From Marivivens aquimaris (GTDB lineage: Bacteria; Pseudomonadota; Alphaproteobacteria; Rhodobacterales; Rhodobacteraceae), in contig NZ_JADBGB010000001.1 in the NCBI RefSeq assembly GCF_015220045.1, forward strand, positions 2,969,001-3,033,000: a stretch of DNA of 64,000 nucleotides, read 5' to 3'. Made by a program: the position numbers and the translations under genes. Position 1 is the stretch's first letter; every line of letters begins with the position of its first letter. The notes under the pieces were generated by a model, which worked only from the letters and a program-made list of their open reading frames with translations, did no database searches and was not told where the DNA came from. Below are positions 1-64,000 of this stretch, one piece after another.

Positions 1-1
1 G

Positions 2-1126
2 ATGGGGCTTCTCGAAGAAGGCTCGGGGGAGATGACTGCGCAGGATTTCCAGCGCGAGCGTGAATCGTTGGCTGCGTCGTATGGTTTTGACGCCTACGAC
101 GACGGCGTAAGTGTGTCCGCCAAGTTCCTGACCGAAAACCGTGATGATGCCGTGGCGCTCCTGCGTCAGGCGCTCGTCGCACCGCGTTTCGATCAGGACG
201 CCATCGACCGCGTGAAGGGGCAGGTGCTCGCGGGCATCGCGTCGCGCAAGACAGACCCCAACCGCATTGCGGGCGACAGTTTCTACAGCGAAGCCTACGG
301 CGATCATCCTTACGGCACCGATGACAGCGGAACCGAAGAAACCATCCGCGCGCTCACGCAGGACGATATCTTCGAAGCCTATCGCAACGCGCTCGTCGAA
401 GGCCGCGCCTATGTCTCGGCTGTTGGTGACATCAATGCCGAGGAATTGGGCGAGGTCATCGACACCCTGCTCAGCGGCCTTCCCGAAGACGGCCCCGCCG
501 TTCCCGGGGCGGTGGACTTCGGCCTCAAAGGCGGCGCGACAATTGTCGACTTCGCCACGCCGCAGTCCGTGATCCTGTTCGGTCATGCGGGTATCGACCG
601 TGATGACCCCGACTTCTTTGCGGCCTACGTGCTTAACACGATTCTCGGCGGCAACGGTCCGCAGTCGATCCTGATGAACGAGGTCCGTGAAAAGCGCGGT
701 CTGACTTACGGTATTTATACCTATCTGGTGGACAAGGATTACTCGAACATGTGGCTCGGCTCGGTCGCGACTGCGAACGAGAAAGTCGGTGAGACCATTG
801 ATGTGATCCTCGACAACTGGGCCCGCGTTGCGACTGTCGGTGTGAGCCAAGAAGAGCTCGATAGCGCCAAGACCTATCTGACAGGCTCCTATCCGCTGCG
901 GTTCGACGGCAACGAAGAGATCGCTGGCATCATGGTCGGAATGCAGGTGCAGGGTTTGCCGCCCGAATACGTGGTGGAGCGCAACGCCTACATCGAGGCG
1001 GTGACGCTGGAGGATATCAACCGCGTTGCCCAGCGCTTGCTGAACCCCGATGCGCTACATTTCACCATCGTAGGCCAGCCCGAAGGCGTCGATGAGGCCA
1101 TGCTGACCGACGCCGGCGAAGAGTGA
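2..1126 (+). CDS. M16 family peptidase-like protein, non-catalytic partner (5' truncated by window edge)
   Basis: C-terminal 374 codons of an insulinase-like (M16) protein; the gene begins before the window. In alphaproteobacteria such proteins are often encoded as pairs, one with the HxxEH zinc site and one without, acting as periplasmic or exported peptidases. Here the stretch that would align with the HxxEH region reads MGLLEEGSGEM, so this is probably the partner without zinc ligands. The rest shows usual M16 features: a conserved RKTDPNRIAGDSFY segment, an HPYG motif, and the C-terminal GGNG...NEVREKRGLTYGIY segment at about residues 216-240. The ATG at position 2 is unlikely to be the true start. 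It is followed 55 bp later by mutL. What is upstream (presumably the catalytic partner) cannot be seen. Confidence 0.85.
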   Translation: MGLLEEGSGEMTAQDFQRERESLAASYGFDAYDDGVSVSAKFLTENRDDAVALLRQALVAPRFDQDAIDRVKGQVLAGIASRKTDPNRIAGDSFYSEAYGDHPYGTDDSGTEETIRALTQDDIFEAYRNALVEGRAYVSAVGDINAEELGEVIDTLLSGLPEDGPAVPGAVDFGLKGGATIVDFATPQSVILFGHAGIDRDDPDFFAAYVLNTILGGNGPQSILMNEVREKRGLTYGIYTYLVDKDYSNMWLGSVATANEKVGETIDVILDNWARVATVGVSQEELDSAKTYLTGSYPLRFDGNEEIAGIMVGMQVQGLPPEYVVERNAYIEAVTLEDINRVAQRLLNPDALHFTIVGQPEGVDEAMLTDAGEE

Positions 1127-1129
1127 GTG

Positions 1130-1152
1130 TTCACGAAATATCCCCTCGTGAA
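1130..1152. repeat. Inverted repeat (7-bp stem) between M16 gene and mutL
   Basis: TTCACGA at 1130-1136 and TCGTGAA at 1146-1152 are perfect complements separated by 9 nt. No T-run follows, so it is not a standard intrinsic terminator. It could be a weak 3' hairpin of the upstream gene or an operator for mutL. Confidence 0.4.
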
Positions 1153-1181
1153 TCAGTGAGGGCCATGCTACGTTTTGTGGC

Positions 1182-3035
1182 ATGGCTCTAGCAAACCCCA
1201 AGATAACCCCCAACCGTCCCGTAATCAGGCAATTGGACGAAACCGCCATCAACCGCATCGCTGCGGGTGAGGTGGTGGAACGTCCGTCTGCTGCGGTCAA
1301 GGAACTGGTCGAGAACTCCATCGACGCTGGTGCGACCCGTATCGAGGTCGTGATCGCCGATGGCGGTAAGACTCTGATCCGCGTGACCGACAACGGCTGC
1401 GGCATCACTGCTGACCAGCTGCCGCTCGCGCTGTCGCGCCATGCGACGTCCAAGATCGACGGCTCGGACCTTCTGAACATCCATTCGTTCGGCTTCCGCG
1501 GGGAGGCTTTGCCGTCGCTCGGCGCGGTCGGCCGCCTGACCATCACCAGCCGTTGCGGCGGTGAAGAAGCCTCGGTCATCGCTGTTGCCGGTGGCCGCAT
1601 GGAGGCGGTGAAGCCCGCCGCGCTGTCCGAAGGCACGGTCGTCGAACTGAAAGACCTGTTCTACGCCACGCCCGCCCGCCTGAAATTCCTGCGCACGGAT
1701 CGCGCAGAGGCGCAGGCTGTGACCGACACAGTTAAACGCCTCGCCATGGCGGAGCCGTTCATCAGCTTCAGCCTCGTCGATGCGTCCGGTGGCAACCGCC
1801 GCGAGGTCTTCCGCGCCGATGCGGAGCAGGGCGAGATGTTCGACGCGCTGAACGGGCGTTTGGCCACCGTGCTGGGCCGTGATTTCGCGGAGAATTCGAT
1901 TGCCATTGATGCCGAGCGTGATGGTTTCCACCTGACTGGCTACGCCGCGCTGCCGACTTATTCGCGCGGTTCGTCCGTTGCGCAGTTCTTGTTCGTGAAT
2001 GGCCGTCCGGTAAAGGACAAGCTGCTCATCGGTGCGCTGCGCGGCGCATATATGGATTTCCTCAGCCGCGACCGCCATCCTGCCGCTGCGCTGTTCGTCG
2101 ACTGCAATCCGCAGCTCGTCGATGTCAACGTGCACCCCGCGAAGTCCGAGGTCCGTTTCCGCGAGCCTGGTCTGGTGCGCGGCCTTATCGTTTCTGGCCT
2201 GCGTCACGCGCTCGCCGGTGCCGGTCACCGCGCGTCTTCCACAGTCGCGTCCGAAACGCTGGGCGCGATGCGTCCCGAACAGCCAACCGCGCCGGTCTAT
2301 CAGGCGCCATACCGCGTCGAACGGCCGACCTATACAGCCCGCAGCACGAGCTACGACATGCAGGCGCCCGCGCCAGAGTATTCGGGCTTTGCCGAGATGT
2401 CCGCGCCGTCCGCCCGCGTCGAGCCGGTGATCGAAGAGGCCAAGCCGCTGGAGGCGCTCCCTCTTGGCGCTGCACGCGCGCAGGTCCACGAGAACTACAT
2501 CATCGCGCAGACGGAAACGGGTATGGTGATCGTCGATCAGCATGCGGCGCACGAACGCCTCGTTTATGAAAAGCTGAAAAAGCAGATGGCCGAGAATGGC
2601 GTTGCTGCACAGGCTCTACTGATCCCCGAAATTGTCGAACTATCGTCTGGCGATGCGCAGATGTTGCTCGATCTGGCTGACGATCTGACGAAGCTCGGCC
2701 TGACAATCGAACCCTTCGGCGGCGGCGCGATCTGTGTCCGCGAAACCCCTGCTATTCTTGGAGAGGTCAACGCGGATGCCATGCTGCGCGATATCCTCGA
2801 TGAACTCGCGGACCTTGGTGACAGCACCACGGTCCAAGTGCGGATCGAAGCGATCCTGTCGCGCGTTGCGTGCCACGGCTCCATCCGTTCCGGTCGCCGG
2901 ATGCGCGGCGAGGAAATGAATGCTCTCCTCCGCGAGATGGAAGCCACGCCGCATTCGGGCCAGTGCAACCACGGGCGCCCGACCTATGTGGAGCTCCGCC
3001 TATCAGACATCGAACGCCTGTTCGGTCGCACCTGA
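1182..3035 (+). CDS. mutL: DNA mismatch repair protein MutL
   Basis: 617 aa MutL, the matchmaker and nicking endonuclease of mismatch repair acting after MutS. The N-terminal GHKL ATPase motifs are clear: ENSIDAGA, DNGCGI, HATSKI and GFRGEAL within the first 110 residues, followed by the S5-fold transducer domain (HPAKSEVRF near residue 320). A variable Pro/Ala-rich linker leads to the C-terminal dimerisation domain. At about residue 452 the sequence DQHAAHERLVYE fits the metal-binding endonuclease motif DQHA(X)2E(X)4E, and ACHGSIR and QCNHGRPT follow near the end. It is therefore predicted to be an endonuclease-type MutL, as expected in bacteria lacking MutH. The start at 1182 gives a normal N-terminus although its RBS is weak. 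Its stop overlaps the rmuC start (TGATG). Confidence 0.97.
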   Translation: MALANPKITPNRPVIRQLDETAINRIAAGEVVERPSAAVKELVENSIDAGATRIEVVIADGGKTLIRVTDNGCGITADQLPLALSRHATSKIDGSDLLNIHSFGFRGEALPSLGAVGRLTITSRCGGEEASVIAVAGGRMEAVKPAALSEGTVVELKDLFYATPARLKFLRTDRAEAQAVTDTVKRLAMAEPFISFSLVDASGGNRREVFRADAEQGEMFDALNGRLATVLGRDFAENSIAIDAERDGFHLTGYAALPTYSRGSSVAQFLFVNGRPVKDKLLIGALRGAYMDFLSRDRHPAAALFVDCNPQLVDVNVHPAKSEVRFREPGLVRGLIVSGLRHALAGAGHRASSTVASETLGAMRPEQPTAPVYQAPYRVERPTYTARSTSYDMQAPAPEYSGFAEMSAPSARVEPVIEEAKPLEALPLGAARAQVHENYIIAQTETGMVIVDQHAAHERLVYEKLKKQMAENGVAAQALLIPEIVELSSGDAQMLLDLADDLTKLGLTIEPFGGGAICVRETPAILGEVNADAMLRDILDELADLGDSTTVQVRIEAILSRVACHGSIRSGRRMRGEEMNALLREMEATPHSGQCNHGRPTYVELRLSDIERLFGRT

Positions 3036-4183
3036 TGACGCTCGATCTGAATGATCCGCAGACGTTGATCGTGCTAGCAGCGGGTGCCTTGGCCCTGTTC
3101 GTCATCGTCCTGCTGCTGATGGTCGTAAAGCGGGCAGGGCAATCGGCGCACATGGCGCAGATGGTGGCGAGCCAGATGGGCCATGTGAACCAGCGCGTAC
3201 AAATGCTTTCGGACGGGCAGCAGCAGCTCGTCGGCGGTCTGTCGTCGGTGTCCGAAGCGCAGGCCAAATCGCAGGCGCATATGCTCAAGCTGATGGAAGC
3301 GCGGCTCCAGCAGGTGAACGAGGTCGTGAACCGGAACCTCACGCTCAGCACCAAAGCCACGGCGCAGAGCCTTGGTGAGCTTCAGCAACGCCTGAAGACC
3401 ATCGACAAAGCGCAGGAGAATATCACCAAACTGTCGGGCGACGTGCTCGGGTTGCAAGACATTCTCTCGAACAAGCAAACTCGTGGTGCGTTTGGTGAAA
3501 TCCAGTTGCAGGACATCGTGTCCAAAGCCCTGCCGAGCGACAGTTATCGCCTCCAGCACACGCTCTCGAACGGCAAGCGCGCCGACTGTCTGATCCACCT
3601 GCCCAACCCGCCAGGGCCGATTGTGATCGACAGTAAATTTCCGCTCGAACCATACGAACGGATGCGCAAAGCCGAGACCGAGCAGGAGAAGCTGGAAGGC
3701 GTGCGCCAGATGCGGATCGCGGTGCGTAACCACATCCGTGCGATCAGCGAGAAATACATCATCGAGGGCGAGACCGCTGACGGCGCGATCCTGTTTTTAC
3801 CGTCCGAGGCCGTCTACGCGGAGATCCACGCGAACTTCTCTGAACTGGTCCGAGAAGGGTTTGCTGCGCGCGTCTATATCGTTTCGCCGACAACATGCAT
3901 GGCCACGCTAAACACGATGCGCGCGATCCTGAAGGATGCGCGTATGCGCGAACAGGCGGGTGCCATTCGTCAGGAGTTATCGAAGCTTTATGGGGACGTA
4001 GATCGCCTTGGCTCTCGCGTGGAAAACCTCGACCGCCACTTCAACATGGCGGCCAAGGATATTGCCGAGATCAAGATTAGTGCCGAAAAGGCAGGGAAGC
4101 GGGCTCAGCGGCTCGACAACTTCGATTTCGAAGAACTTGCCCCCGAAACCAATCCGTCAGTCGTCCCGCTGGTGCAGGATTAA
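3035..4183 (+). CDS. rmuC: DNA recombination protein RmuC
   Basis: 382 aa. RmuC-family proteins limit recombination at short inverted repeats; the biochemistry is poorly known and a nuclease-like fold is predicted. The sequence has one N-terminal membrane segment (about residues 10-30, LIVLAAGALALFVIVLLLMV), a long Gln/Lys-rich coiled coil to about residue 140, and the RmuC domain with GAFGEIQL, DSKFPLEPYERM and FLPSEAVYAEI. The start was placed at the ATG overlapping the mutL stop, implying translational coupling; an in-frame reading further upstream lies inside mutL. Its TAA overlaps the end of the convergent chrR gene by 3 nt. Confidence 0.93.
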   Translation: MTLDLNDPQTLIVLAAGALALFVIVLLLMVVKRAGQSAHMAQMVASQMGHVNQRVQMLSDGQQQLVGGLSSVSEAQAKSQAHMLKLMEARLQQVNEVVNRNLTLSTKATAQSLGELQQRLKTIDKAQENITKLSGDVLGLQDILSNKQTRGAFGEIQLQDIVSKALPSDSYRLQHTLSNGKRADCLIHLPNPPGPIVIDSKFPLEPYERMRKAETEQEKLEGVRQMRIAVRNHIRAISEKYIIEGETADGAILFLPSEAVYAEIHANFSELVREGFAARVYIVSPTTCMATLNTMRAILKDARMREQAGAIRQELSKLYGDVDRLGSRVENLDRHFNMAAKDIAEIKISAEKAGKRAQRLDNFDFEELAPETNPSVVPLVQD

Positions 4184-4833
4184 ATCTTCACGAACGGCTG
4201 CGCGAGGCGCGGCAGGAACGAATTGAACTTGAGCGGCGCATCGGTCGCGGCAAGGCAGATGCAGTCCAGCCCGTCCTCGGCAATCGGCGTGTGGTCCAGT
4301 TCTTCGTTCGCGACTTCGATGTCACCAGTGCCGAAGCGGTCGGTTTCATCCTTGAACGCGCCTTGCAGAACCAGCGTCAGTTCCAATCCACGATGACCGT
4401 GGTCAGGCACCGACGCACCAGCCGGAATGTGCAGCAGGCGAACGGTCGCACCGCCGTCGGTCGGCAGGATCATCTGCTTCACACCGCCGCCAACGCGGCG
4501 CCAACGCACGGCTTCGACGTCGCCGCCGACATAGTTGGCGAGCGGAGTCGGAAAGATACCTGCACGCTCGGCTTTGATCTGCACTTCCTCTGGCGAGTCC
4601 GTCAGGGCGGCGAGCGCAATGTCCAGTGCATCGGCACTCATGGCCATCGCATCGGTGCGCATCATGACTTCGCCGCCAACGGCTTCGAATTCGGCCAGTT
4701 GGGCACGGCATTCGTCACACAGCGAAATGTGCGTCGCCACGACGAGGTTGAACGCTTCAGGCAGGGTGCCCGCAGCGTAACCCATCAGCAGGGAATTGGT
4801 GAGGTGGTGTTTGATATCTTTCATCGGCTTCAT
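4180..4833 (-). CDS. chrR: Zinc anti-sigma factor ChrR (cupin type) of RpoE
   Basis: 217 aa. ChrR holds the ECF sigma factor RpoE inactive and releases it in response to singlet oxygen in Rhodobacter sphaeroides. The N-terminal ZAS anti-sigma domain has H10 and the HxxxCxxC motif (H35, C39, C42). The C-terminal cupin has the second zinc set, H145, H147, E151 in PDHGHRGLE and H181 in ELDHT. These match the eight zinc ligands known for R. sphaeroides ChrR at a constant offset of four residues. The start at 4833 gives an ATGA overlap with rpoE, so the sigma and its antagonist are translationally coupled. Very high confidence in identity; regulation by singlet oxygen is inferred from the family. 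Confidence 0.96.
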   Translation of the reverse strand: MKPMKDIKHHLTNSLLMGYAAGTLPEAFNLVVATHISLCDECRAQLAEFEAVGGEVMMRTDAMAMSADALDIALAALTDSPEEVQIKAERAGIFPTPLANYVGGDVEAVRWRRVGGGVKQMILPTDGGATVRLLHIPAGASVPDHGHRGLELTLVLQGAFKDETDRFGTGDIEVANEELDHTPIAEDGLDCICLAATDAPLKFNSFLPRLAQPFVKI

Positions 4834-5378
4834 CTCATCGCATGACGCAAGCGGTCCAGCGCCAACCTTATCCGTGATTTGATCGTGCCCAGCGGCAGGC
4901 CAGTTTCTTCGGCAATCTGCGCATGGGTCAATTCGCCAAAGTAGGCTTTTTCGACCAGCTCTCTTTGTTTGTCGGGCAATTCGGCTATCGCCTTGCCCAG
5001 TCGTTCGGTGTCTTGCTGGAGCGCGACCTGTTCTTCCTGGTCCGGCTCCGCTTCGGGTCCCCAAGGCAGATCCTCGGGTTCGGGTCGTCTTGCGCGGCGG
5101 ATGATGTCGATCTGCCTGTTGCGCGCGATCGTGAAGATCCAAGTGGACACACTCGCACGGGCAGGATCGAACAAGTGTGCTTTGCGCCACATCGTGGCCA
5201 TCACATCCTGAGCAATCTCTTCTGCCTGATCCGGAGCCGCGCCGCCCCGCACCAAGAAACCTTTCACACGCGGTGCGAAATGGCTGAACAGGCGGGCAAA
5301 TGCCTGCTTGTCCTGATGTTCACGGATCGCGTTAACTTCTGCGACCCATGCCATTCGACCGTTGTTTTCGTTTACCAC
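4830..5378 (-). CDS. rpoE: ECF RNA polymerase sigma factor RpoE (ChrR-controlled group)
   Basis: 182 aa from the chosen GTG start. Region 2 (AFARLFSHFAPRVKGFLVRGG, then AEEIAQDVMATMWRKAHLFD and STWIFTIARNRQID) and region 4 (ELPDKQRELVEKAYFGELTHAQIAEETGLPLGTIKSRI) are complete; there is no region 3, as in all ECF sigmas. The pairing with ChrR assigns it to the singlet-oxygen/organic-peroxide response group. The GTG at 5378 has an AAGGA 8-9 nt upstream and is preferred; an ATG at 5354 (MAWVAEV) and more distal ATGs are possible. A candidate autoregulatory sigma-E promoter lies at 5486-5514. Confidence 0.93.
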   Translation of the reverse strand: MVNENNGRMAWVAEVNAIREHQDKQAFARLFSHFAPRVKGFLVRGGAAPDQAEEIAQDVMATMWRKAHLFDPARASVSTWIFTIARNRQIDIIRRARRPEPEDLPWGPEAEPDQEEQVALQQDTERLGKAIAELPDKQRELVEKAYFGELTHAQIAEETGLPLGTIKSRIRLALDRLRHAMR

Positions 5379-5485
5379 CCGTTTTTCCTTGCTCTTCCGA
5401 TTGGCCAACGGCTGCCGCATTGCGCGGACGTGCATTGGTATGGCCACATTATCGGCACGGGTATCGACGAGGTTCAACATACTTC

Positions 5486-5514
5486 TTCTACGGAAGTCGC
5501 GCCAAAGTGGATCA
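5486..5514 (-). promoter_or_regulatory. Candidate sigma-E promoter of rpoE-chrR
   Basis: On the minus strand TGATCC (5514-5509) is followed after 18 nt by TAGAAG. TGATCC is the -35 element I recall for Rhodobacter RpoE targets, including the autoregulated rpoE promoter. The predicted start site would leave a leader of about 100 nt to the GTG at 5378. Confidence 0.6.
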
Positions 5515-5529
5515 CCGCGTTTTTTATTT

Positions 5530-5559
5530 TCATCCAAGCTGCATGAACTCACGTAAGTC
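5530..5559 (+). promoter_or_regulatory. Candidate sigma-E promoter of the FAD oxidoreductase operon
   Basis: TCATCC (5530-5535), 18 nt, then TAAGTC (5554-5559). This has the same 18-nt spacing as the divergent site and differs from TGATCC by one base. It sits about 22 nt upstream of the ATG at 5582, with a GGAG at 5571-5574. Confidence 0.55.
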
Positions 5560-5581
5560 TTCAAAAATACGGAGAACTTTG

Positions 5582-6883
5582 ATGAACGTGCACGTCCCCC
5601 GCCGCATCCCGAGCAAAGTCGCCATTATCGGCGGTGGTATTTCGGGTATGGGCGCCGCCTACAAACTGGCGGAGACGCACAACGTCACGCTCTTCGAAGC
5701 GGAAAAAGACCTCGGCGGTCATGCCCGCACCCGCATGGGCGGACGCGATGGTGACCAGTCGGTTGATACCGGTTTCATCGTTTTCAATCACGTGAACTAC
5801 CCGCACCTGGTCGAGCTGTTTCGCGAGTTGGAAGTGCCGACTGTCAAATCAGACATGAGCTTTGGTGCATCGCTGGGTGACGGTCGGTATGAATACGCGC
5901 TGAAAAGCCTTCGCGCGATTTTCGCGCAGCCGATGAACGCGTTGAATCCCAAGCACCTCCGCATGGTACGCGATATCATGCACTTCAACGCGAACGCGCT
6001 GGACGTTGCGCGGTCCGATCGCACGATGACGGTCGAGGAGATGCTCAAGAAACTCGGCACCGGAGAGTGGTTCCGCAACCGCTACCTCCTCCCGCTGTCG
6101 GGTGCGATCTGGTCGACGCCAGTTGAAAAAATCGCCGACTTCCCCGCCTATGCGATGATGCAGTTCTTCGAAAACCACGCGCTGCTGCACCACACTGGAC
6201 AACACCAGTGGTACACGGTGGCCAGTGGCTCGCGCAGCTATGTGTCGCGTTTGGAAAACCGTCTGAACCTGAACAACGTCGATCTACGCCTTGGGGCTTG
6301 GGTAGAAGGCGTGCGCCGCACCGGTGCTGGTGCTGAGGTGCGTGTTCACGGTGGTGAGTGGGAGCACTTCGACGAAGTGATCTTTGCCACCCATTCGGAT
6401 GACAGCCTCCGTCTACTGGCTGATCCGACCGCTGCGGAACAGGAGGCGCTCGGCGCGATCAAGTATCAGCCGAACCGCGTCGTCCTGCACTCGGACGCGG
6501 ACATCATGCCCAAGCGCCGCGTTGTCTGGTCGTCGTGGAACTACACCGAAATGCACGGCAAGCAGACCGATCAGATCGACCTGACGTATTGGATGAACAA
6601 CCTCCAGCCGTGGCTGAAGAAGGACGAGCTGTTCGTGACCCTCAACAGCACCCGCACCATCCGCGAGGAGCTGATCTGGGACGAAGTGACCCTGCGCCAT
6701 CCGGTTTATGATCTCGCGGCGCTCGAAGGGCAAAAGCAGGTTGCTGCGATCAACGGTCAGAACCGCACGTGGTTCTGCGGCGCATGGATGAAGAACGGTT
6801 TTCACGAAGACGGTCTGTCGAGCGCGATTGACGTGGTCAACGCGCTGCAATCGGCTCAGGAATTCAGTGTGGCGGCAGAATGA
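5582..6883 (+). CDS. FAD-dependent amine-oxidase-like oxidoreductase (sigma-E operon, UfaD-like)
   Basis: 433 aa flavoprotein. The N-terminal Rossmann motif VAIIGGGISGMGAAYKLAETHNVTLFEAEKDLGGHART is followed by TGFIVFN, typical of NAD(P)-binding amine-oxidase/desaturase-like proteins often annotated as cyclopropane-fatty-acid-associated. In R. sphaeroides the homologous position next to the RpoE regulon is occupied, from memory, by RSP1091 (UfaD), needed for furan fatty acid synthesis and controlled by RpoE. That function is plausible here but not proven by sequence. The ATG at 5582 has a GGAG RBS. It overlaps the next gene (ATGA) and heads a four-gene operon. Confidence 0.85.
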   Translation: MNVHVPRRIPSKVAIIGGGISGMGAAYKLAETHNVTLFEAEKDLGGHARTRMGGRDGDQSVDTGFIVFNHVNYPHLVELFRELEVPTVKSDMSFGASLGDGRYEYALKSLRAIFAQPMNALNPKHLRMVRDIMHFNANALDVARSDRTMTVEEMLKKLGTGEWFRNRYLLPLSGAIWSTPVEKIADFPAYAMMQFFENHALLHHTGQHQWYTVASGSRSYVSRLENRLNLNNVDLRLGAWVEGVRRTGAGAEVRVHGGEWEHFDEVIFATHSDDSLRLLADPTAAEQEALGAIKYQPNRVVLHSDADIMPKRRVVWSSWNYTEMHGKQTDQIDLTYWMNNLQPWLKKDELFVTLNSTRTIREELIWDEVTLRHPVYDLAALEGQKQVAAINGQNRTWFCGAWMKNGFHEDGLSSAIDVVNALQSAQEFSVAAE

Positions 6884-7635
6884 ACGGTATTCAACATATC
6901 GAGGGAAAGACCTTCCACGGCAGGCGGGGCGACATCAAGAATGCCTTCTCCTACCACGTGGATTACGTCCTGCTTGATCCCGAGCTAGAGGTCGATGCGC
7001 CGTCGCTGTTCGGCCGCAACAAGAGTGCAATGGTTGCCGTCCATGACCGCGATTACGGCGGTGAGCCAAAGAACGGCACAGGCGTTGCTTGGGCGCGACA
7101 GGCGCTGGGCGAAGCGGGTATCCAGCTGGGCGGCCGTATTCTGCTGCTCGCGCAGCCGCGGGTGCTGGGGCATGTGTTCAATCCGGTCAGCTTCTGGCTC
7201 TGCCATGATGAATGCGGAGTGCTGCGGGTCGCGATTGCAGAGGTCACGAACACCTTTGGCGATCGTCACAGCTACCTCTGTCATCACGATAACTTTGCAC
7301 CGCTGGGAAGTGGCGGCTGGGTCGAAGCGCAGAAGATTTTCCACGTCTCGCCCTTCCAGCCGATCAACGGGACCTACCGGTTCCGGTTCGGTGTGGAGGA
7401 CAACAAGGTCAATATCGTCATCGACTACCGACATGCTGAAGGCGGGGTGGTCGCGACGCTGGTTGGTGAGCGCAAACGGCTTACCAACTCCGGCATCGTC
7501 CGGACGGCCATCAAACGCCCGTTGGGGTCGATCCGCGTACTCGCGCTGATCTACTGGCAGGCGCTCAAACTCAAGTTCAAGGGCGCTCTGTATCGCAGCA
7601 GACCAGAGCCGCCTGCTCAAGAAGTCAGTCGTTAA
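6880..7635 (+). CDS. DUF1365 family protein
   Basis: 251 aa, DUF1365. These proteins regularly sit beside FAD amine-oxidase-like genes and cyclopropane-fatty-acid synthase-like methyltransferases, suggesting a role in lipid modification; the biochemistry is unknown to me. Visible motifs: FSYHVDYVLLDPE near the N-terminus, HVFNPVSFWLC near residue 95, EVTNTFGDRHSYLC and KIFHVSPFQPINGTYRFRF. The ATGA overlap with the preceding flavoprotein supports joint expression. Confidence 0.88.
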   Translation: MNGIQHIEGKTFHGRRGDIKNAFSYHVDYVLLDPELEVDAPSLFGRNKSAMVAVHDRDYGGEPKNGTGVAWARQALGEAGIQLGGRILLLAQPRVLGHVFNPVSFWLCHDECGVLRVAIAEVTNTFGDRHSYLCHHDNFAPLGSGGWVEAQKIFHVSPFQPINGTYRFRFGVEDNKVNIVIDYRHAEGGVVATLVGERKRLTNSGIVRTAIKRPLGSIRVLALIYWQALKLKFKGALYRSRPEPPAQEVSR

Positions 7636-7641
7636 GGTGTC

Positions 7642-8199
7642 ATGATGATTATCGGTATTCTGGTCGGCCTCATTATCGCGGTCGTCGTCGCCTTGCTGTG
7701 GCAACGATACGCAAGTTTCGTCTCGCAAAAGCTGGACCACTATCAGTCTGGCCGCCCGTTCGATATCCGCCGCGATCTCAACGGACCCATCCTGAGCGAG
7801 GGGCTGATCTACGGGCCGCTCGGAAGGGTGTCGTCGCGCTTTGTCGGCAATTTCTCGGTTAATTGGGACGGTGATCGCGCCATCATGATCGAACGTTTCC
7901 GCTATGACAGCGGCAACACGCAAGACCGCCGTTGGGACCTCGTTCTGCACCCTGATGGTCGGATTTCCGCCGAAGCAGAGGACCTCGTCGGCACCGGACA
8001 TGGCCGCGTCGCTGGATCGGCGCTTGTGCTGCACTATCGTATTAGACTGACCGAGGATGCGGGTGGGCATGTGCTGTCCGTCACGGACTGGATCTATACG
8101 ACCCCGGACGGTGTCCTCATGAATAGATCGCAATTTAGAAAGTTCGGGCTGAAAGTTGCTGAACTCGTCGCGACGATGAGGCCCGCCGGAGAGTATTGA
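7642..8199 (+). CDS. DUF3833 family membrane-anchored protein
   Basis: 185 aa. One N-terminal hydrophobic segment (about residues 2-22) is followed by a soluble domain with LNGPILSEGLIYGPLGRVSSRFVG and DWIYTTPDGVLMNRSQFRKFG, resembling DUF3833 (lipoprotein- or lipocalin-like). No lipobox is evident. Six nt separate it from DUF1365 and one nt from the next SDR gene, so it belongs to the sigma-E operon. Function unknown; a lipid-binding or transfer role is a guess from context. Confidence 0.75.
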   Translation: MMIIGILVGLIIAVVVALLWQRYASFVSQKLDHYQSGRPFDIRRDLNGPILSEGLIYGPLGRVSSRFVGNFSVNWDGDRAIMIERFRYDSGNTQDRRWDLVLHPDGRISAEAEDLVGTGHGRVAGSALVLHYRIRLTEDAGGHVLSVTDWIYTTPDGVLMNRSQFRKFGLKVAELVATMRPAGEY

Positions 8200-8200
8200 G

Positions 8201-8929
8201 ATGGATGATTGGGCAGGCAAGCGGTACTGGATTATTGGAGCCAGCGAGGGTTTGGGGCGCGCTCTTGCGCAAAAGCTGAGCAAGAGCGGCGTAAAGCTCG
8301 TACTCTCGGCGCGGAGCGAGGATCGGCTGAAAGAACTGGCCGCTGAACTGCCCGCGCACGCCGATGTGGTGACCATTGATGTGACCGATATCAAAAGCGT
8401 CGAAAAGGCTGCCAAAGAGGCAGGCGCCATTGACGGCATGGTCTACCTCGCCGGTGCATACTGGCCGATGGCCGCGACAGAATGGGACAATGAAAAAGCC
8501 GAACTGATGGGCGACACCAACTTCCTTGGCGCGATGCGCTGCGTGGGTGCGGTGCTGCCGACCATGGTGCAAAAGAACCAAGGCCACATCATCCTGACCT
8601 CGTCGCTGACAGCCTACCGCGGCCTTCCTGGTTCGATCGGCTACGGTGCGTCCAAGGCCGCGCTTCTGTCGCTGGCCGAAGGTATGCGCGCCGACCTCAA
8701 GGAAACCAACGTCAACGTTCAGATCGTCAATCCCGGGTTCATCAAAACCCGCCTGACTGACAAGAACGACTTCAACATGCCAATGATGATGGAGCCGGAA
8801 GACGCGGCTGCTGAAATCTTCGAGCACATGAACTCCGATGATTTCAAGAAGTCCTTCCCCGCACCGATGGGCATCATGCTCCGTGCGTCGCAGTTCCTGC
8901 CGGACTGGCTCTATTACAAGCTCGTCTGA
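8201..8929 (+). CDS. SDR family NAD(P)-dependent oxidoreductase
   Basis: 242 aa short-chain dehydrogenase. The cofactor motif is WIIGASEGLGRALAQKLS (TGxxxGxG variant), and catalytic residues lie in SSLTAYRG...SIGYGASKAALLSLAEGMRADL (Ser, Tyr-x-x-x-Lys). Substrate unknown. It is the last gene of the rpoE-divergent operon and is equivalent in position to the SDR I recall at the end of the R. sphaeroides RSP1091-1087 operon, although no MFS transporter gene is present here. Confidence 0.88.
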   Translation: MDDWAGKRYWIIGASEGLGRALAQKLSKSGVKLVLSARSEDRLKELAAELPAHADVVTIDVTDIKSVEKAAKEAGAIDGMVYLAGAYWPMAATEWDNEKAELMGDTNFLGAMRCVGAVLPTMVQKNQGHIILTSSLTAYRGLPGSIGYGASKAALLSLAEGMRADLKETNVNVQIVNPGFIKTRLTDKNDFNMPMMMEPEDAAAEIFEHMNSDDFKKSFPAPMGIMLRASQFLPDWLYYKLV

Positions 8930-8960
8930 CTTGCTCTGGATCAAAGCCTGAGCACTCTAC

Positions 8961-8998
8961 AAGGGCCATCCTGTTCTACGAAGGAACAGGAGGCCCTT
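8961..8998 (+). promoter_or_regulatory. Hairpin sequestering the DUF3775 ribosome binding site
   Basis: The arms 8961-8976 and 8984-8998 pair over 15 bp with only A8968 bulged; the loop is TACGAAG (8977-8983). The Shine-Dalgarno AGGAGG (8988-8993) is wholly inside the 3' arm and the ATG at 8999 follows the stem directly. No T-run follows, so it is not a simple intrinsic terminator. A translational switch (thermosensor, protein or small-RNA controlled) is inferred. Confidence 0.7.
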
Positions 8999-9322
8999 AT
9001 GCATATCAGCGCTGACAAAGTTGCCGAAGTCATCATCCTCGCCCGCGATGCACGTCGCGGCGCGCCGGAAATGGATCAGTTCATCAACACGCTGACCGAA
9101 GACGAACAGGCGGGACTTGTTGCGGTCTTCTGGATCGGTCGCGGGAGCTTTGATGCTGCCGAATACGACGAAGCCTACGCCACTGCAGTGAACGAGGCAT
9201 CGACGCCCACCACGACCTACCTTGGCGGCTCGCCACATCTCGCTGATCACTTGGAGGCGGGCATGGACGCGCTCGGGGTCGACGTGAATGCAGAGGAAGA
9301 CGATCTCTACCGTTCGGTATGA
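8999..9322 (+). CDS. DUF3775 family protein
   Basis: 107 aa acidic cytoplasmic protein of the DUF3775 family. Recognisable segments are DKVAEVIILAR near the N-terminus, INTLTEDEQAGLVAVFWIGRGSFD in the middle and TTYLGGSPHLADHLEAGMDALG near the C-terminus. No catalytic motif or function is known to me. The start has a strong AGGAGG but the whole RBS is folded into a 15-bp hairpin. It lies between the sigma-E operon and fadH. Confidence 0.8.
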   Translation: MHISADKVAEVIILARDARRGAPEMDQFINTLTEDEQAGLVAVFWIGRGSFDAAEYDEAYATAVNEASTPTTTYLGGSPHLADHLEAGMDALGVDVNAEEDDLYRSV

Positions 9323-11410
<2,088 letters not shown>

Positions 11411-11565
11411 TTACAGGCATCTCGACGGATTCCATAAGATAAGTCGCTAAAATTCCGTTCACCATAGCATGGGCGGAATCCGCGATATTGTCAGGCAACG
11501 GCCCAGATTGTGCCCGATTTGGACACGATAACCAGCCTGAGGAATTGGTAGAGAGGACCACGCGA

Positions 11566-12471
11566 ATGGATCGCCTCACAGAGATGGAAGCGTTCGCCAC
11601 AGTTGTGGATCAGGGTGGATTTACAGATGCAGCCAAGAAGATGGGCATCTCGAAATCGGCCGTATCCAAGCACGTGTCGTCCCTTGAGGCGCGACTTGGC
11701 GCACGCCTGCTGAACCGCACCACGCGCCGTGTCAGCCCGACCGAAATCGGCCTTGCGTATTATGACCGCGCTCGCCGCGTCCTCAACGACGCAGGCGAAG
11801 CCGACGCGCTGGTCACGTCGATGCAATCCGCGCCGTCGGGTCTGCTCCGCATCAGCGTTGCAACGGACTTCGGCGTGAACCATCTCTCGCCCGTGCTGAA
11901 CGGGTTCCTTCAGGAGTTCCCAGACATCACTGTCAACATGGTGTTGAACAACCGCTACGTGGAGCTGATCTCCGAAGGGTTCGACATGGCGATCCGTGTG
12001 GGCGAATTGGAAGATAGCACGCTGCGTGCCCGCAAGCTCACCGACACGACGCTGCGCATGATCGCCTCACCAAACTATTTCCAACAGTATGGTCGTCCGC
12101 AGAAGATCGACGATCTGAACGACCACAAGCTGCTGCATTACTCAAACCAAGCGAACAACGCGGTCTGGAAAATCACTGCGCCGAGCGGCGAAAAGCGTCA
12201 GGTTCGCACTGCCGGTTGGCTGACGGTCAATGATGGCCAGTCGCTGCTGAACGCATGTGTTTCGGGCCTCGGCATCGCATACCTGCCGTCGTTCCTCTAT
12301 GCGGATGCGATGAAGCGGGGGCTGGTGCAGGAAGCCATTCCGGACCTTCCGGCAGAGAAGCAGGGCATCTATGCCGTCTACCCGCCGGGTCGTTTCACCC
12401 AGCCAAAGGTGCGCGCGTTTATCGATTTCCTCGTGAACTCGTTTGCGGACAAGGGCCCCGATAACTGGTGA
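11566..12471 (+). CDS. LysR family transcriptional regulator
   Basis: 301 aa. The N-terminal winged HTH is MDRLTEMEAFATVVDQGGFTDAAKKMGISKSAVSKHVSSLEARLGARLLNRTTR (residues 1-56). The effector domain has GLLRISVATDFGVNHLSPVL, FDMAIRVGELEDSTLRARKL and GLGIAYLPSFL, the pattern of the LysR subgroup related to DsdC/aminoethylphosphonate-type small regulators. The start at 11566 has GAGAGGA upstream. Targets unknown; fadH 155 bp upstream is a candidate. It converges, touching end to end, with the OmpA-like gene. Confidence 0.92.
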   Translation: MDRLTEMEAFATVVDQGGFTDAAKKMGISKSAVSKHVSSLEARLGARLLNRTTRRVSPTEIGLAYYDRARRVLNDAGEADALVTSMQSAPSGLLRISVATDFGVNHLSPVLNGFLQEFPDITVNMVLNNRYVELISEGFDMAIRVGELEDSTLRARKLTDTTLRMIASPNYFQQYGRPQKIDDLNDHKLLHYSNQANNAVWKITAPSGEKRQVRTAGWLTVNDGQSLLNACVSGLGIAYLPSFLYADAMKRGLVQEAIPDLPAEKQGIYAVYPPGRFTQPKVRAFIDFLVNSFADKGPDNW

Positions 12472-13392
12472 TCAGTTACTAAGCGCGATAGCCTCGACCC
12501 GCCGGTTGGCGTCGCGGCCTTCTTGCGTCAGATTTGAGCTGCGGGGGGCGAGGTAGCCCATGCCCTGCGCATCCATGCGGTCACGCGAAATACCGTAGGT
12601 GCCTGCAAGGCGCTCTAGCACAGCGCGGGCACGTGCTTTCGACACGTCGATGTTAGCATTGAGCGAACCTTGGCTATCGGTGTGGCCGACCAGAGCTATC
12701 CTTACCGTTGGGTGAGATTCAAGATAGGAAGCGAGATCGGCGAGCGACTGGTAGGTGTCGCCGCTCAGTTCGGAAGAGCCGGTCTCGAACGTCAGATCCC
12801 AAAGCTCCACATGACCGGTCGTCATAAAGGCGCTGGCCATGTCGTCCGCTACCGGTTCCTGTTCGGCAGCGACAACAGGTGCGGCTTCGCTGTCGGCTAC
12901 TGGCTCGTCGTTTAAACGGCCGATGCGGATAACTTCGACATACCCAGCGCCGAGCGTTTTGCTGACGAACAGCACCACCGTTTCGCCTGCCTTCTTTGCA
13001 AGGAGATAGCGGTAGTCACCGAGGTCAACGAGCATCGCGGGTGGCGGCGTCAGGTCCAGACCGAAGCGGAAATCGAAACCGCCACAGCTATCGGTGCGGC
13101 ACTCGAAGCCGATTGTGTATCCGTCCTCGGTCAGTTGCTGCCGCAGTGGGGCGATAAGCTGAAGCGTTGTGAGGCGGTCGGCATCAATGCGCCAGACCTG
13201 CCGCGCGACATTGCCGGCGGTGTCTTCTGTGCTCATACCGCGGTCGATATTCCAAGGGCCGGTTGGGACTTCGAAGCTCGTAGCGGCTTCGGTATCCTCG
13301 TAAACAAGCGTCGCGTTCTCGGGCAGAGAAATCGCAGCCGCCATGGAGGGCAGCAACATAGATATGAGCGCAATGAAAAGCCGGATCGCCAC
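12472..13392 (-). CDS. OmpA family protein
   Basis: 306 aa. GTG start with GGAG upstream, then a signal peptide (MAIRLFIALISMLLPSMAAA). The central region (about 25-190) is unrecognised and contains two cysteines (ECRTDSCGG). The C-terminal OmpA/MotB-like peptidoglycan-binding domain covers about 200-306: FETGSSELSG, RIALVGHTDSQGS and SKARARAV. Probably a periplasmic or outer-membrane protein tethering to peptidoglycan. Last gene of the cinA-GNAT-ompA set, 3 nt after the acetyltransferase stop. Confidence 0.88.
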   Translation of the reverse strand: MAIRLFIALISMLLPSMAAAISLPENATLVYEDTEAATSFEVPTGPWNIDRGMSTEDTAGNVARQVWRIDADRLTTLQLIAPLRQQLTEDGYTIGFECRTDSCGGFDFRFGLDLTPPPAMLVDLGDYRYLLAKKAGETVVLFVSKTLGAGYVEVIRIGRLNDEPVADSEAAPVVAAEQEPVADDMASAFMTTGHVELWDLTFETGSSELSGDTYQSLADLASYLESHPTVRIALVGHTDSQGSLNANIDVSKARARAVLERLAGTYGISRDRMDAQGMGYLAPRSSNLTQEGRDANRRVEAIALSN

Positions 13393-13395
13393 GGG

Positions 13396-14112
13396 TCACT
13401 CCGCCTTGATGCGGTAGTGGTAGTCCGCGACCTGCTCGAAACCCATGCGCTGATAGAGAGCATTGGCGGGGCCGTTGGCTTTGACGACGAGGAGCGCGAT
13501 TTCTTCAGCGCCGTTCTCGCGTGCCCAGAACGCCATCGCACGGATCATGTGTTGCGCAAGGCCGCGACGTCGGAAGCGGGGCAAGGTGACAAGGCCATGG
13601 AACATCGCGACGCCGTTGTGGATGCCGACGTATCCCGTGCCTGCAGGGGTATCGTCCAGACGTCCAAGGATGGTCATACGTTTGCAACCTGCACGCTCCA
13701 TGACGGCAACGCGGGCAGGGCCGACACCATCCTCCAGCCAGATTTCGCGCTCAACGGCGAGCGGGGGCCAGACCTCGAATGTGGTCACGGCAGGAGGGCG
13801 CTCGGTCGCGATACGGTCGATCGGAGAACTCATCAACGTTACAGGGTCTTTGACCACGTAACCCTGTGCGGCGAGCATTTCGTCAAGTTCGGTATCGCCA
13901 TGCCGGATCATGAACAGCTTGGGCTGTTCCAAGGTGGTCATCTGCGCTTCGGCGGCGGGCAGATCGGCGAGCGTACCGCTGCCCGTGGTTGCCGAAACAC
14001 GGCTACCGGCACCGAGGCCTTTGCGGAACGTCCACGGTCCGTCAGTCCATTTCTCTGCCGCAGGCCACGTCGCGTCGATCACGTCATAGAGCGTTTCGGG
14101 GCTTGCCGTCAT
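13396..14112 (-). CDS. GNAT family N-acetyltransferase
   Basis: 238 aa. The GNAT fold is in the C-terminal half: FHGLVTLPRFRRRGLAQHMIRAMAFWA (acetyl-CoA loop RRRGLAQ), then NGAEEIALLVVKANGPANALYQRMGFEQVADYHYR. The N-terminal half is less conserved and may be a second degenerate GNAT lobe. Substrate unknown. Start ATG overlaps the cinA stop (ATGA). Confidence 0.85.
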   Translation of the reverse strand: MTASPETLYDVIDATWPAAEKWTDGPWTFRKGLGAGSRVSATTGSGTLADLPAAEAQMTTLEQPKLFMIRHGDTELDEMLAAQGYVVKDPVTLMSSPIDRIATERPPAVTTFEVWPPLAVEREIWLEDGVGPARVAVMERAGCKRMTILGRLDDTPAGTGYVGIHNGVAMFHGLVTLPRFRRRGLAQHMIRAMAFWARENGAEEIALLVVKANGPANALYQRMGFEQVADYHYRIKAE

Positions 14113-14831
14113 GCAGGGAAAAGCCCTGCCAGTTTCACCATTGCCGCGTCGAGCTGCGCTGCATCCGTGCTGCGCATCACGATGTTTGCACCGAACATGC
14201 CGTTTTCGGTGAACGGGTAAGAGCCGATGGAAATGTCGGGGTATTCCGCCGCAAGTTCACCAAGCGGGCCGGCGATGTCGCCTTCGCCACGGTTGATGCG
14301 GTAGGTCTGCGACAGCAGCGGCGCGCCGCCTGTGAGGGTCGGCAGGACCGAAGCAACCATTGCCTCGAATACCGACGGCACACCAGCCATGACGTGCACG
14401 TTTTCCATGGTGAAACCAGGAGCGATGCTCACAGGGTTTTCGATCAGGGTTGCGCCGTCAGGAATGCGGGCCATGCGCTGGCGGGCTTCGTTGAACTCTT
14501 TGTTCTGGCGTTTGTAATGCGCGTCGAGCAGGTCGAAGGCGTCCTTGCGCACGCCGATATTCGCGCCGAAGGCGGCAGCAATGCAGTCCGCCGTGATATC
14601 GTCGTGCGTCGGCCCGATACCGCCCGAGGTGAAGACATAATCGCAGTTTTTGCGCAGGATATTCACCGCGTCCACAATCACGTCGCGGTCGTCGGGCACC
14701 ATACGCGCTTCTTTCAACTGGATACCTGCTTCGGTCAGCTGGCCTGCGAGAAAATGCATATTCGCATCGCGGGTGCGACCGGAGAGGATCTCGTCACCGA
14801 TAATCAGGATTGCAGCGGTAGGGTTCGACAT
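14109..14831 (-). CDS. CinA-type competence/damage-inducible protein, molybdopterin-binding domain only
   Basis: 240 aa containing only the MoCF (molybdopterin-binding-like) domain: ILIIGDEILSGRTRDANM, DYVFTSGGIGPTHDDIT and AGVPSVFEAM. The family includes NAD/ADP-ribose pyrophosphatase-type CinA proteins. The C-terminal NMN amidohydrolase domain of full CinA is absent, which is common for the short alphaproteobacterial form. ATG 14831 with GGAGAAG upstream is chosen over a TTG four codons earlier. Divergent from sfsA with a 41-bp gap. Confidence 0.88.
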   Translation of the reverse strand: MSNPTAAILIIGDEILSGRTRDANMHFLAGQLTEAGIQLKEARMVPDDRDVIVDAVNILRKNCDYVFTSGGIGPTHDDITADCIAAAFGANIGVRKDAFDLLDAHYKRQNKEFNEARQRMARIPDGATLIENPVSIAPGFTMENVHVMAGVPSVFEAMVASVLPTLTGGAPLLSQTYRINRGEGDIAGPLGELAAEYPDISIGSYPFTENGMFGANIVMRSTDAAQLDAAMVKLAGLFPA

Positions 14832-14872
14832 CGGCTTCTCCAAATCTGGTCACTTCGGTATAGGGTTCGGCT

Positions 14873-15601
14873 ATGAAGTTTTCCACTCCTCTTGTGCCCG
14901 CCCGCCTGATCCGTCGCTACAAACGCTTCCTCGCCGATTGCAGGCTAGAGGACGGCACCGAAGTGACTGCGCATTGTGCAAATCCGGGCAGCATGATGGG
15001 GCTAGCCGAGCCCGATTCAAAGATCTGGCTAGAGCCGAACGACGACCCGAAGAAGAAGCTGAAATACGGCTGGCGTCTCGTTGATCACGAAAATGGCCAC
15101 TTCACCGGCGTCGATACCTCTGTGCCGAACCGTGCGCTGAAGCTGGCGTTGGAGGAGCGGCGTGTGGCTCCGCTTGCTGCGTATTCAAACGTGCGGGCCG
15201 AGGTGAAGTATGGCGACAACAGCCGCGCCGATTTCCTCCTGACTGAAGACGGTCTGCCCGATGCGTGGGTTGAGGTGAAATCGGTGACGCTCTGCCGTCA
15301 GGATGGGCTCGCGGAATTCCCCGACTCCGTCACCGCGCGTGGGGCCAAGCACATGGCCGATCTGGCCGAAATGGCGCGTCAGGGGCATCGCGCCATTCTG
15401 CTGTTTCTCGTCCAGCGGACCGACTGCGATCTCGTGACGCCTGCGCATGACATTGACCCGAAATACTCCGCCGCGCTGAAGGCTGCGATGGATACTGGTG
15501 TCGAGATCATTGCCCTCAGAACCACGATCACGCCTGAAGGTATCGAAGTTGCCGCAGAAATCCCGTTCACGTTTGAAGGCGGTAGGGGTGGCCCTGCCTG
15601 A
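14873..15601 (+). CDS. sfsA: DNA/RNA nuclease SfsA family protein
   Basis: 242 aa. Canonical SfsA motifs: F-P-L-VPARLIRRYKRFLADC near the N-terminus, AHCANPGSMMGL, EVKYGDNSRADFLL, WVEVKSVTL and SVTARGAKHMADL, and LFLVQRTDC. The PD-(D/E)xK-like core (D-x-EVK) supports the nuclease assignment; the original name refers to sugar fermentation stimulation in E. coli. Stand-alone, 42 bp before map. Confidence 0.94.
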   Translation: MKFSTPLVPARLIRRYKRFLADCRLEDGTEVTAHCANPGSMMGLAEPDSKIWLEPNDDPKKKLKYGWRLVDHENGHFTGVDTSVPNRALKLALEERRVAPLAAYSNVRAEVKYGDNSRADFLLTEDGLPDAWVEVKSVTLCRQDGLAEFPDSVTARGAKHMADLAEMARQGHRAILLFLVQRTDCDLVTPAHDIDPKYSAALKAAMDTGVEIIALRTTITPEGIEVAAEIPFTFEGGRGGPA

Positions 15602-15643
15602 CGTTCGGGATTAAATAAGCCCAAGTTTGATAGGAGTAGACCA

Positions 15644-16456
15644 GTGAGCGACGAAGATCTGCGCGGGCGCGTGACCCGAGAAGGTATCCGGATTTACGAC
15701 GATGCGGACTTTGCCGGAATGCATGCGGCAGGTCAGGTCGCGGCGCAAATTCTCGACGATATCGCTCCGTTCGTTCAGGTCGGCGTCACCACGGGTGAGC
15801 TTGACGAGCGCATCACCGCGATGGTTGAAGAGTCCGGTACGACCTCCGCCACCATCGGTTACCGCGGCTATCAGCATGCCAGCTGCATCAGCGTGAACCA
15901 CGTTGTCTGCCACGGTATTCCGGGCAACAAGGCGCTGAAGGACGGCGATATTCTGAACATCGACGTCACCGTCATCAAGGACGGCTGGTTCGGCGATACC
16001 AGCCGCATGTACGTCGCGGGCAAGCTGCCGCGTAAAGCCGAGCGGCTGATCCAAGTGACCCACGACGCGCTGATGCTCGGCATCGAAGCGGCGAAGCCGG
16101 GCAACACCTTTGGCGACATCGGTCATGCCATTCAGTCCTACGTCGAAGGCCAGCGTATGTCCGTTGTCCGCGATTTCTGTGGCCACGGCCTTGGTCGCGT
16201 GTTCCACGCACCGCCGAACGTGCTGCACTACGGTCGCAAGGGCTCGGGTCCGGTGCTCGAAGAGGGCATGTTCTTCACCATCGAGCCGATGGTGAACCTC
16301 GGCCGTGCCGAAACCAAAGTCCTGTCTGATGACTGGACCGCCGTAACCCGTGATAAATCGCTCTCGGCGCAGTTCGAGCATTCGATCGGGATCAAGGCTG
16401 ACGGAGCGGAGATCTTCACGCTCTCGCCCGGTGGTATCTTTCACCCGACCTACTGA
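15644..16456 (+). CDS. map: Methionine aminopeptidase, type I
   Basis: 270 aa. Removes initiator methionine co-translationally with a dinuclear metal site. Ligands are visible: D in NIDVTVIKDGWFGDTSRM (both aspartates), H in FCGHGLGRVFH, E in FTIEPMVN and E in AQFEHSIGI. GTG start. A hairpin terminator follows the stop. Confidence 0.96.
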   Translation: MSDEDLRGRVTREGIRIYDDADFAGMHAAGQVAAQILDDIAPFVQVGVTTGELDERITAMVEESGTTSATIGYRGYQHASCISVNHVVCHGIPGNKALKDGDILNIDVTVIKDGWFGDTSRMYVAGKLPRKAERLIQVTHDALMLGIEAAKPGNTFGDIGHAIQSYVEGQRMSVVRDFCGHGLGRVFHAPPNVLHYGRKGSGPVLEEGMFFTIEPMVNLGRAETKVLSDDWTAVTRDKSLSAQFEHSIGIKADGAEIFTLSPGGIFHPTY

Positions 16457-16462
16457 ATTTCG

Positions 16463-16488
16463 CGGCGCTCTTCACGGGGCGCCGTTTT
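16463..16488 (+). terminator. Intrinsic terminator after map
   Basis: CGGCGC (16463-16468) pairs with GCGCCG (16479-16484), followed by TTTT. Confidence 0.65.
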
Positions 16489-16504
16489 ACTTTGGCACTT
16501 CCGA

Positions 16505-17119
16505 ATGACCATCGAGACAAACCAGACAGTTACCGCGCGGGAGCATATCCTACTGCGCTGGCTGAAGGCTGTTTTGTCATTCTGCGGTGATCTGGCCGAA
16601 ACCACAGTCGTCAGGCTCGCTTTGATGGTCCTGATGGCGTGGCTGTACCTCGACGCCCCGGACCTCGACCTGTCGCTCATCGCGGTGCTGCATCACCGCT
16701 CGATCATCACCCATTCGCTGCTGCCCGCGCTCGTTTTCCTGATCTTCCGGAGAGAGGTCGGTGCCGCTCCGATGGCGGGCGCGATGATCGGAATCAGTGT
16801 GCACATGTCCTGCGATATGCTGTCGCCGATGGTGGGCTACGGGCAGATCTGGCTGCCTGCGCCGTTCAAAATACCGCTGGGGTTCTTCAGCTATTTCTGG
16901 ATAGCGGGGAACGCGCTGGGCGGATACTTCATCGCATACCGCTTGATGCAACGATATCTCCCCCAAGGCTTCGGTAAGCCGGTGTTCATAGTCCTCGCTG
17001 GAGCGATGGGCGCCTATTACGGGATCGAGAACGAAGGCTATCTGGGCGCTGTCGTCATCGCCACGCTTGTCCCGCTGCTCGTCGTGATCCATGCGTGGCG
17101 AACCCGTCGCAAGGTCTAG
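16505..17119 (+). CDS. Integral membrane protein, possible YdjM-like metal-dependent hydrolase
   Basis: 204 aa with about five hydrophobic segments (roughly 35-55, 70-83, 88-105, 123-140 and 160-195). A conserved-looking HHRSIITHSLLPAL near residues 61-74 and H-x-x-CD (VHMSCDMLSP) near residue 100 resemble the HRxxTHS...H...D arrangement of YdjM/LexA-regulated inner-membrane hydrolase-like proteins, but identity is tentative. RBS is weak. Converges with and overlaps the HAD gene by 4 nt. Confidence 0.7.
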   Translation: MTIETNQTVTAREHILLRWLKAVLSFCGDLAETTVVRLALMVLMAWLYLDAPDLDLSLIAVLHHRSIITHSLLPALVFLIFRREVGAAPMAGAMIGISVHMSCDMLSPMVGYGQIWLPAPFKIPLGFFSYFWIAGNALGGYFIAYRLMQRYLPQGFGKPVFIVLAGAMGAYYGIENEGYLGAVVIATLVPLLVVIHAWRTRRKV

Positions 17120-17763
17120 CCAACCAGCCGGTCGTGCAGTTCCTGCATCGACATGACGATTTCTGCGCCGGTAGGCTCTAGTAACTCGCGGCCGCCGTGT
17201 TCGTTATAGCCGTAGAAGCGGGTACCGGCGTTCCGCGCAGCGCCTTCGCCCGCGACACTATCGTCGATCATGAACGTGCGCTCGGGCGCGGCTTTCGCCT
17301 GCTCCATCGCCATATGCAACATGCCGGGCTGGGGCTTCGGTGCGCCGCTGGTGTGGCCGGAGTACATGCGGCCATCGGCAAAGCGATCGAACAATCCGTG
17401 CGGGCCGAGCGTATGCTGCATCTTCTCGATCGCACCGTTTGACGCGATGGCGATGCGGGTGCCTTGCGCCTCCAGTGCGTCAAACAGCTCGACCACGCCA
17501 GCCGAGAGCGGAACGCCTTCGGCCAGAACTTCGAACATTTCCTCATAGACCTGAGCGCTCCAATCGTCGGGCAGGTCGAGGTCTTTCAGGCGTCCCGTGC
17601 GGTGGATTTCGTGGATGGTCTGGCCAACGAACAGCTCATGCACGTCCTCTGCCTGAATCTCCATGCCGTATTTGCGCAGGTGCTTCGCAATCACGGCGCA
17701 GGTCGGACCTTCACTGTCGACGATCACGCCGTCGCAGTCGAAAATAACAAGATCGGGGGTCAT
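17116..17763 (-). CDS. HAD superfamily hydrolase (subfamily IA)
   Basis: 215 aa. Motif I IFDCDGVIVDSE (nucleophile and acid/base Asp), motif II IASNGA, Lys in GAPKPQPGMLH, motif III MIDDSVAGEGAARNAG. The beta-phosphoglucomutase/phosphoglycolate-phosphatase-like architecture suggests a sugar-phosphate or similar phosphatase; the substrate is not determinable. Start overlaps the rsmD stop by one base (TGATG). Confidence 0.88.
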   Translation of the reverse strand: MTPDLVIFDCDGVIVDSEGPTCAVIAKHLRKYGMEIQAEDVHELFVGQTIHEIHRTGRLKDLDLPDDWSAQVYEEMFEVLAEGVPLSAGVVELFDALEAQGTRIAIASNGAIEKMQHTLGPHGLFDRFADGRMYSGHTSGAPKPQPGMLHMAMEQAKAAPERTFMIDDSVAGEGAARNAGTRFYGYNEHGGRELLEPTGAEIVMSMQELHDRLVG

Positions 17764-18323
17764 CAAATGCTTTCTAAAAATGTCACATGCGTATCCCCGT
17801 ATCGCCGTTGATCGAGGACTTCGAAACCTTCGGGCGCAAGCTGGGGTGCGCTCTCTTCGAAAATGATGAGAGCTTCGTCCGCGATCCAGCCATTTGCCTT
17901 GGCATTGGTCAATGCTGTCATGCCGAGCCCCATGCCATACGGCGGGTCGAGGAACACGAGCGACGCAGGCGCGGCGGTGCAGGGGCCAAGCTTCGTCGCG
18001 TTCCGTGCGACGATAGCGGTGTCGGTCTGGCGCTTGCACTTTGCAATGTTCTCGCGGATCAGCTTCTGCGCAACGCGGCCATCGTCGACAAAGGTGACAT
18101 GGCTTGCGCCGCGGCTGATCGCTTCGAGGCCGAGCGCGCCGGTGCCCGCGAACAGGTCCAGCACAACCGCATCGGTGATTGGATCGCCGAAACGGCCGCC
18201 CATCAGAACGTTGAACAGGCTTTCGCGCACGCGATCGGTGGTCGGGCGCAAATGTGCGCCCGGATCACCTTTGCCGACCGAGGCCAGAGCCAGTCCGCGA
18301 TGTGCGCCGCCGATGATCCTCAC
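17763..18323 (-). CDS. rsmD: 16S rRNA (guanine966-N2)-methyltransferase RsmD
   Basis: 186 aa. RIIGGAHRG at the N-terminus, RPTTDRVRESLFNVL, SAM motif VLDLFAGTGALGLEAISRGA and catalytic VFLDPPYGMG are diagnostic for RsmD. GTG start inside a GTGA overlap with the upstream ferredoxin reductase-like gene. Confidence 0.95.
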   Translation of the reverse strand: MRIIGGAHRGLALASVGKGDPGAHLRPTTDRVRESLFNVLMGGRFGDPITDAVVLDLFAGTGALGLEAISRGASHVTFVDDGRVAQKLIRENIAKCKRQTDTAIVARNATKLGPCTAAPASLVFLDPPYGMGLGMTALTNAKANGWIADEALIIFEESAPQLAPEGFEVLDQRRYGDTHVTFLESI

Positions 18324-19537
18324 GCGCGGAGCAGAGCCTTCATGTTCGTGTTCTCGTCGCAGAGGACAGCTGGCTCGACCGTCTTGCCCGCCTCGATCAG
18401 GCGCTTGGCGACCATGTAGTCTTTGGCGGCGTTCATGGCGTCACAAGCGATGAGCTTGCCGCCCTTGAAGTACCAGTGCACGCGGCTGTCGGGCGCATCC
18501 GAGAAGGTTTTGACGTGCACTTCGTCGTAGCCGAGGTTCAGGCCAGCAATCTGAAGTTTGGTGTCGTATTGGTCCGACCAGAACCACGGCTTCGGCGTGT
18601 AGGGGACGTTCTGGCCGAGCATGTTCTTGGCCACGACCTCAGCTTGGTCAATGGCGTTGCCAACGCTTTCGATGCGCAGGCGCTGGCCCTCGTAGGTGAG
18701 GTTCGCACAGTCGCCCGCAGCCCAGACGCCAGGCATGGAGGTCGCGCCATGAAGGTCCGTGTCGATGCCGTTGGAGCAGGCGATGCCCGAAGCATCTGCG
18801 AGGATCGTGTTCGGCAAAATGCCTACACCGGCAATGGCGAAATCGACGTCCAATTCCATGCCGTCGGTCAGGATCGCGCCAGTCACGCGATCGGTACCGG
18901 TCAGGCGGTTGAGCCCAACGCCTTCGATGATCTTCACGCCGTTGGCGGTATGCAGTTCGCGGAAATAATCGGAGGTCTGTTCACAAGCCACACGTTGCAG
19001 AATGCGCGGCGCCATTTCGATAACGGTGACGTTCAGGCCCTTCTTGGCCGCGACCGCCGCAGCCTCAAGGCCAATGTAGCCACCGCCGATAACCAGCAAA
19101 TTGCGGCCGCTTTCGAACTCGTGTGCCATCAGGTCGACGTCCGCCAGATCGCGGACGGTGTAGAGGCTGTCCAGTTCGCCGCCGATTTCGCCGGGCAGGA
19201 CGCGCGGGTACGATCCGGTGCAGAGCGCGAGCTCGTCGTATTTCATCTCCACCTCACCCTGCAGGATGATGGTCTTCTCTTCGGGGCGGAGCTCGACCAC
19301 ACGGGTTTCGAGCATCACGTCGATGTTGTTGTCGGCGTACCATTCCTCTGCGCGGAGCATCAGACGGTCGAGGCCCATCTCGCCCAGAAGGTACGCTTTG
19401 GAGAGGGGAGGGCGCTGGTAGGGATGCACAGGCTCTGCGCAGATAAGCGTGATTTTTCCGTCAAATCCCTCGGAGCGCAATTTTGCAACGAGCGAAGCCC
19501 CCGCTTGGCCGCCACCGACGACTACAAAATGCTGCAT
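18320..19537 (-). CDS. NAD(P)H:ferredoxin reductase-like FAD oxidoreductase
   Basis: 405 aa of the putidaredoxin/rhodocoxin reductase family, which passes electrons from NADH to [2Fe-2S] ferredoxins. FAD motif VVVGGGQAGASLVAKLR at the N-terminus, NAD motif LLVIGGGYIGLEAAAVAAKKG near residue 145, and VWAAGDCAN. The C-terminal reductase domain contains PWFWSDQYDTKLQIAGL. The ATG at 19537 with GGAGGGGAAA upstream is preferred over longer in-frame readings. First gene of an operon with rsmD and the HAD hydrolase. No ferredoxin or P450 partner in view. Confidence 0.9.
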   Translation of the reverse strand: MQHFVVVGGGQAGASLVAKLRSEGFDGKITLICAEPVHPYQRPPLSKAYLLGEMGLDRLMLRAEEWYADNNIDVMLETRVVELRPEEKTIILQGEVEMKYDELALCTGSYPRVLPGEIGGELDSLYTVRDLADVDLMAHEFESGRNLLVIGGGYIGLEAAAVAAKKGLNVTVIEMAPRILQRVACEQTSDYFRELHTANGVKIIEGVGLNRLTGTDRVTGAILTDGMELDVDFAIAGVGILPNTILADASGIACSNGIDTDLHGATSMPGVWAAGDCANLTYEGQRLRIESVGNAIDQAEVVAKNMLGQNVPYTPKPWFWSDQYDTKLQIAGLNLGYDEVHVKTFSDAPDSRVHWYFKGGKLIACDAMNAAKDYMVAKRLIEAGKTVEPAVLCDENTNMKALLRA

Positions 19538-19568
19538 TTTCCCCTCCAATTTTTGTGTTCGTTGTCGC

Positions 19569-19591
19569 TCGAACCTATATCCTCGGTTCGA
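19569..19591. promoter_or_regulatory. Inverted repeat in divergent promoter region (candidate operator)
   Basis: TCGAACC (19569-19575) and GGTTCGA (19585-19591) are perfect complements around TATATCCTC. It lies in the 83-bp gap between the divergent reductase and peroxiredoxin genes, so a shared operator over a -10-like TATAT is plausible. Confidence 0.4.
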
Positions 19592-19620
19592 AGACATTCA
19601 ATTCCGAACAGGGGAAAACT

Positions 19621-20109
19621 ATGACGATTTCCGTTGGCGACAAACTACCCGAGGCAACTTTGTTGCGTATGGGCGCCGAAGGTCCCGAAAGCGTCGAGCT
19701 GTCGACGCTGACCAAAGGTAAAAAGACCGTAATCTTCGGTCTTCCGGGCGCTTACACCGGTACTTGCACCACCTCGCACGTCCCGAGCTTTATCAACGCC
19801 AAAGACGATTTGGCCGCCAAGGGCGTAGACGAGATCATCTGCGTTTCGGTCAACGATCCGTTCGTGATGGGCGCATGGGGCGAATCGACCGGTGCGTCGA
19901 ATGCTGGCATTCAGATGCTCGGCGATCCGTCGGCTGCGTTTATCAAGGCGATCGGCCTCGATTTCACCGCGCCACCTGCCGGTCTCTATGACCGTTCGCA
20001 GCGTTTCGCGCTGTTCGCCGAAGACGGTGAAGTGAAGGTGCTGAACCTCGAAGATAATCCGGGTGTCTGCGACATCTCCGGCGGCGCTTCGATGGTCGAA
20101 CAAATCTAA
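19621..20109 (+). CDS. Peroxiredoxin, Prx5/type II family
   Basis: 162 aa. Thiol peroxidase with the peroxidatic site PGAYTGTCTTSHVPSF (Cys49); further Cys in EIICVSVND and NPGVCDISGG. Typical length for glutaredoxin- or thioredoxin-linked PrxV enzymes, which reduce hydroperoxides in the cytoplasm. The start at 19621 is preceded by an AGGGGAAA RBS. Followed by a strong bidirectional terminator. Confidence 0.94.
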   Translation: MTISVGDKLPEATLLRMGAEGPESVELSTLTKGKKTVIFGLPGAYTGTCTTSHVPSFINAKDDLAAKGVDEIICVSVNDPFVMGAWGESTGASNAGIQMLGDPSAAFIKAIGLDFTAPPAGLYDRSQRFALFAEDGEVKVLNLEDNPGVCDISGGASMVEQI

Positions 20110-20111
20110 CG

Positions 20112-20144
20112 AAAAAGCGGGGCCGTTTGGCCCCGCTTTCTTTT
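20112..20144. terminator. Bidirectional intrinsic terminator
   Basis: AAAGCGGGGCC (20114-20124) pairs perfectly with GGCCCCGCTTT (20129-20139) with a GTTT loop and T/A runs on both sides. It separates the peroxiredoxin from the convergent mscS. Confidence 0.9.
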
Positions 20145-20991
20145 AGTCGGTCGGCTGTTCGTAAACAGTCCGCGTCGGGAACGGAATTTCGATCCCGTTG
20201 TCGTCCAGCGCTTCTTTCACCTTCCGCTTCATATCGGCCTGATACTGGAAGTAGTCCGCGGCGTTCACCCACACACGGCACAGAAAATCGACCGAGAAGT
20301 CGCCGAGGTTGTTCACCTGCAAGAACGGCTCGGGATCGGTGTGCGAACGCGGGTCGCTCATGATGGTGTCGCGGATCACCTGCTCGGCCTTTTTCAGATC
20401 GCTGTCGTAGCTGACGCCAAAGGTCCATTCGGCGCGGCGGGTCGGATTGACCGAGTAGTTGATGATCGTGTTACCCCAAACTTCGCTATTGGGAACGATG
20501 ACGTGCACGTTGCTGAGGTTCGCGAGCTCTGTGTAGTTGAGCGAGATATTTTTCACCGTACCTACCGAGTCATTGATCTCCACGAAGTCGCCCATTTTGA
20601 TCGGACGGAAGAGAATGATCATCACGCCTGCTGCGACGTTCGACAGCGTGCCTTGAAGCGCGAGGCCGATGGCAAGACCGGCAGCACCGAGAACGGCAAC
20701 GATCGAGGTCGTCTGGATGCCGAAAGTGTTCAGCACGAATAGCGCGGCAAAGGTCAGGACGATGTAGCGCGCGATATCACCGAGGAAGTGGAACAGCGTA
20801 TCGTCGAGCTGGCGGTGGGATTCACCGACCGCGATAATGCGGCGACGGACCCAGCCAGAAATAGCAAAGCCCAAGATGACGATGAGAATAATCGAAAGGA
20901 TGTCACCGGCGAGGCCGGCGAGGAAATCGAGCGTCAGGTAGTCACCAACAGTGTTTCCGTTCCAAATTTCTGTATCAAGTAGCTGTTCCAT
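20143..20991 (-). CDS. Small-conductance mechanosensitive channel (MscS family)
   Basis: 282 aa. TM segments at about residues 25-50, 70-90 and 95-125; the pore helix has [33 protein letters not shown], the MscS signature, followed by the beta domain ([37 protein letters not shown]). ATG 20991 is preferred to a TTG one codon earlier because of the AGGGA spacing. The start lies inside the end of phhB (17-nt overlap), implying coupled translation. Confidence 0.93.
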
Positions 20992-21256
20992 CAAGTCCCT
21001 TTAGAGCATCAAATTTTTTGGCCAGTTTGACGTCTTTTTCCGTCAGGCCACCGGTGTCATGTGTGGTCAGTTTAACATTGACCGTCTTGTACACATTGGA
21101 CCACTCGGGGTGGTGATCCCACTTTTCGGCCCAAATGGCCGCGCGCGTCATAAACCCGAAGGCTTCGACAAAGTTCCTGAATACATAGGTTTTGCAGACG
21201 GCTTTGCCCTCATCGCAGAGGTCCCAGCCCGCATTTGTCAGTTCGGTCGTATCCAT
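20975..21256 (-). CDS. phhB: Pterin-4a-carbinolamine dehydratase
   Basis: 93 aa. The signature [24 protein letters not shown] contains the catalytic histidines of the PCD/DCoH family, which recycle pterin cofactor for aromatic amino acid hydroxylases. No hydroxylase is in the window, so the physiological partner is unknown; many alphaproteobacteria have free-standing PCDs. ATG overlaps the upstream acyltransferase stop (TGATG). Confidence 0.93.
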
Positions 21257-22428
21257 CAATCCTGCTCTTCTACCGTTGTCTGCTTGAACGGGCCATAGCT
21301 CGTGAGAATTTCTATTTCCTCGTCCACCATCCGTTTTTCCTGAACGATAAAGTCCTCGACCGCCTGCCGGAAACGGCTATCGGCAATCCAGTGGAGAGAG
21401 TGGGTTTCGTGCGGCAGGTACCCGCGCGCCAGTTTGTGTTCGCCCTGCGCGCCTGCCTCGACGCGTAGCCCGTGGGCAATGGCGTAGTCGATGGCCTGAT
21501 AATAGCAGAGCTCGAAGTGCAGGCAGGGGAAAAACTCCGTACAGCCCCAGTAGCGCCCAAAGATGGTTTCGGAACCGATGAAGTTCAGCGCACCCGCCAC
21601 ATAGCGGCCGTCGAGAACGGCAAGCACCAGGAGCACGTCATCGCGCATGGTTTCCTGCACGAGGTCGAAGAACGCGCGGGTGAGATAGGGCGAGCCCCAT
21701 TTGCGGCTGCCGGTGTCCTGATAGAACCGCCAGAACGCATCCCAGTGTTCGGGTCTCAGATCATCACCCGTGAGGTGGATGATCTCGCCACCGAATGCCT
21801 GCGCCTGCTGGCGTTCCTTGCGGATCGTTTTGCGCTTACGGCTCGAAAGTTCGGCAAGGAAATCATCGAAGGTCTCGTACCCTCGGTTTTCCCAGTGGAA
21901 TTGCTGACCCGTCCGGTGGAGGAGGCCGAGCGCTTCGCCCGCAATGGCTTCCGCTTCGGTGCAGAACGTCACATGGAGCGATGATAGCCCGTTGTTCGCG
22001 GTGACCTCGACAGCGCCCTGCACTAGCGCGGCAAGCCCCTCCGCCTCGAACCCTGCGCGGGTGAGGAAGCGGCGGCCTGTCGCGGGGGTGAATGGCGCGG
22101 CGATCTGGAACTTGGGATAGTATTCGCCGCCCGCACGTTCGTAGGCATGGGCCCAAGAGTGGTCGAAAACGTATTCGCCTTGGCTGTGACCCTTGGCGAA
22201 CAGCGGCGCCACGCCGATGATCTGCCCGCCCTTGTGAACCGAGAGATAGAGCGGCTGCCAACCAGTGCGCGGCCCGACGGAGCCGCTCTGCTCTAGCGCG
22301 GACAGAAAGCGGTGCGTGGTGAAGGGATCGAGTGGCCGCTCACCCGTCGCCAATGCGCAGGCGTCCCACACTTCGGCAGGGATTTCCGCGATGCTGTCGT
22401 GGGTTCTGACTTCTAGCGCTTCGGTCAT
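21256..22428 (-). CDS. GNAT/FemAB-like acyltransferase (COG3146, DUF482 type)
   Basis: 390 aa from ATG 22428. Conserved segments for this family: [99 protein letters not shown] and [27 protein letters not shown]. The family is widespread and of uncertain substrate, often annotated as peptidogalycan biosynthesis or GNAT. A GTG eight codons upstream is an alternative start. Confidence 0.85.
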
Positions 22429-22459
22429 ACGGGCAATGGTGTGTGCCAGCACCGAATGG

Positions 22460-23209
22460 TCAAGCGCGATAACCCTCGAAGGTCACATTATCTGCAATCT
22501 CTCGTGCAGCTTTTTCAGCCTCAGCCGAACGAATAGTCCAACAAAGAATATTCGCGCCGCCAGCTTTCAACTCTGCGATGCGCAGATCGGCCAGATCGGT
22601 GTGCTGGTGGCTGACAAAGCAAGAGCCGGTGCGCTCGTAATCGGGAATACCGCGGAGCGCATCACGGGTTGCCGCTGAGATCGTCGGCCAATCTTCGGCG
22701 GCGTAGTTGCAGGTCGTCAGGCCTCGGGGCACTTCGGGCAGAAGCTCTGCCATCTTGGCTATGGAGTGCGGGTTGAACGACATCAGAGCGACGGGGCCGG
22801 TGTAGCCTTTCAGCACAGCGGCGGTCGCTTCTTCCAGCGCACCCACGTTCGGCCCGAGTGCGCCGTCCTGATCCTTGATCTCGATGAGCAGAGGAACTTT
22901 GCCGTCCACCGCCTCAAGCACCTCTGCCAAGGTCGGGACGCCTTCATCGCCGCCCAGCAGGGTCATTTGCCCAAGCTCGGCAGCAGAGCGCTGGGCAATG
23001 GGGCCGTTTTCGCCTGTCAGTCGGGTGAGGCTATAGTCGTGGAAAACCATAGCCACACCGTCCTTGGACAGTTGGAGGTCGATTTCGATCCCGTAGCCTT
23101 CAGCGACGGCTGCACGGATGGCGGCCAGACTGTTTTCGGGTCGGCCCGCAGCCTTGTCGTGGAAGGCACGGTGGGCAATCGGGCAGTCGATGAAGCTACG
23201 GGGAAGCAT
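22460..23209 (-). CDS. Glycerophosphodiester phosphodiesterase
   Basis: 249 aa GDPD. IAHRAFHDKAAGRPENSLAAI gives the catalytic H-R and E-N motif; GIEIDLQLSKDGVAMVFHD supplies the E-x-D metal ligands and second His. No signal peptide, so probably cytoplasmic hydrolysis of glycerophosphodiesters. Starts at an ATG overlapping the ridA-like stop (TAATG). Confidence 0.93.
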   Translation of the reverse strand: MLPRSFIDCPIAHRAFHDKAAGRPENSLAAIRAAVAEGYGIEIDLQLSKDGVAMVFHDYSLTRLTGENGPIAQRSAAELGQMTLLGGDEGVPTLAEVLEAVDGKVPLLIEIKDQDGALGPNVGALEEATAAVLKGYTGPVALMSFNPHSIAKMAELLPEVPRGLTTCNYAAEDWPTISAATRDALRGIPDYERTGSCFVSHQHTDLADLRIAELKAGGANILCWTIRSAEAEKAAREIADNVTFEGYRA

Positions 23210-23670
23210 TATTCGATCTCGAAAATACCGTCGATTTCGACCGCAACGCCAAGCGGCAGTGCTGCAACGCCGACGGCGGAACGTGCATGACGGCCTTTGT
23301 CACCCAGAGCTTCGACGAGGAAATCCGACGCGCCGTTGATGACTTTCGGCTGTTCGTGGAAGTCATGCGCCGAGGCAACAAAGCCGTTCAGCTTCACAAC
23401 GCGCTTCAGGCGGTCGAGGTCGCCGTCACATGCTGCCTTGAGCTGGGCAAGCAAGCTGATGGCGCATTGCTTGGCCGCCGAAGCGCCAGCATCTGCGTCC
23501 ATCGTGTCGCCGAGACGGCCTTTGACCAGACCGTTGGCGTCCTGCGAAATTTGGCCCGAGATGTGAACCAGATTGCCGCTGATGACGAACGGCACATAGT
23601 TGGCGGCCGGAGCCGGAGCTTCGGGCAGGTGGATGCCCAATTCGGTAAGTTTCTTTTCGATAGCAGACAT
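23209..23670 (-). CDS. RidA family protein
   Basis: 153 aa RidA/YjgF-type. Enamine/imine deaminase superfamily, long form with N-terminal extension MSAIEKKLTELGIHLPEAP. Contains VISGNLVHISGQIS, KQCAISLLAQLKAACDGDLDRLKRVVKLNGFVAS and ARSAVGVAALPLGVAVEIDGIFEI; the catalytic Arg is in the ARSAVG segment. Upstream gene of a two-gene operon with GDPD. Confidence 0.92.
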   Translation of the reverse strand: MSAIEKKLTELGIHLPEAPAPAANYVPFVISGNLVHISGQISQDANGLVKGRLGDTMDADAGASAAKQCAISLLAQLKAACDGDLDRLKRVVKLNGFVASAHDFHEQPKVINGASDFLVEALGDKGRHARSAVGVAALPLGVAVEIDGIFEIE

Positions 23671-23703
23671 TGTTTATCCCTGTGTCCGATGGCGTCCTGT
23701 TGT

Positions 23704-24999
23704 TCAGAATTCGCGGAAAGAATGCGTGAAGAAATCTGTAAGCGGCTTTGTCAAAAACGCCATAGGGCTGCGCTCTCCCGTCCTGATGAATGCTTCGACA
23801 GGCATACCTGGGACGATAACGCTTCCTTCGGGCAGTCGTTCGGCTTCCCCATCGTTGAGCACGATTTCGATACGGTAGTATGACATCCGGCTGGCTTCGT
23901 CTTCGAAAGCATCGGCCGAAATGGTGACGACATGGCCGTAGAGTTCAGGCGTCTGACGTTGGTCAAAGGCGGAGAAGCGCAGGGTCACTTCTTGATCGGT
24001 GCGTACAAGGTCGATGTCGCGCGTGAAAATCCGCGAGCTGATGACCAGCGGACGGTCCTGCGGCACAATAAAGAGCAGCGGTTCCGCGGGCTGAATGACG
24101 GCGGCTTCGGAAAAGATGGTCAGGCCGTAGACCACACCCGCGACGGGCGCTCGGATATCGAGGCGGTCGAGACGTGCGGCCAGCGTGCGGCGACGTTCGC
24201 GTAGTTCCAGTTCGACCGGTTGCAGTTCGCGGAGTTGCGAGATGGCTTCCTCGCGGCGGGTCGTCTCGATGCCGAGGATCGCGAGTTCGATTTCGGTAAT
24301 GCGCCCCTCGGATTGGGCGATGCCTGCGGTCAGTTCACCCTGACGCCCCTCAAGGTTCGCCTGCTCCCGTTGGAGCGCAAGGACACGGGTCGCTTGGGCA
24401 AGGCCGCGATCAAGAAGCTGCTGTTGGTCGGCGAGTTCGGATTCGATCAATTCAAGCTGGGTGAGTAGCGATACCTGCTGCGCCTCGATGCCTTTGATCT
24501 GTTCCTGCGTCTGTTCAATCCGGCGGCGGTACTGTTCGATCTGGGTATCGGCGGAGGCGCGGCGCGCGTCGAACAGGCTGGCTTGGCCGTTCATCAGCGC
24601 GACAGCAGAGTCGCCTCCTTCGTCAGTGAGAAATGCGTCGAAGGTGACGTCGTCCGTGTTGTCACGTTCCGCTTCGAGGCGATTGCGGCGGGCGATAAGC
24701 TCGAATAGCTGCCCTTCGATAACTGCCAGTTCGCTGCGCAACTCGTCGGCATCAAGCTGGATGAGCAACTGGCCTTCTGTGACGGTTTCGCCTTCGTCGA
24801 CGAGGATCGCGTCGACGACACCGCCATATGGGTGCTGCACGACCTGACGGTTGCGATCAACCTCGACACGGCCCGGCGCGATGACCGCCCCGCTGAGTTG
24901 GGCAAAGGTCGCCCATGCCATAAACCCGCCGAACAGAATGACGACCGAGAACAGACCCAGCATCACGAGCGGACGGACGGACCACTTTTCTTGGCTCAT
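23704..24999 (-). CDS. Type I secretion membrane fusion protein (HlyD family)
   Basis: 431 aa. One N-terminal TM segment (about 12-32), N-terminal lipoyl half (GAVIAPGRVEVDRNRQVVQHPYGGVVDAILVDEGETV), a long alpha-helical hairpin coiled coil (about 90-270), then the second lipoyl half and beta-barrel (LDIRAPVAGVVYGLTIFSEAAVIQPAEPLLFIVPQD). It links the inner-membrane ABC exporter to a TolC-like outer-membrane channel. ATGA overlap with the ABC gene. No TolC gene or RTX substrate nearby. Confidence 0.93.
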   Translation of the reverse strand: MSQEKWSVRPLVMLGLFSVVILFGGFMAWATFAQLSGAVIAPGRVEVDRNRQVVQHPYGGVVDAILVDEGETVTEGQLLIQLDADELRSELAVIEGQLFELIARRNRLEAERDNTDDVTFDAFLTDEGGDSAVALMNGQASLFDARRASADTQIEQYRRRIEQTQEQIKGIEAQQVSLLTQLELIESELADQQQLLDRGLAQATRVLALQREQANLEGRQGELTAGIAQSEGRITEIELAILGIETTRREEAISQLRELQPVELELRERRRTLAARLDRLDIRAPVAGVVYGLTIFSEAAVIQPAEPLLFIVPQDRPLVISSRIFTRDIDLVRTDQEVTLRFSAFDQRQTPELYGHVVTISADAFEDEASRMSYYRIEIVLNDGEAERLPEGSVIVPGMPVEAFIRTGERSPMAFLTKPLTDFFTHSFREF

Positions 25000-26732
25000 G
25001 ACACGCCTCCCGGGCCGGATTTGTCGATAATCTCTTGGTGGTTGCGGGTCACGCTGCGCAGGACTTCATCCTTGGGTCCGAATGCGCGAACCTGTCCGCC
25101 TTCGATCATCATCAGCATGTCGCATTCCTGAATGGCTGCAGGGCGGTGGGCCATGATCATGACGCAGCGGCCTTCGGATTTGAACGTGCGGATCGCCTCG
25201 TTCAGCGCGACGGAGCCTTCGTTGTCGAGGTTCGAATTCGGTTCATCGAGGACCAGAATGACCGGATCGCCATACATCGCACGGGCCAGACCGATACGCT
25301 GGATCTGACCGCCTGACAGGCGACCGCCCAGAGCAGAAACGCGGGTGTCGTAACCATCGGGGAGCTTCAGAATCATCTCGTGCGCGGCGGCACGCTTGGC
25401 AGCTTTGATCACAGCGGCGTCGTCCGGTGTCGGAGACATGCGGGCGATGTTTTCCTTGATCGTCCCATCGAGCAGTTGCACCCGCTGCGGCAGGTATCCG
25501 ATGTGCGATCCCAGAACGTCAGGCTCGTACTGATCAAGCGACGCGCCATCAAGGCGGATCTTCCCGCCCGCCGGACGCCAGACGCCGGTCACGGCCTTGG
25601 CCAGTGTCGATTTGCCCGCACCGGACGGACCGATGACACCAACGGCGTTGCCTGGCTCCAGACGGAAGTTCGCCATGCGCAGCGAAGCCTGTGCCTCGCC
25701 CGGCGGGACAATGGTCACAGATTGCGCATCGAGGATCGCGCGCGGCTTGGGCAGCTCGGTACGCGGTTGTTCGACTGGAACTTCGCTCAACAGGACAGAC
25801 AGGTTGCGCCAGCCTTCGCGAGCGCGGACGACGTTGGCCCACTGACCGATAATCTGCTCAATCGGGGCGAGCGCGCGGCCCAGCAGGATCGAACCTGCGA
25901 TCATGGCGCCTGCCGACATCAAACCTTGCAACGCGAGGTAAGCACCGAGGCCGAGCATCGCGGACTGCAGGAAAAGACGGAGCGCCTTGGATAGCGACGA
26001 GAACGTGCCGCCCTTATCGGCCGCGCTGATTGTTGCGGCGAGCGACTCCTCGCGCAGTGTTTTCCAGCGGGCGAAGGTCGAATTGCGCATCCCCAGCGAC
26101 TGCACCATTTCGGCTTCGGACCGGATGAGCTGTCCCATCGCCTCGGAAGCTTGGGTCTGGCGGTTGGCGTTCTCCAGCGGAACTTTGGTCGAAAGCTGGT
26201 TCGCGATGGTTATCATGATAAGCACAAACGCGCCGACCAGAGCGAGGTAGCCGAGGTAGGGGTGGAAAATGAAGATGCCAGCGAAGAAGATCGGCATGAA
26301 CGGCAGATCGAACGCCGACATCAGGGCGGGCGAGATGATGAACCGCTGAATTGATTCGAGGTCGCGCAAACCACTGGCCGCTTGGGGGATGGCCTTGTTG
26401 ATCGAATGCGCGCGGAGCGATGCTTCGAACACGCGCCGATCAAGCCGGGACTGGAAGCGGGCACCGACACGGCCCATAACGCGGCCACGGACGTAATCGG
26501 TCAGTGCCATGCACAAGTAGAGATAACCGACGAGCACCGTCAGGGCGACGAGCGTCTGGACAGAGCCCGAACCCATCACACGGTCGTAAACGTTCATCAT
26601 GTAAAGAGGACCGGTCAGCATCAGGATGTTCACCACGAAACTGAAAACGGCCACTAACCAGTACAGACCGCGACTCTCCTTGCGAGCGGCGACAAGCTCT
26701 GCTTCGCCGCGCTGGGTGCTTTGGGGTCTCAT
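24996..26732 (-). CDS. Type I secretion system permease/ATPase (PrtD-like)
   Basis: 578 aa ABC exporter half. Six-helix TM domain (about 25-300), then the ATPase: Walker A VIGPSGAGKST, signature LGGRLSGGQIQRIGLARA, Walker B PVILVLDEPNSNLD, H-loop IMAHRP. It lacks the C39-like N-terminal domain, so it belongs to the PrtD/HasD/AprD protease-exporter type rather than HlyB. Energises export of C-terminally signalled proteins. First gene of the pair. Confidence 0.94.
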   Translation of the reverse strand: MRPQSTQRGEAELVAARKESRGLYWLVAVFSFVVNILMLTGPLYMMNVYDRVMGSGSVQTLVALTVLVGYLYLCMALTDYVRGRVMGRVGARFQSRLDRRVFEASLRAHSINKAIPQAASGLRDLESIQRFIISPALMSAFDLPFMPIFFAGIFIFHPYLGYLALVGAFVLIMITIANQLSTKVPLENANRQTQASEAMGQLIRSEAEMVQSLGMRNSTFARWKTLREESLAATISAADKGGTFSSLSKALRLFLQSAMLGLGAYLALQGLMSAGAMIAGSILLGRALAPIEQIIGQWANVVRAREGWRNLSVLLSEVPVEQPRTELPKPRAILDAQSVTIVPPGEAQASLRMANFRLEPGNAVGVIGPSGAGKSTLAKAVTGVWRPAGGKIRLDGASLDQYEPDVLGSHIGYLPQRVQLLDGTIKENIARMSPTPDDAAVIKAAKRAAAHEMILKLPDGYDTRVSALGGRLSGGQIQRIGLARAMYGDPVILVLDEPNSNLDNEGSVALNEAIRTFKSEGRCVMIMAHRPAAIQECDMLMMIEGGQVRAFGPKDEVLRSVTRNHQEIIDKSGPGGVS

Positions 26733-26910
26733 TCGTCGTATTGTCCCTTGGTGCGTCCGAGTTGCGACATCCTCGCCGCTCGCGCAATCGTTCTATTCTA
26801 ATCCGGCCAATTTACCGCTAGGACCGTTATGCAGCGCGTATGCTTCCCAAACAAGACAGTCGGGTGACAGCGCAACCTCTGGCGGCACGGAAACCACAGG
26901 ATCAGTCCCT

Positions 26911-27651
26911 TTGAAACCAGTATTTGTAAGCCTTCCCGTTCTCATTGCGCTCGGTGCCTGTTCGGTTGCGCCCGAGGGGCAATCGATCCACGACCCGTAT
27001 GAACAGACAAACCGTCAGATCCACGAATTCAACGTCGGGTTGGATCGCGCGCTTCTGCGTCCTGCAAGCCAGGCTGCCAATACGCTGCCCGATGGCGTCA
27101 CCCAGACCGTGACGAACTTTGCCGACAACGTCTCGCTGCCGGGCCTCATTGCGAACGGTATCCTTCAGGGCGACATCAAAGGCGCGAGCACGAACACCTT
27201 CCGCTTTGTCATCAACTCGACCGTCGGTTTCTACGGTCTGTTCGACGTTGCGGACATCATCGGCCTCTACGAAGAAGACACCGATTTCGGCGAGACTCTC
27301 GCCGTTTGGGGCGTGCCCGAAGGAGCCTATGTCGAGCTACCAGTCCTGGGCCCGTCGACCGAGCGTGATGCCGTCGGCGAAATCGTCGATATGCTCTACG
27401 ATCCGCTCGGCAATTGGGTGACCGACGAACAATTAGCATACGGAACTGCCGCGAATGTGGCCGATAAGATCATCACGCGCGGTGCTTTCGGAAATTCTGT
27501 CGACTCGGTTTTGTATGACAGTGCAGATGGTTACGCCCAAGCACGACTTCTTTACCTTGAAAATCGTCGATACGAGTTGGGCCAAGAGCAGTCTGACGCC
27601 TATATAGATCCTTACGCAGACCCGTATTTCGATCCCTACGAGGACCAGTAA
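26911..27651 (+). CDS. mlaA: MlaA (VacJ) family lipoprotein
   Basis: 246 aa. Outer-membrane lipoprotein of the Mla pathway that removes mislocalised phospholipids from the outer leaflet. The TTG start at 26911 gives a compact lipoprotein signal with lipobox LGAC (Cys17), preceded by AGGA at a suitable distance. The MlaA core is DPYEQTNRQIHEFNVGLDRALLRP, FADNVSLPG, RFVINSTVGFYGLFDVA and PEGAYVELPVLGPSTERDAVG. The C-terminal tail is unusual: acidic, Asp/Tyr/Pro-rich (repeated DPYADPYFDPYEDQ-like). First gene of mlaA-mlaC-unknown. Confidence 0.92.
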   Translation: MKPVFVSLPVLIALGACSVAPEGQSIHDPYEQTNRQIHEFNVGLDRALLRPASQAANTLPDGVTQTVTNFADNVSLPGLIANGILQGDIKGASTNTFRFVINSTVGFYGLFDVADIIGLYEEDTDFGETLAVWGVPEGAYVELPVLGPSTERDAVGEIVDMLYDPLGNWVTDEQLAYGTAANVADKIITRGAFGNSVDSVLYDSADGYAQARLLYLENRRYELGQEQSDAYIDPYADPYFDPYEDQ

Positions 27652-28247
27652 TGACCTTCGCGCTCAACCGCCGCACGTTTATCACTCTCGCCGGAGCAGC
27701 AGCTCTGCTCCCTGCCAGCGCCTTTGCGCTCAGCAGCGATCAGGCCCGTCAGCTGGTCGACGCCCTTGTGGCCGAGATCAACGCGACTATCGCTTCGGGT
27801 AAGTCCGAGAGCGCGATGATTCAGGACTTTGCCGGCATCTTTGACCGCTACGCCGACGTGCCGATCATCGCACGTACCGCGATGGGCGTAGACTGGCGCC
27901 GTGCGTCGGCCGACCAGCAGAAGCGCTTTACCGAAGCATTCAAAGGCTACGCTGCCCGCAAGTACGGTGGCCGCTTCCGCGAATTTGTCGGTGGCCGTAT
28001 CGAAGTGCGTGACGTTGTGACCGTGCCGAATGGTGTCGAAGTCCGCGCGATGGCGATTCTGCCGGGGCAGGCTCCGTTCGAAGTCAGCTTTGTCATCTCC
28101 GATGGCTCGGGCAGCCCACGCTTCATCAACCTCTTCATTGAGGGTGTGAACATGATCACGTCCGAGCGGACCGAGATCGGCGCGATGCTGGACCGCCAGC
28201 GCGGCGATATCGATGCGATGATTGCCGACCTGCAAAAAGCGTCCTGA
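27651..28247 (+). CDS. mlaC: MlaC/Ttg2D family phospholipid-binding protein
   Basis: 198 aa MlaC family (tol_Tol_Ttg2). Periplasmic carrier between MlaA and the MlaFEDB importer. The N-terminus LNRRTFITLAGAAALLPASAFA has a twin-arginine motif and short hydrophobic core, so Tat export is likely. Core: FAGIFDRYADVPIIARTAMGVDWRRASADQQKRFTEAFKGYAARKYGGRF and FINLFIEGVNMITSERTEIGAMLDRQRGDIDAMIADL. TAATG overlap with mlaA. mlaFED are not in the window. Confidence 0.9.
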   Translation: MTFALNRRTFITLAGAAALLPASAFALSSDQARQLVDALVAEINATIASGKSESAMIQDFAGIFDRYADVPIIARTAMGVDWRRASADQQKRFTEAFKGYAARKYGGRFREFVGGRIEVRDVVTVPNGVEVRAMAILPGQAPFEVSFVISDGSGSPRFINLFIEGVNMITSERTEIGAMLDRQRGDIDAMIADLQKAS

Positions 28248-28672
28248 TGCTCAAGCAGGTCGTTTTTCTGACTTTCCTTCCCGTCGTGGCGTTCGCCGAA
28301 GGCTATGACGGGACTTACCGCCAGACGGCCAACTCGGAATGCGGATTGGTCGGTGTCGACGGCGGGGCGCTCCAGATCAAGGACGGCATCTTTTACGGTG
28401 TCGGGATGGAGTGCCGCATGACCGATCCGGTCGAAGTCGATAACATGTCGGCGACTCTCTACGTCATGGAATGCTCGGGCGAGGACGAACAGTGGTCCGA
28501 GCGCGCGTTCGTCATGAACGCAGCCGAGAACGAAGGTCTCATCATGGCATGGGACGGCTATGCCTTCCGGTACGAACGCTGCACCGACCCTGACGCGGTT
28601 GTCGAAGCGGCGACGGAGGTCGAAATCCCCGACGACGCGGAAGTCACCGAAGTCTCGGCAGAAGCAGAATGA
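28247..28672 (+). CDS. Secreted hypothetical protein
   Basis: 141 aa, unrecognised. N-terminal signal peptide (MLKQVVFLTFLPVVAFA, cleavage before EGYDG). The mature part has four cysteines (SECGLVG, MECRMTD, MECSGED, RCTDPD), suggesting one or two disulfides, and an acidic C-terminus. TGATG overlap with mlaC suggests it works with the Mla-like proteins in the envelope; no function is known to me. Confidence 0.75.
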   Translation: MLKQVVFLTFLPVVAFAEGYDGTYRQTANSECGLVGVDGGALQIKDGIFYGVGMECRMTDPVEVDNMSATLYVMECSGEDEQWSERAFVMNAAENEGLIMAWDGYAFRYERCTDPDAVVEAATEVEIPDDAEVTEVSAEAE

Positions 28673-28700
28673 AAAGGCGCCCGATGGGCGCCTTTCTTGT
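28672..28700. terminator. Bidirectional intrinsic terminator
   Basis: AAAGGCGCCC (28673-28682) and GGGCGCCTTT (28686-28695) with a GAT loop, T-rich on the right. It separates the mla operon from the convergent PBP gene. Confidence 0.9.
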
Positions 28701-30830
28701 TTAGCGTTGCAGTTCTCTCAGGATCAGATTGATCAGGTTCTCCGCTTCGGCGTCCGACATGACGGGACCAGCAGGTTCGCTGCTCGGCGCAATGGTCGGG
28801 AGGGGCAGCGGCACCATGTCTTCGAGCACGCGCACCATCGTCTCGTGCCAGATTTCAGCGGGCAGGCTGCCGCCAGTGACACCAGACATGGGGGTGTTGT
28901 CGTCGTAGCCCATCCAGACACCGGTCACATAGTCAGCGGTGAAGCCGATGAACCATGCATCGCGCAGCGCCTGCGTCGTGCCCGACTTACCCGCGATCTG
29001 CCAACCGTCGATACGGGCGCGCTGACCCGTGCCGTGTTCGACGACCTGCGTCATCATCCACGTCAGTTTGCGGGCATTTTCTTCGCGGATCACACGCTCG
29101 CCAATGCCGCCACCCGAGCCCATAAGGGGGGTGTCGTCACGGCGCAGACGCAGTTCGTTCATGCCGTAAGGCGTTACCGACGAACCGCCGTTCAGGATGC
29201 CAGCGTAGGCGCCAGTCATTTCCAGCGGGGTCGACTCCGATACGCCGAGCGCGAGGGCGGGGCCCTGCGCCAGTTCGGCGGAGAGGCCGAAACCGTTGGC
29301 GACCGAGCGCACCGCTTCGCGGCCAACCGACTCCGACAGAAGGATCGTCGGGATGTTGCGGCTTTCCTGAAGTGCTTGGGTCAGCGTGATCGGGCCCTTG
29401 AACTGGCGGTCGTAGTTCTGCGGACACCATTCACCCGAGCCTGCGATATTCATGCACATTGGGGCGTCATTGATGATCTCCATTGGACGGTGGCCAAGCT
29501 CGAGCGCGGCGGCAAAGACGAACGGCTTGAAAAGTGAGCCCGTCTGGCGGAGCGCTTGAGTCGCGCGGTTGAACGAACCGCCCGAGGTCAATTCCCGCCC
29601 GCCGACCATGGCGCGGACCGCGCCGTCAGCCGACATGACAACAATAGCTGCCTGCGCGTTGGAGCCTTCCTTGACCTTGTTCTCGAAAATCCAAGCGAGC
29701 GCATCTTCGGCGGCTTGCTGGATTTTGGGATCGAAGGTTGTGCTGATGATCACGTCCTCGGTGGTGTCGTCGGTGAAATACGATGGGCCGGAGTCCATCA
29801 CCCAGTCCGCGAAATAGCCGCCCTCGCGTCCGCGCGCGTTCGATACGATCTGCGCGGGGTTGTTCAGCGCGTCCTGCGCCTGCGCGGCGGTGATGTAGCC
29901 CTGATCTTCCATCAGGCCGACAACCACGCTCGCGCGGTCCCACGACCGCTGGAGGTTCGAGGTCGGCGCATAGGACGACGGCGCTTTCAGAAGACCGGCC
30001 AGCAGAGCGGCTTGGGCAGGGTTCACTTCGGAAGATGATACGCCGAAGTAGCGCTGCGAAGCGGCCTCGAACCCACGCGTACCTGCGCCGAGGTAGGCGC
30101 GGTTGAGGTAGATCGTAAGGATCTCGTCCTTGGTGTACTTCAGCTCCATCGACATCGCGTAGACGGCTTCGGTGACTTTGCGCCAAAGCGTAGTCTGGCG
30201 GCAGTCGGCCTCATATGCGGCTTCGCTGTCCCAGATAGTGCGGTCGAACGGCTGACCCTGACAGAGCAGCTTTGCGGTCTGCTGAGTAATGGTCGAGCCG
30301 CCGGAGCCGGACAGCGGACCATTGCCGGAGCGCAGGTTCGACCGGATCGCACCAAGCACGCCGCGCGGCGAGACGCCGAAGTGACTATAGAAGCGCTTGT
30401 CCTCGGTCGCGACGACGGCATTGCGCAGGTTGGGCGATACGCTTTCCGCGGTAATCATCCCCGCGAACTGGTCGCCGCGCCATGCGAACTCGCGTCCGTT
30501 GCGGTCCAGCATCGTGACAGAGCCGCGCGCACGTCCGTCGATCAACTCTGCCATATCGGGCAAGGTGGTCGACTTGTACCAGACAGCCCCCGCGATGATC
30601 AGCGCAACGATAGCGCCGCCGCGCCAGATGATGCCCCAGATCAAACGGAGGATGCCACCGAAGAGAGCGAGGATCATCCCGATCGGGCCGCGACGCTTGC
30701 GCGGGGCGGGTGAACGGCGCTTCTTGGGCGACTTCTTCTTTGGCTCGGGCTTCTTCGCTGTCTGCTCCGCGCGCCTGCTATACCGGTTATCAGCCACCAA
30801 CGGCGGCCGGTTCTTGCCGGATTTGCTCAT
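28701..30830 (-). CDS. Class A penicillin-binding protein (PBP1A family)
   Basis: 709 aa bifunctional murein synthase. A basic cytoplasmic tail (residues 1-48, Lys/Arg/Pro-rich) precedes a TM segment (about 50-85). The GT51 glycosyltransferase has VVATEDKRFYSHFGVSPRG, GSTITQQTAKLL, TKDEILTIYLNRAYLGAGTRGFEAASQRYFG. The transpeptidase has active-site S-x-x-K in TGSLFKPFVFAAALE, S-x-N in ESRNIP and the KSGTTQ motif near the C-terminus. Divergent from the glnK-type gene with a 265-bp gap. Confidence 0.95.
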   Translation of the reverse strand: MSKSGKNRPPLVADNRYSRRAEQTAKKPEPKKKSPKKRRSPAPRKRRGPIGMILALFGGILRLIWGIIWRGGAIVALIIAGAVWYKSTTLPDMAELIDGRARGSVTMLDRNGREFAWRGDQFAGMITAESVSPNLRNAVVATEDKRFYSHFGVSPRGVLGAIRSNLRSGNGPLSGSGGSTITQQTAKLLCQGQPFDRTIWDSEAAYEADCRQTTLWRKVTEAVYAMSMELKYTKDEILTIYLNRAYLGAGTRGFEAASQRYFGVSSSEVNPAQAALLAGLLKAPSSYAPTSNLQRSWDRASVVVGLMEDQGYITAAQAQDALNNPAQIVSNARGREGGYFADWVMDSGPSYFTDDTTEDVIISTTFDPKIQQAAEDALAWIFENKVKEGSNAQAAIVVMSADGAVRAMVGGRELTSGGSFNRATQALRQTGSLFKPFVFAAALELGHRPMEIINDAPMCMNIAGSGEWCPQNYDRQFKGPITLTQALQESRNIPTILLSESVGREAVRSVANGFGLSAELAQGPALALGVSESTPLEMTGAYAGILNGGSSVTPYGMNELRLRRDDTPLMGSGGGIGERVIREENARKLTWMMTQVVEHGTGQRARIDGWQIAGKSGTTQALRDAWFIGFTADYVTGVWMGYDDNTPMSGVTGGSLPAEIWHETMVRVLEDMVPLPLPTIAPSSEPAGPVMSDAEAENLINLILRELQR

Positions 30831-31095
30831 GTGCTGCTCGTCTGCGTTGTTGTTTTGAGGCGAGTCTATCTGGTGCCGCTAGAATTGTAGAGAGCGAAGA
30901 TTTGCCTGCTTTTGAGTTTTCTTACGGTTCAATTTTTGGGCAAAACGCACAAAATGTAGAAATTTTAGGCAGTATTGACCTGCCAGCGCGGCTCTCCATC
31001 CCGTGATTGCTTGAGAAAACGGCATGTGTGGCGCCTCCATGTCTCCACGTACGCCGGTTAACGGACGTCGAGATATAACTCTCAAGGGGAAGAAC

Positions 31096-31434
31096 GTGAA
31101 ACTCATCATTGCTACTATCAAGCCGTTCAAGCTCGAGGAGGTCCGTGAGGCTGTGACCGCCATGGGCGTACGGGGAATGATGGTGACCGAGATCAAGGGC
31201 TTCGGCTCGCAGTCGGGTCACACCGAAATCTATCGCGGCGCTGAATACGCTGTGAACTTTGTTCCGAAAGTGAAGCTCGAGATCGTGGTGCCTGACAGCA
31301 TGGCAGACCAGCTGGTTTCGACCATCGCCACCACCGCCAAGACCGACAAGATCGGCGACGGCAAGATCTTCATTCTGGACGTCGAAGGCGCTGTTCGTGT
31401 GCGTACCGGCGAAACGAACGACGACGCTCTTTAA
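31096..31434 (+). CDS. glnK: P-II family nitrogen regulator (first copy, GlnK type)
   Basis: 112 aa, exact P-II length, from a GTG start with AAGGGGA upstream. P-II trimers sense ATP/ADP and 2-oxoglutarate and block AmtB when nitrogen is sufficient. The T-loop is intact with EIYRGAEY, so the uridylylation Tyr51 is present; GDGKIF (B-loop) and VRVRTGE are conserved. Its position directly before amtB defines GlnK. A second P-II gene after amtB differs at about 21 of 112 positions (about 81% identity, counted by eye). Confidence 0.93.
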   Translation: MKLIIATIKPFKLEEVREAVTAMGVRGMMVTEIKGFGSQSGHTEIYRGAEYAVNFVPKVKLEIVVPDSMADQLVSTIATTAKTDKIGDGKIFILDVEGAVRVRTGETNDDAL

Positions 31435-31458
31435 GACGCTCGATTGGGAAACGAACTT

Positions 31459-32787
<1,329 letters not shown>

Positions 32788-32815
32788 TCAGCACTTCAAT
32801 TCCATTCAGACTAAA

Positions 32816-32846
32816 GGCCCGGGCGTTCGCGCCCGGGTTTTTTGTT
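32816..32846 (+). terminator. Intrinsic terminator after amtB
   Basis: CCCGGGCG (32818-32825), TTCG tetraloop, CGCCCGGG (32830-32837), then a run of seven Ts. It separates amtB from the second P-II gene, which must have its own promoter. Confidence 0.93.
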
Positions 32847-32866
32847 GCCTTTCTCCATGAACTTAG

Positions 32867-33265
<399 letters not shown>

Positions 33266-33269
33266 CGAA

Positions 33270-33301
33270 AAAAGGCGGGTCTTGGGACCCGCCTTTCTTT
33301 T
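33270..33301. terminator. Bidirectional intrinsic terminator
   Basis: AAAGGCGGGTC (33271-33281) pairs with GACCCGCCTTT (33286-33296), loop TTGG, then CTTTT. Between the second P-II gene and the convergent aminotransferase. Confidence 0.9.
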
Positions 33302-33302
33302 A

Positions 33303-34487
33303 TCAGACGCCGGCTTTGACGATCGCTTGAGCGAGAAGCGGAACCGTCTCCGCATTGAGGCCCGCAATGTTCATGCGGCTGTCGCTGACCATGTAGATAC
33401 CGCTGTCAGCGCGCATCTGTTCGACCTTCTCCGGCGTGGTGCCGATCTGGCTGAACATGCCGCGGTGCTTGGCGATGAAATCGAAGCGGTCGGTGTTGGT
33501 CAGGCGCTTCAGCTCGTCAGCCAACTGGGTCCGCAGACCAAGCATGGTATTACGAACGTCTTCCAGTTCGGCTTCCCAGTCAGCGCGCAGCGCGTCGTCG
33601 TTCAGGATGGTCGCGACAATACGGGCACCGTGGTCCGGCGGGAACGAATAGTTCTGACGGTTCAGGAACTGGAGCATACCCTGAGCCAGCTTGGCCTGAC
33701 CCTCATCGCGCGCGATGGTCATCAGGGCGCCGGTGCGCTCGCGGTAGATGCCAAAGTTCTTGGAGCACGAGGCAGCGATAATGCATTCGTCAACGCCAGC
33801 AGCAACCAGACGCGTTGCCTGAGCGTCTGCGTCCAGACCGTCGCCGAAGCCTTGGTAGGCGATGTCGATCATCGGAACCGCGCCCTTGGCCTTCAGCAGG
33901 GCAACGACTTCTTTCCACTGCTCTAGCGTCAGGTTCGCGCCGGTCGGGTTGTGGCAGCAGCCGTGCAGCAGAACGACGTCACCGGCTTTGACGTTGGCGA
34001 GGTCGCCCATCATGCCGTCGAAGTCCACATCGCGGGTCGCGGTGTCGAAGTAGGTGTAGGCCGTGTGGCGCATATCCAGATACTTCAGGATCGACAGGTG
34101 GTTCGGCCACGTGGGGTTCGATACCCAGATGGTCGCCTGCGGGGTGGCTTTCTTAATCAGTTCGAAAGCCTGACGGATCGCACCGGTACCGCCTGGCGTG
34201 GTGACGCCCGAGATACGCTCGCGCGCGACAGCACCGTTCAGAACGAGCTTGATCATGCCCTCGATGTACAGCGGTTCACCGGCGAGGCTGGTGTACGACT
34301 TGCTTTCCTGCGATTCCCAGATCTTCTGCTCGGCAGCCTTCACAGCGCGCATCACCGGTGTCACGCCCTTGGGGTCTTTATAGACACCAACGCCAAGGTC
34401 GATTTTGTCGGTGCGGGGATCCGATTTGTATGCCTGCATCAGCATAAGGATCTTGTCAGCGGGTTGTTCAGTCAGATGCTCGAGCAT
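33303..34487 (-). CDS. Aspartate/aromatic amino acid aminotransferase (class I, AspC/TyrB type)
   Basis: 394 aa PLP enzyme. DKIDLGVGVYKDPKG near residue 25, GTGAIRQAFE, WVSNPTWPNHLSIL, LLHGCCHNPTGANLT, and the PLP Lys in ASCSKNFGIYRERTGAL. The GCCHNPTG variant and YRER are typical of the AspC/TyrB subgroup, which transaminates aspartate, tyrosine and phenylalanine. The second ATG (34487) is chosen because GGAG is 7 nt away; the first ATG (34490) makes an ATGA overlap with sseA. Second gene of a sseA operon. Confidence 0.92.
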   Translation of the reverse strand: MLEHLTEQPADKILMLMQAYKSDPRTDKIDLGVGVYKDPKGVTPVMRAVKAAEQKIWESQESKSYTSLAGEPLYIEGMIKLVLNGAVARERISGVTTPGGTGAIRQAFELIKKATPQATIWVSNPTWPNHLSILKYLDMRHTAYTYFDTATRDVDFDGMMGDLANVKAGDVVLLHGCCHNPTGANLTLEQWKEVVALLKAKGAVPMIDIAYQGFGDGLDADAQATRLVAAGVDECIIAASCSKNFGIYRERTGALMTIARDEGQAKLAQGMLQFLNRQNYSFPPDHGARIVATILNDDALRADWEAELEDVRNTMLGLRTQLADELKRLTNTDRFDFIAKHRGMFSQIGTTPEKVEQMRADSGIYMVSDSRMNIAGLNAETVPLLAQAIVKAGV

Positions 34488-35353
34488 CATGCGTCTCCGG
34501 TTTCGATGGGAAGATCGGCGTACATGCCCCATTCGGACCACGAGCCGTCGTAGAGGGAGTAATCGGTCTTGCCCATGCGTTCGAGCGCAAGGCAAAGCAC
34601 CGCCGCGGTCACTCCCGATCCGCAGCTGGTGATGGCAGGTTTGTCGAGGTTCACGCCAGCAGCTTCGAACGTCTGGCGCAGCGCATCGGCGTCCTTCATG
34701 GTGCCGTCGTCGTTCAGCACGTTGCCGAACGGGACGTTCTTGGCACCCGGAATATGGCCGGAGCGCAGACCCGGACGCGGCTCGGCAGCTTCACCGCTGA
34801 AGCGGTTCGCGGCGCGGGCGTCGATGATCTCGTGATCGCGCAACTTGGCGGCGCGAGCGACCTCGGTCACGTCTTTGATGAGGTTCTTCTGAACGCTGGT
34901 AATCATGTGGCGGTCGCGGATGACGGGCTCTTCGTCAGTCACGGGATGACCTTCGGCCTTCCACTTGGGCAGGCCGCCATCCAGCACGGCAACATTCTTG
35001 ATGCCGAACAGGCGGAACAGCCACCAGACGCGGGCGGCGCTGAACAGTCCGGCGCCGTCATACACAACGACCTGATGACCATCGCCGACGCCCATGGCAC
35101 GCATACGGCTCATGAACTTTTCAACCGGCGGTGCCATGTGCGGCAGGTCCGAACGCAGGTCCGAGATTTCGTCGATGTCGAAGAAGCGCGCGCCGGGGAT
35201 ATGTTCGGCGGCAAATTCGGCTTTGGGATCGCGGTCGGCGGTCGGCAGAAACCACGATGCATCCAGAACACGCAGCTCGGGGTCTTTCAGGTGTGCGGCA
35301 AGCCACTCGGTCGAGACGAGTGTTTTGGGGTCGTCCTGAAATTGTTGGCTCAT
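34487..35353 (-). CDS. sseA: 3-mercaptopyruvate sulfurtransferase
   Basis: 288 aa two-rhodanese-domain protein. N-terminal domain STEWLAAHLKDPELRVLDASWFLP...HIPGARFFDID; C-terminal catalytic domain HEIIDARAANRF...SGHIPGAKNVPFG, active-site loop SCGSGVTAAVL, where CGSGVTA identifies mercaptopyruvate rather than thiosulfate sulfurtransferases. Transfers sulfur from 3-mercaptopyruvate, itself made by transamination of cysteine, which fits its operon with an AspC/TyrB aminotransferase. Confidence 0.94.
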   Translation of the reverse strand: MSQQFQDDPKTLVSTEWLAAHLKDPELRVLDASWFLPTADRDPKAEFAAEHIPGARFFDIDEISDLRSDLPHMAPPVEKFMSRMRAMGVGDGHQVVVYDGAGLFSAARVWWLFRLFGIKNVAVLDGGLPKWKAEGHPVTDEEPVIRDRHMITSVQKNLIKDVTEVARAAKLRDHEIIDARAANRFSGEAAEPRPGLRSGHIPGAKNVPFGNVLNDDGTMKDADALRQTFEAAGVNLDKPAITSCGSGVTAAVLCLALERMGKTDYSLYDGSWSEWGMYADLPIETGDA

Positions 35354-35488
35354 GCGCGGTGCCCCCTCACGATCCGGTCAATCAAATTTCCCCTAACCCC
35401 GCAGTATTCGAGACGCAAGGGGAAGCACGCCCCTGCGCCATTTTCGGCAACAAAAGCTGGGATAAAGCGACATATTGTGAGCAGGTCG

Positions 35489-35965
35489 TCAGACCGAGTG
35501 GCGAAGCAGGCGCTGTTTCTGGCGGGCCCAATCACGCTTTGCGTCCGACTGACGCTTGTCGTGGTTCTTCTTACCCTTCGCGATGCCGATCTTCATTTTG
35601 ATGATGCCGCGATCGTTGAAGTACATCACCAGCGGAACGATAGTCATGCCTTCACGCTTGGTCGAATTCCACAGACGCGCCATTTCGCGCTTGCTGACGA
35701 GCAGCTTGCGATGACGGCGTTCTTCGTGGCCCCACTGACGTGCGGGTTCGTAGGGCGCGATGTAGCTGTTGATCAGCCACAGTTCCCCGTTTTCCACCGA
35801 GGCATAGCTTTCGGCAATATTCGACTGGCCGGTCCGGAGGGATTTAACCTCGGACCCCGTAAGAACCATGCCGACCTCGAGGTCTTCCTCGATCGCATAG
35901 TCGTAACGCGCACGCCGGTTTTCGGCGATGACTTTGTAGTTCTTGTTTTCCGGTTTCTTAGCCAT
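35489..35965 (-). CDS. smpB: SsrA-binding protein SmpB
   Basis: 158 aa. Partner of tmRNA in trans-translation rescue of stalled ribosomes. Clear motifs: [67 protein letters not shown] and the basic tail [27 protein letters not shown] 35965 gives the usual N-terminus. tmRNA itself was not seen in this window. Confidence 0.96.
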
Positions 35966-36067
35966 AGCGCACCAGATAGGCTGTCGCGCGGCTCGCGGCA
36001 AGGTGAAGCAAGGGCTGGCGGTGCCACGTTTCGCGGTTAAAGTTACAAAAAACTCCGAGGCAGCGCG

Positions 36068-36517
36068 ATGATCACTCAAATCCTGATCGGTAGCATCCTG
36101 ATGGTTCTTTCGATCGTCGTGGCGGGCGTCACCTATCTGCTGGCCGAGTCGATGGGTGCGCGCCTGACCGGATGGCTCAACCGCCCGCCGTTCCAAATCA
36201 AGCTGCTCACGGTGCTCTCTGCGGCGGCGCTTCTGATCCTGTTGCAGATTTCGGTGAGTGTCTGGCTGTGGGCGTTTACCATGTGGCAGATGGATTTGTT
36301 CGAAACGCTGGAGCGGTCGGTGTACTTCGCGCTCACCTGCTTCACCACGCTCGGCTTCGGCGATGTGCTGCTCCCCAAGGAATGGCAACTCCTCGGTGGG
36401 CTTGCTGCGACGAACGGGATGGTCAACTTCGGCTTTGCCGCGGGCATGATGGTCGAAACGATGCGCCTTGTCCGCCGCAAGCAGGTCGATGCGAAGGACA
36501 AGAGCCTCGAAAGCTGA
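36068..36517 (+). CDS. Small potassium-channel-like membrane protein
   Basis: 149 aa. TM helix at 2-25, second at about 47-70, pore loop and selectivity filter [13 protein letters not shown] near residue 95-107, and a TM at about 110-128. This is the two-TM-plus-pore layout of Ion_trans_2 (KcsA-like) channels with filter TLGFGD, and no regulatory RCK domain. Divergent from smpB; ends directly against the EamA permease gene. Confidence 0.85.
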
Positions 36518-37393
36518 TCAGCGGCGACGCACGCGGAGCAGGGTGAACACGCCGCTGCCGACTACGATCAGACTGCCGATCAACGTGAGCGTCGGGATGC
36601 TTTCGTTGAACATCAGCGCTCCAAGGACTGCACCGAAGATCAGGCGCGAATAGCGCCAAGGGGTCACGGTAGCCACGTCGCCGCGACGCATCGCGATGGT
36701 CAGCGCGTAATAGCCCATGATGCCGCCGACGATGGCGCAGAAGAGGACGCCCAGTTCTCCGCCCGACATGGGGACAAGGTCAGGATTGAGCGACCAGATC
36801 AGCGCACCGGCAATCGACAGCATGGCATAGCCGTTCAGGCCGAGCTGGAAGTTCGACAGACTGGGCGCGGCAGCGCGGGTGGCAAGGTCACGGCCAGCAA
36901 AGCCGATCATGCCTGCAACAGCCAGCATCGCGAGGATATCGAAGGTCGCGGACCACGGGCGCAAAATCAGCATCACGCCGACAAGGCCGATCATGATCGC
37001 GGTCCACCGCCGCCAGCCGACAGGCTCTTTGAGAAACAGCGCGGCACCTGCCACGACGACAAGCGGCGTTGCCTGAAGGATCGCGGTCGCGGTGATGATG
37101 GGAATGAGCGTGAAGGATGCAGTGTAGGTGATCCGGCCCATAATCTCGAATAGGGCGCGGATACGCATCGTCGGGCCGAAGTATTCCGGCGAATAGAGCT
37201 TCTGGCCCGAGAGTTTAATGAGCACGGCAAATACTATCATCCCGCTAAGACCGGTCATCGTGACGACCTGCCCGAGCGGAAGCGTTTCTGCGCCGAGTTT
37301 GAGGAGGGCGTCTTCGATGGCGAACCCCGCCATCGAAGCAATCATGAACAGGCTGCCGATCAGGTTTTCCCGACCGGATGCCGGCGCGGTCAC
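36518..37393 (-). CDS. EamA/DMT family permease
   Basis: 291 aa with about ten TM helices, two EamA repeats. Starts [34 protein letters not shown] at a GTG that overlaps the dapA stop (GTGA). Second-repeat motif [36 protein letters not shown]. Drug/metabolite transporter superfamily; substrate unknown. The coupling with dapA may be positional only. Confidence 0.88.
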
Positions 37394-38259
37394 AGAAGAC
37401 CTGCGTGCACCATGGCTTTCTTGATCAGCTCTTTCGTGCTGTCTTCCAGTTCGGTCAGCGGCGAGCGGACTTCGGCAGAGCAAAGGTCGAGCAGCGACAT
37501 CGCGTACTTGGCACCAGCAACGCCCGGCTCGGTGAAGATCGCATCGTGCAGCGGCATCAGGCGGTCCTGATAGTCCAGCGCGGTCGCAAAATCACCGCGC
37601 AGCGTGGCTTCCTGGAATTCCGAGCAAAGCTTCGGCGCGACGTTTGCCGTGACCGAGATGCAGCCCTTGCCGCCGTGAGCATTAAAGCCCAGAGCGGTCG
37701 CGTCTTCGCCCGACAGCTGGATGAAATCGTGGCCGCAGGTGATGCGGGTGCGCGGCACGCGGCAAAGATCACCGGTCGCATCCTTGACCGCAACGATCTC
37801 GGGCAGTTTGGCTAGCGCGCCCATGGTCGCCGGCGTCATGTCGATGACCGAACGACCCGGAATGTTGTAGATGACGATCGGCAGGCCGATCTTGGCGCAC
37901 TCTTCGAAGTGAACCATCAGGCCGCGTTGGGTCGGCTTGTTATAATAGGGCGTCACAACCAGAGCAGCGTCAGCGCCAGCATCTTTGGCGGCCTGCACCA
38001 GACGAACGGACTCGATGGTGTTGTTCGAGCCGGCGCCGGCGATGACCGGAATGCGGCCGCCCACCTGTTCGACAACGGTTTTAACAACGAGGTCATGCTC
38101 TTCATGGCTCAGCGTTGGGCTTTCGCCAGTGGTGCCAACGGGAACGAGGCCATGCGAGCCTTGGTCGATGTGCCACTCGACAAGTTTTTTGAGCGTGTCC
38201 AGATCCACAGTGCCGTCCTTGAACGGCGTTACCAGCGCGGGCATCGATCCTCTGAACAT
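37390..38259 (-). CDS. dapA: 4-hydroxy-tetrahydrodipicolinate synthase
   Basis: 289 aa. First committed step of lysine/meso-DAP synthesis, condensing pyruvate with aspartate semialdehyde. Conserved [14 protein letters not shown], catalytic Tyr in [14 protein letters not shown] and Schiff-base Lys in [14 protein letters not shown]-like [11 protein letters not shown] supply links it to the divergent lytic transglycosylase and cell-wall metabolism in general. ATG 38259 starts [13 protein letters not shown]. Confidence 0.96.
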
Positions 38260-38405
38260 AACGTCTTTCCTTGTCGTGTGGTGGGCGTGAGTCGCCCACA
38301 GTGAAAACGGGCGGAACCTAGACGGCTTTCCGCCGCTTGCCAAGTTTGTGAGTTGAGGTTTAGCGCCTCTCCGCTAGGCTTTTAGGCGAGTAGCAGAGAA
38401 AAGAT

Positions 38406-40391
38406 ATGGCAAAACGTACATCAATACTGGCCGCGTGTTTTGCTGCGGTCCTTCCTTTCAACGCAATGGCTCAGGATGCAGTGCTTACCGCAGCCTTCGA
38501 AGCCGCATCGGACGACGACTGGGAAGGCGCCTACGGACTTGTAGGCGTCGACCTTGTGGCGCGTGATGTCGTGACGTGGGAGCGGCTCCGCCGCGGTGAG
38601 GGCGAATTCCTCGAATACGTCCAGTTCATCGACAGCCACGAAGATTGGCCGACGATGACCCAGCTTCGCGCTCGCGCTGAAGAGGCGATGGCGGACGGTG
38701 CGGAGAATGACGTCGTTGTATCCTTTTTTGACGGAGAAGATCCGCAAACCGGAACCGGAGCGTTGTTTCTTGTCCGCGCTCTCGTTGCCGCAGGTGAAAG
38801 CCAGCAAGCCGCGAAAGTGCTGAGTGACACATGGGAAACCTACGGCCTGACCGACGATGAACACGCGCAGTTTGTCGAAGCGTTCGGGAGCCTGCTGGAG
38901 CCGTGGCACTGGAAGCGGACCGAGAATATGCTCTGGCGCTGGAAAACGACCGACGCGCGCCGGATGCTGCCTTTGCTGGATGACGATCACCGCGCTTTGG
39001 CCGAAGCCCGCATCGCATTGATTTCCAAATCCGGTAACATCGACGAACTTGTTGACGCTGTGCCGGCCTCACTCGCCGATGATCCGGGTCTAGCCTATGA
39101 CCAGTTCAACTATCTGTCGGATCAGGGTGAGCGTACGCTTGCCATCGAAATTCTGAATAATCGCACCGACAGCGCTGCAACGTTGGCGCAGCCCTTCCGC
39201 TGGTCTGGCTGGCGCCGGTCGCACGCGCGGTGGGAAATGCGGGAAGGGCGCTACGACAGTGCCTATCGCCTCGCAAGCAAACACTTCCTGTCGCCCGATG
39301 AGGGCGAGCCCTACGCCGATCTTGAATGGCTGGCTGGTTATGTCGCGCTGCGCTTCCTTGATGACCCGCGTCTCGCGCTTGAACATTTCCGCAAGCTGGA
39401 AGCCGCTGTGGATAGCCCGATCTCCGACGGTCGCGCAGGCTATTGGTTGGGCCGCGCGTATGAAGCGGCGGGCGATCCGGAAATGGCTGCTATGTCCTAC
39501 CGCGAAGGGGCGGAGCACCAAACGGCGTTCTACGGGCTGCTCGCTTCGGAAAAGGCGAACATCCCGCTCGATCCCTCCATCGCGGGTAATGAAACCTTCC
39601 CCGCATACGAAGGGTCCGAGCTTGCAGACAACGACGTCGTCAAAGCTGCGTTCATGTTGCTCGACGCAGGCGAGCGGGGCAAAGCCGTGTCGTTTTTTGC
39701 CGAGTTGGGGCGCACACTGGACCGCGAGCAACTGGGCACCGTCGGGCAAGAGCTGATGACCCGAGACGACCCTTTCTTCCTCGTGCTGCTCGGGAAAAGC
39801 GCCGCCGCGCGCGGGATCATCATTCCCGACCTCTATTTCCCGCTGCATGACTTGGCGAACATGGACTTGCCGGTCGAGCCGGAGCTTGCCCTGTCGATCG
39901 CCCGCCGCGAATCCGAATTCAATCCGGTCGTAGGCAGTTCGGTCGGCGCGCTGGGCCTGATGCAGTTGATGCCTGGCACCGCGCAGGATGTCGCGAACGA
40001 TCTCGGGATTGACTACAGCAAGCCGCGCCTGACGTCGGACTGGCAGTACAACGCGACGCTTGGCAGTCGGTATCTTGAGATGCTGGAAGAGATGTTCGGC
40101 AACACGCCCGTTATGATCGCTGCAGGCTACAACGCCGGTCCGGGTCGTTCGCGTGACTGGGCTGCGCAGCGCGGCGATCCGCGCAAGGGCGAGGTTGATC
40201 CGATTGACTGGATCGAGATGATCCCCTTCCGCGAAACCCGCAACTACGTAATGCGCGTGACCGAAAGCATTCCGGTCTACCAAGCCCGCCTGAGCGGCGA
40301 GGTCGGTCCGGTGAATTTCACTTCGCTCCTGATTGGAAGCACGCCGATGCCGGTGCCGCGTGCCCGCCCGTGGGACAAGGCGCCGAACTAG
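38406..40391 (+). CDS. slt: Soluble lytic murein transglycosylase (Slt70-like)
   Basis: 661 aa. Signal peptide (residues 1-22, ending AMAQ), long superhelical alpha region (about 25-490), then the catalytic SLT domain: SIARRESEFNPVVGSSVGALGLMQLMPGTAQ with catalytic Glu, and AAGYNAGPGRSRDW. Cleaves peptidoglycan to 1,6-anhydromuropeptides in the periplasm. Divergent from dapA (146-bp gap). Its stop overlaps the end of the convergent EamA gene. Confidence 0.94.
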   Translation: MAKRTSILAACFAAVLPFNAMAQDAVLTAAFEAASDDDWEGAYGLVGVDLVARDVVTWERLRRGEGEFLEYVQFIDSHEDWPTMTQLRARAEEAMADGAENDVVVSFFDGEDPQTGTGALFLVRALVAAGESQQAAKVLSDTWETYGLTDDEHAQFVEAFGSLLEPWHWKRTENMLWRWKTTDARRMLPLLDDDHRALAEARIALISKSGNIDELVDAVPASLADDPGLAYDQFNYLSDQGERTLAIEILNNRTDSAATLAQPFRWSGWRRSHARWEMREGRYDSAYRLASKHFLSPDEGEPYADLEWLAGYVALRFLDDPRLALEHFRKLEAAVDSPISDGRAGYWLGRAYEAAGDPEMAAMSYREGAEHQTAFYGLLASEKANIPLDPSIAGNETFPAYEGSELADNDVVKAAFMLLDAGERGKAVSFFAELGRTLDREQLGTVGQELMTRDDPFFLVLLGKSAAARGIIIPDLYFPLHDLANMDLPVEPELALSIARRESEFNPVVGSSVGALGLMQLMPGTAQDVANDLGIDYSKPRLTSDWQYNATLGSRYLEMLEEMFGNTPVMIAAGYNAGPGRSRDWAAQRGDPRKGEVDPIDWIEMIPFRETRNYVMRVTESIPVYQARLSGEVGPVNFTSLLIGSTPMPVPRARPWDKAPN

Positions 40392-41266
40392 GCCGCCGCG
40401 AGCTTCTTTTTCCGCTCGCGGAAGAACGTGAAAAGCCCTGCGCTCACGACAATGATCGCGCCGACGACCACGTTGATGCGCAGGGTATCGTGGAACACGA
40501 GCACGCCGATAGAAGATGCGAAGGGCAGTTGCAGGTAGGCGAAGGGCTGCACCGCGCTGGCCTCTGCCACATCGTAGACCTTGATCAGAATGTAGTGGCC
40601 GCTGGCCGCAGACACGCAGAGCGTTGCCATCAGGAACCAGTCGAAAGTACTCATCGGCTCCCAGTACCAGATGCCGACCGCCGTCATCGCGATGGCGCCG
40701 GCAATGCCTGTCCAAAAGAAGGACGTCGACGGGCGGTCATAGCGCGCGACGTATCGGGTCAGGATGCCGTAGACAGCAAACATCAGCGCGGCGATCAGCG
40801 CCCAAAGCATGTCGGGCGTGAATACTCCGTATCCGGGTTGCAGGATGACTAGAACACCAAGGAAGCCAACGGCGATGGCCGACCAGCGTTTCCAGCCGAC
40901 TTGTTCCCCCAAGATGGGGCCAGAGAAGGCGACGATGAGCAGCGGATAGCAGGCAAAAATCGCGTGGGCTTCGACCAGTCCCAAGCGCACGAAAGCTACA
41001 ATCGTCATGCAGATTTCCGCGACGAGCAGGACGCCTCGGAAAATCTGAAGGCCGAGGACCTTGCTGCTGGCCACCTTGCGGACCGATCCGCCTCGATGCT
41101 TGGCCATGAAGATGACGAAGGCAGCGAAAAACCAATAACGGACCATGACGACCATGCGCACGTCGTAAGTGTCGGCGAGGTGTCGCGACAGACCGTCCTG
41201 CATCGCAAAGATAAAGGTCGCGCAGATCATCAGGATGATGCCAAGGCGCGTATTCTGTTCGGTCAT
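40388..41266 (-). CDS. EamA/DMT family permease
   Basis: 292 aa, ten TM helices, two EamA repeats: MTEQNTRLGIILMICATFIFAMQDGLSRHLADTYDVRMVVMVRYWFFA and FDWFLMATLCVSAASGHYILIKVYDVAEASAVQPFAYLQLPFASSIGVLVF. Lys/Arg-rich C-terminus (FRERKKKLAAA). Exporter or importer of an unknown metabolite. ATG overlaps the mnmD stop (ATGA). Confidence 0.88.
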   Translation of the reverse strand: MTEQNTRLGIILMICATFIFAMQDGLSRHLADTYDVRMVVMVRYWFFAAFVIFMAKHRGGSVRKVASSKVLGLQIFRGVLLVAEICMTIVAFVRLGLVEAHAIFACYPLLIVAFSGPILGEQVGWKRWSAIAVGFLGVLVILQPGYGVFTPDMLWALIAALMFAVYGILTRYVARYDRPSTSFFWTGIAGAIAMTAVGIWYWEPMSTFDWFLMATLCVSAASGHYILIKVYDVAEASAVQPFAYLQLPFASSIGVLVFHDTLRINVVVGAIIVVSAGLFTFFRERKKKLAAA

Positions 41267-41934
41267 GCTTTGACAGCTTTCGTCATGTGGCGCTTGCGGC
41301 CAAATCCCGGAATGCGTTCGACGGTGAAGCCTGCGAGCTCCAGATTGCGGCGAACGTGCCCTGCGGCGGTGTAGGTCGCGGCAGTGCCTCCTTGTTTGGT
41401 GTGAGCGCCGACACCGGCCATCACATCACTTTCCCACATCTCAGGGTTTTTCGCAGGACTGAATCCATCAAGAAACCACGCATCAGCCTGCAAGGAGTGT
41501 GACGGCAAAGTCTGACGGACATCACCTTTGACGATACACAGGCGAACGGGGCCGAGATCCAGTTCGTCACCTTGGTCGATCTGCGCCAGTAGCTGCGCGG
41601 ACCACTTCGACAACTCCGGCCAAGCGGCCAGCGCGTTTGCCATGTCGTCCTTCGCCATCGGGAAGGCTTCGAACGTTGTAAATGTCAGGGTGCCGTTCGC
41701 GCCCGCCTCTTCCCACGCTTTCCACGTCGTCAGGAAATTCAGCCCAGTGCCGAAGCCGAGCTCTCCGATATGGAAATCGTCGCCGAACCGCGCAGGCAGA
41801 TCGTTGCCCTGAAGGAAAACGTATCGCGTCTCCTCCAAGCCGTTATCGAGCGAGAAGTAGGGGTCGTCGAACTGCCGCGACACGGGGATGGTCCCGTCTC
41901 GCCAGTCCAGCTGGGCTTGTGGCTGGTCGTTCAT
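41263..41934 (-). CDS. mnmD: tRNA (mnm5s2U34) methyltransferase MnmD (MnmC N-domain equivalent)
   Basis: 223 aa, DUF752-type. SAM-dependent methylation completing mnm5s2U at the tRNA wobble position. Visible: DDPYFSLDNGLEETRYVFL, HIGELGFGTGLNFLTTW (SAM motif), and WFLDGFSPAKNPEMW, the MnmC1 signature. E. coli has this fused to the FAD oxidase; here the oxidase-like partner is a separate divergent gene 47 bp away. Confidence 0.9.
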   Translation of the reverse strand: MNDQPQAQLDWRDGTIPVSRQFDDPYFSLDNGLEETRYVFLQGNDLPARFGDDFHIGELGFGTGLNFLTTWKAWEEAGANGTLTFTTFEAFPMAKDDMANALAAWPELSKWSAQLLAQIDQGDELDLGPVRLCIVKGDVRQTLPSHSLQADAWFLDGFSPAKNPEMWESDVMAGVGAHTKQGGTAATYTAAGHVRRNLELAGFTVERIPGFGRKRHMTKAVKA

Positions 41935-41981
41935 GAGGGCATGCCTTAAGGATGCGGCGAATGTGAACGCGGGGTTGTGAA

Positions 41982-43022
41982 ATGGCAATGGTCGATGTGA
42001 CGGTCTATGGGGCAGGGGCGTTCGGCTTGTCGGTCGCCTATGCCTGCATTTCGCGCGGGGCCAAAGTCCGTGTGATCGACCCCTTCGGTGTGGCCGCCGG
42101 ATCGTCGGGCGGTATCGTCGGAGCGCTTGCGCCGCATGTGCCCGAAAACTGGAACGACAAGAAAGCTTTCCAGTTCGACAGCCTCGCGATGGCGGAGGCG
42201 TTCTGGGCCCAGATCGCCGAAGTGTCCGGGCAAGATCCCGGTTACCTGCGCTCGGGTCGTTTGCAGCCAATGGCTGATGAGAAGGCGGTTGAACTGGCTC
42301 AGCAGCGCGCCGTGACTGCTGCCGACTTGTGGGAGGGCAAGTTCGATTGGCAGATCGTCGATGCCGATGGCTATGGCGATTGGGCACCGCAGAGCGCCAG
42401 CGGCAAGCTCATCCACGACAACCTCACCGCACGGGTCCATCCGCGCAAGGCGACCCACGCACTCGCCGCTGCGATCATCGCCAAGGGCGGAGAGATTACC
42501 GACGCGGGCGCTCCTGAAGGCAAGGTCGTCTATGCGACCGGTTGGAAGGGTCTCGTCGAGCTATCCGAACAAAACGGCAAGTCGGTCGGTGCAGGCATTA
42601 AGGGCCAGTCCGCGCTGCTAAAATTCGACGCGATCCAGAAGCCGCAGCTCTTTGCCGATAGCCTTCATATCGTCCCGCATATCGACGGGACTGTCGCCAT
42701 CGGCTCCACCACCGAGCGCGAGTTCGATGATCCGTCATCCACCGACGCGCAGCTCGAAGACGTGATCGCCCGCGCCATCGAGGCTTTCCCTGTTCTGGCT
42801 GCTGCCGAAGTCGTGGAGCGCTGGGCAGGTGTCCGTCCGCGTGCCAAGAGCCGCGCGCCCATGCTCGGCGAGCATCCGTTCCAGGCAGGAGCCTATATAG
42901 CCAATGGCGGGTTCAAGATCGGGTTTGGCATGGCGCCGAAGGTCGGGCTGGTCATGGCTGATCTGCTGCTCGACAGTGTCGACGCGATCCCCGACGGCTT
43001 CAAGCCAGACGCGAGTTTCTAG
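41982..43022 (+). CDS. FAD-dependent oxidoreductase, MnmC C-domain-like (DAO family)
   Basis: 346 aa. Rossmann motif TVYGAGAFGLSVAYACISRGAKVRVID, then GSSGGIVGALAPHVPENW, WAGVRPRAKSRAPMLGEHPF and IANGGFKIGFGMAPKVG. The DAO fold plus location beside mnmD suggests the cmnm5(s2)U34 oxidoreductase half of MnmC; an amino-acid oxidase function is the alternative. ATG 41982 chosen; ATG 41988 possible. Converges with the FMN reductase gene with a 4-nt overlap. Confidence 0.82.
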   Translation: MAMVDVTVYGAGAFGLSVAYACISRGAKVRVIDPFGVAAGSSGGIVGALAPHVPENWNDKKAFQFDSLAMAEAFWAQIAEVSGQDPGYLRSGRLQPMADEKAVELAQQRAVTAADLWEGKFDWQIVDADGYGDWAPQSASGKLIHDNLTARVHPRKATHALAAAIIAKGGEITDAGAPEGKVVYATGWKGLVELSEQNGKSVGAGIKGQSALLKFDAIQKPQLFADSLHIVPHIDGTVAIGSTTEREFDDPSSTDAQLEDVIARAIEAFPVLAAAEVVERWAGVRPRAKSRAPMLGEHPFQAGAYIANGGFKIGFGMAPKVGLVMADLLLDSVDAIPDGFKPDASF

Positions 43023-43570
43023 CGTACCGGATTGCAGGCTGCGACGAGGTCTCTGAATGCCGCGACGTGGGTGGTGAGCGCCCGCCGCGCGCGTTCATCC
43101 GTCAGATACCCGTCTTCGTCGAAGCAGTCTGCAGGGTTCGACACCAACACTTCGCGTCCGTTCATGACCAGCGGCCCAAACGGTGCAAGCGCAAGCCGTA
43201 GTGCGAACTGCGAGCGGTCTCCGCCACCGCGCCCTGCCGCTGCCGAAATGATCGACACAGGCTTGTCGGTCCACGGGTTCTCGGGCAGTCGGCTGATCCA
43301 GTCGAGCGCGTTCTTCAGTCCGCCAGGCAATGACTTATTGTACTCGGGGGTGGCGATGATTACCGCATCCGCCTTGCTGATCCAGTCAGCGAGCGTTTGA
43401 ACGCCCTCAGGGATGCCCTCTTCATCTTCGAGATCGCCGTCATAAAGCGGAAAGCGGATATCGCCCATTCCGTAGAGATCCGGCGCGAACTCGCGAATGG
43501 CTTCCTGCAAGAGCATGAGGTTGTACGAACCCCTTCTGAGCGACCCGCAGATCCCTAGAATTTTCGCCAT
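43019..43570 (-). CDS. NADPH-dependent FMN reductase family protein
   Basis: 183 aa flavodoxin-like. ILGICGSLRRGSYNLMLLQEAI (FMN phosphate loop), IATPEYNKSLPGGLKNALDWISRLPENPW and IISAAAGRGGGDRSQFALRLALAPFG are typical of the ChrR/YieF/WrbA-related quinone or azo reductases (unrelated to anti-sigma ChrR). Substrate unknown. Divergent from the TPP enzyme gene with a 73-bp gap. Confidence 0.9.
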   Translation of the reverse strand: MAKILGICGSLRRGSYNLMLLQEAIREFAPDLYGMGDIRFPLYDGDLEDEEGIPEGVQTLADWISKADAVIIATPEYNKSLPGGLKNALDWISRLPENPWTDKPVSIISAAAGRGGGDRSQFALRLALAPFGPLVMNGREVLVSNPADCFDEDGYLTDERARRALTTHVAAFRDLVAACNPVR

Positions 43571-43643
43571 TCATGATCCCTACTTGCTGATCCAGCTCCA
43601 TCCGATCAGAGTGCGATGGATGTTCAATACGGGAGGTAGAATG

Positions 43644-45275
43644 ATGCGTCACGGCGGCAAGGTTCTTGCGGACCAGTTGTCCATTTTGGGTGTAAAGCGT
43701 GTGTTTTCCGTCCCGGGTGAAAGCTTTCTGGCGGCTCTTGACGGCCTCTACGATAGCGGCATCGAAAATATCGTCTGCCGTCACGAAGGTGGCGCCGCAA
43801 TGATGGCAGAGGCTTACGGAAAACTGACCGGAAAGCCCGGCGTTGCCTTTGTGACCCGCGGACCGGGCGCGACCAACGCGAGTGCGGGCGTCCATGTCGC
43901 GCGTCAGGATTCGACGCCGATGGTTCTTTTCGTCGGACAAATCGCGCGTGACCATCGCGATCGTGACGTGTTTCAGGAAGTCGACTATCGCGCCATGTTT
44001 GGTCCACTGGCGAAATGGGTCGCCGAGATTGATCAGACGGACCGACTACCCGAATACATCGCCCGCGCATTCCATATCGCACAAACAGGCCGTCCGGGTC
44101 CGGTTGTGCTGGCACTGCCTGAAGACATGCTGAGCGCCGTTTGCGATGTGGCCGACATGCGCCCGCCTGCACAGATCGCGTCGTCTGCCATCGATGCGCA
44201 GGTTGCCGTAGACTGGCTGGCCGAGGCGACCAACCCTCTTGTCGTCGTCGGCGGCCCGCATTGGTCAAAAGGCGCCGAGGAAGCGCTCGCCCGCTTCGCC
44301 GATGCGCACCAAGTCCCTGTCGCCGCGGGTTTCCGTCGTCAGGATTACCTCCGCAACAATCACCCTTGCTATGCCGGCGATCTGAACGTCGCGATGAATC
44401 CTGCTTTGGCGCAGCGACTTGCAAACGCCGACCGCCTGCTGGTGCTAGGTTCGCGCCTCGGAGATATCGAAACGAAAGGCTTTACGCTCGCCGACCCCAC
44501 GCGCCAGCAGCAGCGTATCTTCCACGTTCATGCAGACATCGCCGAACTCGGCCGCCTCTGGCAGCCCGACCACGCCGTCTGCGCGAAGGCCGGTGATTTC
44601 GTCAAAGCGCTTGCCGACCTGCCACCCGTGAAGACTTTCGAAAAGAAAGCCTCAGACGCCAACCAGGCTTACCAAAAATGGGTCACCCCGATCGAGACGC
44701 CCGGCGCGGTCAAACAGGAGGCCATCATCAAATGGTTGTCGGACAACCTACCGCACGATGCCATCGTCACGAACGGCGCCGGCAATTACGCCGCCTTCCT
44801 GCATCGCTATTTCAGCTACAAACAATACGGCACGCAGTTTGCGCCGACCTCCGGGTCGATGGGCTATGGTTTTCCTGCAGCCGTTTCGGCTTCACTCGAA
44901 CATCCGGACAAAACCGTCGTCTGCCTTGCAGGTGATGGCTGCATTCAGATGACGCTGAACGAGATGTCGACCGCTATCCAGCATGGCGCAAAGCCCATCG
45001 TTATCGTGATGAACAACGGGCAATACGGCACGATCCGAATGCATCAGGAACGCACTTACAAAGAACGCGTCTCCGGCACAGCCCTCGCCAATCCGGACTA
45101 CGCTGCCCTCGCCAAAGCATACGGCGGCCACGGTGAAACCGTTGAAACCCAGTCAGACTTCGCCCCCGCTTTCGAACGCGCACGCGCGTCTGGAACACTG
45201 GCGGTCATTGAATGCCGCATTGATCCCGAAGCACTCAGCACAGGACAGACGCTCACCCAAGTGCGCGGCGGTTGA
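43644..45275 (+). CDS. Thiamine-diphosphate-dependent enzyme (acetolactate synthase-like)
   Basis: 543 aa, three-domain TPP enzyme. The PYR domain has FSVPGESFLAALDGLYD and catalytic Glu in CRHEGGAAMMAEAYGKLTGKPGVAFVTRGPGATNAS; a middle domain follows (VVGGPHWSKGAEEAL). The TPP-binding PP domain has APTSGSMGYGFPAA, GDGCIQMTLNEMSTAIQHGAKPIVIVMNNGQYGTIRMHQ. No small IlvH subunit is adjacent, so it is probably a catabolic AHAS-like, glyoxylate carboligase-like or oxalyl/benzoylformate-type enzyme; the reaction is uncertain. The second ATG (43644) fits the GGGAGG spacing. A repeat element with a strong hairpin follows the stop. Confidence 0.85.
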   Translation: MRHGGKVLADQLSILGVKRVFSVPGESFLAALDGLYDSGIENIVCRHEGGAAMMAEAYGKLTGKPGVAFVTRGPGATNASAGVHVARQDSTPMVLFVGQIARDHRDRDVFQEVDYRAMFGPLAKWVAEIDQTDRLPEYIARAFHIAQTGRPGPVVLALPEDMLSAVCDVADMRPPAQIASSAIDAQVAVDWLAEATNPLVVVGGPHWSKGAEEALARFADAHQVPVAAGFRRQDYLRNNHPCYAGDLNVAMNPALAQRLANADRLLVLGSRLGDIETKGFTLADPTRQQQRIFHVHADIAELGRLWQPDHAVCAKAGDFVKALADLPPVKTFEKKASDANQAYQKWVTPIETPGAVKQEAIIKWLSDNLPHDAIVTNGAGNYAAFLHRYFSYKQYGTQFAPTSGSMGYGFPAAVSASLEHPDKTVVCLAGDGCIQMTLNEMSTAIQHGAKPIVIVMNNGQYGTIRMHQERTYKERVSGTALANPDYAALAKAYGGHGETVETQSDFAPAFERARASGTLAVIECRIDPEALSTGQTLTQVRGG

Positions 45276-45276
45276 G

Positions 45277-45338
45277 TTTCATTCTGACAGAAATACCTCG
45301 GGGGTGAGGCCGTAGGTCGAGGGGGCAGCGCCCCCTCC
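45277..45338. repeat. Palindromic repeat element, copy 1 (also likely terminator)
   Basis: Head TTTCATTCTGACAGAAATAC immediately after the TPP gene stop, then a CCTCGGGGGTGAGG partial palindrome and a perfect 8-bp hairpin GAGGGGGC/GCCCCCTC (45319-45326 and 45330-45337). The same head-plus-two-hairpins layout occurs at 48565-48610 and 62666-62722. It sits between convergent TPP and cobO genes and may terminate both. Confidence 0.75.
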
Positions 45339-45345
45339 AAGCCGA

Positions 45346-45954
45346 TCAGTATTCGACGCCGATCTGGGCCTTGATGCCCGAACGGAACGGATGCTTGAGC
45401 AGCTCCATTTCCGTTACGAGGTCAGCGATCTCGATCAGGTCTTCATGCGCATTGCGGCCCGTCAGGACGACGTGGGTCATGTGCGGCTTCTCGGTCGAAA
45501 GGAATTCGACCACTTCGTCGATCTTCACATAGTCATAGCGGATCGCGATGTTGATCTCGTCGAGCAGCACCATCGAATTCGCCGGATCGCGGATGAGGTC
45601 CTTGGCTTTTTCCCACGCCGCCTGCGCCATCTCGGTGTCGCGGGTTTTGTCCTGCGTTTCCCACGTGAAGCCTTCGCCCATCGTGTGGAACTCGCACATG
45701 TCGCTAAAACGCTCGAGGATCAGGTCGCGCTCGCCAGTGCTCATGCCACCTTTGATGAACTGCACAACAGCGCTTTTCATGCCGTGGGCGATGTGTCGGA
45801 AGATCATGCCGAAAGCAGCGGTCGATTTGCCTTTGCCCTTGCCAGTGTGGACGATGATAAGGCCCTTTTGGTCCGTCTTGGTCGACATGATCTTGTCGCG
45901 GGCGGCTTTCTTCTTGGCCATCTTGAGGGCGTGGCGTTCGGTATCTTCCGTCAT
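45346..45954 (-). CDS. cobO: Cob(I)yrinic acid a,c-diamide adenosyltransferase
   Basis: 202 aa. Adds the 5'-deoxyadenosyl group to cob(I)yrinate/cobalamin from ATP. P-loop VHTGKGKGKSTAAFGMIFR, AVVQFIKGGMSTGERDL, TWETQDKTRDTEMAQAAWE, VLLDEINIAIRYDYV and VVLTGRNAHEDLIEIADLVTEM identify CobO/BtuR. ATG 45954 with CAGGAG upstream. It lies about 390 bp downstream of cobN on the same strand, with its own probable promoter. Confidence 0.96.
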   Translation of the reverse strand: MTEDTERHALKMAKKKAARDKIMSTKTDQKGLIIVHTGKGKGKSTAAFGMIFRHIAHGMKSAVVQFIKGGMSTGERDLILERFSDMCEFHTMGEGFTWETQDKTRDTEMAQAAWEKAKDLIRDPANSMVLLDEINIAIRYDYVKIDEVVEFLSTEKPHMTHVVLTGRNAHEDLIEIADLVTEMELLKHPFRSGIKAQIGVEY

Positions 45955-46275
45955 GCAAATCTCCTGTTTGGCGCAACTGTGAGGGTTTCGCAGGCGAGGT
46001 TCAAGACAGCAAAACAGGCACATCTGTTGCGCGCGCTTTCGCACACGATCATGCCGATTTGCTGCAAATGTGTCGGGTTCGCTGTTTCGGCGAAAGTCGT
46101 CGGGAACCTTCGCGGGCGAGAGGGTGTTGATATAGCAACCGCCGCAGCGAACCTCCTCGGCTGTGGCCCTTAGTCAACATATTTGGAATGCGTCGCACAT
46201 TCGCGCCGTTTGTCACTTCCCGTTACGAGCGTATCGGGGCAAAGGGCGGATTGTGCATACGCAGCAGGATTTACG
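45955..46275. other. Intergenic region between cobO and the small ORF next to cobN
   Basis: About 320 bp without a supported gene. No cobalamin riboswitch motif (no GCCACTG or AGCCAGGAGACC) in the cobO orientation. A plausible plus-strand promoter is TTGTCA, 16 nt, TATCGG at about 46209-46236, ahead of the 21-codon ORF at 46276. Confidence 0.5.
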
Positions 46276-46341
46276 ATGCAGTATTTCGCTTTGTCTATGT
46301 TCGTTCTGTACTTCGCCGTCGCCGCAATCGCGACCGTCTGA
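46276..46341 (+). CDS. Possible 21-residue hydrophobic micropeptide
   Basis: ATG at 46276, stop TGA 46339-46341. MQYFALSMFVLYFAVAAIATV is one potential TM helix. AGGA at 46266-46269 is 6 nt from the ATG. It stops 2 nt before the end of convergent cobN. Small membrane proteins of this size exist (for example subunits of oxidases or transporters), but I do not recognise this one. Confidence 0.35.
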   Translation: MQYFALSMFVLYFAVAAIATV

Positions 46342-46343
46342 GT

Positions 46344-49300
46344 TCAGTCGAGCAAACCGGCTATCCGCGCTCGGGCAGAGTTCGAGCGCGGTTGCCAAAG
46401 CCCTCTATCCATTGCCTCATTGAGCCTTTCCGCGATCTCTCGCAGTGCCGCCGGATTGGCGTCCTGAATGAACTCACGCGTGTCGTCGTCTTCGATGAAT
46501 GCGGACTCCACCAGATCGAAATGGTGGTTCTTCACAGCTCCGGTCGTTGCTGCAAATGCGAAGAGATAATCGACAGTCGCTGCGATCTCGAAAGCTCCCT
46601 TGTAGCCGTGCCGTTTGACGCCATCGATCCATTTGGGATTGACCACGCGGCTGCGGACAACGCGGCCGATTTCATCATCCAGAGTGCGAATGACGGGCCG
46701 CTCGGGGCGTGAGTGGTCGTTGTGGTAGATCGGTCGATCCGCGCCCTGAAGCGTGCTGATGGCCGCCGCAGCGCCGCCTTCGAATTGGTAGTAATCGTCG
46801 GAGTCGAAGATATCGTGTTCGCGGTTGTCTTGGTTCTGCACGACAGCTTCGGTCTGCGATAGACGCTCGCGGAATCCTTGGTGGTCGGCAGTACCCTCAT
46901 CCTTTGCGCCGTAGGAATATCCGCCCCATTCGATGTAAGCATTTCCGAGGTCGGCCTTGTCGTTCCAGATCCGTTCGTCAATCAGAGCCTGAAGGCCTGC
47001 GCCATAAGCGCCCGGTTTGGAGCCATAGACACGGGACTGGCTTTCGCCTTTGCGAGCGCGGTCGGCTGCGGGGTTCAGATCTGCGGTTTCATCCAGCGCC
47101 TGTACAGCACGAGCTGCACTGTCTACGAGCGCAATCAGCTGAGGGAAGGCATCGCGGAAGAAGCCCGAAACGCGCAGCGTTACGTCGACCCGCGGACGGC
47201 CGAGGACGCCTTGCGGCATGATCTCGAAACCGGTGACGCGGCGGTTCGCGCTGTCCCACGTCGGCTTGACGCCCATGAGCGCCAACGCTTGCGCAATGTC
47301 GTCGCCGCCCGTGCGCATGTTGGCAGTACCCCAAGCAGTGACCAGCATCGTGCGCGGCCAATCGCCGTGATCTTGTAGGTGCTTTTCGATCAGCAGGTTC
47401 GCGGATTTCCAGCCCAGCTGCCACGCGGTCGGGGTCGGCACGGCGCGACTATCGACGGAGTAGAAATTCTTTCCCGTGGGGAGCACGTCGAGGCGTCCGC
47501 GAGTCGGTGCGCCGGATGGACCGGGTGCAACGGCGTTGCCTCCCAATGCGTCCAGAAGCGCTTGGCCTTCGTCAGGGCCGCAGGCTTGGATGATCGGGCG
47601 GATGTTGCCGAGGATTTCGGCAATGACTTCGGCCGATTTTGGTCCTGGCGGTGTCGCTCGCGTCGTTGCCTCCGCATCACCCCACCCGCCGTCCCGCAGC
47701 AGTTTTTGGGAGAGGTCTTCGAGGCGTTCGACGGTATCACCTGCGGTGCGCCAAGTGCCTTCGGTGTTGAGAATGTCGGGCGTCGGGCCGGTCCAAGGTG
47801 TTCCAAGGTCGGCAGAGAGCGGATCGAAATCCAACGCGAGGTCATCGGCCAGAGCGCGCAATAGCGATGCGTTAGGCCCTTTTCCGTCGCCGCGTGGGAC
47901 GCGGGCGAGTGCGATGGCGAGGTCAAGCGCCTGTTGGCCAGTCGGGGACTGGCCAAAGATGTGGAGGCCGTCGCGGATCTGTGCTTCTTTCAGCTCGCAA
48001 AGGTAGGCGTCGAGCTTGGCGAGGTCCTGCTCTTGATCGCCCGTCATACCGACGTCGGAGGCGAGACCGGTGACTTCGGACAGCGACAGGATTTCACGGC
48101 GGAGCGTGTTGATGCGGCGGGGATCGACGCCGGCGGCTTCGTAGTATTCGTCAACCAGCGCTTCAAGGTCGCGGAGCGGGCCGTAGCTTTCGGCGCGTGT
48201 CAGCGGCGGGGTGAGGTGGTCGATGATGACAGCCTGCGCGCGGCGCTTGGCCTGCGTGCCTTCGCCGGGGTCATTGACGATGAAGGGGTAAACGTGGGGC
48301 GTCGGGCCAAAGACGGCTTCGGGGATGCAGGTTTCGGACAGCGCAACGGACTTGCCCGGAAGCCATTCGAGGTTGCCGTGTTTGCCCATGTGAACGATCG
48401 CCTGCGCGCCGAAGTGGTGGCGGAGCCAGAAGTAGAAGGCGAGGTAGTTGTGCGGCGGAACGAGGTCGGGCGAATGATAGGTCTCGGTCGGGTCGATGTT
48501 GTAGCCACGAGCAGGTTGCACGCCAACGACGACGTTACCGTAGGTTTTGATCGAGAGCGCAAAACCGGCTTCGCCGGTGGCCTTCGGCGAAGGTATTTGG
48601 GTCAGAATGAAGGGGTCGTCCTCCGGTGCACCCCAGCGGTCGGTGATCCGCTGTTTGACGTCCCAAGGCAGGGCGTTGAAGTGTTCGAGGTAGACAGAAA
48701 GCGGCAGATGCTCGCCGCCTTCCTTGCTGGCGCGGTCGGTGAGCCAGTTGGTCGGGCCAGCGGTGATGTGGTCCATTAGCGTGCGGCTATCGGGCGTTTC
48801 GGTTTGGTAGCCTGCTTTGTTCAGCAGTGAGAGGACGTGGGCCGTGCCTGCGGGCGTGTCGAGGCCGACGCCATTGGCGAGGCGGCCGTCCTTGTTGGGG
48901 TAGTTCGCGAGGACGAGGGCGACTTTGCGATCCTGCGGCGCGGTCCGGCGTAGGTTCGCCCAGTTCGCGGCGAGGCGCGTGACGAAATCGATCCGGTCGC
49001 CGCGCGGTTGATAGGTTGCGATGGGGCACTGGGTGGCTTCGTCAAAGTACGCTTCGCCCTTGAAGCTGACGGCGCGCGAGAGGATGCGGCCATCGACCTC
49101 GGGCAGGGCGACGTTCATTGCGATGTCGCGGGCGGCGAGGCCGTTAAGGCCCTCGCTCCATGCTTCTTCAGTGCCGCCCGAGAGGACGACTTGGAAAACG
49201 GGCGCATTGTTGGCGAAGGGCGCGGCGAGCGGGTTAGCGCTGGCCTTGTCGCCGTGTGGATTGCCGACGGCGAAGGACGTGCAGTTCAGGATCACATCCG

Positions 49301-50069
49301 GCTTTGCGTCGGTGAACAGCGTTTCCAGCGTGGCGACCGACACAGGGTCTTTGAGAGAGGCGACGAACACCGGTAGTGGGTTCAGTCCGGCACGCAGCAA
49401 GCTGCGGGTCAGGCGGTTGATCGGCGCGAGGCCGGCGCCTTGGACGAGGGCACGGTAGAAGACAACCGGAACGACGGGCGCGCCTTCGATCCATGCTTCT
49501 TTCAGATCGGTAAGGTTTGCTTGGCCAAGGCCCGGCCAGTAGATGCCTGCACGCAGGAGGGGAGAAGCGGCGGCAGGCTTTTCACCGCCGTCCAGCATGG
49601 ATTTGGCGTAGGCGAGGAAGTTGGTGGCGTTCTGTGGGCCGCCTTCGACGAGGTAGCTCCAGAGAGCGTCGTAGTCTGCGCCACTCACCGTCGAAAGGCT
49701 GCGCAGTTCCTGATCGGGCTTGTCGTCACCGGGGAGGGCAGCGAACGGAATGCCGGCCTCGTAGAGGCGGGCGGCATATTGTTCGAGGCCGTATTTCCAG
49801 TAGCCCGCGCCGCCCAGAACCCGCGCGATGACCAGCCGCGATTTCGTTGCGCAATTGTCGAGGTGCAGGTCCACCGACATCGGATGCATCAGGTTCATCA
49901 GGCTGGCGAGACGCAGGTCCGGCGCGTCCTGCATTTCGGCACGCGCTTCGGACAGGGCAGCAAGTTCCGTATCGGCGGCGGTAATCACCACAATGTCGGC
50001 GGGCGTCTGTCCGAGGTCGACTGGCTCTTTATCGTCCACGTTTCCGGGTGTCGCAGCGAGCAGGTGCAT
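46344..50069 (-). CDS. cobN: Cobaltochelatase, large subunit CobN
   Basis: 1241 aa. ATP-dependent insertion of Co2+ into hydrogenobyrinic acid a,c-diamide with CobS/CobT (aerobic, late-insertion pathway). Diagnostic motifs: MHPMSVDLHLDNCATKSRLVIARVLGGAGYWKYGLEQY (residues about 63-100), VALVLANYPNKDGRLANGVGLDTPAG, AIVHMGKHGNLEWLPGKSVALS, TAWGTANMRTGGDDIAQALALMGVKPTWD. Around 48565-48610 the coding sequence contains an in-frame copy of a palindromic repeat encoding roughly FILTQIPSPKATGEAG. cobS and cobT are not in the window. The start is separated from the riboswitch-led cobW-GNAT genes by a small plus-strand gene. Confidence 0.96.
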   Translation of the reverse strand: MHLLAATPGNVDDKEPVDLGQTPADIVVITAADTELAALSEARAEMQDAPDLRLASLMNLMHPMSVDLHLDNCATKSRLVIARVLGGAGYWKYGLEQYAARLYEAGIPFAALPGDDKPDQELRSLSTVSGADYDALWSYLVEGGPQNATNFLAYAKSMLDGGEKPAAASPLLRAGIYWPGLGQANLTDLKEAWIEGAPVVPVVFYRALVQGAGLAPINRLTRSLLRAGLNPLPVFVASLKDPVSVATLETLFTDAKPDVILNCTSFAVGNPHGDKASANPLAAPFANNAPVFQVVLSGGTEEAWSEGLNGLAARDIAMNVALPEVDGRILSRAVSFKGEAYFDEATQCPIATYQPRGDRIDFVTRLAANWANLRRTAPQDRKVALVLANYPNKDGRLANGVGLDTPAGTAHVLSLLNKAGYQTETPDSRTLMDHITAGPTNWLTDRASKEGGEHLPLSVYLEHFNALPWDVKQRITDRWGAPEDDPFILTQIPSPKATGEAGFALSIKTYGNVVVGVQPARGYNIDPTETYHSPDLVPPHNYLAFYFWLRHHFGAQAIVHMGKHGNLEWLPGKSVALSETCIPEAVFGPTPHVYPFIVNDPGEGTQAKRRAQAVIIDHLTPPLTRAESYGPLRDLEALVDEYYEAAGVDPRRINTLRREILSLSEVTGLASDVGMTGDQEQDLAKLDAYLCELKEAQIRDGLHIFGQSPTGQQALDLAIALARVPRGDGKGPNASLLRALADDLALDFDPLSADLGTPWTGPTPDILNTEGTWRTAGDTVERLEDLSQKLLRDGGWGDAEATTRATPPGPKSAEVIAEILGNIRPIIQACGPDEGQALLDALGGNAVAPGPSGAPTRGRLDVLPTGKNFYSVDSRAVPTPTAWQLGWKSANLLIEKHLQDHGDWPRTMLVTAWGTANMRTGGDDIAQALALMGVKPTWDSANRRVTGFEIMPQGVLGRPRVDVTLRVSGFFRDAFPQLIALVDSAARAVQALDETADLNPAADRARKGESQSRVYGSKPGAYGAGLQALIDERIWNDKADLGNAYIEWGGYSYGAKDEGTADHQGFRERLSQTEAVVQNQDNREHDIFDSDDYYQFEGGAAAAISTLQGADRPIYHNDHSRPERPVIRTLDDEIGRVVRSRVVNPKWIDGVKRHGYKGAFEIAATVDYLFAFAATTGAVKNHHFDLVESAFIEDDDTREFIQDANPAALREIAERLNEAMDRGLWQPRSNSARARIAGLLD
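48565..48610 (-). repeat. Palindromic repeat element, copy 2, inside cobN coding sequence
   Basis: Read on the minus strand: head TCATTCTGACCCAAATAC, then hairpin CCTTCGCCGAAGG (plus 48581-48593) and hairpin CCGGCGAAGCCGG (plus 48565-48577). The reading frame is kept through the element. Same architecture as copies at 45277 and 62666. Confidence 0.75.
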
Positions 50070-50117
50070 TGTATCGGGCCTTTAATTCGGGCATCAGCGC
50101 GGCAAAGGAGCCACATC

Positions 50118-50291
50118 ATGGTTGATTATAGTAAGTTCGGACCTTCGACCGGTCGCAAAGGTTTTCCGCGCCACAAGGAACACAACTCCAAAGGCACGGA
50201 CAAGAACCCATTCGCCGGTCGGAACGACAAGAGCGCTCTGCTCGAGCGGATGAAGAAAGCCGCCGACAAGGGTGAGCAGAAAGACGATTAA
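50118..50291 (+). CDS. Small basic/hydrophilic hypothetical protein
   Basis: 57 aa starting MVDYSKFGPSTGRKGFPRHK, with a strong AAAGGAG RBS 8 nt upstream. Rich in Lys/Asp/Gly, no TM segment, no cysteine. It lies on the opposite strand between cobN and the GNAT gene and overlaps the end of GNAT by 4 nt. Function unknown to me; the strong RBS and regular codon use make it credible. Confidence 0.7.
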   Translation: MVDYSKFGPSTGRKGFPRHKEHNSKGTDKNPFAGRNDKSALLERMKKAADKGEQKDD

Positions 50292-50743
50292 TCCGTCAGA
50301 GGTTTTTCCATGAAAATGGAAGACTTCGCATCGGGATAATCTCCGAACGGGCCGCAGCGGGTGAAGCCGTGGCGCTCGTAAACGCGGTGGGCTGCATGCA
50401 GCAGGTTACCAGTTTCGAGTTTCAGCCACGGCAGACCTTCGGCGCGGGCTTCGTCCTCGATCTGGCGCAGGATCGCGCTTGCGATCCCTTTGCCGCGCGC
50501 GGCCTCGTTCGTGAACATCGACTTCACTTCGCCATAGCCATCCTTGATGGACAGCGCGCCGGTGCCAAGAATGGTGTCGCCTTCGCGCGCGGTGAAGAAG
50601 CGGATGCTGTCCACACAGAGATCATCGATATCGAGGTAGAAGTTGTCCTCTGGCGGGAACAGCGACTGCATCAGCGCGTGCGACGACTTGAGCAAAGCCG
50701 TCGCCTGCGGATGATGCGGACTGTTCTTCTCGACGAAGATCAT
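50288..50743 (-). CDS. GNAT family N-acetyltransferase
   Basis: 151 aa. GNAT acetyl-CoA loop in KSMFTNEAARGKGIASAILRQIEDEARAEGLPWLKLETGN, then HRVYERHGFTRCGPFGDYPD. Resembles the YafP/PhnO-like small acetyltransferases; substrate unknown. ATGA overlap with cobW places it in the cobalamin-riboswitch operon, which is odd for a GNAT; whether it serves cobalamin metabolism or is a passenger is open. Confidence 0.88.
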   Translation of the reverse strand: MIFVEKNSPHHPQATALLKSSHALMQSLFPPEDNFYLDIDDLCVDSIRFFTAREGDTILGTGALSIKDGYGEVKSMFTNEAARGKGIASAILRQIEDEARAEGLPWLKLETGNLLHAAHRVYERHGFTRCGPFGDYPDAKSSIFMEKPLTD

Positions 50744-51801
50744 GCCGACAGAGCTTCGGTGATCGCCGCCTGATCGAGCCCAGCTTCACCGATAACGACG
50801 AGGCGCGTGCTGCGCTCGCCGCTGAACGGCTGGTCGAAGTAGGTTTCGATACGCGGTCCGACAGCTTGTAGCGTTTGGCGCATCGGCTTGCCTTCGACAG
50901 CGACAAAGCCCTTCAGGCGCAGGATGTCGTGTGCCTTGATCACGTCGACGACCTTGGCCGAGAACGCCTTGGCGTCGGCAACTTCGCCGAGGGTCACGAC
51001 GAACGACTCAAATTCGTCGTGGCCGTGCTCGTGTTCGTGGTCATGATCGTCGTGGTCGTCATCATCGTGGTGATGGTGGTGGTGCACTTCGTGACGGGCT
51101 TCGAGGTCGTTTTCAGCGCCGATGCCTTGGCCCAGCAGAACGTCGACAGGAAGCGCGCCCATGGTGGCTTTGACCACCTGAACACCGTCACGGCTTTCGC
51201 CTTTCAGTTTGGCGGTCAGCGCTTCAGCTTCGTCGGCGGTCAGCAGGTCGGTCTTGTTGACGACGATCATGTCGGCGCAAGCGATCTGGTCTTCGAACAA
51301 CTCCGAAAGCGGGGTTTCGTGGTCGAGGTTCTCGTCCAGTTTGCGCTGGGCATCGACGGCTTCGACGCTGTGCGCGAAACGACCTTCGGTCACGGCCTTG
51401 CCGTCAACAACGGTCACAACGCCATCGACGGTCACTTTGGTCGAGATACCCGGCCAGTTGAACGCGCGGACCAGCGGCTGCGGCAGGGCGAGGCCCGAGG
51501 TTTCGATGACAATGTGGTCCGGCTTGTTCTCGCGCTCGAGCAGCTTTTCCATCGTCGGAATAAAGTCGTCGGCCACGGTGCAGCAGATGCAGCCGTTCGA
51601 CAGCTCCATCACGTCCTCTTCGGTGCAGGTCTCTTCGCCGCAGCCCTTGAGGATGTCGCCGTCTACGCCGAGGTCACCGAATTCGTTGATGATCAGCGCG
51701 ATGCGCTTGCCGTTGGCGTTCTGCAGCATGTGACGGATCAGCGTGGTTTTACCTGCGCCAAGGAAACCGGTCACAACAGTTGCGGGGATTTTAGCGGCCA
51801 T
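50740..51801 (-). CDS. cobW: CobW, cobalt-trafficking GTPase of cobalamin synthesis
   Basis: 353 aa G3E GTPase. P-loop VTGFLGAGKTTLIRHML, metal motif NGCICCTV (CxCC), VETSGLALPQPL, NKTDLL, then a His/Asp-rich linker near residues 240-262 (six consecutive His plus alternating D/H/E) and the C-terminal CobW_C domain. CobW is believed to deliver cobalt to the cobaltochelatase CobNST. ATG 51801 (AGAGAG upstream) is preferred over an ATG five codons earlier. Directly downstream of a cobalamin riboswitch. Confidence 0.95.
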   Translation of the reverse strand: MAAKIPATVVTGFLGAGKTTLIRHMLQNANGKRIALIINEFGDLGVDGDILKGCGEETCTEEDVMELSNGCICCTVADDFIPTMEKLLERENKPDHIVIETSGLALPQPLVRAFNWPGISTKVTVDGVVTVVDGKAVTEGRFAHSVEAVDAQRKLDENLDHETPLSELFEDQIACADMIVVNKTDLLTADEAEALTAKLKGESRDGVQVVKATMGALPVDVLLGQGIGAENDLEARHEVHHHHHHDDDDHDDHDHEHEHGHDEFESFVVTLGEVADAKAFSAKVVDVIKAHDILRLKGFVAVEGKPMRQTLQAVGPRIETYFDQPFSGERSTRLVVIGEAGLDQAAITEALSA

Positions 51802-51847
51802 AATTCTCTCTTTCATCGTCCGTCACACCCGACGGCATGGTTATATC

Positions 51848-52046
51848 CGGCGCGGTCGGTCTCCTGGCTCGCGGGTCAAGGCGTTTTCCTGCCTTCCCGA
51901 GCGGACCCAGTGGCGGAGTGGAAAACGCTCTCCGCATACAGTCGCGGGGGCGGCTGCGGATTTGGCCTTCCGGAGGGGATCCGGCCTTACCGCATTCCCG
52001 GTTATCCTCGGATGCTTTGCACCACGGAAGAGGCACCGTGCGGCGT
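51848..52046 (-). ncRNA. Cobalamin (B12) riboswitch
   Basis: Minus-strand leader of cobW with the conserved core in order: GGTGCC, a GATAACCGGGAATGCGGT segment, CAGCCGCCCCCGCGACTGT, GCCACTGGG, GGGAAGGC and the 3' B12 box GAGCCAGGAGACCGACC at about 51855-51872. It controls cobW and the coupled GNAT gene, possibly cobN by read-through. A short CCGTC/GACGG hairpin lies between the aptamer and the cobW RBS. Confidence 0.95.
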
Positions 52047-52164
52047 CTTTGTGCGCTTTGTTTTGCTGGGGCGTCAAGGCGGATTGCGACAGCATCGCGC
52101 GCAGGAACGGCGGTATGAATGCACCAAAGCTGCCTGCGTTCAGGCCGTAATTCTGTCGATATAT

Positions 52165-52173
52165 TGTGGATAA
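52165..52173 (-). promoter_or_regulatory. Perfect DnaA-box match
   Basis: TTATCCACA on the minus strand, in the gap between the cobalamin riboswitch and smc. A single 9-mer match can occur by chance. Confidence 0.3.
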
Positions 52174-52266
52174 GTGGGGTGCGGATAGCAGATTGTGGGC
52201 AGTTTCGTTGACTCGCCGCCGATCTGCCGTCCAACTTGAGTGTAACGGAATCAGTTAGGTGACCAC

Positions 52267-55200
52267 GTGAAGTTCAACAAACTGCGGCTCAACGGTTTCA
52301 AAAGCTTTGTCGACCCGACAGAGCTGGTGATTGCCGAAGGTCTGACCGGTGTGGTCGGGCCGAACGGGTGCGGAAAGTCGAACCTCCTTGAGGCACTGCG
52401 CTGGGTCATGGGTGAAAACCGCCCTAAGGCGATGCGCGGCGGCGGTATGGAAGACGTGATCTTCGCCGGAACCACCAAGCGTCCCGCCCGCAACTTTGCC
52501 GAGGTCGCGCTGGTCATCGATAACGCGGACCGCCTCGCGCCCGCTGCGTTCAACGATCAGGACAATCTCGAAATCGTGCGCCGTATCACGCGTGATATTG
52601 GCTCGGCCTACAAGGTCGGCACCAAGGAAGTCCGCGCTCGTGACGTGCAGATGCTGTTTGCAGATGCGTCCACCGGTGCGCACTCGCCCGCGCTTGTTCG
52701 TCAGGGCCAGATCTCCGAACTCATCAACGCCAAGCCCAAGGCCCGCCGCCGCATCCTCGAAGAGGCCGCCGGTATCTCGGGCCTCTATCAGCGACGTCAC
52801 GAAGCAGAACTGAAGCTGAAAGCGGCGGAGCAAAACCTCGAACGTGTCGATGATGTGGTCGAACAGCTGGCGAACCAGCTTCAGCAACTCGCCCGTCAGG
52901 CCCGTCAGGCCGCCCGCTACCGCGAGATCGGCGAGAACCTTCGCAAGTCGGAAGGGATGCTCCTCTACCGCCGCTGGAAAGAGGCCGAGGATGCCCGCCT
53001 TGCCGCTGTTGCCGCGCTGCGCGAACAAACTGTCTCTGCTTCGCAGGCCGAAAGCGCTGCCCGTGCCGCCACTGCCGCCCGCGTGAAATACGAGGACGGA
53101 ATGCCGAAGGTCCGCGAGGAAGAAGCGATTGCCGGTGCCGTGCTGCAACGTCTTCAGGTTCAGCGCGACTCGCTCAAAGAACAGGAGCAACGCGCACTCG
53201 AACGTATCCAGACGCTGAAAAACCGCATCGACCAGCTTGCCCGCGACATGGAGCGCGAGGCTGGGCTGAACACGGATGCTGTCGAAACCATTGATCGCCT
53301 TGAGTGGGAGCAGCGCGAGATCGCCAAGGCCAACGAGGGCCAACCCGAGCGGTTCGAGATCGCTCAGGAGGCCGCCCGCGATGCTGCGTCCGTCATGCAG
53401 GAGCGCGAGGCTGAGCTGTCAGAACGGACCGAAGATGTTGCCCGCCTTGCTGCACGTCACCAATCGACGCAGCGCCTGATCGAAGACTGCCGTAAGACGC
53501 TGGCCAAAGCTGACGCCGATGCAGAGCGCGCCAAGGCTGCGCTTGTCGATGCGGAGGCTGCGCTGGCCAAGGCTGAGTCTGATTTCGAAGCGGCGACCGA
53601 AGCCGAGGAAGTCGCGCAGGCCACCGCCGAACGTGCCGAAGAAACCCTCGCCGAAGCTGAAGCAGCGCGTGCCGACATTCAGCAACGCGAAGCGGATGCA
53701 CGAGCGCTCCGGTCCTCGGCCGAAGGCGAAGCCAATGCGCTGCGTGCTGAGGTTGCCGGTCTGGCCAAGCTGGTGGAGCGCGAAAGTGGCGGCGACGGGC
53801 AGGTGCTCGATCTGCTCACCGTGCGTTCTGGCTATGAAAAAGCGCTGGGCGCGTCGTTGGCTGATGACCTCCGCGCGCCTGCCATCACCGCTGACAAAGT
53901 GTCGGGTTGGGCCGAGCTGAGCGCCTATGCGAACCCGCAGCCGCTTCCCGCTGGAGTGCAACCGCTGGCCGAAGTGGTCGATGTTCCCGCCGTTCTGGCC
54001 CGCCGCATCGCGCAGGTCGGGCTGGTAGCCCAAGCGGATGGTGCACGCCTTCAGGACCAACTGCTGCCTGGTCAGCGCCTCGTCAGTGTCGAAGGCGACC
54101 TCTGGCGTTGGGACGGTTTCCGCGCCGGTGCGGAGGATGCGCCTTCGGCAGCCGCACTACGTCTTCAGCAGATCAACCGCCTGAGCAGCTTGCGCGAAAA
54201 CCTCGAAACCGCCGAGGAACGCGCCGAGGATGCACGCGAGTCGCACGAAGCGCTGGTCGCGCGCCTGAGCGATCTGACGCAAGCCGACCAGATGGCCCGT
54301 ATGGCCCGCCGCAATGCCGACCAACAGGTGGCTGATGCAGGCCGCGCTTTATCGCGTGCCGAGGCTGACCGCAACCTCGCCGAGGGCAAGCGCGAGACCT
54401 CGCAGTTGGCTCTGCAGCGCCATCAGGAAGAGGCCAACGATGCCCGCCGCGCAATGGTCGAGGCAGAGCGTCAGTCAGGCGATCTGGCCGACCTCGATGA
54501 TGCGCGCTCTGGTATCGAAGACCTCAAGATGATGGTCGAAGCCGCGCGAATGACCATGATGACCCGCCGCGCAGCCGCCGACGAAGTGCGCCGCGAGGGC
54601 GATGCGCGGACCAAGCGCCTACAAGAGATCACTAAGGAAATCAGTGGTTGGCGGCACCGACTCGACACCGCATCGAAGCGGACGCAGGAGCTTGAGGACC
54701 GCAAGGTCGAGAGCGAAGAGGAGCTCTATGAAGCTGCCGCGCAGCCCGAAGAGATCGCCGAGAAGCGCGACGAACTGATGGACGCCATTGCCGAGGCTGA
54801 AGAGCGCCGGAGCGAGGCCGCCGACAAGCTTGCCGATGCAGAGACTGGTCTGCGTGACGCCCAGTTTGCCGAACGGGACTCCGAACGACTTGCGTCCGAA
54901 GCCCGCGAGGCCCGTGCCCGCGCCGACGCCCGCAACGAGGCCGCCCGCGAGACGGTCCATGCAGCCGCTGAACGTATCCGCGAGGATCTGGAAACCACGC
55001 CGGAGAAGCTGTTCGAAACGCTGGACATGACGCTTGAGGAAATCCCGAATTCCCACGAATTAGAGTCTCAAGTGAACGCTTATAAGCGCCAGCGCGATGC
55101 TCTCGGCGCCGTGAATCTGCGGGCCGAAGAGGACGCGGTCGAGGTGCAGACCGAGCATGATACACTGGTCGGCGAAAAGGCCGACCTCGAAGAGGCGATC

Positions 55201-55722
55201 AAGGCTCTGCGTCAGGGGATTTTCGGTCTGAACAAGGAAGGTCGCGAGCGCCTTTTGACCGCGTTCGAGCAGGTGAACGAGAACTTCTCCAACCTGTTCC
55301 GCCACCTGTTCGGCGGCGGTGAAGCGAAGCTGGTTCTGGTGGAGTCCGACGACCCGCTCGAAGCCGGTCTCGAGATCATGTGCCAGCCGCCGGGCAAGAA
55401 ACTATCGACGCTTTCGCTGCTGTCGGGCGGCGAGCAGACCCTGACCGCGCTGGCGCTGATCTTTGGTGTGTTCCTCGCGAACCCCGCCCCGATCTGTGTG
55501 CTGGACGAGGTCGACGCGCCGCTCGACGATGCCAATGTGACCCGTTTCTGCGATATGCTGGACGAGATGACGCGCCGCACGCAGACCCGCTTCCTGACCA
55601 TCACGCACCACGCGGTGACGATGGCCCGCATGGACCGTCTGTTCGGTGTAACGATGGCCGAGCAGGGCGTCAGTCAGCTTGTTTCGGTCGACCTTAAACG
55701 CGCAGAGGCGATGGTCGCATAA
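52267..55722 (+). CDS. smc: Chromosome segregation protein SMC
   Basis: 1151 aa. ATPase head N-lobe [16 protein letters not shown] and Walker A [23 protein letters not shown]; two long Ala/Glu/Arg-rich coiled coils (about 165-495 and 640-975) around a hinge (about 500-630, [26 protein letters not shown]). C-lobe signature [21 protein letters not shown] and Walker B [15 protein letters not shown]. Organises and segregates the chromosome with ScpAB (not in view). GTG start. The last 49 bp overlap antisense the 3' end of the glycosyltransferase gene. Confidence 0.96.
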   Translation: [1151 protein letters not shown]

Positions 55723-56606
55723 AGCCGCATCGCGGCAACCTTGGTCGGCAGGTCGAGGTCGATATCTTTCAGTAACCCGCGATCCATACAGATCGACACC
55801 TTGTCCACGTCCATCGCTGCGACTGTCTGGTAGAAGTGGTCGAGCTCGTCTGCGCTCGCTTCCGACAGGATTTGGAGCAACTCCGGCACGCCAAGATACG
55901 CGCCTGTTTTGGCGCGGCCGGGGAGCCTTGCCTTCCAATCCGCTGGATCGTGCGCGTGGAAATGCAGCAGCGGCATCTCCTCGGTAAAGGGGTATCCCTT
56001 CACTCGCTTGCCGTCGATCAGGGCGGTGTGGATACGGACCTCCAGCCCCTCGATGCCTTTGCGATAGAACGATTTCCCTACCGAATGGCTGAGGCTCCCG
56101 CGTTTCATAATTGGCGCGTAATCCTCGAACACGGCATAGAAGAGCTCGCGCTGCTCTTTCCAGAGGATCGGCGCGCGGAACAGATGCGCGTCGAAAACAC
56201 CGCCGTTTTTCGGGGAATGGATGGCCTCCCATGGGCGCATTCTGACAACGGGCGACGCGTCATCCGCACGGTCAAGGACAGCTGCGACAGGCTCGCTCGG
56301 ATAGATGAATTCGTCGCCGTCCATGTGGGCGAGCCAATCGACTTCGCCGCGGTCGTAGATGCTTTGGGCGTTGCGGGTCTGGCGGCCCTCGATCTTGATC
56401 GGCCGCCCACCGCGTGCCTCCCAGTGGGACGCATCGCAGCGGATGACCGTCAGGCCCTTGATCCCGTCGACCGCATCAGCAGCGGGGTCGTCGGGATCGT
56501 CGAAATGCAACCAGATCTGCGCAGGTTTGAGGGCGAGGTGATGGGCAACCCATGCCTCCACCTCTGCCACCGGCGCTTTGATCGTGGTCGCAATTCCCCA
56601 AGTCAT
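55674..56606 (-). CDS. Glycosyltransferase family 2-like protein
   Basis: 310 aa from MTWGIATTIKAPVAEVEAWVAHHLALKPAQIWLHFDDPDD. An HMDGDEF motif at about residue 94 provides the DxD metal/nucleotide-sugar site; WKARLPGRAKTGAYLGVPELL and RLYATIASARLR follow. Similar proteins (Glyco_tranf_2_4 type) are common in Rhodobacteraceae; acceptor unknown, probably surface polysaccharide. TAATG overlap with the upstream transglycosylase gene and 49-bp convergent coding overlap with smc. Confidence 0.82.
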   Translation of the reverse strand: MTWGIATTIKAPVAEVEAWVAHHLALKPAQIWLHFDDPDDPAADAVDGIKGLTVIRCDASHWEARGGRPIKIEGRQTRNAQSIYDRGEVDWLAHMDGDEFIYPSEPVAAVLDRADDASPVVRMRPWEAIHSPKNGGVFDAHLFRAPILWKEQRELFYAVFEDYAPIMKRGSLSHSVGKSFYRKGIEGLEVRIHTALIDGKRVKGYPFTEEMPLLHFHAHDPADWKARLPGRAKTGAYLGVPELLQILSEASADELDHFYQTVAAMDVDKVSICMDRGLLKDIDLDLPTKVAAMRLYATIASARLRSTETS

Positions 56607-57769
56607 TACAGGCTGTTCAACAGTTCCCGCGTTGGCCAAGCGTCGGCTGGCATACCGAGGCGCTCTTGTTCGGTCTGCACGGCCTCGCGCGTCATTTCAC
56701 CGACGATACCGTCAACACCGCCGACGTCATGGCCCCGCGCCTGAAGCTTGCGCTGGAGCGACATGACCTCTTCGCCGGACAGGGCTGGAGTGGGATTGCC
56801 CGCGTTGTAAGCTGGTGCGCCCATGATCCGCGTGCCGAAGTAAGCGGCGGTGGTCACGTAAACCATCGACTTGTTCCACTCGAAATAGACGTGGAAGTTC
56901 GGATAGGCGAGGAACGCAGGTCCGTTGCGGCCCATCGGCAGCAGGACCGACGCAGGCAGGTTCGCGATCTGGCCCGTGCGTGGCTGAACGCCAAGGCTGG
57001 CCCATTCGGCACCGCTCATTTCGTGGTTCAGACCTGTGAGTGACCAGTCGAGGTTCGATGGCAGGGTGACTTCTTGCAGCCAGGGTTCGTTCGGGCGCCA
57101 GCCGAGGGACGACAGCATCGAGGCGCCAGACATCAGCGCATCCTCGGGCGAGCCTTTCAGATCGACGTGACCGTCGCCATCGCCATCACGACCGTTGGCG
57201 ATGATGTCTTCGGGCAGCATCTGCACCTGACCGATTTCACCTGCCCAAGCACCGGTTGTGTTCGTTGGGCTGAAGTCGCCGCGGCGATAGAGTTCGAGTG
57301 CGGCAAAGACCTGCGGACGGAACAGTTCGGGGCGGCGGCAGTCATGCGCCAGCGTGACCAGAGCGTTCAACGTGTTGAAGTTGCCCTGCACCTGACCGAA
57401 GTCGGTCTCGAACGCCCAGAACGCCAGAAGCACGCCTTTGGAGATGCCGTATTCACGCTCGATCCGGTCGAAGGTTGCGGCGTAGCGCTGCCCATAAGTG
57501 GCGGCGTTGTTCACGCGGTTTTGCGAAATGAGGTTGCGTGAGAACTCGATAAAGTCCTTCTGGAACACGCCCTGCGCGCGGTCGGCGCGGAGCACGGCGT
57601 CGCTCTGGCTCACGTTGGCGAAGAAGTTGTTCACGGTGTTGGCGTCGAAACCGCGCGACATCGCCTCGGATTTCATATCGTTGACGAAGCTCGAAAAGGT
57701 GCCGCCGCACTGCTGGGCCGAAACGGAGCCCGCCAGACAGATCGCGGCGAGGGTGAGGGGAATACGCAT
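56606..57769 (-). CDS. Lytic murein transglycosylase, MltB family
   Basis: 387 aa. Signal peptide (MRIPLTLAAICLAGSVSA). SLT_2 catalytic domain: RIEREYGISKGVLLAFWAFETDFGQVQGNFNTLNALVTLAHDCRRPELF with catalytic Glu, GAWAGEIGQVQMLPEDIIANGRDGDGDGHVDLKGSPEDAL. C-terminal PG_binding_1 domain (about 330-387, LSGEEVMSLQRKLQARGHDVGGVDGIVGEMTREAVQTEQ). Periplasmic peptidoglycan remodelling. Confidence 0.94.
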   Translation of the reverse strand: MRIPLTLAAICLAGSVSAQQCGGTFSSFVNDMKSEAMSRGFDANTVNNFFANVSQSDAVLRADRAQGVFQKDFIEFSRNLISQNRVNNAATYGQRYAATFDRIEREYGISKGVLLAFWAFETDFGQVQGNFNTLNALVTLAHDCRRPELFRPQVFAALELYRRGDFSPTNTTGAWAGEIGQVQMLPEDIIANGRDGDGDGHVDLKGSPEDALMSGASMLSSLGWRPNEPWLQEVTLPSNLDWSLTGLNHEMSGAEWASLGVQPRTGQIANLPASVLLPMGRNGPAFLAYPNFHVYFEWNKSMVYVTTAAYFGTRIMGAPAYNAGNPTPALSGEEVMSLQRKLQARGHDVGGVDGIVGEMTREAVQTEQERLGMPADAWPTRELLNSL

Positions 57770-57823
57770 GTGTCCTCCTAATGACTTGGACAGAGCGTAG
57801 CGCGCAGGGGGAACGGCGCAACC

Positions 57824-58723
57824 TCAGAAAATGGAAATCAGCAGAGCCGCGCCGAGTGCGATACCCCAAGCAATCCACAGTTGGCGCACCGCACGGTCGA
57901 TATCCTTGGGCCCTGCGAGTTTGCTGCCTTTGGCGTTGACCCAAGGGTACTGGCGCATCTCGCCGTGGTAGGCGCGGGGGCCCGATAGCGCGAGGCCGAG
58001 GACGCGGGAAAACGCCGCTTCGGGCCAGCCTGCGTTGGGGCTGCGGTGGAGTTTGGCGTCGTCGTAAATATCGCGGAACGACCAAAGGTCGGGGCGTGTC
58101 GCGACGAACAGCAGCGCGGTCAGGCGGGCAGGGATCAGGTTCAGCAGATCGTCGAAACGCGCTGCTGCCCAGCCGAATTGTTCGTGCTTTGGTGTGCGGT
58201 AGCCGATCATGCTATCTGCCGTATTTGTGATCTTGTAGACCAGCAATCCAGGCAATCCGCCGACGATGAACCAGAACAGCGGGGCGATGATGCCGTCGCT
58301 GAAATTCTCTGCCGCGCTTTCGATTGCGGCGCGGGCAACGGCGGGTTCGTCCATGTCCGAGGTATCGCGGCCCACGATCATGGCGACCGACTTGCGGCCT
58401 TCGGGGACCGAATGACGCAGCGCGCGTGCGACGTCCTGCACATGCTCGACCAGCGACTTCTGCGCGAGGAGCATAGCGCCGACAATGATCTCGGCCCAGA
58501 TCCATGGGAGCGCCTGTAGGACGACGCCTAGTAGCCCGAAAAGTGCGACCAGCACAGCGAAGGAGGCGATGCCTTTGTCCTTGCGGTGGGAGCCGTTGTT
58601 GAACGTATCGTCGATGAAGCCGACACAGCGGCCCATCAGCACAGCGGGATGCGGAAAGCGGTTCCAGAGCCACTTCGGCTCGCCCAGCCAAGCATCCAGC
58701 AGCATCGCGAGGACGACACTCAC
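57824..58723 (-). CDS. cobD: Adenosylcobinamide-phosphate synthase CobD (CbiB)
   Basis: 299 aa, polytopic membrane protein joining aminopropanol phosphate to adenosylcobyric acid. Markers: LLDAWLGEPKWLWNRFPHPAVLMGRCVGFIDDTFN, IVGRDTSDMDEPAVARAAIESAAENFSDGIIAPLFWF and NTADSMIGYRTPKHEQFGWAAARFDDLLNLIPARLTALL. GTG start in a GTGA overlap with cobC. Confidence 0.96.
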   Translation of the reverse strand: MSVVLAMLLDAWLGEPKWLWNRFPHPAVLMGRCVGFIDDTFNNGSHRKDKGIASFAVLVALFGLLGVVLQALPWIWAEIIVGAMLLAQKSLVEHVQDVARALRHSVPEGRKSVAMIVGRDTSDMDEPAVARAAIESAAENFSDGIIAPLFWFIVGGLPGLLVYKITNTADSMIGYRTPKHEQFGWAAARFDDLLNLIPARLTALLFVATRPDLWSFRDIYDDAKLHRSPNAGWPEAAFSRVLGLALSGPRAYHGEMRQYPWVNAKGSKLAGPKDIDRAVRQLWIAWGIALGAALLISIF

Positions 58724-59652
58724 AGCGCGGCCTCCAGTTGGCTCCAGCCGTCGGGTGCGGGCAGACCAAGGCGAAGCCAGGTTTTGGAATAGGGGAAGAT
58801 GCGGGACCAGACATGGCCCTGCGCCAGCTCGTCCTGCCATGTTGCGGCATCGTCGACCTCATAAAGGCGGAACAACGTGGTGCCGCCAACGACCTTCGCG
58901 CCTTTGCCCGTCATCAGGGCGTCCAGACGGTCGGCGTCCTGCGCCAGCCGTGCGCGGGTGTCGTTAGCCCATTTGTGGTCGGTCAGAGCGCGCGCGCCGA
59001 TCTCCAGTGCGGGGCCGTTGACGGACCATGGCTCTTGGAGGGCCTTCATCTTGGCGATCAGTTCTGGGTGCCCAATCATGAAGCCGAGTCGCAGCCCTGC
59101 AAGGCCCCAGAACTTGCCGAAGCTTTTCAGCACCACGACGCCCTCGTTGGCGGCGAGGTGGACGTGGGACTGCTCGGGGCAGACGTCGCAGAAGCTCTCG
59201 TCGATCACGGTTAGCGCGTTGCCTTCCGTCACCGACGCAGGCCAGAGCTTGCCGTCGGGGTTGTTCGGGTGGACGTAGATGTGCGTGCCCGAAGCTTTCG
59301 ACCCATCACCGAGTTTGTCTGCGCCTTCAAATGCAGCTTTGTATTCGTTGTAAGTCGGCGCGGGGATGTAAGCGCCGCAACCTGTAATTTCGGGCAGGCG
59401 GGAGATCAGCGCGGAGGCACCGTTGGCGGGTAGGATCGCGCAACCTTCGGGCACATTCCAGAACGACCGGGCGGCGGCGATGAGACGCTCCATGGCCCCG
59501 GTGTCGGGCAGAGTGTTCCACGCAAGCGCGGAGATTTCGCCGACGGGATAGGGCACAGGGTTGATGCCGGTGGACAGGTCCAGCCAGCCGTCACGCGTGC
59601 CGCCCCAACGGGCGACAGCCGCATCGACACCGCCGCCATGGTCACGGGCCAT
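58720..59652 (-). CDS. cobC: Threonine-phosphate decarboxylase CobC
   Basis: 310 aa PLP enzyme (class I/II fold) supplying aminopropanol phosphate for the nucleotide loop. MARDHGGGVDAAVARWGGTRDGWLDLSTGINPVPYP, ILPANGASALISRLPEI, IYVHPNNPDGKLW, PLP Lys in VVLKSFGKFWGLAGLRLGFMIG. ATG 59652 overlaps the DUF1636 stop (TGATG). Next to cobD, its pathway partner. Confidence 0.95.
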   Translation of the reverse strand: MARDHGGGVDAAVARWGGTRDGWLDLSTGINPVPYPVGEISALAWNTLPDTGAMERLIAAARSFWNVPEGCAILPANGASALISRLPEITGCGAYIPAPTYNEYKAAFEGADKLGDGSKASGTHIYVHPNNPDGKLWPASVTEGNALTVIDESFCDVCPEQSHVHLAANEGVVVLKSFGKFWGLAGLRLGFMIGHPELIAKMKALQEPWSVNGPALEIGARALTDHKWANDTRARLAQDADRLDALMTGKGAKVVGGTTLFRLYEVDDAATWQDELAQGHVWSRIFPYSKTWLRLGLPAPDGWSQLEAAL

Positions 59653-60023
59653 CAATCGGCCTCCGGCAGGGGAAGGTGACGGGAGACGAAGTGGCCTTTG
59701 ACGCCCAGCGGCCACTGGCGGAACGGCACCTGACCGCTTTCGCTCTCGCTGTGCATTTTGGCGTATTCGACGATGGCTTCGGCGGCTTCAACGGTCGGCT
59801 CGAATTTACCGAGCGAGTAGCCGATCTTGTCCTTCCCCTGAACGATGATGTTGCAGGACCGCTCACATCCCATGGTGCACGACACGCGGCGGGTCTTCAG
59901 GCCGGTTCCGTCTGCTGCGGCTTCGATCTTGTCGGCCAGCATGGCGCCATCCGTGACCTCGATGCCCTTTTCGGCCCAGTCATCGGTTTTGCAGCCTTCG
60001 CAAATGGTAATCCAGCTCGTCAT
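59652..60023 (-). CDS. DUF1636 ferredoxin-like metal-binding protein of cobalamin clusters
   Basis: 123 aa. Cys pattern ICEGCKTDD and SCTMGCERSCNIIVQGKDKIGYSLGKF resembles thioredoxin-fold [2Fe-2S] proteins. DUF1636 genes typically accompany cob genes in alphaproteobacteria; a redox role (for example cobalt reduction or flavoprotein partner) is inferred, not shown. First gene of the DUF1636-cobC-cobD operon. Confidence 0.85.
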   Translation of the reverse strand: MTSWITICEGCKTDDWAEKGIEVTDGAMLADKIEAAADGTGLKTRRVSCTMGCERSCNIIVQGKDKIGYSLGKFEPTVEAAEAIVEYAKMHSESESGQVPFRQWPLGVKGHFVSRHLPLPEAD

Positions 60024-60131
60024 GTCGTCTTTCCTTGTCTGCGCGCCCCGTATCAACCCGATCCGGAGCGGCAAAACAAGAGTAAGGCAGACGATGCGCC
60101 TAGCGATGCCGTCCAAACGACGGCGGATGGA

Positions 60132-61106
60132 TCATCCGCGACCGTGCGGCTCGTTCCAGTCCAGATCAGGGCCAACCGGAATGATCCGGTGCGGGTTAAT
60201 CATGTCGTGGCTGTAGTGGTAGTGGTGCGTAATGTGATCGAAGTGGGTGGTCTCTGCCACGCCCGGCACCTGATAGAGCTCGCGGGTGTAGGCCCAGATG
60301 TTCGGGTATTCGATCAGCTTGCGGCGGTTGCACTTGAAGTGGCCGTGATAGACCAGATCAAAGCGGGCCAGCGTAGTCCACAGTCGCCAGTCGGCTTCGG
60401 TCATCTTGTCGCCAGTGAGGTAGCGGTTCTCGGCAAGGATGCCTTCGATCCAGTCGAGACTGTCGAAAAGCGGGCCTACGGCTTCGTCGTAGGCTTCTTG
60501 CGAGGTCGCGAAGCCGGACTTGTAAACGCCGTTGTTCACGGTGTTGTAGACGCGCTCGTTGATCTCTTCGATGCGGTCGCGCAGCTCTTCGGGCCAATAG
60601 TCATCATCGTTGCTGGTGATGCCATTGAAGGCCGAGTTGAACATGCGGATAATCTCGGAGCTTTCGTTTGACACGATCGTGCCGGTCTTCTTGTCCCAGA
60701 GCACAGGCACCGTCACGCGGCCCGATACGTCAGGCACCGCCTTGGTGTATATGTCACGCATGAACGGCAGGCCGAACTGGGTGTCGCCGGTCGCGCCGTC
60801 GAAATCACTCTCGAACGTCCATCCGTCAGACAGCATGTGAGGATGGACGACCGAGATGTCGATATGATCCTCAAGCCCCTTGATGGCGCGGAAGACCAAT
60901 GTGCGGTGCGCCCAAGGACATGCGTAGGAGACGTAGAGGTGATAGCGGCCGCTCTCGGCCTTATAGCCAGCCTCTCCGGTCGGACCAGCCGAGCCGTCAG
61001 CCGTGACCCAGTTCCGGAAAGCGGCCGTGGATCGTACAAATTTACCGCCGTGCGACTCGGTGTCGTACCACTTGTCGTGCCATTCGCCGTCTTTGAGAAA
61101 GCCCAT
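60132..61106 (-). CDS. Glutathionyl-hydroquinone reductase family protein
   Basis: 324 aa, Xi-class glutathione transferase (YqjG/PcpF type). Thioredoxin-like N-terminal domain with catalytic Cys in YHLYVSYACPWAHRTL (about residue 60) and VPVLWDKKTGTIVSNESSEIIRMFN; all-alpha C-terminal domain. Reduces glutathionyl-hydroquinones. ATG 61106 with AAAGGAG upstream. Proximity to cob genes is probably incidental. Confidence 0.92.
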   Translation of the reverse strand: MGFLKDGEWHDKWYDTESHGGKFVRSTAAFRNWVTADGSAGPTGEAGYKAESGRYHLYVSYACPWAHRTLVFRAIKGLEDHIDISVVHPHMLSDGWTFESDFDGATGDTQFGLPFMRDIYTKAVPDVSGRVTVPVLWDKKTGTIVSNESSEIIRMFNSAFNGITSNDDDYWPEELRDRIEEINERVYNTVNNGVYKSGFATSQEAYDEAVGPLFDSLDWIEGILAENRYLTGDKMTEADWRLWTTLARFDLVYHGHFKCNRRKLIEYPNIWAYTRELYQVPGVAETTHFDHITHHYHYSHDMINPHRIIPVGPDLDWNEPHGRG

Positions 61107-61205
61107 TATCCGCTCCTTTGGTGTTGCGGGATTAGTTAGCGTGTTCGTGATCGCACGCAAGAACGGTGGTCGCGCATGTTCCATGCGCTGTCGCACAGGT
61201 CGCAA

Positions 61206-61231
61206 ATGAACCCGCCTGCGGCGTTTCATTG
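61206..61231. repeat. Inverted repeat hairpin upstream of cbiX leader
   Basis: AATGAA...TTCATT flank CGCC-TGC-GGCG, giving a two-part stem. It lies between the divergent glutathionyl reductase and cbiX transcription units, so it may be an operator or a 5' hairpin. Confidence 0.35.
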
Positions 61232-61244
61232 TTTGCTAAGGTGC

Positions 61245-61365
61245 TCCGGCCCCTGTAGACCACGCCAGACGAAGCCAACTCGGCCGGAAAGGTGGTGGCG
61301 CGGACGTCGACCCGAACGGGGACGAAAGCCCACGTCGTCGCACCACCGCCAAGGCGGGCTTCTGG
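61245..61365 (+). promoter_or_regulatory. Structured, pseudoknot-capable leader of cbiX (unidentified cis-regulatory RNA candidate)
   Basis: Three helices can be drawn. A: TCCGGCC (61245-61251) with GGCCGGA (61282-61288). B: GGTGGTG (61291-61297) with CACCACC (61341-61347), containing an inner GACGT/ACGTC stem. C: CCAG and AAGCC in the loop of A (61265-61276) with GGCTT and CTGG (61357-61365), a pseudoknot of about 9 bp. CTCCG (61244-61248) could instead pair with CGGAG of the RBS (61378-61382). It lacks the cobalamin-riboswitch core. Confidence 0.5.
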
Positions 61366-61389
61366 TCATGGACGGAACGGAGGCCCGAT

Positions 61390-62664
61390 ATGAAAACCGG
61401 TGTAATGATTTGCGGACACGGCTCGCGGAGCCAGTCGGCCGTAGATGAATTCAAAGTATTGGCTGAAAAGCTGCCGGCGTATCTGCCCGCGGATTGGATG
61501 ATCGATTACGGTTATCTCGAATTCGCGAACCCCGTGATCCGCGACGGCCTCGACAAGCTGCGCGAAGCGGGCTGCGAGCGTATCCTCGCCGTGCCGGGAA
61601 TGCTGTTTGCTGCGATGCACTCCAAGAACGATATCCCGACCGTTCTGAACACCTATGCCGCCAAGCACGGTATCGACGTGAAATACGGCCGCGAACTGGG
61701 CGTTGATCCCAAGATGATCGCCGCCGCCGCCGAGCGCGTTCAAGAAGCCGTCGCCAGCGCGAACGCCGAACATGGTGACGTGCCGCTGCACGAAACCTGC
61801 CTCGTCGTGATCGGACGCGGCGCATCGGACCCCGACGCCAACGCCAACGTCGCCAAGATCGCGCGTCTCCTCTGGGAAGGTATGGGTTTCGGCTGGTGCG
61901 AGGTTGGTTATTCGGGCGTTACCTTCCCGCTGGTCGAGCCGACGCTGCAGCACGTGGCAAAGCTCGGCTACAAGCGTGTCGTCGTGTTCCCATATTTCCT
62001 CTTCACGGGCATCCTGATCGACCGCATCTACGGATTCACCGATCAGGTCGCCGCTGAACATGGCGATATCCAGTTCATCAAAGCCGGTTACCTGAATGAC
62101 CATCCGAAGGTGCTCGAAACCTTCGCCGAGCGCGTGAAGGAACAGGCTGGCGACACCCCCGTTCCTAATTGCGGCATCTGCCCGTTCCGCGAGCAGGTAC
62201 TGGCACTTGAAGGCGGCGAACATATCCACATCAAGCCCGAAGAGCGCCTCGCCGCGCTCAAAGCATCGGGCCACCCCGCTGCGGGCGATGTGCCTCCGCC
62301 GACCTGTGTGCTGTGTAAATACCGCACGCAGCTTGTCGGTTTCGAGAACGAAGTCGGCGCGGTGCAGGAAAGCCACCACCACCACGTCGAAGGGCAGGGC
62401 GCATCGGCTCCTGGTTCGAACGTGGCGGATTGTACGCTGTGCGACACCTTCTGCACCGGCCTCTGCCGTCTGCAAGAAGCGCATGGTCATCACCACCATC
62501 ACCATGGCGACCATGGTCACCACCATCACGATCATGACCACGGTCACCATCACCACCACCATGAACACGACCACGGCCATGGACACGATCACCACCATGC
62601 GGAATACCCGCACGCAGATCACCCGCTCGGCCCGAAGAGCGCCTTGAAATCGCGCAAATCCTGA
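61390..62664 (+). CDS. cbiX: CbiX-type sirohydrochlorin cobaltochelatase with Fe-S/His-rich C-terminal extension
   Basis: 424 aa, long CbiX. Two chelatase half-domains: MICGHGSRSQSAVDEFKVLA (metal His10-type) and LVVIGRGASDPDANANVAKI with FPYFLFTGILIDRI. The extension from about residue 255 has cysteine pairs NCGICPF, TCVLCKY and CTLCDTFCTGLC, suggesting an Fe-S cluster. A remarkable His/Asp-rich tract at about 365-410 (runs of 4-6 His) suggests metal storage or delivery. CbiX inserts Co2+ early (anaerobic-type), yet CobN of the late pathway is also present. GGAGG RBS; a repeat element follows the stop. Confidence 0.93.
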   Translation: MKTGVMICGHGSRSQSAVDEFKVLAEKLPAYLPADWMIDYGYLEFANPVIRDGLDKLREAGCERILAVPGMLFAAMHSKNDIPTVLNTYAAKHGIDVKYGRELGVDPKMIAAAAERVQEAVASANAEHGDVPLHETCLVVIGRGASDPDANANVAKIARLLWEGMGFGWCEVGYSGVTFPLVEPTLQHVAKLGYKRVVVFPYFLFTGILIDRIYGFTDQVAAEHGDIQFIKAGYLNDHPKVLETFAERVKEQAGDTPVPNCGICPFREQVLALEGGEHIHIKPEERLAALKASGHPAAGDVPPPTCVLCKYRTQLVGFENEVGAVQESHHHHVEGQGASAPGSNVADCTLCDTFCTGLCRLQEAHGHHHHHHGDHGHHHHDHDHGHHHHHHEHDHGHGHDHHHAEYPHADHPLGPKSALKSRKS

Positions 62665-62665
62665 T

Positions 62666-62722
62666 CTTTCACTCTGGCCCAAATACCTCCGCCGGAGGCT
62701 CGGGCTTCTGCAAGAAGCCCGA
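62666..62722. repeat. Palindromic repeat element, copy 3, between cbiX and cobH
   Basis: Head TTTCACTCTGGCCCAAATAC, hairpin CCTCC-GCC-GGAGG, then a hairpin with arms CGGGCTTCT (62701-62709) and AGAAGCCCG (62713-62721). Starts directly after the cbiX stop. Same architecture as copies 1 and 2. It may protect or partly terminate the transcript. Confidence 0.8.
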
Positions 62723-62735
62723 AACGGACACCGAC

Positions 62736-63374
62736 ATGCGACCATATGAAAAAGACCCCAAAGCGATCTACGGCGAGAGCTTTGCCACCGTCCGCAAGGA
62801 AGCGCGGCTCGACCGGTTTCCGGAAAGCCTCCAGCCGCTCGTCACGCGTCTGATCCATTCTTGCGGTATGGTCGAAATCGCGGACCGTCTGGCCTATTCG
62901 CCCGACGCATATAATGTCGGTCACGCGGCGCTCCAGTCAGGCAAGCCCGTGCTGTGCGATTGCGAAATGGTCGGCGCGGGCATCATCCGTCGTTACCTGC
63001 CTGCCAAGAACGAGGTGATCGTCACGCTGAACGACGAACGTACTCCGGCGTTGGCACAAGAAATCGGCAATACCCGCAGCGCCGCTGCTGTCCGCCTTTG
63101 GGAGCCGCATATCGAAGGCGCTGTCGTCGCTGTCGGTAATGCGCCAACCGCGCTGTTCCACCTCTTGGAACTGATCGACGAAGGCTTCCCGAAGCCCGCT
63201 GTGATCCTCGGCTTCCCTGTCGGTTTCGTCGGCGCTGCGGAATCCAAGGCCGAGCTTGCCGCCAATTCGCGTGGCATCGACTTTGTCGCGCTGCGCGGTC
63301 GCAAGGGCGGCTCGGCAATGGCGTCGGCCGCTGTCAACGCATTGGCAGCTGGTCTGCCGGAGCTCGATAAATGA
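62736..63374 (+). CDS. cobH: Precorrin-8X methylmutase CobH
   Basis: 212 aa. Converts precorrin-8X to hydrogenobyrinic acid. Markers: YEKDPKAIYGESFATVRKEA, LIHSCGMVEIADRLAYS with the catalytic His, PVLCDCEMVGAGI, AVVAVGNAPTALFHLLELIDEGFPKPAVILGFPVGFVGAAESKAEL. Coupled to cobL by an ATGA overlap. Confidence 0.96.
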   Translation: MRPYEKDPKAIYGESFATVRKEARLDRFPESLQPLVTRLIHSCGMVEIADRLAYSPDAYNVGHAALQSGKPVLCDCEMVGAGIIRRYLPAKNEVIVTLNDERTPALAQEIGNTRSAAAVRLWEPHIEGAVVAVGNAPTALFHLLELIDEGFPKPAVILGFPVGFVGAAESKAELAANSRGIDFVALRGRKGGSAMASAAVNALAAGLPELDK

Positions 63375-64000
63375 CCGCTTGGCTGCATATCGTCGGGATT
63401 GGCGAAGATGGTCTCGACGGGCTGGTGCCCGCGACCCGGACAGTCGTCGAGACGGCCGAAGTCATCATCGGCGGCGACCGCCACCATCAGCTTGCGCCGA
63501 ACATCGCGGCCGAGCGCCTCAGCTGGCCGCATCCGTTCGACGCGCTGATCGACGTGCTGCGCGGCCTGAAAGGCAAGCATGTTGTCGTCCTCGCGACGGG
63601 CGATCCGCTCTGGTATTCGGTCGGCGCGCGGATCGGTCGGTCGATCCCGAACGACGAGATCGTGTTCCATCCGCAGCTTTCTGCCTTCCAGCTTGCCTCT
63701 GCCCGCATGGGATGGAGCCTCGCGGACGTCGAGACGCTCACGGTTCACGGGCGTCCGGTCGAGCAGATGATCCCGTACATCCGCCCGAATGCGCGGTTGC
63801 TCCTCCTGACCACCGGCAGCGAAACGCCCGGACAGATTGCCGGTTTCCTGACCGAGCGTGGTTATGGCGCCTCCAGAATTTCAGTGCTCGGCGCGATGGG
63901 TGGCGAAAACGAGGTCCGTTTTGACGGTGTGGCTAGCGATTGGGGACATGAAGTTCCCGCTTTCAACACGATGGCGGTCGAGTGCATCGCTGGCGACAAC
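63371..64000 (+). CDS. cobL: Precorrin-6Y C5,15-methyltransferase CobL (3' truncated by window edge)
   Basis: First 210 codons, open to the end of the window. The CbiE-type methyltransferase domain is clear: MTAWLHIVGIGEDGLDGL, VVETAEVIIGGDRHH, HVVVLATGDPLWYSVGARI and LLLLTTGSETPGQIAGFLTERGYG. Full CobL fuses CbiE and CbiT (about 400 aa), so roughly half is missing. ATG 63371 overlaps the cobH stop. Confidence 0.93.
   Translation, partial: MTAWLHIVGIGEDGLDGLVPATRTVVETAEVIIGGDRHHQLAPNIAAERLSWPHPFDALIDVLRGLKGKHVVVLATGDPLWYSVGARIGRSIPNDEIVFHPQLSAFQLASARMGWSLADVETLTVHGRPVEQMIPYIRPNARLLLLTTGSETPGQIAGFLTERGYGASRISVLGAMGGENEVRFDGVASDWGHEVPAFNTMAVECIAGDN

Follow-up and report, generated by a model that had tools for sequence, protein, structure and literature searches.

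The locus lies in a 64,000-nucleotide stretch of DNA, hereafter the window, in which a chrR gene (TIGR02451, above the NCBIfam cut-off) and a gene for an ECF sigma factor with sigma-70 regions 2 and 4 occupy positions 4180-5564 of the minus strand. These matches support the rpoE/chrR assignment behind a first-pass annotation of the same DNA, which had placed an RpoE operon beside the gene studied here. A divergent gene set on the plus strand encodes an amine oxidase, DUF1365, DUF3833 and an SDR protein, and a comparable gene set in R. sphaeroides is part of the RpoE oxidative-stress regulon. The DUF3775 gene starts 69 nt past the SDR stop codon, and the stem of a hairpin over its Shine-Dalgarno sequence (SD) lies 31 nt past the same codon (Table 1).

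Table 1. Features of the DUF3775 leader and its flanks, in window coordinates.
Feature	Position	Strand	Remarks
SDR gene, co-directional, upstream	8201-8929	+	presumed source of read-through RNA
Crp/Fnr-type (FnrL-like) box TTGCTCTGGATCAA	8931-8944	+	family consensus TTGCGCCAGATCAA; TTG-N6-RTCAA pattern
G at predicted -33 (box column 16)	8946	+	third base of degenerate -35 element, 17 bp before -10; G in 76/77 boxed leaders
Hairpin 5' arm	8961-8977	+	bulged A8968; ViennaRNA and base inspection
Predicted -10 hexamer CATCCT	8967-8972	+	inside 5' arm; columns 37, 38, 42 in class II register
Hairpin loop, predicted transcription start near C8979	8978-8982	+	geometry for box centred at -41.5
Hairpin 3' arm with SD	8983-8998	+	ViennaRNA and base inspection
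SD AGGAGG	8988-8993	+	wholly within 3' arm
DUF3775 gene, 107 aa	8999-9322	+	PF12616, E 3.7e-26

Between rpoE and the plus-strand operon there are two divergent RpoE-type promoter-like sites, at 5486-5514 (minus strand) and 5530-5558 (plus strand), each with 2 mismatches to TGATCC-N18-TAAGA, which we take to be the RpoE-type motif. Since the window holds no excess of this pattern (70 matches with up to 3 mismatches vs 89 by chance), only their place next to rpoE makes the two sites suggestive.

The hairpin over the Shine-Dalgarno sequence

The stem consists of a 7-bp segment (8961-8967 with 8992-8998) and an 8-bp segment (8969-8976 with 8984-8991), with A8968 bulged, and the ATG of DUF3775 (8999-9001) follows immediately 3' of it. 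The first-pass annotation had described this 15-bp pairing with its bulge, its SD in the 3' arm and the ATG directly after, and the description is borne out; ViennaRNA adds a sixteenth predicted pair, U8977-G8983, which leaves a loop of 5 nt. The fold of 8955-9015 reached -28.2 kcal/mol (z -5.45), and folding of the longer interval 8930-9060, proposed as a check along with the annotation, gave a z of -4.03; none of 200 shuffled sequences was equally stable in either case.

In RNA carrying both arms, opening the SD of the DUF3775 leader was predicted to cost 18.2 kcal/mol. The corresponding costs at 263 other starts preceded by an SD, drawn from 464 kb of the genome, had a median of 3.4 and a maximum of 17.5 kcal/mol, with six reaching 10; these starts were taken from a crude ORF caller, do not include the DUF3775 gene, and some of those with high costs look miscalled. 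As a folding prediction, burial of the SD is well supported for RNA that contains both arms. A repeated element was rejected, since 8945-9010 is single copy in its own genome, and a known riboswitch or other RNA family was rejected as well, since an Rfam search of 4000-13000 returned no match up to an E of 1.

A second SD-burying hairpin occurs in the same genome on the minus strand, at L124:9709-9749 (G000:C1:2509709-2509749), with an opening cost of 17.5 kcal/mol. It is presumably followed by a glutaryl-CoA dehydrogenase-like gene and preceded by a malate synthase-like gene, and its 5' arm shares bases with a promoter-like TTGAAA-N15-GATAAA sequence. Three of the seven genomes of the genus carry it, namely our own, G003 (15.1 kcal/mol) and G001 (18.8 kcal/mol); in G001 bases have changed and yet pair at both stem ends, which is compensatory. 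It is absent from the other four congeners. In a survey across the family, 30 loci were taken from 58 matching genomes and a start was assigned in 21, among which our genome was the sole carrier and the 20 relatives of other genera lacked the hairpin. The second hairpin makes it more likely that the design recurs.

Homologous leaders and the Crp/Fnr-type box

Homologues were sought in 61 genomes, of which 28 gave a match, and in further genome contigs (at least 80 loci); together this yielded at least 108 loci. After removal of five remote homologues (L023, L025-L028) and of eight leaders whose last 60 upstream bases duplicated those of another, 95 leaders were kept. The most conserved element of these leaders is the Crp/Fnr-type box and not the hairpin: 77 of the 95 have TTG-N6-RTCAA no more than 110 nt from the start, compared with 0.24 expected by shuffling. 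TTG and TCAA are fixed by the search pattern itself, and the free positions favor TTGCGCCAGATCAA. The box in the window, TTGCT-CTGG-ATCAA, fits TTGAT-N4-ATCAA once accepted variants are allowed for, its left half, TTGCT, being an imperfect match to TTGAT; the variant at hemN, listed as an FnrL site, is TTGCG-N4-ATCAA. A gene for FnrL is present in the genome (NF045989, 434 bits vs a cut-off of 300).

In the published passages, TTGCGcaggATCAA of R. sphaeroides hemN stands among the FnrL sites (PMC2908626, Table 2), and R. capsulatus fnrL carries TTGTCCCAAATCAA (PMC4634722). The predicted alphaproteobacterial FNR core regulon in Table 1 of PMC2908626 includes a "hypothetical protein" set, 2905, with no R. 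sphaeroides member listed, and this set could be a candidate for DUF3775. The passages from PMC2908626, PMC4634722 and PMC5398030 make no mention of DUF3775 or of an SD hairpin on a promoter, and a full-text literature search for the name DUF3775 gave a single paper, which concerns an insect.

Downstream of the box, the 77 boxed leaders share a second set of positions. G occupies column 16 in 76 of them and a pyrimidine (C or T) occupies column 17 in 71; columns 18-36 hold at most 0.45 bit, and columns 37, 38 and 42 are C in 49, A in 59 and T in 57. Centring the box at -41.5 places columns 16, 37, 38 and 42 at -33, -12, -11 and -7, which is a class II arrangement with a spacer of 17 bp, and in this register transcription is predicted to start near C8979, in the hairpin loop. 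What the bases of this leader show is an overlap between the 5' arm of the SD-burying stem and the core of a conserved, putative Crp/Fnr-type class II promoter. The first-pass annotation had overlooked this promoter, which should start transcription in the loop.

The stem itself gave a mixed picture when its conservation, another check proposed along with the annotation, was followed through the homologous leaders. The stem sequence of the window is found in only 2 of the 95, our own genome (G000) and its closest relative (G003). SD burial was individually significant (p<=0.05) in 15 leaders with 600 shuffles, and in 17 with 100 shuffles; the 80 others were not individually significant in the larger test, yet 77 of all 95 keep the box. 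Different arm sequences nevertheless rebuild SD-burying stems in a subset of relatives, and native arms pair better than swapped arms, the native value exceeding the row median in 38 of 57 cases, although this excess leans on a minority of leaders. The leaders of L099 and L100 contain a stem, TTATCTG...CAGATAA, that lies just before the SD and does not cover it, a layout unlike that of the window.

An SDR relative stands just upstream of DUF3775 at 45 of the 95 loci. Ten of the other 50 loci were sampled for their nearest long upstream ORF, which was RmuC at three (L053, L055, L092), accA at L093, a cyclase at L107 and an acyltransferase at L063; four of the ten ORFs had no Pfam family match at 1e-8. 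Since the upstream genes vary, DUF3775 was rejected as a general member of an RpoE operon, and the link to stress that had been drawn from its position is a local one. SD burial is not clearly tied to the upstream SDR gene, with a mean z of 0.72 where it is adjacent (n=45, 7 significant) vs 0.33 otherwise (n=50, 8 significant). A comparison by upstream direction (mean z 0.69 for 23 divergent vs 0.46 for 72 co-directional loci) should be given little weight, since the rough longest-ORF call behind it misread even the SDR gene of the window.

Two predicted RNAs and their interpretation

A start in the loop has a direct consequence: the mRNA from the gene's own promoter would be without the 5' arm, and hence without the hairpin. 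The RNA starting at 8979 folds weakly (z +1.46) and its SD would open for 1.8 kcal/mol, vs 18.2 in the read-through RNA, while the predicted fraction of SD unpaired at 37 C is 0.545 vs 0.002. Among the 77 boxed leaders, opening costs of at least 8 kcal/mol were predicted for 12 read-through RNAs vs none of the own-promoter RNAs, and in 11 of these 12 the main pairing partners of the SD lie upstream of the predicted start. According to these models the hairpin is expected only in RNA entering from upstream.

Several other explanations were weighed. One is that the inverted repeat is lineage-specific and incidental, the promoter and the SD happening to be complementary and the gene being simply an FnrL target. 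The confinement of the stem sequence to G000 and G003, and the large majority of leaders in which burial is not individually significant, agree with such a coincidence, which we nevertheless regard as rather unlikely. We also doubt that the hairpin is a translational switch in the gene's own mRNA, opened by temperature, a ligand or a protein, as the first-pass annotation had it. Its stable stem, with the entire SD on the 3' side and the start codon immediately following, would suit a switch, and the SD burial on which that reading was built is well supported by folding of the two-arm RNA. However, less than 3% of the SD is predicted to be exposed at any temperature from 10 to 75 C, so that melting by temperature is not supported and an RNA thermometer is unlikely; in addition there is no Rfam match, the stem sequence is in 2 of 95 leaders, and the conserved promoter predicts a start within the loop. 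Taken as a whole, the earlier interpretation is partly supported.

The stem could also be a terminator or 3'-end stabilizer of the SDR operon, since it is strong and lies close behind the SDR stop codon. This is very unlikely: the 3' arm carries the SD and is followed at once by the ATG, and no terminator-like site was called on the plus strand within 8700-9500. The absence of a T-run, remarked on before, holds, and it speaks against an intrinsic terminator. Finally, a DNA operator, on which a dimeric repressor would bind the palindrome over the start site, has a long inverted repeat around the predicted start in its favor but is highly improbable, as the arm sequence varies among relatives that keep the stem and is ill-suited to one fixed operator.

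With moderate confidence, our results favor a translational insulator that has an FnrL-type promoter nested within it. According to this proposal, transcription of DUF3775 would be initiated near 8979, inside the loop, by FnrL, which is active at low oxygen. The resulting leader, about 20 nt long, would have a largely free SD, although the predicted unpaired fraction of the SD at 37 C is only about one half. Polymerases that come in from the SDR operon upstream would instead transcribe both arms, and in that RNA the SD would be locked and DUF3775 left untranslated. The gene would thereby answer to its own oxygen-controlled promoter and be silent while the neighboring operon is on.

More tentatively, and with less than even confidence, we suggest that anti-SD arms arise repeatedly in the Rhodobacteraceae within the cores of FnrL-type promoters, and that DUF3775 sits behind a chromosomal oxygen gate: it would be made solely upon activation by FnrL at low oxygen, and would stay off during transcription of the neighboring operon. 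In such a gate one short sequence would be both a promoter, as DNA, and a silencer of read-through RNA. If this is true, a promoter core that doubles as an anti-SD arm would allow differently regulated genes to stand head to tail without a terminator in compact bacterial genomes, and operon read-through in RNA-seq need not mean protein. It would also extend the logic documented for T4 genes to a bacterial chromosome, for which our literature searches, judged on titles and abstracts, recognized no precedent, an absence that is not proven. DUF3775 would gain its first testable regulator, low oxygen via FnrL.

Comparison with known systems

Transposons of the IS10/IS50 type are protected from impinging transcription by read-through RNA that folds and hides the transposase start. 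The DUF3775 leader resembles them in that read-through RNA is predicted to fold over the start; unlike it, their case concerns transposon ends and is without an FNR promoter. With the FnrL regulon promoters of Rhodobacter described in the published passages, such as hemN with TTGCGcaggATCAA, the leader shares the box sequence, the class II geometry and the presence of an FnrL gene in the genome, whereas those promoters are described there without an SD hairpin on the promoter.

Phage T4 offers another close likeness, at least as far as the passages of PMC2988022 describe it. In T4 homing endonucleases the ribosome binding site (RBS) is hidden in RNA structure. For I-TevI this structure forms only on early and middle RNA, the RNA from the late promoter being too short upstream to form it, and I-TevII, I-TevIII, segB, Aeh1 mobE and the T4 genes e and soc are also regulated by RBS sequestration (PMC2988022). 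As in this set, the SD of DUF3775 is buried, here by folding, in a stable stem that requires upstream-initiated RNA, and as in I-TevI a nearer promoter would give RNA without the 5' arm, here with the start predicted at 8979. Unlike the T4 set, DUF3775 is a gene of a bacterial chromosome, its stem sequence turns over between species, and a Crp/Fnr-type box with degenerate -35 and -10 elements stands in place of the phage late promoter. By analogy, the DUF3775 leader would thus work like the T4 set, of which it is not a member.
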